Shown in pieces: positions 1 to 47,504 of a stretch of DNA of 47,504 nucleotides. The DNA is taken from the NCBI GenBank assembly GCA_018058095.1, contig JAGPCO010000053.1:1-47504 (forward strand), given 5' to 3'. Numbering within the stretch: position 1 is the stretch's first letter; every line of letters starts with the position of its first letter. The notes under the pieces were generated by a model, which saw only the letters and a list, made by a program, of their open reading frames with translations, was not told the DNA's origin and did no database searches. Position numbers and translations under genes: made by a program. Source of the stretch: Kofleriaceae bacterium (lineage in GTDB: Bacteria; Myxococcota_A; Polyangia; Haliangiales; Haliangiaceae).

Positions 1-1
1 C

Positions 2-2131
2 ACCTCGCTCGATGGCGACCAGGTCCGGGTCTCGACCTGGCCCGGCGTCAAGGGCACCGAGGGCCGGGTCGAGGAGGTGCTGGCGCGTGGCCGGGCCCGC
101 CTGACCGGCGTGGTCCGGCGCAGCGGGCGCGCGGTCTGGCTCGAGCCCGACGATCCGCGCATCGCCGCCGATTACGGGCGGGTCGGTCTCGACGGCCAGC
201 TGCCAGCGGCCGACGGCTCGGTGGTGGTGGTCGAGATCACCCGCTACCCGCAGCCGGGCGCACCGGAGCTGGCCGGGCGGGTGCTCAAGGTCCTGGGCGA
301 GCCGGGCGATCCGGCCACCGAGATCGAGAAGATCCTGGCCTGCGCCGGCATCCCGATCGAGTTCCCCGACGCCGCCGTGGCCCAGGCCGAGGCGACGCCG
401 GCCGAGCTGGTCGCCAAGGACCTGGCCGACCGCATCGACCTGCGCGACCGCCGCTTCTGCACCATCGATCCGGAGACCGCGCGCGACTTCGACGACGCGC
501 TGTGTATCGAGGCCGGGCCGCATGGCGGGCCGCGGGTGTGGGTCGCGGTGGCCGACGTCTCGCACTACGTGCGGTGGAGCGACGCGCTCGACCGCGAGGC
601 GGTCATCCGCGGCGTCTCGGTCTACCTGCCCGATCGCATGATCCCGATGCTGCCGCTACGGTTGTCGTCGGGCGTGTGCTCGCTCAACCCCAACGTCGAC
701 CGCTGCGCCATGGTGGTGCGGCTCGACTACGCGACCGACGGCACGCTGGTCAAGACCGGCTACGCCGCCGCGGTCATCCGCTCGCAGGGTCGGCTCGACT
801 ACCCCGGGGTGGCCGCCGCGCTGCAGGGCGACTTTCGCGGCCGGCGCGAGGTCTACCGCGAGTGGATCGAGGAGCTGCGCGAGCTCGACCGGCTGGCCCA
901 GGTGCTGCGGGTCGGCCGGCGCGCGCGCGGCGCGCTCGACCTCGAGCTGCCCGAGCCGAAGGTCGTGCTCGACGCCGACGACCCGCGCCTGGTGCGCGAC
1001 GTGGTCAAGGCCAAGGGTGACCCCCAGGTCAAGCGCGCCTACGAGCTGGTCGAGGAGTTCATGATCGCCGCCAACGAGGCGGTCGGGCGCTTCTTCCGCC
1101 AGCGCGACGCCACCACCGTGTGGCGGGTCCACGCCTTGCCCGACCGTGAGCGGGTCGAGTCGCTGGCCGGCGTGCTCGGCGCGCTCGGCGTCAAGGTCGA
1201 CGTCGAGGCCGCGCTCACCCCGATCGGCATGAAGGCGGTGCTCGATCAGATCGCCGAGAAGCCATCGGCCCGGGCCCTGTCGTTCCTGGTGCTGCGCACG
1301 CTGTCGCAGGCGGTGTGGGACACCGTCCCGGTCGGGCACTTCGGCCTGGCCTCGGGCGACTACCTGCACTTCACCTCGCCCATCCGGCGCTACCCCGACC
1401 TGCTGGTGCACCGGCTGCTCAAGTACCACCTGCACCGCGAGGGCCAGGCCTCGGGCGGTGGCTACGCCGCGCCGCCGCCGTCGGAGGACCGGCTGGCCGA
1501 GCTGGCCCACGTGTCGTCGACGCACGAGCGCCGGGCCATGGAGGCCGAGCGCGAGGCGGTCAGCATGTACCGGGCCTACCTGATGCGCGACCAGATCGGC
1601 GAGACCTTCGCCGGGGTGGTGTCGGCGGTGACCAGCTTCGGCGTGTTCGTCGAGCTGGAGGATCCGTACGTCGAGGGGCTCATCAAGTTCGACGCGCTCG
1701 GCGACGAGCCGTTCGACTTCGACGACGTCCAGCTGCGGGTGACCGGGCGCCGGACCGGCCGCTGCGTGTCCCTGGGTGACAAGCTCACGGTCGAGATCCT
1801 CGACGTGTCGGTCGGGCAGCGCCGGATCCAGCTCAAGTGGCTCGAGGGCGGCAGCAAGCGGGCCGTGGCCGCCACCGGCGACGCCTCCGCGTACGCCGCG
1901 GTCGGGCCGAGCGAGCGCGCGTTCGGGCGCCGGCGCAAGGCCGGGCGCGAGCTCGACCGGGTCCAGATCGACCAGGCCGAGCGGCGCAGCCGCGGGCCGC
2001 GGGCCGAGCGGACCGAGCGAGGCACACGCGCGGCCAGCACGTCGGGCCCGGCCCCGGCGCGCGCCGGCGGCAAGCTGGCGCTGCGCGTCTCCCACCGCGG
2101 TCGCCCGGGCGGCAAGAAGCCGAAGCGGTAG
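2..2131 (+). CDS. rnr: Ribonuclease R (VacB/RNase II family), 5'-truncated by the window edge
   Basis: 3'-5' exoribonuclease of the RNB family, acting on structured RNA in the cytoplasm. The frame is open to the left edge, and its first residues (DGDQVRV, then EGRVEEVL) fit the cold-shock-like domain, so the true start lies outside the window and the GTG at 77 is not the start. The RNB catalytic core begins near base 467 with DPETARDFDDAL, which carries the Asp cluster that binds Mg2+. A C-terminal S1 domain (about 1595-1830, core SFGVFVEL) is followed by a long Arg/Lys-rich tail typical of RNase R rather than RNase II. About 709 residues are visible. The TAG stop is followed within 3 bases by a hairpin. 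The family call is very secure. Confidence 0.95.
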   Translation, partial: TSLDGDQVRVSTWPGVKGTEGRVEEVLARGRARLTGVVRRSGRAVWLEPDDPRIAADYGRVGLDGQLPAADGSVVVVEITRYPQPGAPELAGRVLKVLGEPGDPATEIEKILACAGIPIEFPDAAVAQAEATPAELVAKDLADRIDLRDRRFCTIDPETARDFDDALCIEAGPHGGPRVWVAVADVSHYVRWSDALDREAVIRGVSVYLPDRMIPMLPLRLSSGVCSLNPNVDRCAMVVRLDYATDGTLVKTGYAAAVIRSQGRLDYPGVAAALQGDFRGRREVYREWIEELRELDRLAQVLRVGRRARGALDLELPEPKVVLDADDPRLVRDVVKAKGDPQVKRAYELVEEFMIAANEAVGRFFRQRDATTVWRVHALPDRERVESLAGVLGALGVKVDVEAALTPIGMKAVLDQIAEKPSARALSFLVLRTLSQAVWDTVPVGHFGLASGDYLHFTSPIRRYPDLLVHRLLKYHLHREGQASGGGYAAPPPSEDRLAELAHVSSTHERRAMEAEREAVSMYRAYLMRDQIGETFAGVVSAVTSFGVFVELEDPYVEGLIKFDALGDEPFDFDDVQLRVTGRRTGRCVSLGDKLTVEILDVSVGQRRIQLKWLEGGSKRAVAATGDASAYAAVGPSERAFGRRRKAGRELDRVQIDQAERRSRGPRAERTERGTRAASTSGPAPARAGGKLALRVSHRGRPGGKKPKR

Positions 2132-2133
2132 CC

Positions 2134-2230
2134 GCAGGGTGCCTCGAAACGGCAGCTGCGTTTCGAGGTCATCCTGCCCCTTGCCCGTGCCGTGGCCGTG
2201 GCCGTGGCCGCCGCCGTGATCGTGGCCGTG
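2134..2230. repeat. Diverged copy of the IS5-derived end: hairpin plus GTGCCC/GTGGCC array
   Basis: Three bases after the RNase R stop there is an imperfect hairpin: GCAGG (2134-2138) pairs with CCTGC (2173-2177), and inside it CCTCGAAACG (2142-2151) pairs with CGTTTCGAGG (2159-2168). A run of GTGCCC/GTGGCC-like hexamers follows to about 2230. The same order, stop codon then hairpin then hexamer run, occurs at 6301-6228 and 16289-16216 read on the minus strand. I read it as an older copy of that element end that may now act as a terminator between the convergent rnr and cheA genes. No matching right end was found. Confidence 0.5.
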
Positions 2231-2294
2231 CGCGTGAACCGGAACGACGCCGTGATCCTGATCGATCCGTCGTCGACGGTCATGGCCCCGCCGC

Positions 2295-4514
2295 CTACGG
2301 CGGCGCCGCCCGCGCCGCGGCCAGCGCCTCGAGCAGCTTGCGGCGGGTGATCGGCTTGGCGACCAAGGCGCGCACGCCGAGCTCGCGCGCGCGCCGGCGC
2401 GAATCGGGGCTGGCGCGCGAGGTGATGACCACCACCGGCACGTCGGCCAGCCCGAGCTCACCGCGCAGGCGGCCGATGAACTCGAAGCCGGCCACCTGCG
2501 GCATCTCCAGGTCGGTCACGATCAGGTCGTAGCCGTGCTGGCTGGCCATCTGCAGGGCCCGGCCGCCGTCCTCGGCGACGTCGACCACCCAGCCCTCGCG
2601 CGCCAGCATGCTGGTCATGGCCTCGCGGATCGCGCGCGAGTCGTCGACGACCAGCGCACGCCCGGCCGGGCCGGTCGGCATGGCCGGGCGCTCGTCGCCG
2701 CCGGTCAGCTGGGCGCCCGGGAAGGCCGCGCGCACCAGCTGCACGGTGTCGATGATGAGCTGGACCTTGCCGGAGGCCGAGATCGTCGCGCCGGCGTACC
2801 AGGGCAGGCCGGACAGGAGCGGTCCGAGCGGCTTGACGATGATCTCGCGCGAGCCGATGACCTTGTCGACCGCGCAGACCAGGCGCCGCCCGGCGTACTC
2901 GACGAGGAGCCCCGGGCCACGCCCCGGCGCGGCCTGCACACCGAGCTGATCGGCCAGGCGCACGATGGGGACCACCTCGCCGCGGTCGGGCACCGCCTGT
3001 TGACCGGGATCGATCGTCACGGTGTCGACGACGTGGACGTCGGGCAGGGCGTAGACCTGGCCGGCGACCTTGAACAGCGTGGCCTGGGCCACCGCGGTCG
3101 ACAGCGGCAGGCGCAGCGTGAACGTGGTGCCGCGCCCGGCCTGCGAGCTGAGGCGGACCTCGCCGCCGAGGCGGGCGATGGCCTGCCGCACCAGGTCGAG
3201 GCCGATGCCGCGGCCGGCCAGCTCGTCGGCGTCATCGCGGCTCGACACCCCGGGGTCGAACAGCGCGGCCAGCACCTCGTCGTCGCCGGCCAGCCCGGCC
3301 CGGGCCGCGCTCCAGTGTCCGGTGGCGACGAAGCGGCGGCGCAGCGCGCCCGGGTCGATGCCGCGCCCGTCGTCGCTGACCTCGAGCACCAGCAGGTTGC
3401 CGTCGCTGCGCGCGCCCAGGGTGATGAGCCCGCTGGCCGGCTTGCCGGCCGCCAGCCGCTGCTCGGCCGGCTCGATGCCGTGCACCACCGCGTTGCGCAG
3501 GAGCTGGATGATGGGGTCGACGATCTGCTCGGCCACGCTCTTGTCGAACTCGGTCTCGTCGCCGCTCGAGCGCACCTCGACCCGGGCCCCGACCGCCCGG
3601 CTGACCGCGCGGACCGCACGGGCCAGGTGCTGGAACAGGGCGCGCGCGGTCTGCATGCGCATCCGGGTCAGGCCGCGCTGCAGCTCGCCGATGGTGCGGC
3701 GCAGCGCCTCGACCTCGTCGAGCAACGCCGCGGTCGCCTGGCTGAGCTGGGTCGACTGCGCGGCCAGCTCGGCCTCGACCGCGAGCAGGCCGCGCCGGAG
3801 CTCACCGTCGGCCATGCGGTCGGTGTGGTCGAGCACCGCCTGCCGGCTTCGGGCCACGTCGCGGGTCAGGGTGCGCAGGGCCTGGACCCGGCGCTCGATG
3901 CGGGTGCGGTCGAACAGCAGCTCGCCGGTGGCCGACATGAGCTCGTCGACGCGGGCCGCCTCGACCCGCAGCACCGCGCGGTCCCCGACCACGTCGGCGC
4001 CGAGGCTGGCCGGGCCCCCGGGCCGCCCCTCGGGATCACCCGGGCTGGCGGCGCTGGCCCCGGCCCCGACCCGGACCGGGCCGCTGTCGAGGTCGGCCTC
4101 GCCCATCGGCGGGGCCATCGTCGTCGAGCGACCGGCGGCCAGGCGATCGATCAGGGACCGGACCGCGGCCGGTTGCCCGGGTCCGTCCACCACGGCGCGC
4201 AGGCCATCGACGATCTCGATGACCCGGTCGCCGCTGTCGGCGGTCCAGGCGACCAGGCCGGCGCCGACGTACGCCAGCGCGCTCTCGAGGCGGTGGGCCA
4301 GCTCGACCACGTCGTCGAGCCCGACCGTCCCGGCCGCGCCCTTGAGCGTGTGGGTGACCCGCATCATCTCGTTGAGGGCCTCGGCCGTCGGCGCGGCCGA
4401 GCCGACCGCCTGCGCCCGTCGCGTCACCGTCTCGAGCGCCTGGTGCGCCTCGTCCCGGAAGAGCTGGCGCAGCATGGCCAGCTCGTCGGCGTCGAAGTCG
4501 AGCTCGCGGCTCAT
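2295..4514 (-). CDS. cheA: CheA-type hybrid histidine kinase with C-terminal receiver
   Basis: Chemotaxis-like histidine kinase of 739 residues. Domains in order: HPt with phospho-acceptor H55 (THTLKG); a variable linker (about 120-180); dimerisation/H-box-like helix region (about 180-300); HATPase_c with N box LLRNAVVHG (N341), SDDGRGID (381-386) and GRGIGLDLV (434-442); a CheW-like adaptor domain (about 476-605); and a receiver whose phospho-acceptor is D668 in TDLEMP, with K720 in AKPIT. The ATG at 4514 overlaps the cheW stop (ATGA), and the reading frame upstream of it is not CheA-like. The architecture resembles FrzE-type myxobacterial CheA-CheY fusions. No receptor, CheR or CheB gene lies in the window, so the input and output are unknown. 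Confidence 0.93.
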   Translation of the reverse strand: MSRELDFDADELAMLRQLFRDEAHQALETVTRRAQAVGSAAPTAEALNEMMRVTHTLKGAAGTVGLDDVVELAHRLESALAYVGAGLVAWTADSGDRVIEIVDGLRAVVDGPGQPAAVRSLIDRLAAGRSTTMAPPMGEADLDSGPVRVGAGASAASPGDPEGRPGGPASLGADVVGDRAVLRVEAARVDELMSATGELLFDRTRIERRVQALRTLTRDVARSRQAVLDHTDRMADGELRRGLLAVEAELAAQSTQLSQATAALLDEVEALRRTIGELQRGLTRMRMQTARALFQHLARAVRAVSRAVGARVEVRSSGDETEFDKSVAEQIVDPIIQLLRNAVVHGIEPAEQRLAAGKPASGLITLGARSDGNLLVLEVSDDGRGIDPGALRRRFVATGHWSAARAGLAGDDEVLAALFDPGVSSRDDADELAGRGIGLDLVRQAIARLGGEVRLSSQAGRGTTFTLRLPLSTAVAQATLFKVAGQVYALPDVHVVDTVTIDPGQQAVPDRGEVVPIVRLADQLGVQAAPGRGPGLLVEYAGRRLVCAVDKVIGSREIIVKPLGPLLSGLPWYAGATISASGKVQLIIDTVQLVRAAFPGAQLTGGDERPAMPTGPAGRALVVDDSRAIREAMTSMLAREGWVVDVAEDGGRALQMASQHGYDLIVTDLEMPQVAGFEFIGRLRGELGLADVPVVVITSRASPDSRRRARELGVRALVAKPITRRKLLEALAAARAAPP

Positions 4515-4945
4515 GGCGGGGGCCCTCCGGCCGGGCCCGGCCCCGGCCCCGGCCCCGGTGCGTGCAGGCGGCGCAGCAGCTGGTCCGGGTCGACCAGCGG
4601 CAGGCGACGACCACGCCCATCGACCACCACCTCGCCGTCGCTGTGCGCGCTCACCACCTCGTCGACCTGGTCGACCCGGAGCGCGGTGGCCACCCCGTCG
4701 AGCTGCAGGATCAGGGCGCCGTCGCCCTGGCGCGCGGGGGCCCCGGCCTGGCCGACCGTCAGCAAGCCGGCGTCGAGCACGGGCAGGATGGTCCCATGTA
4801 GGTTGCACACCCCGACCAGGCCGGGCGGGGCGGTCGGCACCAGGGTCACGAAGCCCAGGGTGGCGACCTCGCGCACCCAGCGCAGCTCCATGGCCTGGCG
4901 AACGCCGCCGGCTGCGAAGACGATCACGTTGCGAAGGTCCGTCAC
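4511..4945 (-). CDS. cheW: CheW-like coupling protein
   Basis: Small (144-residue) CheW-fold adaptor that would link a chemoreceptor to the CheA encoded next. The N-terminal strand VIVFAAGG, the central GLVGVCNLHGTILPVLD and the late ALRVDQVDEVV are the usual CheW landmarks. It ends in a Pro/Gly-rich tail (PGPGPGPG) outside the fold. The start is taken as GTG at 4945, giving VTDLRNVIVF, because residues further upstream run antisense into the next gene. Its TGA overlaps the cheA ATG, so the two are translationally coupled. Confidence 0.88.
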   Translation of the reverse strand: MTDLRNVIVFAAGGVRQAMELRWVREVATLGFVTLVPTAPPGLVGVCNLHGTILPVLDAGLLTVGQAGAPARQGDGALILQLDGVATALRVDQVDEVVSAHSDGEVVVDGRGRRLPLVDPDQLLRRLHAPGPGPGPGPAGGPPP

Positions 4946-4946
4946 C

Positions 4947-4995
4947 CGACGCCAGTGTACTCCGGCGTCGTCCTGGCCGCGGGCTGCCGTATACT
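4947..4995. promoter_or_regulatory. Inverted repeat and -10-like box between divergent cheW and the PHM-like gene
   Basis: A perfect 7-bp inverted repeat, CGACGCC (4947-4953) and GGCGTCG (4964-4970) with a 10-base spacer, sits in the 57-base gap between the divergent starts at 4945 and 5003. A TATACT hexamer at 4990-4995 would be a good -10 box for the rightward gene. It lies only 7 bases before the ATG, which implies a leaderless or nearly leaderless mRNA. The binding protein is unknown. Confidence 0.4.
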
Positions 4996-5002
4996 GGGCG
5001 GG

Positions 5003-5941
5003 ATGAAGAACCTCGGGGTGATCGTCACGTTCTCGCTGTCGGCCACGCTCCTCGCCACCGCCTGTGGCGGCGGTGACCCGGCCACGGCCGACGCCGGTAG
5101 CCCCGGCGACGTCGACGCGGCCGGGGCCGCCGACGCGGCCATCCCCGAAGGCTGGACCCAGCTCATCGGCCGCACGTGGAGCCTGCCGGCGGGGCAACCC
5201 GACACGTACAAGTGCATCCGCATCCAGCTGGCGGAGGACCTGTTCATCGCCGGCTTCCGCTCGCAGGCGCCGCTCGGCAGCCACCACGCGGTGGTCACCC
5301 TGGCCGACGGCGGCGCCCTGGGCGAGTACGACTGTCAGGTCGGCTCGCTCGACACCCAGATGCTGTACGCCTCCGGCGTCGGCACCGACGATCTGCTCTT
5401 CCCGGACGGCGTCGCCATGCGCCTGCGGGCCGGCCAGACCGTCAACCTCAACCTGCACCTGTTCAACGCCAGCGATGAGCCGCTGTCGGGCTCGTCCGGC
5501 GTGCTGGTCCGGACCATGACCGAGGCCGAGGTCGTGCAGGAGGCCGACATGATCTTCGCCGGCACCCAGCGCATCAACATCCCCGGCAACGGCCAGCCGT
5601 ACAGCACGCAGGGCGGCTGCACGTTGTCCCGGTCCTACCAGGCCTTCGCGCTGTGGCCACACATGCACCAGTACGCGACCCACCAGCGGGTCACGGTCAC
5701 GCGCGGCGGCAACACGACGGTGCTGCTCGACGAGCCGTTCGCCTTCACCGAGCAGCGCAACTACCCGCAGGTGACCCCGATCAGCTTCCAGGCGGGCGAC
5801 CAGGTCCAGACCACGTGCACGTACGTCAACGACACCGGCAGCGCGGTCGGCTTCGGCGACTCGTCGAACGCCGAGATGTGCTTCACCGGCATGTACCGCT
5901 ACCCGGCCGGCGGCTTCCTGTTCGAGTGCGTCACGTTCTAG
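5003..5941 (+). CDS. Lipoprotein with copper type II monooxygenase (PHM/DBM-like) fold
   Basis: A 312-residue predicted lipoprotein (signal peptide 1-20, lipobox ending ATAC, C21) with an Asp/Ala-rich linker to about residue 47. The rest matches the two-domain fold of peptidylglycine alpha-hydroxylating and dopamine beta-monooxygenases. All six copper ligands of that family appear present in order: H94-H95 (GSHHAVV), H152 (NLNLHLF), H220 and H222 (WPHMHQ) and M292 (AEMCF). It may oxidise a small molecule at the cell surface, or it may only bind copper; the substrate cannot be read from the sequence. The ATG at 5003 is chosen for the signal peptide. The TAG stop lies in the CTAG that bounds the IS5-derived element. 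Confidence 0.82.
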   Translation: MKNLGVIVTFSLSATLLATACGGGDPATADAGSPGDVDAAGAADAAIPEGWTQLIGRTWSLPAGQPDTYKCIRIQLAEDLFIAGFRSQAPLGSHHAVVTLADGGALGEYDCQVGSLDTQMLYASGVGTDDLLFPDGVAMRLRAGQTVNLNLHLFNASDEPLSGSSGVLVRTMTEAEVVQEADMIFAGTQRINIPGNGQPYSTQGGCTLSRSYQAFALWPHMHQYATHQRVTVTRGGNTTVLLDEPFAFTEQRNYPQVTPISFQAGDQVQTTCTYVNDTGSAVGFGDSSNAEMCFTGMYRYPAGGFLFECVTF

Positions 5942-6300
5942 CAGGACGCTGACAAACGCGGCGCAGCCGGGTTTGCAGCGACCTGCCCCGTGCCCGTGCC
6001 CGTGCCCGAGTCTGGGCGGTCAGGCTCCGGCCAGACGAGCCAGCACCGCGCGGTCCACCGTCGGCGCCGACCGCGGCTATGACACCCGTGACTTCGTCGA
6101 TGACTGCCGAGCGCTCGGTACGACGCCGCACGTGGCGCAACATCAGACCCGCCGCCGCTCGGCGATCGACGAACGGACAACGCGTCACGTCGGATATTCG
6201 GTCAGCCAGCACACCGCCCCAGCGATCGGGCACGGGCACGGGCACGGGCACGGGTGCAGGGCGCGAGAAACGCCGCTGCGCGGCGTTTCTCAGCACCCTG
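5942..6300. mobile_element. Decayed IS5-family element with terminal inverted repeats, flanked by CTAG
   Basis: A 359-bp insertion bounded by CTAG on both sides (5938-5941 and 6301-6304). Its ends are inverted repeats: 5942-5967 matches the reverse complement of the right end at 22 of 26 positions (CAGGACGCTGACAAACGC against CAGGGTGCTGAGAAACGC). Inside are a remnant of an IS5-type transposase (6060-6209) and two opposed hexamer arrays, GTGCCC at about 5986-6009 and GGGCAC x4 at 6228-6254. IS5-family elements commonly target YTAR/CTAG sites, which fits. The flanking CTAGs are the stop codons of the two convergent neighbours. There is no intact transposase, so it could move only in trans. Confidence 0.8.
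6060..6209 (+). pseudogene. IS5-family transposase remnant
   Basis: About 50 codons read VGADRGYDTRDFV, then TPHVAQHQTRRRSAID, then TTRHVGYSVSQ. This is the typical block between the second catalytic Asp region (GADRGYD) and the GY..SQ stretch before the catalytic Glu region in IS5-type DDE transposases. The N-terminal half, the first Asp and the C-terminal Glu region are absent, and the reading frame enters hexamer repeats on both sides. It is therefore a dead fragment. It explains the origin of the terminal inverted repeats around it. Confidence 0.8.
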
Positions 6301-6301
6301 C
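6256..6301. terminator. Long hairpin at the right end of the first IS5-derived element
   Basis: GAGAAACGCCGC (6265-6276) pairs perfectly with GCGGCGTTTCTC (6280-6291) around a 3-base loop. The pairing extends outward with one mismatch and one bulge to GCAGGG/CCCTGC. It directly follows the TAG of the minus-strand gene at 6301. There is no U-tract, so Rho-independent termination is possible but unproven. Confidence 0.55.
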
Positions 6302-7776
6302 TAGGGCAGGCAGCGACCGGTCGCGACCTGGCATCGCAGGTGATCCCACGGCGGGGTGACCGGCGGCGCCGGCGTGGTCGGGCACTGCGCGTCGCTGGTG
6401 CAGCGCTCCACGCACAGGTTGCCGCTGGCCAGGTACGTCGTGCACACGAAGTCGGCGCCGAGCGGCGCGCAGTCGGCGTCGCCGTCGCAGTACCGACCAC
6501 ACGTCATCCGGGTGTCGGCGTCGGCCACGAAGAAGAAGCTCGGGCAGGTCGTGCCGCTGACACAGTCGCTCTGGCTGTCACACGCCCCACCCTCGGCGAC
6601 CTGGCCCGGGCGATCGATCGCCACGCACGAGCCGGCGTCGCAGGCGCCACGGTAGATCTGGTTGCGGTAGTCGTCCGCGCAGTCGGCGGTGCTGGTGCAG
6701 CCGGCGCTGCCCTGGCGCGTCGCCGTCAGGGTGTAGGCCGCGGCCGGGCCGAGGCTGGGGTCGAAGTCGTCGACCTCCACGTAGTAGGTCCCGGGCGCCA
6801 GGTAGGTCAGGTTGACCGCCTCCGGCTGCTCGAAGAACGACAGCCCGATCGTGCGACCGGCGGCGTCGAGCACCCGCAGGTCGAGGTCGTCCCCGCCGGT
6901 CCAGGCCAGCTCGAGCCGCCAGTGCTCGCCCGGGCTGGTCACGGTGAACCGCGCGAAGTCGCGCTCGGTCGCCGGCTGATCGCAGATGGCGGCGGTGTGG
7001 CTCACGCTGGTGCCGACGGCCGGCGCCAGGGTGACCGCGCCGGCCGGGCCATCGTCGGCGTCCTCGAACGCGTCGTCGTTGCTGCAGCTGCCTCCGCCCT
7101 CGCCGCAGGTGTGGCTGGCGCTGCTGCACACGGGCCGGGCCGGGCTGGGGCAGTCGAAGCTGCTGGCGCACTCAACGCAGCGGTGGTCGACGCAGGTCGG
7201 GCTGGCCCCACCGCAGGCGTCGTCGTCGCCACACTCGCTCGGGTAGACCTCGAGCACGAACGAGGGGTCGAGCGGCGGGCGGGTGTCGTAGTGGTCGATC
7301 ACCACCCACGCGATCGGCCCGTCGGCGACGAAAGTGCCGACCTCGAGCGGGCCCGACTCGGCGTCGACGAAGGCGCGGCAGTCGGCCGTGGTCGGCCCGG
7401 TCGCGCCGCCACAGCCGGTCAGGACGTAGAACGACAGGTCGGATCCGGATGCCAGCCGGACCGCGTACTCGGCGCCGGCGACCAGGCCGCCGACCCGGAC
7501 CACGCGATCGAGCCCCTGCGACTCGGTGCCGAACGGAGCGTCGACCCGGTCGCAGCTGCTCGGCGCCTCGAGGTCGGCCCCCGTCCCGCTGAGCGAGCCG
7601 GTCAGGTGCACCGGCACCAGGTTGGTCGGGGTGTCGAGCTCGCGGCACGCGGCGGCGGCGGCGTCGGGCGCGGGCGCCGCGTCCGGGGGCAGCGGCGCGG
7701 CGGCGTCGGGCGTGGCCGGTCCGTCGCCGCCACAGGCGGCGAGCAGGCAGGCCACGACCGGGAGCACTCGGCGCAT
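6301..7776 (-). CDS. Cys-rich secreted lipoprotein with a pre-peptidase C-terminal-like domain
   Basis: A predicted lipoprotein of 491 residues (MRRVLPVVACLLAAC), with C15 as the lipidated Cys, followed by a PDAA-type linker. A mid region with CxxxxxC pairs (DDACGGASPTCVDHRCVEC) is followed, at about residues 250-360, by a segment resembling a PPC domain (DLDLRVLDAAG, then APGTYYVEVDDF). The C-terminal third again has spaced Cys pairs (CDSQSDC, CDGDADC, CTSDAQC), typical of myxobacterial extracellular proteins. The ATG at 7776 is preferred to the GTG at 7785 as it gives a compact signal peptide. No enzymatic motif is visible. The TAG stop is inside the CTAG flank of the mobile element. Confidence 0.75.
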   Translation of the reverse strand: MRRVLPVVACLLAACGGDGPATPDAAAPLPPDAAPAPDAAAAACRELDTPTNLVPVHLTGSLSGTGADLEAPSSCDRVDAPFGTESQGLDRVVRVGGLVAGAEYAVRLASGSDLSFYVLTGCGGATGPTTADCRAFVDAESGPLEVGTFVADGPIAWVVIDHYDTRPPLDPSFVLEVYPSECGDDDACGGASPTCVDHRCVECASSFDCPSPARPVCSSASHTCGEGGGSCSNDDAFEDADDGPAGAVTLAPAVGTSVSHTAAICDQPATERDFARFTVTSPGEHWRLELAWTGGDDLDLRVLDAAGRTIGLSFFEQPEAVNLTYLAPGTYYVEVDDFDPSLGPAAAYTLTATRQGSAGCTSTADCADDYRNQIYRGACDAGSCVAIDRPGQVAEGGACDSQSDCVSGTTCPSFFFVADADTRMTCGRYCDGDADCAPLGADFVCTTYLASGNLCVERCTSDAQCPTTPAPPVTPPWDHLRCQVATGRCLP

Positions 7777-7838
7777 CGCCGCCACCCTACGCGGCCGCTC
7801 CCCCGCGCGCAGGACCAGGGCCCTGACAGGTCCTGTGC

Positions 7839-7874
7839 CCGGGTGCGGCGCCGGGTCGCGCCGGCCGCACCCGG
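7839..7874. terminator. Perfect 11-bp GC hairpin downstream of the plsX-HAD operon
   Basis: CCGGGTGCGGC (7839-7849) and GCCGCACCCGG (7864-7874) form a perfect inverted repeat around 14 bases. It lies in the 190-base gap between the minus-strand HAD gene (stop at 7967) and the start of the next minus-strand lipoprotein gene. It could be a terminator for the upstream operon or an operator for the lipoprotein gene. There is no U-tract. Nothing else is recognisable in the gap. Confidence 0.4.
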
Positions 7875-7966
7875 TAACCAGTCAGGAACACACGGGATCT
7901 GGCGGCCTGGCGCGGGCTGCCCCTGGTCAGGGCCAGCCCCTCCACCGTACTCCGCTCGGTCCGGAC

Positions 7967-9091
7967 TCAGTCGTGGCCGTGACGGCGGCGATCGCGCCGC
8001 TGCGCGAACTCCTCGTCGACCAGGCGGACGTAGTCGAGGATCGGCTCGTCACCTTGCTCGAACGGCGGCGGCGGCACGTCGCCCAGCTCGCGCACGCGGT
8101 GGCGGAAGGTCAGCGCGATCTGCTCGAACGGCGGCAGGTCGTCGCGACCCGACATCGCGCCCGACTCGGCCGCCTCCTTGGCGTCGTCGACCAGGCGCAG
8201 GGCCACCGCGCGCTCGAGCCGGCCGCGCCGCATGAGGTCCTGCATCGAGGTCGCCAGGCTGGGCAGGGTGTACTGCCCGGAGTCGAGCATCTCGAACGCG
8301 GTGAACAGGACCTGGCGCGCCGACAACACGCCATCCGCATACAGCACCAGCGCGGTCTGAAAGTAGTTGAAGACCGGCACCAGGCGCCGACCGAAGCGGC
8401 GGAAGCCGTTGGGCGGCGACTTGCGATCGAGGTGGATGAACAGCCGCCGCACCGCCGGCGCCTTGGGCACCCGCGCGGCCAGCTCGAGGATGCGCGCGGC
8501 GTCGTCGTCGTAGGCGCGCGCCGCCACCAGCACGCGCTCGAGGTCGAACAGGGTGATGCGGTCGGCCACCAGGTCGGCGTACAGGCAGTAGATGATGGCG
8601 TCAGCCTCGGCGTCGTCGCCGAACAGGGTCTCGGCCGGGGCGGCCGCGCCGATCCGGCTGGCCAGCATGGCCGGGAGCTTGTACGGGATCTGCGCGCGCA
8701 GGGCCCGGAACCGACCGCGCACGATGTTGCGCAGGTTGTTCTTGAGGACGAACTCGTCGAACACCACGCCATCGAGCCTGAGCTTGGCCGACAGCACGGT
8801 CCGCATCTGGGTCGGGCTGCCCGACACGATACAGACGCGATGGCCGTCCTGCCGGAGGGCGCGCAGCAGCGCCGGCGCGCCCGGGTAGGCCTGCTTGTCG
8901 GCGGCGTTCTCGATGGCGCTCTTGGCCAGGTCACGCAGGCTGTCGAACTCGGTGCGCAGGTAGGTCTTGTCGAGGTCCCAGCGGAACGTGTGCCGGGGCG
9001 GCGCCGTGCCGGCCGGCAAGGTCGGCGTGGGGGGCTCGGCCCAGCCCACCGCCTGGGCGGCGCGGGCGAGGGATCGCCGGCCCCAGCTCAC
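7967..9091 (-). CDS. HAD-like phosphatase domain protein coupled to plsX
   Basis: A 374-residue soluble protein. HAD motif I is WDLDKTYL (D39, D41), motif II is IVSGSP (S90), K138 in IPYKLP may be motif III, and the acidic motif IV is GDD at 158-160. The C-terminal half is helical and specific to this family. The start is GTG at 9091, whose GTGA overlaps the plsX stop. Because it follows plsX it may dephosphorylate a phospholipid-pathway intermediate, but this is inferred from position only. Its sequence resembles phosphatidate-phosphatase-type (APP1/DUF2183) HAD proteins only loosely. Confidence 0.75.
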   Translation of the reverse strand: MSWGRRSLARAAQAVGWAEPPTPTLPAGTAPPRHTFRWDLDKTYLRTEFDSLRDLAKSAIENAADKQAYPGAPALLRALRQDGHRVCIVSGSPTQMRTVLSAKLRLDGVVFDEFVLKNNLRNIVRGRFRALRAQIPYKLPAMLASRIGAAAPAETLFGDDAEADAIIYCLYADLVADRITLFDLERVLVAARAYDDDAARILELAARVPKAPAVRRLFIHLDRKSPPNGFRRFGRRLVPVFNYFQTALVLYADGVLSARQVLFTAFEMLDSGQYTLPSLATSMQDLMRRGRLERAVALRLVDDAKEAAESGAMSGRDDLPPFEQIALTFRHRVRELGDVPPPPFEQGDEPILDYVRLVDEEFAQRRDRRRHGHD

Positions 9092-10173
9092 GGCGTGCTC
9101 GATCGACCCGCGCCCGCGCCTGCGCCGGTCTCGATCGCCGCCAGGGTGCGGGCGATGTTGCCGGGCAGGTCGCCCGACAACGCCTTGCCCGCCACCTTGA
9201 TGGCGTTGGTCACGGCGCGCGCGTTCGACCGGCCGTGCGCCTTGATGAACAGGTGCTCGAACCCGAGCAGCGGCGCGCCGCCGTACTGCTGCCAGTCGGT
9301 CACGTTCTTGAGCTGCTCGATGCCCGACGACAGGGCCATCAGGCCGATGCGCCAGGCCAGCTTCTCCTTGTAGGCGTATCGGGCCAGGCGGACCACGGTC
9401 TCCGAGACGCCCTCGAGCATCTTGAGCACGACGTTGCCGACGAAGCCGGAGGTCACGATCACGTCGGCCACCCCGCGCGGGATGTCGAGCCCCTCGATGT
9501 TGCCGATGAAGTTGAGCTGGCTGGTGCGGAGCAGGATGTCGTGGGCGCCGACCACCGCCGGTGGCCCCTTGCCGGGCTCGGTCCCGTTCGACAGCAACGC
9601 GACCCGGGGCCGCTTGTTGCGTGACACCAGCTGGGCGTAGGCCGAGCCCATCACCGCGAACGACACCAGATCCTCGGCGCTGGCCTCGATGGTGGCGCCG
9701 ACGTCGAGGATGAGCGAGAACGGATCGTTCTTGTCGCCGCGGCGCAGCTCGGTCGGATAGACCGAGGCCAGCGCGGCGCGGCGCACCCCGGGCAGCAGCT
9801 TCCAGCGCCGGGCGCACGCCAGCACCGCGGCCCCGGTGTTGCCGGCCGAGACCAGGGCGTCGCCCTCGCCGGCGGCGATGAGGTCGACCGCGACGGCGAT
9901 CGACGAGTCGGGCTTGGCGGCCAGCGCCTCGCTCGGCTTCTCGTCCATCTCGATGCGGGTCGGCGCGTGGTGGACCCGGACCCGGGCGCCGTCGTGGCGC
10001 AGGCGCGGCAGGGTCCGACCGATGAGCTCGGCGTCGCCGACCAGGATGAGCTCGGCGCCCTGCAGGCTGAGCGAGGCCTCGGCCGCGCCCTTGAGGATCT
10101 CGTCGGGCGCGTGGTCGCCACCCATGGCGTCCACCACGATCCGTCGTGTCGAGTCGGCCCCGCGCCTGTTCAC
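9088..10173 (-). CDS. plsX: Phosphate acyltransferase PlsX
   Basis: Makes acyl-phosphate from acyl-ACP for the PlsX/PlsY route of phosphatidic acid synthesis, at the cytoplasmic side of the membrane. The family signatures are clear: VVDAMGGDHAP near the N-terminus, ALVSAGNTGA, LLSNGTEPGKG, NFIGNIEGLDIP and VIVTSGFVGNVVLK. The length (361 residues) is usual. The GTG at 10173 places the first strand 11 residues in; the longer frame adds residues without similarity. Unusually, it is not followed by fabH but by a HAD phosphatase gene. The C-terminal tail is a Gly/Ala repeat. Confidence 0.95.
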   Translation of the reverse strand: MNRRGADSTRRIVVDAMGGDHAPDEILKGAAEASLSLQGAELILVGDAELIGRTLPRLRHDGARVRVHHAPTRIEMDEKPSEALAAKPDSSIAVAVDLIAAGEGDALVSAGNTGAAVLACARRWKLLPGVRRAALASVYPTELRRGDKNDPFSLILDVGATIEASAEDLVSFAVMGSAYAQLVSRNKRPRVALLSNGTEPGKGPPAVVGAHDILLRTSQLNFIGNIEGLDIPRGVADVIVTSGFVGNVVLKMLEGVSETVVRLARYAYKEKLAWRIGLMALSSGIEQLKNVTDWQQYGGAPLLGFEHLFIKAHGRSNARAVTNAIKVAGKALSGDLPGNIARTLAAIETGAGAGAGRSSTP

Positions 10174-10234
10174 CGGCGCATCTTGCCACAGCGCGGCCGG
10201 CGCGGGCGAGCCGCGCGGGCCAACCACGCCGACG

Positions 10235-10993
10235 TCAGGGCTGCACGCTCAGCACCAGGCGCGGCCGCTGCCCGTCGGCGCCCTCGCGCGATCCGAAGCG
10301 GACCTCGTCGCCGCTGACCAGGTGGAGCCAGACGCCAGCGCCGTTGCCGTTCCGCCAGCGATCGAACAGCACCAGCGGCAGGTCGACGCCAGCCCGGCCG
10401 AGCTGGCTGACCACGAACGTCCCCAGCACCGGCGTGGCCGGGGTGGCGCCGGGGCTGGTCCACGCCGTGGCCAGGGTGGCCTGGGTCCAGTTGGCGACGC
10501 CTGGTGCGCCATCGACGTTGCCTTCGTCCCAGCCCTGAGGCTGCTCGCGGGCCTCGATCGTGACGGCGCTCTCGGCCTCGATCACGAACAGCTCGAGCCG
10601 GAGCCCGACCAGGGTGCCGGCGGGCTGCGCTGCGCCGGCCAGGTCGAACGCGACCAGCGCGTTCTTGTCCTCGTCGCGCTCGAGCTGGAGCCGGTTGTCG
10701 TCGCCGTAGTTGAACCCGACCTCGAGCGTGGACCCGGACAGGTAGGTGTCGCGCGTGACCCCCCGGCGATCGGCGGTGCTGTCCTCCCCGAAGGTGACGT
10801 ACAGCAGGCCGGTCGCCGCGTCGGGCGCGCGGGCGTCGCTGCCATCCGTGGTCGCGCCGCCAGCGTCGCCGGATCCAGCGTCGTCCAGGCCGGCGTCCTC
10901 GACCCGCCCGTCGGCCTGCCCGCCGGTCGCAGGGGTGTCCTCGAAGCCGAGCCGGCACGCGGCGAGGAGCAGCAACCCGCCGGTACCCAACAT
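10235..10993 (-). CDS. Lipoprotein with DNRLRE-like carbohydrate-binding-type domain
   Basis: A 252-residue predicted lipoprotein ([14 protein letters not shown]13) with an Asp/Gly/Ala linker to about residue 60. The remaining about 190 residues resemble the DNRLRE/CBM96-type beta-sandwich: [20 protein letters not shown], then ALVAFDL, then LRLELFV, then a WDEGNVDG Trp-Asp segment, and a late GVWLHLVSG strand. Such domains usually bind polysaccharide or serve as adhesion modules; no catalytic residues are seen. It lies on the same strand as, and 61 bases upstream of, plsX, but a shared transcript is only a guess. Confidence 0.68.
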
Positions 10994-11061
10994 GCACGAC
11001 CCACCCACCCCTCGACCGTACCGCACCTCGCGGGCGAGCTGGTGTGCAGGGTTTGCGTCCG

Positions 11062-12684
<1,623 letters not shown>

Positions 12685-12754
12685 CTTGGGTTCTTAACAC
12701 GAGCCCCGCCGGCCGGGTCCAGCCCTGATGGTCAGGCCGGCGTCCCTCGCTCGG

Positions 12755-13567
12755 TCAGCGCCGGCTGGGGCGCCGGCGGGCCGGGTTCGCGCCCGACAGC
12801 ATCATCGGGTCGGCGGTCTTGATCGAGGCGAACACCGGTGTGATCGCCGCCGACCGCAGGTAGGTCACGGCCCGCTCGATCTCGGCCTTCGAGAAGATCT
12901 TGTGGTAGCCCTGCATCGACGCCAGGGCGCCGCCGTCGGCGAGGAGGCCGTGGCTGCCGAAGGCGATCATGCGGGCCTGTTGCTTGGCGGTGGTGTTCAG
13001 CCAGTTGCTGGCGTCGCGGCTGACCCCGGGCATGAGCCACACCTTGAACTTGGTCAGGTCGGGCCCGTTTTCGTCCCACTCGGCGTGGCAGTTGGCGCAC
13101 GCGCGCGGGCCGGTCTCGGTCAAGGTCGACTCGTAGACCTGCTGGCCGGTCAGGCCGCCGTCGGTCGGCAGCACGACGCACGAGATGCCGTTGCAGCCGT
13201 TGAGGCCGGCGCAGGTGTGCTCGGTGGTGAGGCCGGGGTCCCAGTCACCGTAGGAGAACCCGGCGCAGCTGTTCATGCCGGAGCAGGCGGCGGTCACCTG
13301 GGTGAAGCCGCCGCGCGTGTCGCACTCGGCCTCGACGTTGGCGAAGGTGCGGTTGCCCTCGACCTCGCTGATGATGGGGGAGGCGTCCGGCGCGGCGTCG
13401 GGCGCGGGCGCGGCGTCGGCCGGCGCGGCGTCGGGCGCGGGCCGGCGGGCATCGGTGGCGGCGTGGTCGTGGCTGTCGCCGCAGCCGGGGACCATGCCGA
13501 GCAGGCCGGCGAGGGCGGCGCCGAGCAGCGCGGGCGACGGGGAAGCGGGGGTGGTGGCGGTGGGCAT
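12755..13567 (-). CDS. c-type cytochrome lipoprotein with two CxGxNxC motifs; candidate MNIO substrate
   Basis: A 270-residue predicted lipoprotein (lipobox VPGC, C29) with a PDAA-type linker to about residue 63. A Cys-rich segment follows with C82, C95-SGMNS-C101, C119-AGLNG-C125 and C130. The C-terminal half is a class I cytochrome c: CANCH (157-161) binds haem, and the late Met in [10 protein letters not shown] is a likely axial ligand before the terminal helix. A good SD (GAGGAG) precedes the ATG at 13567. It lies downstream of the MNIO/DUF2063 pair on the same strand. The Cys repeats are not part of a normal cytochrome fold and may be modified or bind metal; this is inference. Confidence 0.78.
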
Positions 13568-13590
13568 GGTGAGTTACTCCTCGGTGCGTC

Positions 13591-13683
13591 GGTCAGGTCG
13601 GGTCAAGGTCAAGTCAGGTCAGGTCAAGGTCAGGTCAGGTCAAGGTCAGATCAGGTCAAGGTCAGGTCAGGTCAGGTCAAGGT
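13591..13683. repeat. AGGTC/AAGGTC microsatellite in the MNIO-cytochrome gap
   Basis: About 93 bases are built from AGGTC and AAGGTC units, often in a 16-base higher-order pattern (AAGGTC, AGGTC, AGGTC). On the minus strand this reads TTGACC/TGACC and offers about six TTGAC cores like -35 boxes, pointing toward the cytochrome gene. The stop codon of the DUF2063 gene (13677-13679) lies within the array. Such arrays change length by slippage, so a length effect on expression of the cytochrome gene is possible. Confidence 0.75.
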
Positions 13684-14546
13684 GCGATCGGGTGGTGCGG
13701 GGTTGCCGGGTCGGCGATCGCGTCGTCGTCGGCCCAGTAGCCGTGCTGGACGCTGTCGGCCAGCCAGGCCTGGACCTGGTCGGCGGGGACGTGCGGGTGT
13801 CGATCTTCGAAGCTGGCGAGCGCCTGGGCGAGTGGCCAGGTCCCGATCAGCTCGAGCAGGTCGGCCTGCGCCGGAGTGAGCGGGCGTGCGGCCTGCCCGT
13901 GCGTGGTGGCCGCGACGGCCCAGGCCCTCGGCCCGTCCGGGTGTGGTGGCGGCAGCGCGACCGGCGTGGTCGGTGCGACCGGGCCCAGCTGGTGGTGCAG
14001 CTCGACCAGCGGCCATCGCTCCCGCACGACCGTCAGCGAGGGCGCAGGGCGCAAGCGGGCCAGGGCGCCGCCGGCGCGCAGGTGGCGCGCGGCGCTGTCG
14101 GCGCCCGCCTGCTCGTGCCGCCCGGCCCGGCGCAGCGCCTCGTCGACCAGCGCGGCCTGCGCCAGCGGCGCCGCCGGCGCGCGGGCGACGACGTGCGCGG
14201 CCAGGCCATCTCCGACCTCGGCCAGGCCGCGGGCGCGCGGCGGACTGGCGATCAAGAAGTCGCTGGCCAGGCCGTTGAAGGCCCACGCGCCCATCAGCGC
14301 GGCGGTGAGGCGGAACTCGTGCTGGAGGGCGGTGAACAGGCGGAACCAGTACTGCCGGTGGTACACGGCCAGGCGGGCGGCGCCGCCGACGATCTCGACG
14401 CAGGTCCGCGCCGGATAGCGCTCGGTCGGCGCGCGCAGCGTCCCGGTCGTGCGATCGAGCGGGCGGCGCAGGACCTCGGTCCAGCCGGCCTGCAGCGCGA
14501 CCAGGCGGGGCGGGTAGGGCGCGACCGGGAGCGACCGGGCGGTCAC
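13677..14546 (-). CDS. DUF2063 protein, BufC/HvfC-like partner of a DUF692 enzyme
   Basis: A 289-residue protein with a recognisable DUF2063-type N-terminal helical domain: LVALQAGW near residue 18 and ARLAVYHRQYWFRLFTALQHEF, which is the characteristic VYR.GY..RL..AL..F pattern. The C-terminal half is divergent and rich in Ala/Pro, ending with a compact acidic segment. In MNIO systems the partner of this family helps present the precursor to the DUF692 enzyme. The start is GTG at 14546, overlapping the upstream gene's TGA (GTGA). Its stop codon is supplied by the AGGTC microsatellite, so the C-terminus may vary between strains. Confidence 0.72.
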   Translation of the reverse strand: MTARSLPVAPYPPRLVALQAGWTEVLRRPLDRTTGTLRAPTERYPARTCVEIVGGAARLAVYHRQYWFRLFTALQHEFRLTAALMGAWAFNGLASDFLIASPPRARGLAEVGDGLAAHVVARAPAAPLAQAALVDEALRRAGRHEQAGADSAARHLRAGGALARLRPAPSLTVVRERWPLVELHHQLGPVAPTTPVALPPPHPDGPRAWAVAATTHGQAARPLTPAQADLLELIGTWPLAQALASFEDRHPHVPADQVQAWLADSVQHGYWADDDAIADPATPHHPIAP

Positions 14547-15436
14547 TGCGGCACCTCGAGGCCGATGGCGGTGGCGCGCACCGACGCCGCGCGCGCCACC
14601 TCGGCCAGCACCGCCTCCAGCGGCGGGATGGAGGCGTCCCACTCGATCAAGGTCGGGAACGGGCCGCCGCGGCGCCAGGCGTAGGCGTACAGGTCCCACA
14701 CGGCGTCGGCGACCGGGTGGTCGTGGGTGTCGACGACGAGCCCGTCGGGCTCGACGGTGTGCCCAGCCAGGTGCACCTGCAGGACCCGATCGAAATCGAT
14801 GGCGTCGACGTACGCGTGCGGATCGAACCCATGGTTCTGCGCCGACACGTGGACGTTGTTGAGGTCGAACATGAACCAGCACCCCGACGACCGCACGACC
14901 TGCGCGTAGAACTCCCACTCGGTCAGGTCGGACTCGGCGAACGCGACGTAGCTCGACAGGTTCTCGATCCCGAACGGGCGACCCAGGCGGCGCTGGACCT
15001 GGGCCGCGCGTTCGGCCGCGAACTCGACCAGATCGGCCCGATGCGGCGTCGGCAGCAGGTCGTGGTGACGCACGCCGGCGTGCCCGGTCCAGCACAGGTG
15101 GTCGGTCACGAACGGCGCGTCGACCTCGTCGGCCAGCCGGCACACGGCGTCGAGGTAGTCGTCGTCGAGGGGGGCGGCGTCGAGCAGGCCGAGGGTGACG
15201 CCGTGCAGGACGATCGGCACCCGGCCGCGCAGGCGGGCCAGGTTGCGGCGGGGCCCGGGTGCGGGCCCGAGGAAGTTCTCGCAGATGATCTCGAGGTACC
15301 CGACCCGCTCCGGTGCCTCGATCAGCTCGCGCACGTGGCGCGGCCGCAGGCCGATGCCGAGCGCGTCCGCACGCAGGCGCTGCGCTGGCCGAGGGGCCGG
15401 CGCGCCAGGTGCGCGTTGCGGCAGGTCGGGGAGCAT
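14543..15436 (-). CDS. DUF692 / MNIO (multinuclear non-haem iron oxidase), BufB-like
   Basis: A TIM-barrel iron enzyme of the family that includes MbnB, TglH and BufB, which modify Cys residues in ribosomal peptides. The metal-ligand and active-site residues look intact along its 297 residues: E53 (ICENF), H78 (VLHGVTL), D112-H113 (TDHLCW), E158 (IENLSSY), D191 and N193-N194 (FDLNNVHVSAQNHGFD, including H202), H222/H226 (VHLAGH), D236-H238-H240 (DTHDHPV) and E265 (IEWD). The ATG at 15436 is preferred; an upstream ATG adds only 7 residues. It is coupled to the DUF2063 gene. No DUF2282-type precursor lies next to it. An inverted-repeat operator lies 56 bases upstream. Confidence 0.9.
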   Translation of the reverse strand: MLPDLPQRAPGAPAPRPAQRLRADALGIGLRPRHVRELIEAPERVGYLEIICENFLGPAPGPRRNLARLRGRVPIVLHGVTLGLLDAAPLDDDYLDAVCRLADEVDAPFVTDHLCWTGHAGVRHHDLLPTPHRADLVEFAAERAAQVQRRLGRPFGIENLSSYVAFAESDLTEWEFYAQVVRSSGCWFMFDLNNVHVSAQNHGFDPHAYVDAIDFDRVLQVHLAGHTVEPDGLVVDTHDHPVADAVWDLYAYAWRRGGPFPTLIEWDASIPPLEAVLAEVARAASVRATAIGLEVPQ

Positions 15437-15491
15437 GCGGCCAATACACCACGTCACCCGCGGCGGCCATCGGGGTGGTCGCCACCCCCTC

Positions 15492-15510
15492 GTGCGGTAG
15501 TTTTTCGCAC
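15492..15510. promoter_or_regulatory. TGCG-N9-CGCA operator-like site between the MNIO gene and the YtkA-like gene
   Basis: GTGCG (15492-15496), a 9-base AT-rich spacer (gtagttttt) and CGCAC (15506-15510) form a perfect interrupted palindrome. It lies 56 bases before the MNIO start and about 48 before the rightward lipoprotein start. The same arrangement occurs at 18238, 19231 and 26686. I infer a binding site for the RegA encoded at 16289-16831. Confidence 0.6.
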
Positions 15511-15557
15511 CCGCGGTGCGCGTCCGTCCTGGGCAGGCGGCCCGGCTAAGGTGTCGT

Positions 15558-16169
15558 GTGCTGTCTTCATCACGCCTGGTCCTCGCGTCGTGTCCCGGTC
15601 GCGTCCGTGCCGGTTGGCGCGCGCGTCACGCGCCGCGCCACGCGTCCTTGTCTTCGCTGGTGCTGGCGCTGGCCGCCGCGCTGGCGGCGTGCGGCGACGA
15701 GCCGGGCGCGGCCGACGCCGCGGGGGTGGCCGATGCCGTGCTCGCGGTCGACGCGCCTGTCGACGCCAGCCCGGCGCCGGACGCCCCCAGCGTGTGTGAC
15801 AGCGAGACGCGCGACGACGTCTACGCCCCCGGCCTGGCCAAGACCGGCCCGGCCGGCTACGTCGTCCGGATGATCGAGTCCATCCCGGCCCCGCCCGCGC
15901 GCGGCAACAACGAGTGGACGCTCGAGGTGCTGGCGCCGGCCGGCCCCGGGCAGCCGGGCCTGGGCCTGACCGCCGTGCCGTTCATGCCCGACCACGGCCA
16001 CGGCACCACCATCGTCGCCGAGGACACCGATCTCGGGGCCGGCCGCTACCGCCTGACCCCGGTCAACCTGTTCATGCGCGGGTTCTGGACCGTGCGGGTC
16101 GGCGTCCGGGCCGAGGCCGGCGCCGGCGCCGAGCTCGACGTCGTCACGTTCGCGTTCTGCGTGATCTAG
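15558..16169 (+). CDS. YtkA/FixH-like small lipoprotein
   Basis: A predicted lipoprotein (203 residues from the GTG at 15558; lipobox LAAC, C45) with an Asp/Ala/Pro linker to about residue 78. The C-terminal 100 residues form a small Ig-like fold with PFMPDHGHG (141-149) and YRLTPVNLFMRGFWTVRV, the pattern of YtkA-like and FixH-periplasmic domains, which often occur with copper handling or cytochrome oxidase assembly. The start is uncertain because the frame is open further upstream: the GTG at 15558 has a TAAGG upstream, while a TTG near 15648 would give a minimal signal peptide. The TAG stop lies in the CTAG flank of the second IS5-derived element, which separates this gene from regA. Confidence 0.72.
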   Translation: MLSSSRLVLASCPGRVRAGWRARHAPRHASLSSLVLALAAALAACGDEPGAADAAGVADAVLAVDAPVDASPAPDAPSVCDSETRDDVYAPGLAKTGPAGYVVRMIESIPAPPARGNNEWTLEVLAPAGPGQPGLGLTAVPFMPDHGHGTTIVAEDTDLGAGRYRLTPVNLFMRGFWTVRVGVRAEAGAGAELDVVTFAFCVI

Positions 16170-16288
16170 CCACGACGCTGACCAACACGGCGCTGCCGGC
16201 ACCGCCCGAGCGATCGGGCACGGGCACGGGCACGGGCACGGGAGCAGGGCGCGAGAAACGCCGCTGCGCGGCGTTTCTCAGCACCCTG
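16170..16288. mobile_element. IS5-derived MITE-like element flanked by CTAG
   Basis: A 119-bp insertion between CTAG copies at 16166-16169 and 16289-16292. The last 84 bases including the right CTAG (16209-16292) match 6221-6304 at 83 of 84 positions, the difference being A at 16243 for T at 6255. The left end (ACGACGCTGACCAACACGGC) is a diverged version of the left inverted repeat of the first element, with a one-base insertion. The transposase part is completely lost, leaving ends, a GGGCAC x4 run (16216-16242) and a hairpin. It is effectively a MITE derived from the same IS. Confidence 0.78.
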
Positions 16289-16289
16289 C
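16244..16289. terminator. Long hairpin at the right end of the second IS5-derived element
   Basis: A perfect 12-bp stem (16253-16264 with 16268-16279) around a TGC loop, extended outward to GCAGGG/CCCTGC. It is identical to the hairpin at 6256-6301. It follows the regA stop codon and faces the 3' end of the YtkA-like gene, so it could end transcription from both sides. There is no U-tract. Confidence 0.55.
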
Positions 16290-16831
16290 TAGCGCGGCAC
16301 CGGGAACTTGGCCAGCTTGTACTGCAGCGTGCGCCGGTGCATGCCGAGCACACGCGCGGCCTTCGACACGTTGCCGTTGCACTCGCGCAGGACCCGGGCG
16401 ATGTGCTCCCACTCCAGTCGGGCCAGCGACGGCACCTCGAAGCGAAACTGCTCCGCCGTCGCGGCCTCGGGCTCGGCCGCGAACGTCGCCAGGATCTGGT
16501 CGGCGTGGCTGGGCTTGGTCAGGTAGTCCCACGCCCCCAGCTTGACCGCCTCGACCGCGGTGGCGATGCTGCCGTACCCGGTCACCACCACGATTTGCAG
16601 CTCGGGCTGCAGCTCGAGCAGGTCCTTGATGACGGCGAGCCCGCTCGGGCCGGGCATGCGCAGGTCGACCACGGCGCGATCGAGGGGCTGCTGCCGCGCG
16701 GTGGCCAGGGCGCTGGCGTGATCGCTGGCGAGGTGGACGACGAAGCCGCGGCTGGCCAGCGCGCGGCCCAGCCGCTCGCGCAGCGGCTGGTCGTCGTCGA
16801 CGATGAGGAAGTGGGCCTGGGGCGTGCTCAT
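16289..16831 (-). CDS. regA: RegA/PrrA/ActR-family response regulator
   Basis: A 180-residue response regulator. The receiver has the acidic pair DDD (12-14), phospho-acceptor D56 (VVDLRMPGPSG), T84 (VVTGYGS) and K107 (YLTKPS). The C-terminal Fis-type helix-turn-helix, NVSKAARVLGMHRRTLQYKL (154-173), is the hallmark of the RegA/PrrA group, which controls genes for redox balance and respiration. The ATG at 16831 overlaps the regB stop (ATGA). The stop lies in the CTAG flank of the mobile element. The likely operator is TGCG-N9-CGCA, which also occurs upstream of regB, suggesting autoregulation. Confidence 0.92.
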   Translation of the reverse strand: MSTPQAHFLIVDDDQPLRERLGRALASRGFVVHLASDHASALATARQQPLDRAVVDLRMPGPSGLAVIKDLLELQPELQIVVVTGYGSIATAVEAVKLGAWDYLTKPSHADQILATFAAEPEAATAEQFRFEVPSLARLEWEHIARVLRECNGNVSKAARVLGMHRRTLQYKLAKFPVPR

Positions 16832-18168
16832 GGGGAGGGCGCTCTCGGTGCGGTGATCGCCGGGGCCACGACGGTCGGGTCGGTCGGGATGGTCAGGCTG
16901 GCCAGGGTGCCGCTCGGGGTCGACTCGAGCCCGAGCCCACCGCCGCGGCTCTCGACGAAGGCCCGGGCCAGGAAGACGCCCAGGCCCAGGCCGCGGCCGG
17001 GCTGCTTGGTGGTGAAGAACGGGTCGCCGACGCGGGCCAGCACATCGGCCGGGATCCCAGGGCCGTGGTCGCGTACGGTCAGGGTCAGGCCGGCGGGTCC
17101 GGTCGCGCCCTCGAGCACGACCGTGGCCTCGGCCGGGCTGGCATCGAGGCCGTTGCGGATGAGCGCCACCAGGGACTGCACCAGGGGCTCGACCGGCACC
17201 GCCTCGGCCAGCAGTCCGGGCGGGAGCCGGAGCTCGACCCGGTCGGCCCGCTCGCCGAGCTCGGCGCGGACCCGTTCGATCAGCTCGAGGCCGTGCAGCG
17301 GCGCCGGGCCCGACCCCGGCTCGGCGGCGCGCGCCGCCATCCGGTGCAGGATGTGCTGACAGCGGTCGACCTCGCGCTCGATCAGGGCGAGGTCCTCGGC
17401 CAGCGGCTCGCTGCCCGGGGCGGCGCGGGCGGCGCGGTGCGCCTCGTGCGCGGCCACCGAGATCGTCGCCAGCGGGCTGCCCAGCTCGTGGGCCGCGCCG
17501 GCGGCCAGGGTGGTCAACGCCGCCAGCCGGGCGTTGCGGGCGGCCGCCTCGCGCAGCGTCGCGATCTGCTCGCGCTGGGCGGCGATGGCGCGGGTGATGC
17601 GTCGCACGAAGAAGCCGGTCAGGCCGCTCGCCAGCACGAAGGCGATCCACATGCCCTCGAGGTGACCCATCCCGTGGTCCCCGGCCGGGCTGGACATCGC
17701 CGCGGTGTGGCCGGCGTGCAGGTGGGCCGCGGCCTCGCTGGCGGCCGCGGGCGCCGCGGCCGGGACCACGAACAGGAGGCCGTAGCCGACCACCGACAAC
17801 CCGGCGATGACCGAGGTCCAGGCCGCGCTCAGGACCAGCGCCGACAGCGTGATGTGGACCAGGAACAACACGGTGAACGGGTTGGACGGGCCACCCGACG
17901 CGGCCAGCTGGACCGTCAGCAGGGCGATGTCGAGCGCCAGCGTCAGCCCGGTGACCCAGGTGATGGGCAGCCAGCGCGGGATCCGCCCGATCGCCAGCGC
18001 GAGGTTGGACCCGACGCCGAGCGCCAGCGCCGCCCCGACCACCCACCAGCTCACCGCCGTCTTGAAGTGCCAGGCGACCGTGACCGCGACGGCTTCACAC
18101 ACCAGCAGCAGCCAGCGCAGGCGCACCAGCCACGGCAGCGTGACGTCGGGCTCGGCGTGGGCTGGCAC
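16828..18168 (-). CDS. regB: RegB/PrrB-family redox sensor histidine kinase
   Basis: A membrane histidine kinase of about 446 residues. Hydrophobic segments at about 16-33, 41-60, 67-90, 97-137 and 173-188 form the sensor. The family's quinone-associated motif GGPSNPF is at 92-98. The H-box is AAHELGSPLATI with H227, and C270 (DRCQHIL) matches the conserved redox Cys region of RegB, about 40 residues after the His. The ATPase boxes are RNGLDAS, DHGPGIP and GRGLGLGVFLAR. A loop at 149-173 is rich in His and Met (HLHAGH, then DHGMGHLEGM) and may bind metal. The GTG start at 18168 is chosen because upstream residues lack similarity. Confidence 0.9.
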   Translation of the reverse strand: MPAHAEPDVTLPWLVRLRWLLLVCEAVAVTVAWHFKTAVSWWVVGAALALGVGSNLALAIGRIPRWLPITWVTGLTLALDIALLTVQLAASGGPSNPFTVLFLVHITLSALVLSAAWTSVIAGLSVVGYGLLFVVPAAAPAAASEAAAHLHAGHTAAMSSPAGDHGMGHLEGMWIAFVLASGLTGFFVRRITRAIAAQREQIATLREAAARNARLAALTTLAAGAAHELGSPLATISVAAHEAHRAARAAPGSEPLAEDLALIEREVDRCQHILHRMAARAAEPGSGPAPLHGLELIERVRAELGERADRVELRLPPGLLAEAVPVEPLVQSLVALIRNGLDASPAEATVVLEGATGPAGLTLTVRDHGPGIPADVLARVGDPFFTTKQPGRGLGLGVFLARAFVESRGGGLGLESTPSGTLASLTIPTDPTVVAPAITAPRAPSP

Positions 18169-18237
18169 CGCGCCACCATTTCGCAGGAGCGTTCGCCCGG
18201 TCAAGCCAGCGCGCCGGTGGTGGTCACGGTTTCGCGG

Positions 18238-18258
18238 GGTGCGCAATTTCACCGCACC
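18238..18258. promoter_or_regulatory. GGTGCG-N9-CGCACC operator between regB and the DJ-1-like gene
   Basis: GGTGCG (18238-18243), spacer caatttcac and CGCACC (18253-18258). It lies 70 bases before the regB start and 90 before the divergent DJ-1-family gene. It has the same 6-bp arms and spacing as the site at 19231-19251. I infer autoregulation of regBA and co-regulation of the divergent gene. Confidence 0.65.
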
Positions 18259-18347
18259 GGGCCGCGCCGGGCCGCGCCGGGTCACCCGGCGGGGCTGGCG
18301 CAGACTGCGCCCATGACGAGGACCCCTCTGCCCGGTTCGGGCTGCCC

Positions 18348-19202
18348 ATGAATCGCCGCCAGCTGCTGCAGTGGGCCTCACTCGCGGCCGCCGCCCCCGT
18401 CGCCGCCTGCCGGGCCAGCGCCGGACCCGCCGCACCAGGGGCCGTGCCGGCGCTAGCCGCGCCCACCGCCGGCGCTGGCCATGGCGCTCATGCGCTGATG
18501 GCCGCGCCGGCCGGCCCCCCGCTGCAGATCGCGATGGTCGCGTACCCGCAGATGACCGCGCTCGACCTGGTCGGGCCCCAGCTCATGCTGGCCAGCCTCC
18601 TCGGCGTCGAGGTGCACGTCGTCGCCGCCAGCCGGGACCCGGTGCCCACCGACACCGGCCTGGCGCTGGTCCCGACCCGCACGTTCGCCGAGTGTCCGCC
18701 CGAGGTCGACGTGCTGTTCGTCGGTGGCGGTGCGACCGGGACGGTCGAGGCCATGCGGGATCCGGACCTGCTCGATCTGGTGGCCAGCCGCGGGGCGGGC
18801 GCACGCTGGGTCACCAGCGTGTGCACCGGCGCGCTCGTGCTGGGAGCGGCCGGGCTGCTGCGGGGGTATCGCGCGACCACCCACTGGGTCGCGCGCGAGG
18901 TCCTCGCCACCGTCGGCGCCACCGCGGTCGACGCCCGCGTCGTCACCGACCGCAATCGCATGACCGGCGCGGGGGTCAGCGCCGGGCTCGACCTCGGGCT
19001 GGCGCTGGCCATCGCCCTGCGCGGCGAGGCCTACGCCCGCGCCGTCGCACTCAATGCCGAGTACGCGCCGGCGCCACCGCTCGATGCCGGCAGTCCGGCC
19101 AGCGCCGGCGTCGACGCCACCTCGATGCTGCAGGCGATGTACGCCCCGCTCGTGGCCGCGATGACGTCGGCCGCGCAGGCCGCGTCGGTGCGCTGGGGCT
19201 GA
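18348..19202 (+). CDS. Secreted DJ-1/PfpI-family (isonitrile hydratase-like) lipoprotein
   Basis: A 284-residue protein of the class I glutamine-amidotransferase-like/DJ-1 superfamily. The core starts at about residue 59 (QIAMVAYPQMTALDLVGP). The nucleophile elbow is SVCTGALVLGAAGLL with C159, and THW follows at 178-180 as in isonitrile hydratase and related AraC-type regulators that lack the HTH. The N-terminus has MNRRQLLQ, a hydrophobic run and VAAC (C21), so it looks like an exported lipoprotein, possibly through Tat; this is unusual for a family that is mostly cytoplasmic. It is divergent from regBA and shares the operator at 18238. Confidence 0.8.
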   Translation: MNRRQLLQWASLAAAAPVAACRASAGPAAPGAVPALAAPTAGAGHGAHALMAAPAGPPLQIAMVAYPQMTALDLVGPQLMLASLLGVEVHVVAASRDPVPTDTGLALVPTRTFAECPPEVDVLFVGGGATGTVEAMRDPDLLDLVASRGAGARWVTSVCTGALVLGAAGLLRGYRATTHWVAREVLATVGATAVDARVVTDRNRMTGAGVSAGLDLGLALAIALRGEAYARAVALNAEYAPAPPLDAGSPASAGVDATSMLQAMYAPLVAAMTSAAQAASVRWG

Positions 19203-19230
19203 CGGCCACCGCGGCTGCGGCCTCGCCAGG

Positions 19231-19251
19231 GTGCGAAAATTCCACGCACCA
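19231..19251. promoter_or_regulatory. GGTGCG-N9-CGCACC operator upstream of the propeller lipoprotein
   Basis: GGTGCG (19231-19236), spacer aaaattcca and CGCACC (19246-19251), perfect arms. It lies 28 bases after the DJ-1-family stop and 34 before the ATG at 19286. It is the second exact instance of the site found upstream of regB. Confidence 0.65.
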
Positions 19252-19285
19252 CGGCGCGGCTCGGCCCGGCCCTGCATGGGCGTAG

Positions 19286-20392
19286 ATGGAGCGCATGTCC
19301 GCTCACGTTCACAGACGGCTCGCCTCGCCCGGGGCGTCGGCCCTGGCCCGCTCGCTCGGCGCGGTCGTCGCCATCGTCGCCGCCGCGGGCGGGTGTGGGG
19401 ACGATGGCGGCGCCGCGGCTGACGCGGCCGACGCCGACGCCGCGGCGGGCTGCGCCGGCGGCCAGCGCGACCTCGCGGTGCCGGCCGACGCGCCGTACGG
19501 CCTGGTGTTGACCCCGACCCACCTGTACTGGACCACCGCGATCCTCGACGGCGACAAGGGTGTGTGGCGGCTCGATCGGCGCGGCGGCGGGCCGGAGCGG
19601 GTCGCCACCAGCCGCCTGGAGATCGGCGTGGTGACGGTCGACGAGGGCGGCCGGCCGTACTGGATCGAGGCGGCGCCCTCGAAGCCCGGCGGCGGCGCGG
19701 TGATGACCCTCGACGATGCCGACCAGCCTCGGGTCCTGTACACGATCCCGCCAGGGGACTGGCTCGACGCGTTCGCCCTGGTCGTCGACGCCGACCGGGT
19801 GTACTGGCTCACCCACGACCTGGCCACCTTCACCGACCGCCTCATGGCCGCGCCCCGAGCCGGGCAGGGCACGCCGGCGATGCTCGGCTCGGCCGCCGTG
19901 CCGTTCGCGACCACCACCCGGCGCATGCGCGCCGACGCCGACGCGCTGTACTGGGGCTACGCCGGCGGCCAGGTGTTCCGCGCCCCGCGCGCCGGCGGCC
20001 GGACCGACACCGTGGTCGCCAGCGCCGACGGCCTGGGGGACTTCGTGCTCGCGGCCGGCGGCCTCTTCTTCATCAACCGCGACGCCGGCGGCAGCCTGCG
20101 CCGGGTCGACGCCCTCGGCGGCGCGCCGACGCTGGTGGCCGCCGACGTGGGCGCGCGCTTCGCGCTCGAGGCTCACCACGACCACCTGGTCGCCACCAGC
20201 AACGACGACCGCATCCTCGCCGTGCCGCTGGCTGGCGGGACCCCGCTCACCGTCGTCGATGGCGACGTCGGCAGCGCGGCCGGGCTCGCGGTCGACGACC
20301 TCGAGGTGTTCTGGGCCACCACCGCGACCGCCGCCGCGGGTGGTGCGGTGCGCGCGACCTGCACGCCGCCTGCGCTCGCAGGCGGCCGATGA
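19286..20392 (+). CDS. Beta-propeller-like secreted lipoprotein
   Basis: A 368-residue predicted lipoprotein (signal to about residue 32, lipobox AAGGC) with an Ala/Asp linker. The remainder has repeating LYWTT, VYWLTHD, LYWGYAGG, LFFIN and VFWATT strands spaced by about 45 residues, the pattern of DUF5050-type or YWTD-like propeller proteins found in many copies in myxobacterial genomes. Conserved catalytic residues are not seen; a binding or scaffold role at the cell surface is likely. An in-frame ATG at 19295 is an alternative start. It converges on the DUF2271 gene with only 8 bases between stops. Confidence 0.72.
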   Translation: MERMSAHVHRRLASPGASALARSLGAVVAIVAAAGGCGDDGGAAADAADADAAAGCAGGQRDLAVPADAPYGLVLTPTHLYWTTAILDGDKGVWRLDRRGGGPERVATSRLEIGVVTVDEGGRPYWIEAAPSKPGGGAVMTLDDADQPRVLYTIPPGDWLDAFALVVDADRVYWLTHDLATFTDRLMAAPRAGQGTPAMLGSAAVPFATTTRRMRADADALYWGYAGGQVFRAPRAGGRTDTVVASADGLGDFVLAAGGLFFINRDAGGSLRRVDALGGAPTLVAADVGARFALEAHHDHLVATSNDDRILAVPLAGGTPLTVVDGDVGSAAGLAVDDLEVFWATTATAAAGGAVRATCTPPALAGGR

Positions 20393-20400
20393 GGCACCCC

Positions 20401-21015
20401 TCACTCCAGCGTCAGGGTCACGCCGTGGAAGCTGGAGGCGTCGGGCGCGGTCACGCTGGCGCCGGCCTGGTCCTTGCGGAAGGCCACGGTCAGGTTTGGG
20501 CCGGCGCCGTTGCGGTCGGTCATCTCGAAGCGCACCCGGTAGTCGCCGTCGGCGACCTCGCACCCATCGACGGCGCTGAGGTCCCACGCCACGGGGTGGG
20601 CCATGTGGCTGCGCAGGGTCGGCCCGGTCACCGCGTCGACCCGGTTGCTGGCCGAGGCGGCTCGCCATGCGGTCAGGTGGCGGGCCCGGATCTGCCCCCA
20701 CTGCGCCACCGTCTTGACGAACACACCGGCCCCGCTCTCGATCCAGATCGCGCCGATGTTGCGCGGCTGGTAGCGGCCACCCGCGGCGGTGGTGGTCACG
20801 GTGATCGCCAGCCGGGCCAGGGGCGTGTCGCCCGCACACCCGCCACCGCCGCCATCGGCGCCGCCGCCCCCGGGGCCGGCGTCGGCGAACAGGTCGGTCG
20901 GCAGGCCCGCGCCGTCGCGGATCTCGTCGGCGTCGACCCCAGGCTGGGCACACGCGCCGGCGCTCAGCGCCAGGCTGCCCAGCAGCATTGACAGCGCCCG
21001 GGGGCGATGGTGCAT
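20401..21015 (-). CDS. DUF2271 lipoprotein
   Basis: A 204-residue predicted lipoprotein (MHHRPRALS then a hydrophobic run, lipobox AGAC) with a Gly-rich linker. The domain matches DUF2271: GAIWIESGAGVFVKTVAQWG, the following HLTAW, then VDAVTGPT, VAWDLSAVDG and GDYRVRFEMTDRNG. In other bacteria DUF2271 proteins occur with DUF3570, DUF4266, flavin-transferase or thioredoxin-like genes and are extracytoplasmic; the function is unknown. The ATG at 21015 gives a positively charged signal n-region. It would make the first codons overlap those of the divergent DUF3570 gene, so the ATG at 20988 remains possible. Confidence 0.75.
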   Translation of the reverse strand: MHHRPRALSMLLGSLALSAGACAQPGVDADEIRDGAGLPTDLFADAGPGGGGADGGGGGCAGDTPLARLAITVTTTAAGGRYQPRNIGAIWIESGAGVFVKTVAQWGQIRARHLTAWRAASASNRVDAVTGPTLRSHMAHPVAWDLSAVDGCEVADGDYRVRFEMTDRNGAGPNLTVAFRKDQAGASVTAPDASSFHGVTLTLE

Positions 21016-22164
21016 AGAGCCGTGGTGTACCGCATCGTGCCCTTCCTGGCGATGGTCCTCGCCGCCACCGTGACCGGCTGCGCCGCTGCCGCCCGGGTCC
21101 AGTCGGCCTCGACCGCGCTGTACGTGCGCCAGGACGACGACGCGACCCGGGTCATCTCGCCGCGCCTGGGCGCCGCCGCCGAGCTGACCGACGCCAGCAC
21201 GATCGAGGCGAGCTGGGAGGTCGACGCCTGGACCGGGGCCTCGATCGACGTGACCACGGCGGCGACCGAGGCCATCCACGAGGCGCGCACCGCCCTGACC
21301 CTGGGCGGCAGCTACCAGTGGGCCGACGTGGCGATGGGCGGCCTCGGCGACGCGGATCTCCGCCTGTCGGCCAGCTACCGGTCCTCCCTCGAGCACGACT
21401 ACCAGTCGCATGGTGGCGTGGTCGGCGCGGTGCTGGAGCTGGGCGAGAAGAACACCACGCTGGCCGGCTACGCGCTGGGCAGTCGCGACACCGTCGGACG
21501 CGCCGACGATCCCGAGTTCGCCCGCACGCAGTGGACGGCCGGTGGTCGCGTCGGCCTGACCCAGGTGCTCGATCCGCGTAGCCTGGTCGAGGTGACCTAC
21601 GATCTGCTCCACGTCGGCGGGTTCCAGGCCAGCCCGTATCGCTGGGTCGCGGTCGGCGGCATGGGCGTGTGCGCGGGCGACGCGCCGTACTGTCTGCCCG
21701 AGCAGGTGCCCGACGCGCGCGACCGCCACGCGGTGTCGGTGCGCGGCCGGCGCGCGCTGTCGTCGGCCTGGTCGACCGGGCTCGAGCTGCGCGGGTACCT
21801 CGACAGCTGGGGGGTCGGCTCGCTCACGGCCCAGCCCGACGTCGCCTGGCTGGCGACCGACACCGACACCCTCGATCTGCGGCTGCGCTACTACACCCAG
21901 GGCGAGGCCAGCTTCTACCGCCCGCGCTACTTCGCGCTGACCGACGCCGAGGGCTACCTCACCCGGGACCGCAAGCTGTCGGCGTTCTGGCAGGCCGAGG
22001 CTGGGTTGAGCTGGCGCCACCACCTCGAGCTGGGCCAGGCCCTGCGCCCGGCCGATCTCGGCCTGCGCGTCACCGCCAGCCGGCAGACCTTCCTGGCCTT
22101 CGTCGGCCTCGAGCAGGTCGACGCGCTCGAGGTGACCGTCTCGTTCGCGCTGCTCGGCGAGTGA
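21007..22164 (+). CDS. DUF3570 outer-membrane beta-barrel lipoprotein
   Basis: A 385-residue protein with a signal peptide and lipobox VTGC, then alternating amphipathic strands over its whole length. The opening STALYVRQDDDATRVISPRLG and the closing VSFALLGE match the DUF3570 family, which is predicted to form an outer-membrane barrel. The family travels with DUF4266 and DUF2271, both present here (23488-23709 and 20401-21015). The ATG at 21007 is used; a start at 21052 would leave no n-region for the signal peptide. The start lies only 9 bases from the divergent DUF2271 start, leaving no ordinary promoter space between them. Confidence 0.78.
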   Translation: MVHRAVVYRIVPFLAMVLAATVTGCAAAARVQSASTALYVRQDDDATRVISPRLGAAAELTDASTIEASWEVDAWTGASIDVTTAATEAIHEARTALTLGGSYQWADVAMGGLGDADLRLSASYRSSLEHDYQSHGGVVGAVLELGEKNTTLAGYALGSRDTVGRADDPEFARTQWTAGGRVGLTQVLDPRSLVEVTYDLLHVGGFQASPYRWVAVGGMGVCAGDAPYCLPEQVPDARDRHAVSVRGRRALSSAWSTGLELRGYLDSWGVGSLTAQPDVAWLATDTDTLDLRLRYYTQGEASFYRPRYFALTDAEGYLTRDRKLSAFWQAEAGLSWRHHLELGQALRPADLGLRVTASRQTFLAFVGLEQVDALEVTVSFALLGE

Positions 22165-22191
22165 GGCGCGGCCGACGAGCCGGCGCCCGGC

Positions 22192-22893
22192 TCAGGACGT
22201 ACGGCGGCGGCGTTCGGCCAGCGCCAGCGCCATCACCAGCGCGGCCAGGGGCAGCCCGGCCGTCCCGGTCGCCGCGCCGCAGCCGCCGCTGCTGGCGGGG
22301 TCACCGGCGCGGGTGGTGGTCACGCGCAGCTCGAGCACCGCGTCGCCGTCGGGCGTGGCCGACCCGTCGGACCGCACCACCCCGGCCGTGAGGTACAGCA
22401 CCGGTTCGTCGGGCGCCAGCATCTCGAGCACCACCTCGCTCGCGCCGCAGTCGCTGACCTCGACGATGCGGCGGATGCCGCGGGTGCGCAGGCCGGTCGC
22501 CAGCTCGCCGGTCGCGCTGCCCTCACAGCGCCCGGCCGGCGCCGGTGCCGGCAGCGTCACCCCGGCGTGGTCACCGGCCGAGGTCGACAGCTCGAGCTGC
22601 AGCGCGTGCGAGCCGAGCGACGCGTCCCACGACAGCCGCACCGAGTAGCGCTGGCCCGGCTCGAACGTGGTCGGAAAACCCTCCACCGTCAGCTCGGGAC
22701 GCCCGGCCGGCCGGTGACAGACCGCGCACGACAGGCCGTCGATGGGAGACCCGGTGAAGTGGCGACCACCGCCGCCGCCTTCGAGCGTCGGCGCGTCGTA
22801 TCGCTCGGGATCGGAGAACGCCCGCGCCAGCCCAGGCGCGGCCAGCACCAGCACCAGCACCACGGCCCGGCCGAGCCCGCTCGGCGCGCTCAC
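22192..22893 (-). CDS. Reeler-like haem protein with MYXO-CTERM-type tail
   Basis: A 233-residue exported protein. The signal peptide ends near ARA-FSDPE. A single haem-binding motif CAVCH follows at about residues 55-59, and the next strands (GFPTTFEPGQRYSVRLSW, then HALQLELSTSAG) resemble the Reeler/choice-of-anchor V domain. The tail GGCGAATG, hydrophobic stretch and ERRRR match the MYXO-CTERM sorting signal with its invariant Cys, so the protein is probably anchored at the cell surface. The GTG start at 22893 overlaps the TGA of the upstream cytochrome-like lipoprotein gene (GTGA). It converges on the DUF3570 gene with a 27-base gap. Confidence 0.75.
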   Translation of the reverse strand: MSAPSGLGRAVVLVLVLAAPGLARAFSDPERYDAPTLEGGGGGRHFTGSPIDGLSCAVCHRPAGRPELTVEGFPTTFEPGQRYSVRLSWDASLGSHALQLELSTSAGDHAGVTLPAPAPAGRCEGSATGELATGLRTRGIRRIVEVSDCGASEVVLEMLAPDEPVLYLTAGVVRSDGSATPDGDAVLELRVTTTRAGDPASSGGCGAATGTAGLPLAALVMALALAERRRRTS

Positions 22894-23363
22894 AGCCCGT
22901 CCTCCCCGACGGCCCAGGTCGCCAGGGTGATCCAGCGCGGGTCGTCTTCGCCGGTGAACGGCGCCTGCCCCCACCCGTCGTTGCCTTCATGACCGGCCCC
23001 ACCGGCCTCGACCGGCAACGGCTTGCGCAGCAGCGGCGAGCGCCGGGCGCCGTCCGGCCAGACCAGCATCGAGGTGGTGCGGCGGTAGCTCAGCGCCAGC
23101 TCCTCGGCGGTGGCCGGGGCGTACGGCTCGGTCGCGGGATCGAAGCGGGTCCGGCCCGGCCCGTACACGGCGAAGAAACGATCGGGGCTGCCGTGGCAGG
23201 CCGGGAAGGCGCACTGCGCAAGGAGGATGGGGTAGACGCGATCGGCGAAGCCCTGGCTCGAGGGTGACGGCACGTCGAGCGGCGCGGGCTCGACCGCACA
23301 CGCCCCCAGCACGGCGCTGGTCGCCATGGCGACGGTGGCGGCGACGGCGCGGGCAAGCTGCAT
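22890..23363 (-). CDS. Small cytochrome-like lipoprotein with a CX3CH motif
   Basis: A 157-residue predicted lipoprotein (MQLARAVAATVAM, lipobox LGAC). After a short linker comes FADRVYPILLAQCAFPACHG, the form seen in planctomycete- and myxobacteria-type PSCyt1-like domains where haem is expected at CxxxCH rather than CxxCH. The remainder (TSMLVWPDGARRSPLLRKPLP, then DDPRWITLATWA) has the usual late helix of these domains. It is translationally coupled to the Reeler-like haem protein and divergent from the DUF4266 gene. No Met axial ligand could be assigned. Confidence 0.75.
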   Translation of the reverse strand: MQLARAVAATVAMATSAVLGACAVEPAPLDVPSPSSQGFADRVYPILLAQCAFPACHGSPDRFFAVYGPGRTRFDPATEPYAPATAEELALSYRRTTSMLVWPDGARRSPLLRKPLPVEAGGAGHEGNDGWGQAPFTGEDDPRWITLATWAVGEDGL

Positions 23364-23487
23364 CGTGGCGCGGCATACCGCAGAACCGGCCCGGCCGGGA
23401 GTGCTCGCCGCCACCAGCCTGCGAGCGTGGGCCGACGGTCGGAAGTGCCTGGATGGTTCATTTCTCGGCATGGTAGGGTCGCGCACG

Positions 23488-23709
23488 ATGACGTCGCGCA
23501 GCTGGTCCGTCGCCTTGCTCGTGGCCGCCCTCTGCGCCGGGTCCGGCTGCGTGCGGGTCCGCGCGCACCAGCGCGAGACCCTGGCCCGTCCCGACATGGT
23601 CATGGGCGGTGCGCCGGAGTCGACCGCCGGCGAGCAGCACGCCCGCGCGTATCGCGAGGGGTCGATGGGTGGCGCCGAGGTCTCGAGCGGCGGCTGCGGC
23701 TGCAACTGA
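23488..23709 (+). CDS. DUF4266 small lipoprotein with a GGCGCN C-terminus
   Basis: A 73-residue predicted lipoprotein (lipobox GSGC). Its mature part fits DUF4266: VRAHQRETLARPDMVM, then HARAYREGSMGGAEVSSGG and a terminal GCGCN. The family is nearly always linked to DUF3570, whose gene is at 21007-22164, so a joint role is likely though unknown. The C-terminal Cys pair could bind metal or carry a modification. The ATG at 23488 was chosen because it starts the signal peptide directly. It ends 13 bases before the stop of the convergent peroxidase-like gene. Confidence 0.82.
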   Translation: MTSRSWSVALLVAALCAGSGCVRVRAHQRETLARPDMVMGGAPESTAGEQHARAYREGSMGGAEVSSGGCGCN

Positions 23710-23722
23710 GCCGCCTCGGTGG

Positions 23723-26638
23723 TCACCGCCGGCCAACCGGCCGGCGCCGGCGTCCGAGCACGATCACCGCCGCCGCCAGCCAGATCAGGCCGGTGCCGGT
23801 CGTGCCGCCTTCAGTGCGACAGCCGCAGCCGCCGGCGTCGCCGTCGCCATCCGGGTCGGGATCGCCGGGCCCGCCGGCGCCGTCGAGCGTGCCGTCGAGA
23901 TCGCGGTCGTGCCCGACCCGCACGCCGGACCCGGGCGGCACCGCGGTGAAGGTCACCTCTTGCCCCGCGGTGGCGGCCAGGGCGCGGAGGTCGGCGTCGG
24001 GCAGCGCCGGGCCGCCGTCATCGGGCAGCCAGCTGCCGTCGGCCTGCATGAGGTAGCCGCGGACCCGCTCGCCGACGCGCACCTTGGCGACCAGGTCGCA
24101 CTCGGTGACGTCGGGGCCGAGCAGCTTGGAGGTGAACGGCGCCCGGGCGCGGGCCCGCAGCAGCTCGATCCGCGGGCCGACCGCGGCGGCGTTGTCGGCG
24201 CCCAGCGTGACCTGCTGCCCGACGATGGGGGCCAGGTCGGTGTCGAACTCGAGCACGAACGCCTCGACGTCGCGCCGCTGCGGATCACCGCCGTCGAAGC
24301 CGGCCACGCTGTTCGGCGCGAACACGCTGGCGCGGAAGAAGCGGAACAGGGTGTCGAAGCTGCCGTCGTGCAGGAAGCCGAAGCCGCGGATCTGCGGGCC
24401 CTGCGGCGACGAGTCGGTCGTCAGCGTGAAGGCGGTCTGGATCATCCCGAACATGCCGACCTTGGTGTAGGCGTTGCGCAGGTGCGGCACCTTGAGGATC
24501 TGCGGCTCGTTCTCGAAGCTCTGCTTGCGGCCGGTGCCGAAGAAGCCCTGGGCCGGGTCGAGCTCGTGGCAGCCGTTGCAGGTGAAGCCGAACCCGGGCA
24601 CGCCGTCGGACAGCCGGGGTCCGGTGTAGAAGGCGTGGCCACGCGCGGCCGCCGGCGACAACGTGTTGTCGAGCGGCCGGATCGGGTTGGGCGGCAGGGT
24701 CAGGGCCATCGCGAACTCGGTGAACGCGTTCATGTCATCGTCGGAGATCACGGCGGCCCGGCCGAGCAGGCCCTCGAACGCGACCACGAAGTTGCGGAAC
24801 GACAGGCGGGCGTCGGTCGGGTCGTCGCCGTACACGCCGGTCGCGCGGTCGCCGCGCCAGTGCTGGGCCCCGCTGTTGACCATGCCGCGCAGGGTCTGGG
24901 TGGTCATCGGCCCCTTCATCGGGTGGAAGTCGGCGGCGCGACCTGTGCCGTTGATCGGCGGTGAGAAGCCACCGGCGGCGGCGCCGAGCAGGACCTCGAT
25001 CGGGCTCTGGCTGACGTCGCCATCGGGGTTGCCCAGGTCCCACGCCAGGTGATCGAGATCACCGAACACGTGGCAGCTGGCGCACGAGGCCTCGCCGTTG
25101 GCCGAGCTGGCGCGGGCGTCGTACAGGAACCTGCGGCCGGCCACCACCGCGGCCGGCTCGGGGTTGAACATCGGCACGTGCGCGACCTCGGCGCCGGTGG
25201 CCAGGTCGAGCACCGCGACGGCGTTGTCGAACCGGGTCAACACGTACAGCCGGCCACGGGCGGCGTCGAGCGCCAGCCCGGCCGGGCCGCCGCCCGGCAC
25301 CTCGAGGTAACTCGCGCTCAGGGCCTCGGGGTCGAAGCTGTCGTCGGCCAGGGCCGCGGTCGGCAACACGCCGACCCGGCTCGAGCCCATGGCCGCCACG
25401 TACAGGGTCGCGCCGTCGGGGCTGATCGCCAGGTCGGTCGGGATGGCCAGGCTGTGGGCGGCGACGCCGTCGGGGGCGGTGGCCAGCCCGTAGCTCAGGT
25501 GCTTGTTGAGGTGGCGCGGGCGGACCTCGGCGCCGCGGATGACCGTGATGCGGGCCTCGGCCAGGTGGCCACGGAGCGAGTGGCCGGCGAAGGTGCCCGG
25601 CCCCTCGAACCGCGCCTCGTTGCGGGCCTCCTGGCCGGACACGAACAACGTGCCGTCGACCGGATGGACCGCCATGTTGAACAAGGTGGTGCCGACGCCG
25701 CTGTGGACCTGGGTCGTGGTCAGGCTGGTGGCGTCGAGGGCGAACACGTCCTCGTCGGGCAGCTCGAACCGCACCGCGTCGCTCCAGTCCCGGCCGAGCT
25801 CGTCGACCCACTGCTCGCGGACCGGATCGAACCGGACGATGAGGCCGACGTGCGGGGCGCGCACCCCGGCGTAGTTGGTGGCCGGCCCCGGGCTCCCGCC
25901 GGGCAGGTCGGCGCCATCGACCACACACGGCGCGGCCGTGGTGAAGCCGACGCAGACCGCGCCGGCCGAGATGGTGGTGGTGCGGTTGCCGGAGTGGAAG
26001 ATGGCGACGTAGACGGTGCGGCCATCCGGGCTGGTCGCCAGCGCCCGCGGCGTGTCGCCGAACAGCGTCACGATCTGGATCGGGGTCCCGCCCAGGGAGG
26101 CATCGGGGGCGGTGGCGTCGAACACCCAGACGTCGGCGCGGCCGAGCCCCGGGGTGGTCAGCTGCGGATCGCCGGCGCCGGGCACCCCGGCCAGCGACGG
26201 GTCGACCCGGTGCTGGCCGCGGTGGGCGGTGGTGATGAAGGCCCGTCCGCGTCCGTCGCCGGCGAACACCACGTCGCGCGGCTCGTCGCCGACCAGCAGC
26301 GTACGCACGACCCGGCGGGTCGCGACGTCGACCACGCTGACGCTGTCGGACAGGTGGTTGACCACCCACACCTCGCCGTCGGTGCGGGCGGCGACGGCGA
26401 CCGGCTCGAGCCCGACCTGGACCTCACCCTCGAGGGTCAGGCCGGTCGGGGAGACGGCGAAGATGGCCAGCCGGCCGTCGGGCACGTTGAGGGCGAACAG
26501 CCGGCCGCCGTCGGGGGACAGCGCCAGCGGCCGGACCGGGCCGCTCTCGAACGTGACGAACGGGGGCGCCGCCTGCGCGGTCGCGACCGCGGCGAGGGTG
26601 AGGGCGACCAGGCTGGCGAACACGGCGGTGGCGCGCAT
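23723..26638 (-). CDS. YVTN-type propeller fused to a di-haem cytochrome c peroxidase-like domain, MYXO-CTERM tail
   Basis: A 971-residue exported protein (signal peptide to about residue 23). Residues 30-500 hold propeller blades (VSVVDVATRRVVRTLLVGDEPRDV; DGATLYVAAMGSSRVGV; AVLDLATGAEVAHV). The C-terminal half resembles di-haem cytochrome c peroxidase/MauG: CASCH near residue 520 and CNGCH near 686, with LRGMVNSGAQHWRG and PHLRNAYTKVGMFG between and after them. It ends with an Asp-rich stretch, GGCGC, a hydrophobic helix and RRRR, a MYXO-CTERM sorting signal. It may be a surface peroxidase or an oxidase of a protein partner. The site at 26686-26706 suggests RegA control. Confidence 0.85.
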   Translation of the reverse strand: MRATAVFASLVALTLAAVATAQAAPPFVTFESGPVRPLALSPDGGRLFALNVPDGRLAIFAVSPTGLTLEGEVQVGLEPVAVAARTDGEVWVVNHLSDSVSVVDVATRRVVRTLLVGDEPRDVVFAGDGRGRAFITTAHRGQHRVDPSLAGVPGAGDPQLTTPGLGRADVWVFDATAPDASLGGTPIQIVTLFGDTPRALATSPDGRTVYVAIFHSGNRTTTISAGAVCVGFTTAAPCVVDGADLPGGSPGPATNYAGVRAPHVGLIVRFDPVREQWVDELGRDWSDAVRFELPDEDVFALDATSLTTTQVHSGVGTTLFNMAVHPVDGTLFVSGQEARNEARFEGPGTFAGHSLRGHLAEARITVIRGAEVRPRHLNKHLSYGLATAPDGVAAHSLAIPTDLAISPDGATLYVAAMGSSRVGVLPTAALADDSFDPEALSASYLEVPGGGPAGLALDAARGRLYVLTRFDNAVAVLDLATGAEVAHVPMFNPEPAAVVAGRRFLYDARASSANGEASCASCHVFGDLDHLAWDLGNPDGDVSQSPIEVLLGAAAGGFSPPINGTGRAADFHPMKGPMTTQTLRGMVNSGAQHWRGDRATGVYGDDPTDARLSFRNFVVAFEGLLGRAAVISDDDMNAFTEFAMALTLPPNPIRPLDNTLSPAAARGHAFYTGPRLSDGVPGFGFTCNGCHELDPAQGFFGTGRKQSFENEPQILKVPHLRNAYTKVGMFGMIQTAFTLTTDSSPQGPQIRGFGFLHDGSFDTLFRFFRASVFAPNSVAGFDGGDPQRRDVEAFVLEFDTDLAPIVGQQVTLGADNAAAVGPRIELLRARARAPFTSKLLGPDVTECDLVAKVRVGERVRGYLMQADGSWLPDDGGPALPDADLRALAATAGQEVTFTAVPPGSGVRVGHDRDLDGTLDGAGGPGDPDPDGDGDAGGCGCRTEGGTTGTGLIWLAAAVIVLGRRRRPVGRR

Positions 26639-26685
26639 GCGCTACCGTCGCGTGTCCACGCCGTCGGGCCAAGGGCGGTGGTGCT

Positions 26686-26706
26686 CCTGCGAAATCTTGC
26701 CGCAGG
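26686..26706. promoter_or_regulatory. CCTGCG-N9-CGCAGG operator upstream of the peroxidase-like gene
   Basis: CCTGCG (26686-26691), spacer aaatcttgc and CGCAGG (26701-26706), a perfect interrupted palindrome 48 bases upstream of the minus-strand start at 26638. It shares the TGCG-N9-CGCA core with the sites at 15492, 18238 and 19231 but has different outer bases, so it is the least certain of the four. Confidence 0.5.
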
Positions 26707-26715
26707 TGGGCGCCG

Positions 26716-27945
26716 TCAGATCGTGCAGTCGGTCACGAACAGATCGCTGATGAGGGCGATCGGATCGGCGCTGGCGCCAGGGTAGACCGCGCCCATCGAG
26801 GTGTCGCCGGCGCCGAACTCGACCACGGTGAGGTCGGTGCTGGTGGCGGTGTCGCGGTAGGTCCGCAGGTTGACCCGGTCGTCGTCGGCCAGGGCCAGGC
26901 CGTCGTCGATCGAGGCGAGCGCCCCGTAGGTGCGCACCAGCGCGCCCCGGACCTGGGCCGCCTCGGCCGCCGACAGCTGGCTGGCCGCGGTGATGGCGCG
27001 GTCGGTGCGCAGGGTGAACCGGGAGTCCCGCTTCATCGCCGCGTAGTCGTCGGGCAGGGTGCACACCGCGGCGCGCGCCGTGCACTCGAGCAGGTCGCCG
27101 TCGTGGATCGAGGTCGCCTTGTCGCCCGACCGCCGCTCGAAGATGGCGCCGTACGAGTTGTCGCCGGCGCCGTACTCGTAGGCGATGAAGGTGCGGCGCG
27201 ACGCCTGCTCGAGCACCCAGCTCACGTTGATCTCACCCTGGTCGACCCGGCTGATGGCCTCGGCCGCGGTGGTGACGTCGGTGTGGGCCGACTGCTGCAC
27301 GGCGATGACCAGCTGGGCCTGGTCGTCGGCGGTCAGGTTACCCAGGGTGGCGGCGGTGATGACGTTGCGATTGAGGATCGCCAGGGCCGGGTTGTCGGCC
27401 AGGTCGCCGTACGTCTCGCCGAACAGGCAGCTGTCGGGCGCGGCGCAGCCGGCGCCCTGGCACGTGCCGGTCAGCCCGAACTTGCCGCGGGTGGTGCTGG
27501 CGTAGCCCTTGACCAGCGCGCGGTAGCGCCCGGCTGGCAGCGTGCGGATCAGCTGCGAGTAGTCGGTGTTGCCGTAGTCGTCGTTGCGGGCAAGGTACGG
27601 GCCCCACGATCCGGTCGGCCCCTGCCTGTACAGGTACAGCACGGTGTCGGTCCGGCGCTGCCCGAGCACCGCATAGCTGGTGGTGAGGTTGACAGTCGCA
27701 TCGGCGCTGAGGTCGAAGGTCCAGGCGTGGTAGCGCTCGGCGCTGGTCAGCTCGGCCGTGGCCTTGACCGCGAAGGGCAACACGCCGTGGTTGGTCGGAG
27801 CCCGGAACGAGTCGGCCTTGTCGAGGTCGGCCGGGAGCTCGTCCTCCTCGCCCTTGTCGTCGCCAGCCAGGCAGCCGGCCAGGGCGGCCGGGGCGAGCAG
27901 GGTGGCGAGGACGATCGAGGCCAGGCGCATGGGGAGCAAACGCAT
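26716..27945 (-). CDS. Secreted lipoprotein with two copies of an about 100-residue repeat
   Basis: A 409-residue predicted lipoprotein (lipobox LAGC, C25). Residues 50-160 resemble a PPC-type beta domain (YHAWTFDLSADATVNLTTS, then LPAGRYRALVKGY). Two related repeats follow at about 184-289 and 305-408. Each has NRNVITAATL / DRAITAASQL, a helical stretch, then YEYGAGDNSYGAIF / VEFGAGDTSMGAVY and a terminal DGDLLECT / SDLFVTDCT. The ATG at 27945 is chosen because GGAGG lies 6 bases upstream. I do not recognise the repeat family. No catalytic motif is evident. Confidence 0.68.
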   Translation of the reverse strand: MRLLPMRLASIVLATLLAPAALAGCLAGDDKGEEDELPADLDKADSFRAPTNHGVLPFAVKATAELTSAERYHAWTFDLSADATVNLTTSYAVLGQRRTDTVLYLYRQGPTGSWGPYLARNDDYGNTDYSQLIRTLPAGRYRALVKGYASTTRGKFGLTGTCQGAGCAAPDSCLFGETYGDLADNPALAILNRNVITAATLGNLTADDQAQLVIAVQQSAHTDVTTAAEAISRVDQGEINVSWVLEQASRRTFIAYEYGAGDNSYGAIFERRSGDKATSIHDGDLLECTARAAVCTLPDDYAAMKRDSRFTLRTDRAITAASQLSAAEAAQVRGALVRTYGALASIDDGLALADDDRVNLRTYRDTATSTDLTVVEFGAGDTSMGAVYPGASADPIALISDLFVTDCTI

Positions 27946-28058
27946 GGCCCTCCGCCCAAGCAAGCGGCGGGCCGCGTCATGACACGCCGCCGCCACCCAG
28001 GGCGCCCAGATCTCGCCAGGTTGAGCTGGGGATCCGGCTCGCCGCCAGGTCCTGGCAA

Positions 28059-28072
28059 GCCGGCTAGCCGGC
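28059..28072. other. Perfect 14-bp palindrome with a CTAG centre
   Basis: GCCGGCTAGCCGGC lies in the 190-base gap between the small NPCG lipoprotein gene and the repeat lipoprotein gene, both on the minus strand. It may be a terminator stem or a binding site. CTAG is rare in DNA of this composition and is the insertion target of the elements at 5.9 and 16.2 kb, but no element end flanks it. The rest of this gap holds nothing I recognise. Confidence 0.4.
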
Positions 28073-28135
28073 CATTGTCGTCGAGGACGACACGGCGGCA
28101 GGGCGGCGGGGCGGGGCCCCGGATCGACGGGCGGC

Positions 28136-28441
28136 TCAGCTCAGGATGAAGCCGCGGCCCATGCCGCCCTCGCCGTCCTCACCACACGGGTTGCCGCGCG
28201 GGCGCTCGCCGCATGGGTTGCCGCACGGGTCCGGCGTCTCGGTCGTGGCCGTGCCGTCGCCCTCGGTCGGGCTGCCCTCGGTGGCGCCGCACGGGTTGGC
28301 CGGATCGGCCGCGACCGGATCGGGCGCGACCGGCGTGGTGGCGGCGGCGTTGTCCTTCTTGCAGCCGGGCGCGGCCAGCATGGCGCCGGCCACGACCACG
28401 GTGCGCCAGATGACGGAGGAGGCGTCTCGACGGTTCTTCAT
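28136..28441 (-). CDS. Small lipoprotein with four PCG motifs
   Basis: A 101-residue predicted lipoprotein (MKNRRDAS, hydrophobic run, APGC with C27, then KKD). The mature part is low in complexity: a Pro/Ala/Asp stretch, then Cys residues C51, C73, C77 and C86, each in a PCG context (NPCGATE, DPCGNPCGER, RGNPCGED), ending GGMGRGFILS. The repeated NPCG and the conserved-looking tail suggest metal binding or post-translational modification. I do not know the family. The ATG at 28441 is chosen over an ATG 18 bases upstream as it gives a normal signal n-region. Confidence 0.6.
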   Translation of the reverse strand: MKNRRDASSVIWRTVVVAGAMLAAPGCKKDNAAATTPVAPDPVAADPANPCGATEGSPTEGDGTATTETPDPCGNPCGERPRGNPCGEDGEGGMGRGFILS

Positions 28442-28507
28442 GGCCGGCGAGCGTGACACGGGGCCGGGGCGGATTCAACCAGGCGCCGGGCGGGTGATCA
28501 CCCGGCC

Positions 28508-30505
28508 TCAGCGGCCGCGGCTGCGCAGCGCGGCCGTCACCACCGCGTCGACGGTGAGGCCGAACTTCTCGAGCAGGACTTCGCCCGGGGCCGACGCGCC
28601 GTAGCGGTCGAGCCCGACCACCTCGCCGCGATCGCCGACGTGCTCGCGCCAGCCGAACGTGACGCCGGCCTCGACCGCGACGCGCGCGGTCACCGCCGGC
28701 GGCAACACGCTGGCGCGGTAGGCCGCGTCCTGGCGCGCGAACAGCGACCAGCACGGCATCGACACCACCCGCGCCGCCACGCCCTGGCCAGCCAGCCGCT
28801 CGCGCGCGGCCAGCGCCAGCCCGACCTCGGAGCCGGTGGCGATGATCACCACGTCGACCGTGCCGCCGGCGCCGTCGGCCAGCACGTAGGCGCCACGCTC
28901 GGCCCCGGGCGCGCCCGGCGCGGTCACCACCGCCAGATCCTGGCGCGACAGCACCAGCGCGGTCGGCCCGTCGGTGCGGGTCATGGCGTGGCGCCACGCC
29001 GCCACCGTCTCGTGGGCGTCGGCCGGGCGCACCACGTCGAGGTTGGGCATGGCGCGCAGGGCCATGAGGTGCTCGACCGGCTGGTGGGTCGGGCCGTCCT
29101 CGCCCAGGCCGATCGAGTCGTGGGTCCACACGTAGATCACCGGCTGCTTGTTGAGCGCGGCCAGCCGCACCGCCGGCCGCATGTAGTCGGAGAACACGAA
29201 GAACGTCGACGCGAACGGGCGCAGGCCGCCGTGGTAGGCCATGCCGTTGGCCATGGCGCCCATCGCGTGCTCGCGGATGCCGAAGCGCACGTTGCGGCCG
29301 GCGCCGGTGCGGTCGTAGTCGCCGCCCGGCACCAGGGTCTTGGTCGAGCCGCCGAGGTCGGCGTCGCCGCCGAGCAGCGCCGGCACCGCCTTGGCCAGGG
29401 CCGCCATGATCTTGCCGGAGGCGACGCGGGTGGCGAGGTTGTCGCCGGCCTTCCACGTCGGCAGCTCGCGGTCCCAGCCGGCCGGCAGCCGACCGGCCAC
29501 CGCGTCGTCGAAGCTGGCCGCCAGCTCGGGGTGGGCGACGCGCCACGCCGCCAGCCGCTCGCGCCAGGCGGCGTGGGCGGCGCGGCCGCGCTCGCCGATG
29601 CCGGCCATGTGCGCGCCGGCCTCGTCCGGGACGTGGAAGTACCGCTGCTCGTCCCAGCCGAGCGCGCGCTTGGTCGCCGCCACCTCGGCCTCGCCCAGCG
29701 GCGAGCCGTGCGCGCTGGCGGTGCCGGCCTTCTTGGGCGAGCCGAAGCCGATGGTGGTCTTGATGATGATGATCGACGGCCGGCTGGCCTCGGCCTTGGC
29801 CTCGGTCAGGGCCCGGTCGAGCCCGGCCAGGTCGCGATCGCCGTCGGTGACACGCAGCACCTGCCAGCCGTAGGCGGCGTAGCGCGCGGCCACGTCCTCG
29901 CTCATCGCCAGCGAGGCCGGCCCGTCGAGGGTGATCTCGTTGGCGTCGTACAGGTAGATGAGCTTGCCCAGGGCGAGGTGGCCGGCCAGCGCCGCCGCCT
30001 CGTGCGAGATGCCCTCCTGGACGTCGCCGTCCGAGACCAGCGCGTAGGTGAAGTGATCGACGACGGTGTGGCCGGGCCGGTTGAACAGCGTGGCCAGGTA
30101 CCGCTCGGCCAGCGCCATGCCGACCGCGTTGGCGCTGCCCTGGCCGAGCGGGCCGGTGGTGGCCTCGACGCCGGGCGTCTCGTGCCACTCGGGGTGGCCG
30201 GGGGTGTTGCTGCCCCACTGCCGGAACGCCTTGAGGTCGTCGAGCGACACCGCGAAGCCAGCCAGGTGGAGCAGGGCGTACTGCAGCATCGAGCCGTGGC
30301 CGGCCGACAGCACGAAGCGGTCGCGATCGAACCAGGTCGGCGCCGTCGGGTCGACCTTGAGGTGCTGCTGCCACAACACGTAGGCCATGGGCGCGCAGCC
30401 GAGCGGCAGCCCGGGGTGGCCGGAGTTGGCCTTCTGGATGGCGTCGATCGCCAGGGTCCGGATCGTGTTGATGGCCAGGGTCGCCAGCGCCTCGTTCGCG
30501 ATCAC
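28508..30505 (-). CDS. tkt: Transketolase
   Basis: Thiamine-diphosphate enzyme of the pentose phosphate and Calvin-type sugar interconversions. The 665-residue length is standard. Motifs are [21 protein letters not shown] (with the catalytic His), [38 protein letters not shown]-like [12 protein letters not shown] and DANEITLDG for thiamine diphosphate/Mg2+, and [35 protein letters not shown] and GRYGASAPG-like DRYGASAPG in the pyrimidine and C-terminal domains. The start is GTG at 30505. It is monocistronic: its neighbours are unrelated lipoproteins and the 146-base upstream gap faces a divergent gene. Confidence 0.96.
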
Positions 30506-30651
30506 GTTGCCTCCACGGTGTCAGCCGGTTGTGCAAGACGCCGGGCGCCGGGGCGACCGACGGCGCGGACGCTACCACAGCGGGGCCGCCCGCCCGGTCG
30601 CGGCCGGGATCACCTGGCCCACACCGGCGCCGGCGCTGGTACCGTCGCGGC

Positions 30652-33015
30652 GTGAGCGGCTCACGCGTCTCCGTCCTGCTGGTGGTCGCGCTGACCGGGG
30701 CCTGCCTCGACGAGGTCACCCAGTACTGCGCGGCGGTCGACCTGGTGTGCCCACGCTCGACGGTGTGCACCCCGCGCGGCTGCCTACCGCCCGCGCTGCT
30801 CGCGGCCTGCGCCGGCCAGGACGCGGGCGCGCTGTGCGACCTGGCCTCGGGCGTGCGTGGCCGCTGCGCCGACGACGGCGTGTGTACCGCGCGGGTGTGC
30901 GGCGACGGTGTGGTCGACACCGACCTGCTCGAGCAGTGCGACGACGGTCGCAACCACCGCCTGCGCGATGGCTGCACCGATCTGTGCGCGGCCGAGCGCC
31001 CGGCCTGGACCACCATCAACCCGCCTTACCTCGTTCGCGGCGGTCTGCCGGTCGCGACCTACGACTCGTTTCGCCGGCGCGTCGTCGCCCTCAGCGACAG
31101 CCTGGGCGGGCTGGTCGAGTTCGACGGCCGGGTCTGGCACGCGCCGCCGACCGATCCGCCCCGTCTGCTTCGACACACCCTGGCCTACGACCCCCTGCGG
31201 CGCCGCGTGGTGGCGTTCGGCGGCACCCTGTTCGATCAGGACGGGGGCTCGACGATGAGCGATCGCACGTGGGAGTACGACGGGCGGCGCTGGGAAGAGC
31301 GGGTGTTGCCGGTGCGGCCGGCGGCGCGGCTCGGCGCGGTCATGGCGTTCGACCCCGATCGCGGCCAGGTCGTGCTGTTCGGCGGGAACTCGGACGGCGG
31401 TCTGCTGGCCGACGTGTGGACCTACGACGGCGTCGGCTGGACCGAGCTGTCGACCACCGGCACGCCGCCGCCGGTGACGGCCAACGGCCGCGTCCTGGTG
31501 CACGACCCGCGCGGCCACCGCCTGGTGCTGATCGGTGGCCTCGCGGTCGATGACGCCTGGGCCCTGGTCGGGGCCCGGTGGCAGCCACTCCCCGCCGTCG
31601 GCCTGCCGGCCCGCGTCGCCGCGGTCGAGCCCAGCAGCGGCCGGGTGGTCGCGTTCGGCAGCGTCGACAGCCTGGGCCCGATGCAGGGCGCGGCCCTCGT
31701 CGGTGATGCCTGGGAGCGCCTGCAAGATGGGCCGGCGGGTTACGGCGTCATCGCCGGCACCCTGACGCCGACGCCGACCGGGGACCTGCTGTGCCTGGAC
31801 GGCCTGGGTGGCCCGACGTGGCGATACCGGGCCGGGGCCTGGGCCGAGCTCGACGCCACCCCGGAGTTCGGGCGGCCCGCGAGCGCGTTCGATGAGGCGC
31901 GGGCCCGCCTGGTCACGGTGCTCGCCAACCCGGGGGGCCGGCTCGAGACCTGGGAGCTGGTCGAGGGGGTCTTCACCCGGGTCGGAGTCCAGGACCTCGG
32001 CGGGCTCGGGCGACCCGCGCTGACCTTCGATCGCCGGCGCCAGCGCCTGCTCCTCGTCGGGGGGGCGTCTGGGCGCGAGGTCTGGACCTGGTCCGAGGCG
32101 GGGTGGCAGGTGCTGCCGGTGACCGGGGCGCCGCCGGCCGGCCAGACCTGGACCGGCACCTACGACCCCACCGGCGATCGCCTGGTCTTGGTCGGGGCTG
32201 GCACGGGCGATCGTGCCCAGACCTGGGCCCTCAGCGGCGCGGGGGTGTGGAGCGAGCTGGGGGGCGCCGAGGCCCCGCCGTCCGGTGACGCCAGCCTGAT
32301 CTTCGACGAACGGGGTGACCGACTGCTGCTGTACGCGCCGACGAGTCGGACCGAGCCGGACCTTCGCTCCGAGCTGTGGGAGCTGCGTGGCACCACCTGG
32401 CGCCGCCTGGTCGTGCCGCTCGCCGCGCCGGCGCAGCCAGCCGAGGGCTTCGTGTTCCACCGCAGCCTGGGCCGGGCGGTGCTGGTCCAGACCGCGTTCC
32501 CGCCGCAGCCGCTCTGGGCCGGGCCCCGCAACCTGTGGGTGTTCGACGGGCTGGCCTGGCAGCCCGAATTCGTCGACGACGCGCCGGCGCCGCGCAGCGG
32601 GGCGACCTACACGTTCGACCCGCTGTCCCAGGGGGTCGCGGTGATCGGCGCGCCCCTCGACGTCGACCTGCTGCGCTGGCGCGACACCGCCACGCTCGAT
32701 GAGCGCTGCGACGGCGTGACCGATCTCGACCAGGACGGGCTGGCCGGCTGCGCCGATCCCGACTGCTGGGGCTGGTGCGCGCCGGCATGCGAGCCGGGCG
32801 CGAGCTGCGCCAGCGCGAGCTGCGGCGACGGCGTGTGTACGGCCGAGCGCGAGGACCCTTGGCGCTGCCCGGTCGACTGTGACCCGGCGCCGGCGGCGTG
32901 CGGCGACGGGGTGTGCAGCGCGCGGGACGAGACCCTGGCCGGCTGCCCGGCCGACTGCGCGGTGTGCGCGGATGGGGTGTGCTCGGCCGCCGAGGCCTGC
33001 CCGGTCGACTGCTGA
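30652..33015 (+). CDS. Kelch-repeat lipoprotein with DUF4215-like and C-terminal Cys-rich repeats
   Basis: A 787-residue predicted lipoprotein (MSGSRVSVLLVVALTGAC, C18). After a Cys-rich start comes a DUF4215-like segment, CGDGVVDTDLLEQCDDGRN. The bulk is a Kelch-like propeller with repeated RRRVVAFGG, GQVVLFGGNS, HRLVLIGG and RLLLVGGAS strands followed by W-x-Y/L-x-G-x-x-W strands. The last about 70 residues contain three CGDGVC...CPVDC-type repeats, common in myxobacterial surface proteins. The GTG at 30652 starts the signal peptide directly. A structural or adhesive role is likely; no enzyme motif is visible. Confidence 0.78.
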   Translation: MSGSRVSVLLVVALTGACLDEVTQYCAAVDLVCPRSTVCTPRGCLPPALLAACAGQDAGALCDLASGVRGRCADDGVCTARVCGDGVVDTDLLEQCDDGRNHRLRDGCTDLCAAERPAWTTINPPYLVRGGLPVATYDSFRRRVVALSDSLGGLVEFDGRVWHAPPTDPPRLLRHTLAYDPLRRRVVAFGGTLFDQDGGSTMSDRTWEYDGRRWEERVLPVRPAARLGAVMAFDPDRGQVVLFGGNSDGGLLADVWTYDGVGWTELSTTGTPPPVTANGRVLVHDPRGHRLVLIGGLAVDDAWALVGARWQPLPAVGLPARVAAVEPSSGRVVAFGSVDSLGPMQGAALVGDAWERLQDGPAGYGVIAGTLTPTPTGDLLCLDGLGGPTWRYRAGAWAELDATPEFGRPASAFDEARARLVTVLANPGGRLETWELVEGVFTRVGVQDLGGLGRPALTFDRRRQRLLLVGGASGREVWTWSEAGWQVLPVTGAPPAGQTWTGTYDPTGDRLVLVGAGTGDRAQTWALSGAGVWSELGGAEAPPSGDASLIFDERGDRLLLYAPTSRTEPDLRSELWELRGTTWRRLVVPLAAPAQPAEGFVFHRSLGRAVLVQTAFPPQPLWAGPRNLWVFDGLAWQPEFVDDAPAPRSGATYTFDPLSQGVAVIGAPLDVDLLRWRDTATLDERCDGVTDLDQDGLAGCADPDCWGWCAPACEPGASCASASCGDGVCTAEREDPWRCPVDCDPAPAACGDGVCSARDETLAGCPADCAVCADGVCSAAEACPVDC

Positions 33016-33068
33016 CGGCGGGTGGTGCGGGCCGGCGGGCGAGGGTGGATTCCAGTAAGCTCCAGGCC

Positions 33069-34922
33069 ATGAACCCAGCCCGGTTGATCGCGGGGGTGCT
33101 GCTCCTGCTCGCGGCCTGCAGCGGCGGCGCGTCGACGCCCGTCACCACGCCAACCCCGACGCCGACGCCGACCCCGACGCGGCCCGAGCGCCCGACCGGG
33201 GACGTGGTGGTGCCGGGCCCGGCCAACCCCAACCCGGGGCCCGGGCCGGTGGCGCCACCGGCGACGGCGCGGCCGCCCGAGCTGTTCGCGCCGGCCCAGA
33301 CCAAGGTCGGCGTCGGTCAGACGATCTCGTTCGGCGTCGCCGCCATCGACCAGGACCTCGACGAGACCCGGGTCGATGTCGCGACCCTGCCGGCCAGCGC
33401 GGTGTTCGATGCGCTGACCCAGACCGTGACGTGGACACCGACCAAGGCCGAGCTCGGCCCGGCCCGCTTCGAGCTGGTCGCGTCGCAGCCAGGCGCCGGC
33501 GGTGCGTTCGCCCCGGTCGCTCGCAAGGCGTTCGAGATCACCGTCGAGCCACGCAAGCAGCCGGCGCCGGTCGCGCCGCGGCAGGGCGCGGTGGTCGAGA
33601 CGCTGCTCACCATCCGCGAGCCGGCCCGCCTGGCGCGGGTCAACCTCGACTGGCCGTTCGACGCCATGCTGCAGAAGGGCGCCGAGCTGCTGCGCGCCAC
33701 CCTGCCGGCCGAGGCCCAGGCCAAGCTGGGCCCGATCGACCGCAAGGCGCTGTACCGCGACTTCCTGACCGGCCTGGCCCAGACCCACGGCAACCCGCGC
33801 CTGGACCCGGCCTCGCCGCAGTTCGACCGCGTCCGCTACGCCGACCCGCAGGCGTGGAAGATCGTCGCGGTCCGACCCCGCGTCGACAAGAAGTGGGCCG
33901 AGCTGCGCCTCGTCTACCAGCACACCCGGTCACCCGAGCCGGTGTTCGCGATGTTCCGGTTCCGTCCGAGCTGGGACGTGCCGGGCTTGCCGCCGGAGGC
34001 GCGCGAGCAGAACAACCGCGCCTTCTACGCGCTGGTCAGCCAGCACCTGCTCGACGCCCGCGGTGGCGCCGACGAGGCGCTGCTGGCCGACCCCAAGCTG
34101 CACGCGCGCCGGGTCTCGGCCTTCGTGCGCGCCGTGCTCACCTTCAACGCCGCGCCGGCGCGTCCGACGGCGAAGAAGGGCGAGGGCGCCGCGGGCCTGG
34201 TCGCGCCGGTGCCGCCGTACCTGCGCGCGGCCTTCCTGGCGCTGCCGACGGAGGCGCGCCTCGGCGGCGGCTCGGCCAGAGGCGCGGATGGAAGCTACCG
34301 CTCCGGCGACGGCTGGGCCTGGAGCGTGATGAAGCCGATGCCGAGCCCCGACGGCGCGGCGCAGCGCTACGTCAACATCGGCATCCCCGGCTTCTGGACC
34401 GAGGCGGTGGCGTCGCCCGATGGCAAGGCCTGGGTCGGCAAGTGCGCCGCCAGGTTCGATGGCGACAACCCGCGGCACGAGCCCGGCTACGAGGTGCTGT
34501 GCCGCAAGGCCCAGGGCTTCGTCGACCTACCGGCGGTGGAGGGCGGCAAGGTGACCTCGGCCAAGATCGACGCCGTCAACCTGTTCGTGCGCCACAAGCT
34601 GGTCGACGCCGCGGCGCAGCTGCCGCTCGAGGACGGCCGCCGCGATCACGGCGAGGAGAACGGGATGACCTGCGCGCAGTGCCACATGCGCAACTTCGGC
34701 GTCCGCGACTACCACGATCCTCGCACCGCCAGCCCGGCCGCGGGCGCGCCGACCCGCGGCAATCGCCCCCTGCCCACCCTCAACTTCCAGATCGTGCCGT
34801 CGACGACGTGGGAGGCGTACACCCTCGAGTTCATGCGCGACCAGGAGTGCAAGGCCAAGGCGGCGTACGAGGCGCTCGGCCTGCCGACCGCGCTGACCTG
34901 CCCGCTCCTCGCCGCCAAGTGA
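33069..34922 (+). CDS. Haem-binding lipoprotein with an N-terminal Ig/cadherin-like domain
   Basis: A 617-residue predicted lipoprotein (MNPARLIAGVLLLLAAC, C17) with a (TP)n and Pro/Gly linker to about residue 65. Residues 75-170 look like a putative Ig domain (QTISFGVAAIDQDLDETRV, then FDALTQTVTWTP). The C-terminal half has no family I recognise apart from a haem motif, CAQCH near residue 536, and an RNFGVRDYHDP segment after it. It ends 13 bases before the ATG of the polyferredoxin fusion, so it is probably cotranscribed and may be its extracytoplasmic electron partner. That last point is inferred from position. Confidence 0.72.
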   Translation: MNPARLIAGVLLLLAACSGGASTPVTTPTPTPTPTPTRPERPTGDVVVPGPANPNPGPGPVAPPATARPPELFAPAQTKVGVGQTISFGVAAIDQDLDETRVDVATLPASAVFDALTQTVTWTPTKAELGPARFELVASQPGAGGAFAPVARKAFEITVEPRKQPAPVAPRQGAVVETLLTIREPARLARVNLDWPFDAMLQKGAELLRATLPAEAQAKLGPIDRKALYRDFLTGLAQTHGNPRLDPASPQFDRVRYADPQAWKIVAVRPRVDKKWAELRLVYQHTRSPEPVFAMFRFRPSWDVPGLPPEAREQNNRAFYALVSQHLLDARGGADEALLADPKLHARRVSAFVRAVLTFNAAPARPTAKKGEGAAGLVAPVPPYLRAAFLALPTEARLGGGSARGADGSYRSGDGWAWSVMKPMPSPDGAAQRYVNIGIPGFWTEAVASPDGKAWVGKCAARFDGDNPRHEPGYEVLCRKAQGFVDLPAVEGGKVTSAKIDAVNLFVRHKLVDAAAQLPLEDGRRDHGEENGMTCAQCHMRNFGVRDYHDPRTASPAAGAPTRGNRPLPTLNFQIVPSTTWEAYTLEFMRDQECKAKAAYEALGLPTALTCPLLAAK

Positions 34923-34935
34923 GCCGACCCCGCCG

Positions 34936-37902
34936 ATGAGCACGACGGATCCAGCGAGCGCCGGCCCGGCCGGCAAGAAGGCCGGCAAGGCCGGCGCCAA
35001 GCTGCCGGTCGTCGGTGGCGCGCCGGCGCCGGCCGCCGGCAAGGGCGGCAAGAAGGCGGCGGCCGCGCGCGCCGGCGGCTGGGCCGCGTTCACCGACGGT
35101 GGCGCCGCGCCGCGCTGGATCGTCGCCGCTCGCCTGGTGCTGGTGCTGGCGCTGGCGGCGACCGTGCCGACCATCCTCGGCGTCAGCCACGGTCGACGCC
35201 TGCTGTGGACGGTCGGCATCGCCGCCCTGCCGTTCTTCTGGATCATCGCCGGCTACCACGTGTGGCGCCGCATCTGCCCGCTCGCCGTGGTCGGCCAGCT
35301 CGGCCGCCTGCTCGGCCGGCCCGGCACGCGCAAGGCGGGCGACTGGATGGGGCGGCACTACCTGCTGATCCAGCTCGGCGGGATGTTCGTCGGCATGAGC
35401 TACCGGCTGGTGGTCGGCAACGGCAGCACGACCTGGTTGGCCGGCTTCCTCGTCGCCGCCGTGGTCGCCGCCGCGGTCACCAGCTTCGTCTACGCCGGCA
35501 AGACCTGGTGCAACTTCCTGTGCCCGGTCGGCCTGGTCGAGAAGATCTACACCGAGCCGGTCCGGGCCGCGCCAGCGCCAGTGGCGCAGGCCGAGCTGAC
35601 CTCGCAGTGCGGGCCGTGTGTGGCGTGCAAGCGGCACTGCCCCGACATCGATCAGGAGCAGGGCTACTGGAAGGAGCTGACCGAGCCCGGCCGGCGCATC
35701 GCCTACTTCGCCTGGCCCGGCATGGTCGTGGCCTTCTACCTCTACTACTACCTGGTCAGCGGGACCTGGGACTACTACTTCTCCGGCGTGTGGGCCTACG
35801 AGGACACCCAGGCCACGACCTGGCTCGACGCCGGGTTCACGTTCTGGCCGGCGGTGCCGCGGGTGGTGGCGGCGCCGCTCACGGTGGGCGGGCTCGGCCT
35901 CGCCTCGTACCTGGGGTTCGCCGGGATCGAGGCCGCGCTGCAGCGCCGGGTCGAGCGAGGCCTGGCTGGTGCCGACGACGGGGCCGACGACGCGGTCCGC
36001 GCCGGCAAGGTCGCGGCCGGCCTGGCCCTGGTCCGCCACCGCCTCCTGATCGTCGCCGGCTTCGTCGGCTTCAACGCGTTCTACCTGTTCGCCGGTCAGC
36101 CCAGCCTGCGCCGGCTGCCGGAGTGGGTCGTGCACGGCTGGGGCCTGGTCGTGGTGTTCGCCTCGGCCGCGATCTTCTTTCGCCGCTGGGGCCGCAGCGA
36201 GGACGCCTACGTCGAGGAGAAGTTCGCGCAGAAGATCCTCAAGAAGTGGGAGTGGGGCGACGCCCCGCCGTCGGACGACCTGCGCGACATCTACCTGGTC
36301 CACACCGAGCGGCAGAAGCAGCGCGACGGCCGCCTGCGCGCCTACAAGGAGACGATCCGCGAGCTCGTCGCCGACGGCCTGGTCAGCCGGGCCGAGCTGG
36401 TCATCCTCGACAACCTGCGGGCCCAGCTCGGCATCTCCGACAAGGACCACCAGAAGATCGTCGGCGAGCTGAGCGAGGAGGAGCGCCAGCTGTTCGACCC
36501 GTCGTACCAGGGCTCGGTCGAGCAGCGCCTGCAGCGCCAGCAGTACCAGCGCGACCTCGAGCGGCTGGTGGTCGACGCGGCCCGAGCCGGGGCGGCGCCG
36601 TCGCCGGCCGCGATCGACGCCCTCCGGCGCGAGCGCGGGACCAGCGACGACGAACACGCCGCGACCATGGCCACGCTCCTGGCCGAGGACGGCCCGGTCG
36701 CGGCGCTGTGCCGCGAGTCGATCGCCGCCGCCGCCGCGCTGGCCCGGGCCGCGGCCGCCGCGCACGACCCGGCCGACCTCGACTCGGCCAGCCTGGCCCT
36801 GGTGCGATCGCTGGCCGAGCGCGGGGTGCGGGCCCAGCTGGCGCGCGCGCTCGGCATCGCCGCGGTCATGCGCAAGGATCCGGCGGCGATGGCGCTGCGC
36901 GGCAAGGTGCTGGCGGCGCGCACCGTCGGCCCCGACCTGCTGATCGGCGTCGACGCCGCCGCCGTGCCGGCGCTGCCGGCCATGCAGGCGGCGCTGGCCC
37001 CGCTGGCGCCGCAGGCGGCGCCGGCGCCGCTCGACCCGGCGCCGCTGCTGGCGGTGCTCGACCTCGGCGGCGTCCACCTGCGGGCCGCGCTGTCCCAGGT
37101 GCTGTCGCGCTTCGACGACGGCGACGCGCGCGGGCGGCTCGAGGGCCTGCTGGGCGACGCCGAGCCCATCGTGCGCGAGGCGGCGGTGCGGGCCCTGGGC
37201 GCGCGCAACCGCCTCACCCGCGACCTGCTGTCGCGCGCGCTGGCCGACGCCGACGGCCGGGTCCGCTCGGCCGCGGTGCGCGCGGTGTCGGGCGGCACCT
37301 CGGGCGAGCTGCCGGCGATCGACGTCAGCCGGATGGCGCAGACCACCCGCGGCGTCGGCAACCAGGGCGCCTACGCCACGCTCGACGCCAACGCGGTGCT
37401 CGGGGCCATGACGACGATCGAGCGCATGATGCTGCTGCGCCAGGTGCCGATGTTCGCCCCGCTCGATCCGGAGGACCTCGAGGAGCTGGCCGGGGTGGTC
37501 GAGGAGCGCCGGTTCGATCCCGGCATGGACCTGTGCCGCGAGGGCGACGCCGGCGACGCGGTCTTCCTCATCGTGCGCGGCCACGTCCGGGTCTTCACCG
37601 GCGGCCGCGGTGGGCGGAGCGGCAACCACGAGCGGACGCTGTCGACCCTGGGTGAGGGCGCCTGCATCGGCGAGATGGCGGTGTTCGACCACGCGCCGCG
37701 CTCGGCCACCGTGCGGGCCGAGGATCGGGTCCGGGCCCTGGTGGTGCCGGGCGAGGGCTTCCTCGCCCTCCTGGCCGACCGCCCGGAGATGAACCAGGCC
37801 ATCATCACCGAGCTGGTCCGGCGCATGCGTGGCCTGATGGCGGCGTCGGCCGCGACCCCGCCGCCGTCGGAGCCGGATCCGGCGACGACGCTGCCGCGCT
37901 AG
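34936..37902 (+). CDS. Membrane polyferredoxin (NapH/RdxA-like) fused to HEAT-like repeats and a cNMP-binding domain
   Basis: 988 residues. A Lys/Ala/Gly-rich N-terminus (1-55) precedes membrane helices. The NapH/NosR-type Cys motifs are RRICPLA (C114) and CNFLCPVG (C192, C196). A [4Fe-4S] ferredoxin motif, C225xxC228xxC231xxxC235P, is followed by further helices to about 410. Then come a charged helical region with long coils (about 430-640), HEAT-like repeats near 690-800 (VREAAVRALGARNRLT; VRSAAVRAVSGG) and a cyclic-nucleotide-binding domain at about 830-955 with GEMAVFDHAPRSATVRA, including the Glu and Arg expected to bind the phosphate-ribose. It probably couples electron transfer to nucleotide sensing. 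Confidence 0.85.
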   Translation: MSTTDPASAGPAGKKAGKAGAKLPVVGGAPAPAAGKGGKKAAAARAGGWAAFTDGGAAPRWIVAARLVLVLALAATVPTILGVSHGRRLLWTVGIAALPFFWIIAGYHVWRRICPLAVVGQLGRLLGRPGTRKAGDWMGRHYLLIQLGGMFVGMSYRLVVGNGSTTWLAGFLVAAVVAAAVTSFVYAGKTWCNFLCPVGLVEKIYTEPVRAAPAPVAQAELTSQCGPCVACKRHCPDIDQEQGYWKELTEPGRRIAYFAWPGMVVAFYLYYYLVSGTWDYYFSGVWAYEDTQATTWLDAGFTFWPAVPRVVAAPLTVGGLGLASYLGFAGIEAALQRRVERGLAGADDGADDAVRAGKVAAGLALVRHRLLIVAGFVGFNAFYLFAGQPSLRRLPEWVVHGWGLVVVFASAAIFFRRWGRSEDAYVEEKFAQKILKKWEWGDAPPSDDLRDIYLVHTERQKQRDGRLRAYKETIRELVADGLVSRAELVILDNLRAQLGISDKDHQKIVGELSEEERQLFDPSYQGSVEQRLQRQQYQRDLERLVVDAARAGAAPSPAAIDALRRERGTSDDEHAATMATLLAEDGPVAALCRESIAAAAALARAAAAAHDPADLDSASLALVRSLAERGVRAQLARALGIAAVMRKDPAAMALRGKVLAARTVGPDLLIGVDAAAVPALPAMQAALAPLAPQAAPAPLDPAPLLAVLDLGGVHLRAALSQVLSRFDDGDARGRLEGLLGDAEPIVREAAVRALGARNRLTRDLLSRALADADGRVRSAAVRAVSGGTSGELPAIDVSRMAQTTRGVGNQGAYATLDANAVLGAMTTIERMMLLRQVPMFAPLDPEDLEELAGVVEERRFDPGMDLCREGDAGDAVFLIVRGHVRVFTGGRGGRSGNHERTLSTLGEGACIGEMAVFDHAPRSATVRAEDRVRALVVPGEGFLALLADRPEMNQAIITELVRRMRGLMAASAATPPPSEPDPATTLPR

Positions 37903-38007
37903 CGAACCTGGCGATGCTGTGGCCGGAGGTAGGTCCGGGTGGTCGGCCTCCGGAGCGGGGATCGGCGGGCCTCGATGCCGGCGGTGGGCGGTCGATTCGA
38001 TGGCCTG

Positions 38008-38367
38008 ATGAGCAAGGAGTTCCGCTCGACCCTCTGGTTCAAGAAGGGTGCGCTCGACGCCGAGGCCCGCGTGGAGGCGACCGGCCAGAAGGACGGGCTG
38101 CACCCCGGGGCCGTCGACCTGCTGCCGCCCGAGGATCGCTACCTCGACGACGGCAGCGTGACCCAGGGTGACGCCCGCGCCTACAGCCTGCGCACCGGCC
38201 ACACCGAGATGATCCCATCGGGCGTGCGCGCCGCGGCGGTGGTCGGCCTCGGCGGCGCCGACGTGCTCATCGAGGAGCTGCGGGCGCGCCGCCATCGCCG
38301 GGCCGTGGCCGTGGCCAGCCTGGCGGCCGCGCTGGTGCTGGCCGTCGCCGTGTACGCGGTGATGTAG
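38008..38367 (+). CDS. Small protein with a C-terminal membrane helix
   Basis: A 119-residue protein starting MSKEFRSTLWFKKGALDAE. The soluble part is polar and ends with LLPPEDRYLDDGSVTQGDARAYSLRTG; the last about 22 residues form one hydrophobic helix (ASLAAALVLAVAVYAVM) after an Arg-rich stretch, so it is probably tail-anchored with the bulk in the cytoplasm. The ATG at 38008 is chosen because it begins the well-formed coding segment. It follows the polyferredoxin fusion by 105 bases on the same strand. I do not recognise the family. Confidence 0.6.
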   Translation: MSKEFRSTLWFKKGALDAEARVEATGQKDGLHPGAVDLLPPEDRYLDDGSVTQGDARAYSLRTGHTEMIPSGVRAAAVVGLGGADVLIEELRARRHRRAVAVASLAAALVLAVAVYAVM

Positions 38368-38383
38368 CTGCGGCCGGCGCCGG

Positions 38384-39277
38384 TCAGGCCGGCCACGACA
38401 GCAGCACCACCCCGGCCACCGCCAGCAGCGCGCCGGCGGCGCCGGCGGCGCCGACCCGCTCGCCGCGCCACCACGCCACCGGCAGGATCAGCACCGGCGA
38501 CAGCGACATCAGCGCCGCGGCCACGCCGGTGCCGGCGCGGGCGATGGCGTACAAGGACAGCGCGACCCCGAGGGTCGGCCCGAGCAGGGCGCCGACGCCG
38601 GTGAACGCCAGCGCGCGCCGGTCGCGCACGGCCCCGGTCACGCTCGGCCACCAGCGGGCGGCGGTCACCACCAGGGCGAACCCGGCCAGCGCCGCCAGCA
38701 TGCGGATCTGGTTGCCGGCGACGGGGTGGTAGCCGGCCAGGCCGTGCTTGGCCAGGGCCAGGCCGCCGGCCTGGCCGATCGCCCCGCCGAGCCCGAGCAG
38801 GAGGCCACGCACGGCGGCGGCGCGGGCCGGTGCGGTCGGCGCGCCCGACGCACGCGCCCGCACCACCAGCACCACGCCGGCGACGATGATGGCGATGCCG
38901 GCGAGGTCGCGCCCGTGCAGCGCCTCGCCCAGGGTGAGCCACCCGAGCGCGGCCGCGAACACCGGGGTGGTGGTGCTGATGACCAGCGTGCGCCGGGCGC
39001 CGATCTCGACGAAGGCGCGGAACTGACACAGGTCGCCCAGGACCAGGCCGACCAGCCCCGACAGGGCCAGCCAGCCCCACTGCGCCGCGGTGGCGTCGGT
39101 CGGGAGCAGCTGGCCCCGGGTCAGCAGCGCCAGCACCGCCAGCCAGCCCAGGGCCAGGGTGACCCGGATCAGGTTGACGGCGAGCGAGCCGACCCGGCGG
39201 GCCGCGATCTCGAACACCAGCGACGAGCCGGTCCAGCACAGCGCGGTGCCGAGCGCGGCCAGCTCGCCGAGGTTCAC
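38384..39277 (-). CDS. EamA/DMT-family transporter
   Basis: A 297-residue integral membrane protein of the drug/metabolite transporter superfamily. It has about ten hydrophobic segments arranged as two homologous five-helix halves: the first carries ALGTALCWTGSSLVFE, then FRAFVEIGARRTLVISTTTPVFAAALGWLTLGEAL, and the second repeats the pattern with LYAIARAGTGVAAALMSLSPVLILPVAWWRGERVG. The paired EamA signature before helices 5 and 10 is clear. The start is GTG at 39277. The substrate is unknown. It converges with the small tail-anchored protein gene. Confidence 0.88.
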   Translation of the reverse strand: MNLGELAALGTALCWTGSSLVFEIAARRVGSLAVNLIRVTLALGWLAVLALLTRGQLLPTDATAAQWGWLALSGLVGLVLGDLCQFRAFVEIGARRTLVISTTTPVFAAALGWLTLGEALHGRDLAGIAIIVAGVVLVVRARASGAPTAPARAAAVRGLLLGLGGAIGQAGGLALAKHGLAGYHPVAGNQIRMLAALAGFALVVTAARWWPSVTGAVRDRRALAFTGVGALLGPTLGVALSLYAIARAGTGVAAALMSLSPVLILPVAWWRGERVGAAGAAGALLAVAGVVLLSWPA

Positions 39278-39379
39278 CCCGCCGGTGTACGCCGGCCCGG
39301 CCCTGGGCCGCCAGCGGCCGGGTGAACAAGCCGGATTTTCCTCGTCGATCCCGGGCCGGGTTTGCTAGCGTCCGGCCCC

Positions 39380-41056
39380 ATGCGCGTCGCGTCTGCCCCG
39401 CTGTTGGTTTGCCTGCTCGGCCTGCTCGTCGCCGCCGGCTGCGCGTCGACCGTGCCGAAGTCGCCCGACGCGGACGTGGCCGGCGGCGCCGACGCCGCGG
39501 CGTCGATCGTCGACGCCGAGCTCGGCCCGGACGCCTGCGTGCCGACCGCCGAGACCTGCAACGACGCCGACGACGACTGCGACGGCGCCAGCGATGAGGA
39601 CTTCGCCGACCTCGGCGACCCATGTATGGCCGGCGCCGGCGCCTGCATCCACACCGGGATGCGGGTGTGTGACCTGGCCGGCACCGGGACCCGGTGCAGC
39701 GCCGAGCCGGGGCCCGGCGGGACCGAGCTGTGCAACACCTTCGACGACGACTGCGACGGCATGACCGACGAGGGCTTCGGCCTGGGTGCGATGTGCGACG
39801 GCGCCGACTCCGATCAGTGCCTGGAGGGCGTCATCGGCTGCGCCGGCGACGGCACCGCGGCCTGCGGCGACGCCACCGCCAGCAGCACCGAGGCCTGCAA
39901 CACCAGCGACGACGACTGCGACGGCATGACCGACGAGGGCTTCGCGCTCGGCGCCGGCTGCGATGGCGCCGACGGTGACGCCTGCGCCGAGGGCGTGACC
40001 ATCTGCGCCGGCGACGGCACCACCACCTGCGGCGACGTCACCGGCACCACGACCGAGCGCTGCAACGGCGTCGACGACGACTGCCAGAACGGCGTCGACG
40101 ACGGGTTCCCGGTCGGGCAGGCCTGCACGGCCGGGGTCGGCGCCTGCGCGCGCCCCGGCAGCTACGTGTGTGACGCCTCGGGCAACACCGCGGTGTGTAA
40201 CGCCAGCCCCGGTACCCCGACCGCCGAGACCTGCGGCGACGGGCTCGACCAGGACTGCAGCGGCGCCGACGTGTCGTGCCCGGTCAACGACCGCCCGGCC
40301 GGCGCGGTCGACATCTCCGCAGGCGGCACCTTCACGGTCGACCTCGGCGCCGCCAACAACGACCAGAACTTCACCGGGACCTCGTGTGGATCGACCGGGG
40401 GCCGCGACGTGTTCTACACGTTCACCTTGCCAGCGGCCGAGGTGGTGTACCTCGACACGTTCGGCTCCAACTTCGACACCACGCTGCGGGTGTTCGCCGG
40501 TAGCTGCACCGCGCTCGGGGCGCTGGCCAGCTGCTTCGACGACGCTTGCAGCGTGACCCAGACCCAGGGCGCGCTCAGCCTGGCCGCGGGTACGTACTGC
40601 CTGGTGGCCGATCAGTACTCCTCGGCCCAGACCCTGGGGGCGCTGACGCTGCGCCTGACCCGGGGCGGTCGGGCCGGCACCGCCGTCGGCACCGGCACCG
40701 GCACCGTCAGCGGCAACAGCTGCTCCGGCACCAACGCCAGCACGCCGAGCTGCCAGTCCAGCAGCACCGCGCAGGACACCGGTCACTACTTCCTGGCCTG
40801 CCCGGGCGTGACCCGGACCGTCACCGCCAACACCTGCACCGGCACGACGTTCGACAGCGTGATCTCGCTCCGGGCCGGGCACGCCAGCAGCGGCGCCACC
40901 CTGGCCTGTAACGACGACGCCACCGGGTGCGGCACCAGCAACCGACAGTCGAGCTTCACCGGCGCCAGCGCGGTCGGCCCCGGCCTGTTCTGGCTGCAGG
41001 TCGACGGCTACCTGTCCAACTGCGGCGCCTACACGCTCGGCTACACCATCAACTAG
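39380..41056 (+). CDS. MopE-type metal-binding-motif lipoprotein
   Basis: A 558-residue predicted lipoprotein (lipobox AAGC, C21) with an Asp/Ala linker. Four MopE-type motifs of the form CN..DDDC..G.D (about residues 60, 118, 174 and 231; for example CNTFDDDCDGMTDEGF) and a fifth degenerate copy (CGDGLDQDCSG) occupy the first half. These acidic Cys-paired loops are predicted to bind divalent metal, probably Ca2+. The second half has two PPC-like beta domains (VVYLDTFGSNFDTTLRVFAG; DSVISLRAGHASSG). It is probably on the cell surface or in the extracellular matrix. Confidence 0.85.
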   Translation: MRVASAPLLVCLLGLLVAAGCASTVPKSPDADVAGGADAAASIVDAELGPDACVPTAETCNDADDDCDGASDEDFADLGDPCMAGAGACIHTGMRVCDLAGTGTRCSAEPGPGGTELCNTFDDDCDGMTDEGFGLGAMCDGADSDQCLEGVIGCAGDGTAACGDATASSTEACNTSDDDCDGMTDEGFALGAGCDGADGDACAEGVTICAGDGTTTCGDVTGTTTERCNGVDDDCQNGVDDGFPVGQACTAGVGACARPGSYVCDASGNTAVCNASPGTPTAETCGDGLDQDCSGADVSCPVNDRPAGAVDISAGGTFTVDLGAANNDQNFTGTSCGSTGGRDVFYTFTLPAAEVVYLDTFGSNFDTTLRVFAGSCTALGALASCFDDACSVTQTQGALSLAAGTYCLVADQYSSAQTLGALTLRLTRGGRAGTAVGTGTGTVSGNSCSGTNASTPSCQSSSTAQDTGHYFLACPGVTRTVTANTCTGTTFDSVISLRAGHASSGATLACNDDATGCGTSNRQSSFTGASAVGPGLFWLQVDGYLSNCGAYTLGYTIN

Positions 41057-41096
41057 CGCGCATCTCACGACCCAGCGTGCGGCGAGACCGAGCGCT

Positions 41097-41128
41097 GCGC
41101 GGCGGATCGGACGTCCAGCCAGCCGCGC
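41097..41128. terminator. Possible bidirectional terminator hairpin
   Basis: GCGCGGC (41097-41103) and GCCGCGC (41122-41128) form a 7-bp inverted repeat in the 82-base gap between the convergent MopE-type gene and the lyase operon. There is no U-tract, and hairpins of this size are easy to find in such GC-rich DNA. Confidence 0.3.
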
Positions 41129-41138
41129 CGGGCGGCGG

Positions 41139-42613
<1,475 letters not shown>

Positions 42614-42617
<4 letters not shown>

Positions 42618-43963
42618 CGCCGCGCGCCGTCGCCGAAGCTGGCCTCGAGCTGGAGCGAGGTGATGTTGTTGTGGCTGCGGCCGCGGAAGTTGGTCGGCGG
42701 CGTGGTGACGCTGTCGGTCACGTCGGGCACCGCGTAGCGGAAGTGCTGGAAGGCCAGGCCGACCCGGTAGCGGCCGCGCTGGTAGCGCAGGCCGCTGTGC
42801 AGCCCGACGTGGGTGAAGCTGGGCGCGTCGAACGTGATGTTCTGTGGCGGCGCCGGGGTGCGGTCGTAGTGCAGGCCGAGCATGAGCTCGAGGCCGGGCG
42901 CGGCGGCCAGGTCGTGCACACGCACGCCACCCGACACCTGATACGAGTCGCGGTAGTTCTTCTCGGTCACCAGCTCGCGCAGGAAGATGACCCCGTCGAT
43001 GTCGCTGCGCTGCTCGTCGTACTGGCGGTACAGCCAGTAGCGCAGCTCGGTGCCGACCTCGACGCTCGGGTGGGCGTCGTAGTTGGCGCCGGCGTGGAAG
43101 GTCCACGGCAGCAGCTGGGTCGTCTCGTGGGAGCCGATGATCTGGTCACCCGGCACGCTGGCGTCCTGATCGTAGGTCACGGTCAACGGCCCACTCACGG
43201 TGGCGTCGATGCGGCCGATGACGGCGGCGCCCAGGGTGAGGCCGGGGATGGGCGCCGCCAGGAGCCCCACGTTCCAGGCCGGGGCCCAGGCCGAGCCGTC
43301 GAGCTCGAGGGTGGGGTTGGTGCCGGCGACCGAGCGGACGTCCTGCCCGGCCAGGAACGGGAAGAACTTGCGCTCGCCCTTGATGATGAGGTTGATGGCG
43401 CCGGCCGAGGCGCCGACGGTGATGGCCCGGTGCACCCGGTAGGCGGCGCTGAGCTGCACCTGCGGCGCGACGACGTAGCCCTCGACCGCGTGGTAGCGGG
43501 TGACGGCGTCGTCGGCGAACTTGGCGCCGGCGCCGTTGCCGACGTACACCGACAGCGCCCCGACCAACCGCCCGGGCAGGAGCTCGGCGGTGGCGGCCAG
43601 CATCGGGATGACGGCGAAGGCGCGGGTCGGCTCGACCGCCGGGTAGTAGCCCTCGGCGTCGACCGGCTCGGTGATGACCAGCTCGGAGTTGGGCCAGGGC
43701 CGCAGCTGGAACTCGGTGTCGTTGAGGGCCAGGCCGGCCGACAGGTACACGTGGACGCCCGGCAGCAGGATCAGGCCGGCCGGGTTGTGGAACACCGCCG
43801 ACGGCTCGTCGGGCCGGCCGATGACCGCGGCCATGCCCTGGCGCCGGGTCCCCATCTCCGGAATGCCGAAGCCGCCTGCGCGGGCCGGGGCGACGGCGAA
43901 CGCCGTGGCGAGGGCGAGCGCGCCTGGCAGCAAGACGACGACGCTCGAGCGGGCGCGGACCAT
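42614..43963 (-). CDS. FadL/OMPP1/TodX-family outer-membrane transporter
   Basis: A 449-residue outer-membrane barrel for uptake of long-chain fatty acids or other hydrophobic compounds. The signal peptide ends near ARA-GGF. The mature N-terminus GGFGIPEMGTRRQGMAAVIG, followed by DEPSAVFHNPAGL, is the FadL signature: an N-terminal hatch and the NPAG motif. Amphipathic strands fill the rest, ending in an aromatic-containing strand (SLQLEASFGDG). It starts 7 bases after the stop of the small ORF and its stop overlaps the lyase start, so it is part of the five-gene operon and may import lipid for the lyase. Confidence 0.9.
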
Positions 43964-43970
43964 CGCGCCA

Positions 43971-44204
43971 TCATAGCCGCGGCGGCGTGATCCGGGCCAG
44001 GACCGCTCGGCCCGTCGTCGACAGGCCGTCGGGATCGAGCGCGGCCTCGACCGGGCGCAGCGCGCAGGCCAGGGCGTGGGCGCGGGCCCGATCGGCCGGG
44101 CCCAGGTCGTGCCAGGCCTTGTGGTAGGTCAGGTCGTCGCCGGCGCGGACGCGGTGGGCGCCGGCGACCTGCTCGACCAGGGCGTCGCGATCGGCCGGGC
44201 TCAT
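43971..44204 (-). CDS. Small soluble protein coupled to the ECF sigma gene
   Basis: 77 residues beginning MSPADRDALVEQVAGAHRVRAGDD, with no membrane helix and no Cys. It appears mostly helical (RARAHALACALRPVEAAL). The ATG at 44204 overlaps the sigma-factor stop (ATGA). It is too short and too soluble for a typical ZAS-type anti-sigma factor, but its position immediately after the sigma gene suggests a regulatory partner. I do not recognise the family; the coding call rests on overlap, frame and spacing (7 bases to the fadL-like start). Confidence 0.6.
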   Translation of the reverse strand: MSPADRDALVEQVAGAHRVRAGDDLTYHKAWHDLGPADRARAHALACALRPVEAALDPDGLSTTGRAVLARITPPRL

Positions 44205-44797
44205 GGCGCCTCCGTCAGCAGGTGGTCGAGGGCGACGCCAGCCCGGCGCAGGCACTCGGCCAGCAGGGCGCGGGCCCGGCCGACGTTCTGCAGGAAGGTG
44301 TTGAGGCGCATGCCCAGGCCGTCGGCCAGGTCGGCGTCGTCGCGGCCGCCGGCGGCGGACAGGCGGGCCGCCAGGGCCTGGCGCGGGCGCTCGGGCAGCT
44401 TGTCGTGGCAGGCCCGCACCGCGTCGCGCAGGAACGGATCGGGCGGCGCCGGGGCCGGGTCGCCGGCCGCGGCCAGCGCCGCCTCCAGCTCGTCGGCTTC
44501 GGCCGGGCGGGTGGCGCGGGTCCGCCGCAGCTCGCTCACCGCCAGGTTGCGGGCGATGCGCACCGCGAGCCGGAGCGAGCCGTGGGGTCGGCCGTCGGGC
44601 GCGAACCGCGGCGCCACCTGCCACACCCGCAGCAGGGTCTCCTGCACCACGACCTCGACGTCGACCACCGCGGCGAACGAGGTGAGGCTGGCCCGGACCG
44701 GGCCCTCGCTCGTCGCCATCCAGCGCGCGAACGCGGCGGTGTCGCCGGCGGCGATGGCCGGCAGGTACACGTCGAGGTCGGGCACGCCGTGGCTCAC
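44201..44797 (-). CDS. ECF-type RNA polymerase sigma factor
   Basis: A 198-residue sigma-70-family factor with regions 2 and 4 only. Region 2 is AAIAAGDTAAFARWM, then VVVQETLLRVWQVAPRF (the 2.3/2.4 helix), then RLAVRIARNLAVSELRRTRA. After an Ala/Pro linker, region 4 is LPERPRQALAARLSAAGGRDDADLADGLGM and LNTFLQNVGRARALL. The GTG at 44797 overlaps the TGA of the VIT-VWA gene; residues upstream of it have no similarity. No classical anti-sigma gene is adjacent, so its control may involve the VIT-VWA protein or the small protein after it. Confidence 0.87.
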   Translation of the reverse strand: MSHGVPDLDVYLPAIAAGDTAAFARWMATSEGPVRASLTSFAAVVDVEVVVQETLLRVWQVAPRFAPDGRPHGSLRLAVRIARNLAVSELRRTRATRPAEADELEAALAAAGDPAPAPPDPFLRDAVRACHDKLPERPRQALAARLSAAGGRDDADLADGLGMRLNTFLQNVGRARALLAECLRRAGVALDHLLTEAP

Positions 44798-47181
44798 CGG
44801 GTCAGCCACCAGCTCAGCACGGCCAGCGCCAGCAGGGCGAGGATCACCGCGGCGATCCACCACAGGCTCGGGCGCGGCCCGGGCCGCTCACCGGGGGCGA
44901 TGGCGTGGTCGGGCCGGTCGACCGGCGCCGGCGCCGGCGTGAGCACCAGCGTGCCCTGGGTCGGCGCGAGTGACCCGGTGGACGTGGCCGGGTCGAGCGG
45001 CGCCGGGCTCGCCACCCCGGTGGGTGGCGCGGCGGCGCTGGCGAGCGGCCCGGCCGGCGCCGAGGCGACGGCCCTGGACAGGTCGGCCGTGACCTTCGCC
45101 GCGAGCGCCTCGAGCCGCGCCCGGGCCTCCTCGGCTTGCTCGGGCGACACGACCCCGGCCCGCGTCCTCGTCTGCGAACGGGAGCCCTCGTCCTCGGCCG
45201 GCGCGGGCGGGGCGGCGCCAGGGCGCGCCGGGGATCGTGGCGCGGGCGGCGGCATGGCCATCGACATGACCTTCGCCGCCGCCGGAGCCGCGGGCGCTGG
45301 CATGGCCATCGACCACAGCGTCGACAGGCCCGGCCCCGACGTGGCCACCGCCGCGCGCAGGCCGAGCGCCTCGGCCCGGGTGCCGTAGGGCAGCTCCTGC
45401 GGCACGATGTGGGTGTGGCTGCCGCGGGCGTGGACCCGGCTGTCGTCGACGGCGATCCACGAGGTGAACCGCGTCGCGATCTGGTAGTGCAGGCCGAGGT
45501 AGGAGATCTGGGTCTCGATCTCCGACGCCGCGCCGGCGATGGGCGCGCGCGCCTCGAGGTCGGCCACCCGCTCGCGTGCGTACAGGGCGAGCACCGCGGC
45601 GTCACCGGCGCCGGCTGCGGTCGGCGCGACCGTCAGCACCTGCTGCCACGGGCCGTCGGCGGTCTGCCCGCGCACGACCAGCTCGCCGCCGCCCGGCGCC
45701 AGCTCGAGCGCCGCCAGCAGGGGCGCGCCGGCGAAGACGTCGGGCAGGTGCTCGGGCGCGACGCCGCGCACGGCGCTGCCCTCGATCTCGAGGTTGGTCA
45801 GCATCGGCGCCGCGGTGCGGTCGAGCAGGCGGCGCGCGCCGCGCTCGGCGTCCTCGCCGACGCCGACCAGCACCTCCACGCCGCGCCCGGCCCGGGCCAG
45901 CGCCGCCGCCAGGGCCCGGTTGACCGCGGCGCCGACGCCGAGCACGTGCAGCCGGCACGACGCCGGCAGGTGGGCGTGCAGCTCGGCCAGGATCGACTCC
46001 TCGCCGCCGATGTAGCCGTCGGTGACGACCACGATCTGGCGCTGCGCGCCCAGGCGCAGCGACGCCAGCGCCTCGCGCACGCCGGCCCGCATCTCGGTGC
46101 CGCCGCTGGCGACGCGGGTCCGGACCCACTGCTGGGCCGCGGCCTTGTGGTCGTCGCTGGCGCGGACCGGCTCGGCCTTCCACCGGCGCGGCGCGTCGGA
46201 GAACTCGATGAGCTCGAGGCGGTCCTGCTCGGTCAGCGCGCTCACCAGCAGGCCGACCACCTGCTTGGCGCAGGTCAGGGGGCCGCCGTCCATCGAGCCG
46301 CTGGTGTCGAGCAGGACGATGAGGTCGCGCGGCGTGACCGCGGCGCGTGCGTTCGGCGCCGGCGGCACCACGGTGAGCAGGCCGACCGCGCCGGCGTCGT
46401 CGCCGCGGCGGGCCTGGCGCAGGCCGAGGCCGACGGTCGGGCCGGCCACCCGCCAGCGCACCACCAGGTCGCGGTCGAGCCGGCTCGGCGCCCGCAGCGC
46501 GTAGCCGGCGCCATCGGCGACCAGCTGGTGGGTCGGCGAGTTCGGCGCGGCGCCGCCGGTGATGGCGTCGCCGACGGTGAGGTGCAGCTGCAGGCGCACG
46601 CCGGTGTCGCCGTGGGCGACCTGGATCCGGGTGTCGGCCGCGACCTGCGCGTCGTCGCTGGCGCTGAGGTAGCGCGGGCCGATGACCGTCGGCACCCGCA
46701 GCTCCCACTCGCCCTCGGGCAGCCAGGTCAGCCGGACGTCGACGCGGATCCGCGCGACCAGCTCGGTCCGGCCCGGCACGTTGCCGAGCTCTTGGGTGAA
46801 GATGTCGGCCCGCTGCTGCTCGAGCAGCGCGGCGGTGTGCCCGGCCGCGACGGCGCGCTCGAACCGGGCCCGGGCCTCGGCCTTGCGATCGACCTGACCG
46901 GTGATGGTGCGGCCGTCGAGCTCGAACTGGTACCCGCTGACCGCGCCGTCGGCTGGCAGCGGCATCCGGTAGTGGACGTGCACGGCCTCGGCGTCGGGGT
47001 TGGCGAAGCGCTGCTCGATCACCACCTGGGCCAGGCCGCCGGCGGCGGTCGCGCGCACGCTGGTGGCCAGGAGCGGCAAGGCGCGGCCATCGGAGCTGAT
47101 CAGCTCGGCGCCGGCGCTGGCGGTCGTGGTGGTGGAGGCGGGAGCAGACACGGGCGGGGCAGAGGGTAGCGAGGGCATCAT
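44794..47181 (-). CDS. VIT and von Willebrand A domain membrane protein
   Basis: 795 residues. A VIT domain (about 25-155: ATSVRATAAGGLAQVVIEQRFANPDAEAVHVHYRMPLP, then GRTITGQVDRKAEARARFERA, and LGNVPGRTELVARI) precedes a VWA domain that starts near residue 290 with DLIVLLDTSGSMDGG, a complete MIDAS DxSGS, and continues to IVVVTDGYIGG. A Pro/Ala-rich spacer leads to one C-terminal helix (LWWIAAVILALLALAVLSWWL). No signal peptide is seen, so the domains probably face the cytoplasm. AAGGA lies 10 bases before the ATG at 47181. First gene of the operon with the sigma factor. Metal-dependent protein-protein binding is likely. Confidence 0.88.
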   Translation of the reverse strand: MMPSLPSAPPVSAPASTTTTASAGAELISSDGRALPLLATSVRATAAGGLAQVVIEQRFANPDAEAVHVHYRMPLPADGAVSGYQFELDGRTITGQVDRKAEARARFERAVAAGHTAALLEQQRADIFTQELGNVPGRTELVARIRVDVRLTWLPEGEWELRVPTVIGPRYLSASDDAQVAADTRIQVAHGDTGVRLQLHLTVGDAITGGAAPNSPTHQLVADGAGYALRAPSRLDRDLVVRWRVAGPTVGLGLRQARRGDDAGAVGLLTVVPPAPNARAAVTPRDLIVLLDTSGSMDGGPLTCAKQVVGLLVSALTEQDRLELIEFSDAPRRWKAEPVRASDDHKAAAQQWVRTRVASGGTEMRAGVREALASLRLGAQRQIVVVTDGYIGGEESILAELHAHLPASCRLHVLGVGAAVNRALAAALARAGRGVEVLVGVGEDAERGARRLLDRTAAPMLTNLEIEGSAVRGVAPEHLPDVFAGAPLLAALELAPGGGELVVRGQTADGPWQQVLTVAPTAAGAGDAAVLALYARERVADLEARAPIAGAASEIETQISYLGLHYQIATRFTSWIAVDDSRVHARGSHTHIVPQELPYGTRAEALGLRAAVATSGPGLSTLWSMAMPAPAAPAAAKVMSMAMPPPAPRSPARPGAAPPAPAEDEGSRSQTRTRAGVVSPEQAEEARARLEALAAKVTADLSRAVASAPAGPLASAAAPPTGVASPAPLDPATSTGSLAPTQGTLVLTPAPAPVDRPDHAIAPGERPGPRPSLWWIAAVILALLALAVLSWWLTR

Positions 47182-47290
47182 GGTGGGTGGTCCTTTCAGG
47201 CGACCAACGCAGCCGGGCCCGGGCTGGTGACAAGGAATCGTGCGGGGCGTGGCCTCGGCCGACTTCCGCAGTGATCGCGAGGGGATCGGG

Positions 47291-47504
47291 TCAGCCCGCC
47301 ACGGCCTGCCCGACCGCGATCAGCCCGGCCACCACGGCCCAGGCTCCCCACACCAGGCGGGCGAACCGGCTGGCCCGAGCCAGGTCCTCCTCGCTCTGGT
47401 CGGCCCAGATCGGGGCCGGCCCGGCGTCGGCGGCCTTCATCTGCGCCGCGCCGTCGCGCGCGGGATCGGGGGCGTGATCCGGCCCGTGCTGTCGGAAGGT
47501 CGGC
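47291..47504 (-). CDS. Partial protein with one C-terminal membrane helix, truncated by the right edge
   Basis: The minus-strand frame ending at the TGA at 47291-47293 is open to the window edge. Its visible 70 residues run PTFRQHGPDHAPDPARDGAA, then an acidic stretch (WADQSEEDLARASRF), and end in a hydrophobic helix (VWGAWAVVAGLIAVGQAVAG). Codon third positions are almost all G or C, as in its neighbours. A start at the ATG 47440 would give only 49 residues, so the gene more probably starts outside the window. The function is unknown. It lies 109 bases upstream of the VIT-VWA operon on the same strand. Confidence 0.5.
   Translation of the reverse strand, partial: PTFRQHGPDHAPDPARDGAAQMKAADAGPAPIWADQSEEDLARASRFARLVWGAWAVVAGLIAVGQAVAG

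Follow-up and report, generated by a model that had tools for sequence, protein, structure and literature searches.

Can electron transfer through a membrane iron–sulfur protein be set by a cyclic nucleotide? A locus of a Kofleriaceae bacterium (contig JAGPCO010000053.1) raises this question, because a sequence-only reading of it had placed a membrane Fe-S domain, HEAT repeats, and a cyclic-nucleotide-binding domain (CNBD) in a single gene, immediately downstream of a gene for a heme lipoprotein. The window, that is, the whole stretch analyzed, comprised 47,504 nucleotides and included the following pair:

34936..37902, + strand: fused gene, 988 aa, with a NapH-like membrane Fe-S domain, a helical linker, HEAT repeats and a CNBD (open reading frame, Pfam, homologues)
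33069..34922, + strand: partner lipoprotein, 617 aa, with an Ig-like N domain, one invariant CxxCH and four more invariant Cys (alignment)

The fused gene ran from an ATG start to a TAG stop with no internal stop codons and was present in single copy in the 7.57-Mb, 227-contig genome. Pfam bore out the proposed domain order, recognizing Fer4_5 (PF12801; 24.1 bits against a cut-off of 22), HEAT_2 (28.4 against 27.7 bits, a marginal match), and cNMP_binding (PF00027; 68.6 against 27.5 bits) from the N to the C terminus, while CRP-type NCBIfam matches remained sub-threshold. Separately, an ENT-domain match at residues 467–516 (E of 0.006) fell below the cut-off and was taken as chance. The full-length structure model was modest (pLDDT 64), with values below 50 around the Cys motifs, so that its Fe-S part was not interpretable.

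A sequencing error that fused two genes had been named as the outcome that would undo the first reading, and relatives were therefore decisive. Specifically, 25 of 56 related genomes (24 besides its own) had matches at E<=1e-40, most of which covered the protein from end to end in a single frame at ~60–65% identity, and ~20 independent Myxococcota genomes encoded the same protein end to end. In a second collection we found 18 loci; 15 of these were on contigs that reached both the Fe-S and the CNBD parts, and 14 of the 15 were in one frame. The same domain order thus recurs widely, and these relatives refute the joining of two genes by an assembly or frameshift error; G006/L043 showed the reverse, a frameshift just before the CNBD (L043:9370, L025:1519) that put this domain out of frame. 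This was the only broken case seen, and it represents either an assembly error or a real loss. Beyond the Myxococcota, the fusion was sought by the close-relative scan of the second collection only (18 loci). Two of those 18 loci, L043 and L048, carried non-myxobacterial labels, which are likely the result of wrong binning or labeling, given their identity of 57–71%. The L048 contig, labeled Pseudorhodoplanes, had both genes at 71% identity and probably comes from a myxobacterium through wrong binning.

With the fusion secure, we examined what kind of redox protein its N-terminal part may be. The features of this part were:

35113..36180, + strand: membrane domain, residues ~60–415, eight predicted transmembrane (TM) helices, both termini predicted cytoplasmic (modest model, hydropathy, positive-inside charges)
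35275..35277, + strand: C114 of WRRICPL, half of the first CX3CP motif, invariant (homologue alignment)
35509..35523, + strand: C192–C196 of GKTWCNFLCPV, CX3CP motif, invariant (homologue alignment)
35608..35640, + strand: C225/C228/C231/C235, single CxxCxxCxxxCPDID 4Fe-4S site, Cys invariant (homologue alignment)
35761..35859, + strand: conserved periplasmic loop 276–308 (WDYYFSGVW...), candidate docking face for the heme partner (conservation)

The Fer4_5 score, together with eight predicted helices (~60–80, 88–107, 131–161, 165–185, 251–275, 309–335, 352–390, and 396–415, with boundaries drawn from the modest model and hydropathy), placed the protein in the NapH-like/Fer4_5 superfamily. It was not a canonical NapH, in that the TIGR02163 (napH_) match was weak, at 20.7 bits where the cut-off is 213, one 4Fe-4S motif was found rather than two C-terminal ones, and only the second of the two CX3CP motifs was intact, the first having one Cys in all 29 homologues. 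Seven Cys were invariant across these 29 sequences, including those without the tail. With one classical 4Fe-4S site and one and a half CX3CP motifs, rather than several ferredoxin motifs, the label of polyferredoxin given in the sequence-only reading does not apply. Nor did the N terminus resemble that of NosR or PceC, since we detected no Pfam match to an extracytosolic FMN-binding domain, and residues 1–59 formed a K/A-rich, low-complexity stretch. Lys and Arg were absent from loop 276–308 and numbered four, five, and seven in segments 108–131, 336–358, and 416–440, respectively, a pattern that favors an N-in/C-in topology and hence a cytoplasmic location for the Cys motifs and the tail. 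Charge and hydropathy thus predict that the HEAT-CNBD tail lies in the cytoplasm. Loop 276–308, predicted to be periplasmic, is a candidate for docking the heme lipoprotein.

The sequence-only reading had counted about 550 residues added after the Fe-S domains. The tail is real; it begins later than supposed, past four more membrane helices (TM5–8) that are present in tail-less relatives as well, such that the added part corresponds to residues ~420–988. Its features were:

36253..37029, + strand: helical linker, residues ~440–698 (conservation, model)
37030..37299, + strand: HEAT-like repeats, residues ~699–788 (Pfam, fold comparison)
37462..37845, + strand: CNBD, residues ~843–970, with the cassette CIGEMAVFDHAPRSATVRA (Pfam, conservation, fold comparison)
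37672..37674, + strand: cassette residue E913
37699..37701, + strand: cassette residue R922

HEAT-like repeats had been suggested for this tail, and they were recognized at residues ~699–788 alone; residues 440–700 were helical and had no Pfam family above cut-off. The first part of this linker (430–525) was one of the best-conserved regions of the whole sequence. Against alphaRep and HEAT chains the repeat region gave a VIA Z of ~13 and an rmsd of 2–3 over 88–90 residues, which lies at the edge of chance for helical repeats. The CNBD assignment was firmer. Beyond its PF00027 score, the domain matched those of PKG, PKA, CRP, and Clr and retained the phosphate-binding cassette (GE...R[ST]A), the stretch GE...PRSAT aligning with its counterpart in PKG and CRP-type domains that have cNMP bound. 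The GEMA and PRSAT residues highlighted at the outset proved near-universal, with GE in all homologues and PR[SA]A in all lineages apart from G036, where Gln replaces the cassette Arg, and G385, where the surroundings of the Arg are altered (SLRSNT). Mean column identity was 0.76 at residues 901–950, the cassette region, compared with 0.53–0.60 at residues 551–700, the least conserved part. Conservation of the cassette region equaled that of the Fe-S membrane part and exceeded that of the helical region preceding it, which fits a working ligand site. The CNBD may thus bind a nucleotide, for which cAMP and cGMP are plausible candidates given that the genome encodes four class III cyclase domains.

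The same domain bears on the main rival, in which the CNBD no longer senses nucleotides, the HEAT-CNBD tail acts as a structural, dimerization, or scaffold arm that recruits cytoplasmic partners, and NapH-like electron transfer is constitutive. In favor of such an arm, HEAT repeats generally bind proteins, G036 has lost the cassette Arg yet retains the domain, the G385 cassette has changed, and the closest precedents (NTT-HEAT-cNBD proteins and family 2B encapsulins) have likewise been described without proof of nucleotide binding. The Arg loss and these comparable proteins keep the scaffold explanation alive, but we consider it unlikely in view of the near-universal GE and PR[SA]A residues and of a cassette region better conserved than the helices before it.

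As the sequence-only reading had noted, the reading frame of the partner lipoprotein ended 13 bases before the start of the fused gene. The lipoprotein had a lipobox (LLAAC) followed by a Pro/Thr-rich stretch and the Ig-like domain, with CxxCH at 34671–34685. In all same-order loci that reached upstream, the heme lipoprotein gene lay directly 5′ of the fused gene and shared its strand, and in 13 of 17 loci a start codon was −4 to +8 bp from the lipoprotein stop codon. Additionally, a class-wide search that used one lipoprotein sequence as query recovered the lipoprotein in 23 genomes, all of which also carried the fused gene. No such gene was located beside the distant fused homologues G036, G385, G300, G304, and G346; the lipoprotein is therefore not an obligate neighbor, and the acceptor in these lineages may differ or be encoded elsewhere. 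Neither Pfam nor NCBIfam contained a family for the lipoprotein or its heme part, and PDB matches covered the Ig-like domain only. At lipobox position +2 the residue was other than Asp; under the E. coli sorting rule this points to the outer membrane, and the long Pro/Thr linker would then be needed for contact with the inner-membrane protein.

One other gene was conserved beside the pair:

28508..30505, − strand: transketolase gene, upstream of the pair (synteny, 16 of 22 loci)

This synteny marks vertical inheritance and is outside the mechanism. In this genome, a gene for a kelch-like, Cys-rich lipoprotein (approximately 30529–33015, + strand) lay between the transketolase and the pair, and tblastn gave no match to it in 22 related loci. 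The neighborhood also speaks to a further alternative, namely that the pair serves assembly or maintenance in the manner of NosR or CcoG, supplying the electrons with which cofactors or disulfides of periplasmic proteins are matured, with the lipoprotein as delivery factor. The CX3CP motifs of NapH and NosR have been considered possible thiol pairs (PMC5928378), and the four invariant extra Cys of the lipoprotein would suit such chemistry, but no maturation target gene was conserved beside the pair, the transketolase being the sole other conserved neighbor found. We regard this explanation as very improbable.

We then considered how the tail is distributed among more distant relatives. A phylum-wide profile search exposed further fusions in three other family groups at 35–43% identity (G036 and G385 in f6, G300 and G304 in f27, and G346 in f43), the overall range for more distant families being 35–48%. 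Tail-less homologues of 390–458 aa that retained all seven Cys were found in family f16 (G215, G234, and G256). In the phylogenetic reconstruction, which was midpoint-rooted for drawing only, all fused sequences were placed on one side of a branch with 100/100 support that separated them from the tail-less ones, fitting either one joining event or one loss. At all three tail-less loci (L086, L087, and L088, corresponding to G256, G215, and G234) the gene adjoined SoxA- and/or SoxB-like FAD dehydrogenase genes; a cation-efflux gene was nearby in two of the three, and the third had a weak ZIP-like match. The tail-less gene and its neighbors may encode a dehydrogenase of the amine type together with the membrane protein that accepts its electrons, and the adjacency to flavoprotein dehydrogenases fits such an acceptor role.

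These neighbors count against yet another alternative, in which the protein senses redox state instead of conducting electrons. Its Fe-S domain would read the quinone or periplasmic redox state via the heme lipoprotein, and its tail would relay the reading to partners in the cytoplasm, the nucleotide acting as a co-signal. NosR/NirI proteins were initially seen as regulators (PMC5928378), and a cytoplasmic arm of this size seems longer than mere gating would need. However, the tail-less relatives adjoin metabolic dehydrogenases, and we identified no output domain (kinase, cyclase, or DNA-binding) in the protein or conserved adjacent to it in syntenic loci. The lack of such a domain in the protein also leaves the earlier suggestion that it signals through a cyclic nucleotide unsupported, and we judge the sensor explanation improbable, if less so than a maturation role.

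The best reading, we infer, is that a cyclic nucleotide gates electron transfer. In its full form, to which we give about an even chance, the fused protein is an inner-membrane, quinone-linked, NapH-type electron conduit that serves the periplasmic cytochrome c lipoprotein at a rate tuned by cAMP or cGMP. Through its membrane part and a cytoplasmic [4Fe-4S] cluster the protein would be in redox exchange with either the quinone pool or a donor in the cytoplasm, and the electrons would cross the membrane to, or possibly from, the co-encoded heme lipoprotein. On the cytoplasmic side the helical/HEAT arm would bear the CNBD, and binding of cAMP or cGMP would shift this arm and so alter the electron-transfer rate. 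The gating step is modeled on cyclic-nucleotide-controlled transporters and on the proposal made for NTT-HEAT-CNBD proteins. In this family of soil and water bacteria, the built-in CNBD together with the near-constant pairing with the heme lipoprotein suggests an electron-transfer step that a second messenger could adjust up or down.

Respiratory electron transfer is known to be controlled mostly via gene expression and substrate supply. If our proposal is true, one conserved protein unites a trans-membrane Fe-S carrier with a cyclic-nucleotide receptor, allowing electron flow at the inner membrane to be set quickly and directly by a second messenger. It would also suggest that the HEAT-CNBD arm of NTT carriers is a portable control module for membrane proteins, and what this arm does could then be probed on a protein that offers a spectroscopic read-out.

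Each module is known, as is a HEAT-CNBD tail on a transporter, whereas no account of a union with an Fe-S membrane protein, a NapH-like/CNBD fusion, was found in the literature searched, which lacks most subscription papers, and the term 'cyclic nucleotide' is absent from PMC8238504. NapH-like proteins are regarded as modular trans-membrane conduits through which electrons move between a donor, quinol or another, and a carrier outside the cytosol, the partners being flavins or cytochromes (PMC8238504; PMC5928378). The pair described here resembles these systems in combining a membrane Fe-S protein with an extracytosolic electron carrier, but the carrier is a mono-heme lipoprotein with an Ig-like domain and a heme part that lacks a Pfam family. 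With NapH, NosR, and PceC (RdhC) the fused protein shares the multi-helix membrane module, CX3CP motif(s), a cytoplasmic 4Fe-4S motif, and a proposed link from quinol to extracytosolic redox partners. It differs in that the first CX3CP is reduced to xxxxCP, the 4Fe-4S motif is single rather than double, and the FMN domain is missing, while four TM helices and the HEAT-CNBD tail are added.

From the side of the tail, SLC9C1 and cyclic-nucleotide-gated channels have a similar layout of membrane transport domain, cytoplasmic helical linker, and C-terminal CNBD, as fold matches also indicated, although their membrane parts are not homologous to that of the fused protein, they transport ions rather than electrons, and long structural alignments exceeded an rmsd of 15. 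Many Myxococcota genomes (loci L093–L100) encoded NTT-like carriers of ~1000–1270 aa that bear a tail of this type, made up of HEAT repeats and a CNBD, and one such transporter-like frame matched TIGR00769 (NTP/NDP exchange transporter). This NTT-HEAT-cNBD architecture has been published, and its authors proposed control by cAMP (PMC5381601). Like those proteins, which are common in Myxococcota, the fused protein is a membrane protein with HEAT repeats and then a C-terminal CNBD, in the same order; their membrane part is a nucleotide-transporter-like carrier with stronger and more numerous HEAT repeats behind it, whereas that of the fused protein is Fer4_5, with no TIGR00769 match. We hold tentatively, at somewhat less than even confidence, that the locus encodes a membrane conduit for respiratory electrons that a cyclic nucleotide gates allosterically, in which a NapH-type redox module has been joined to the HEAT-CNBD arm found elsewhere on transporters.
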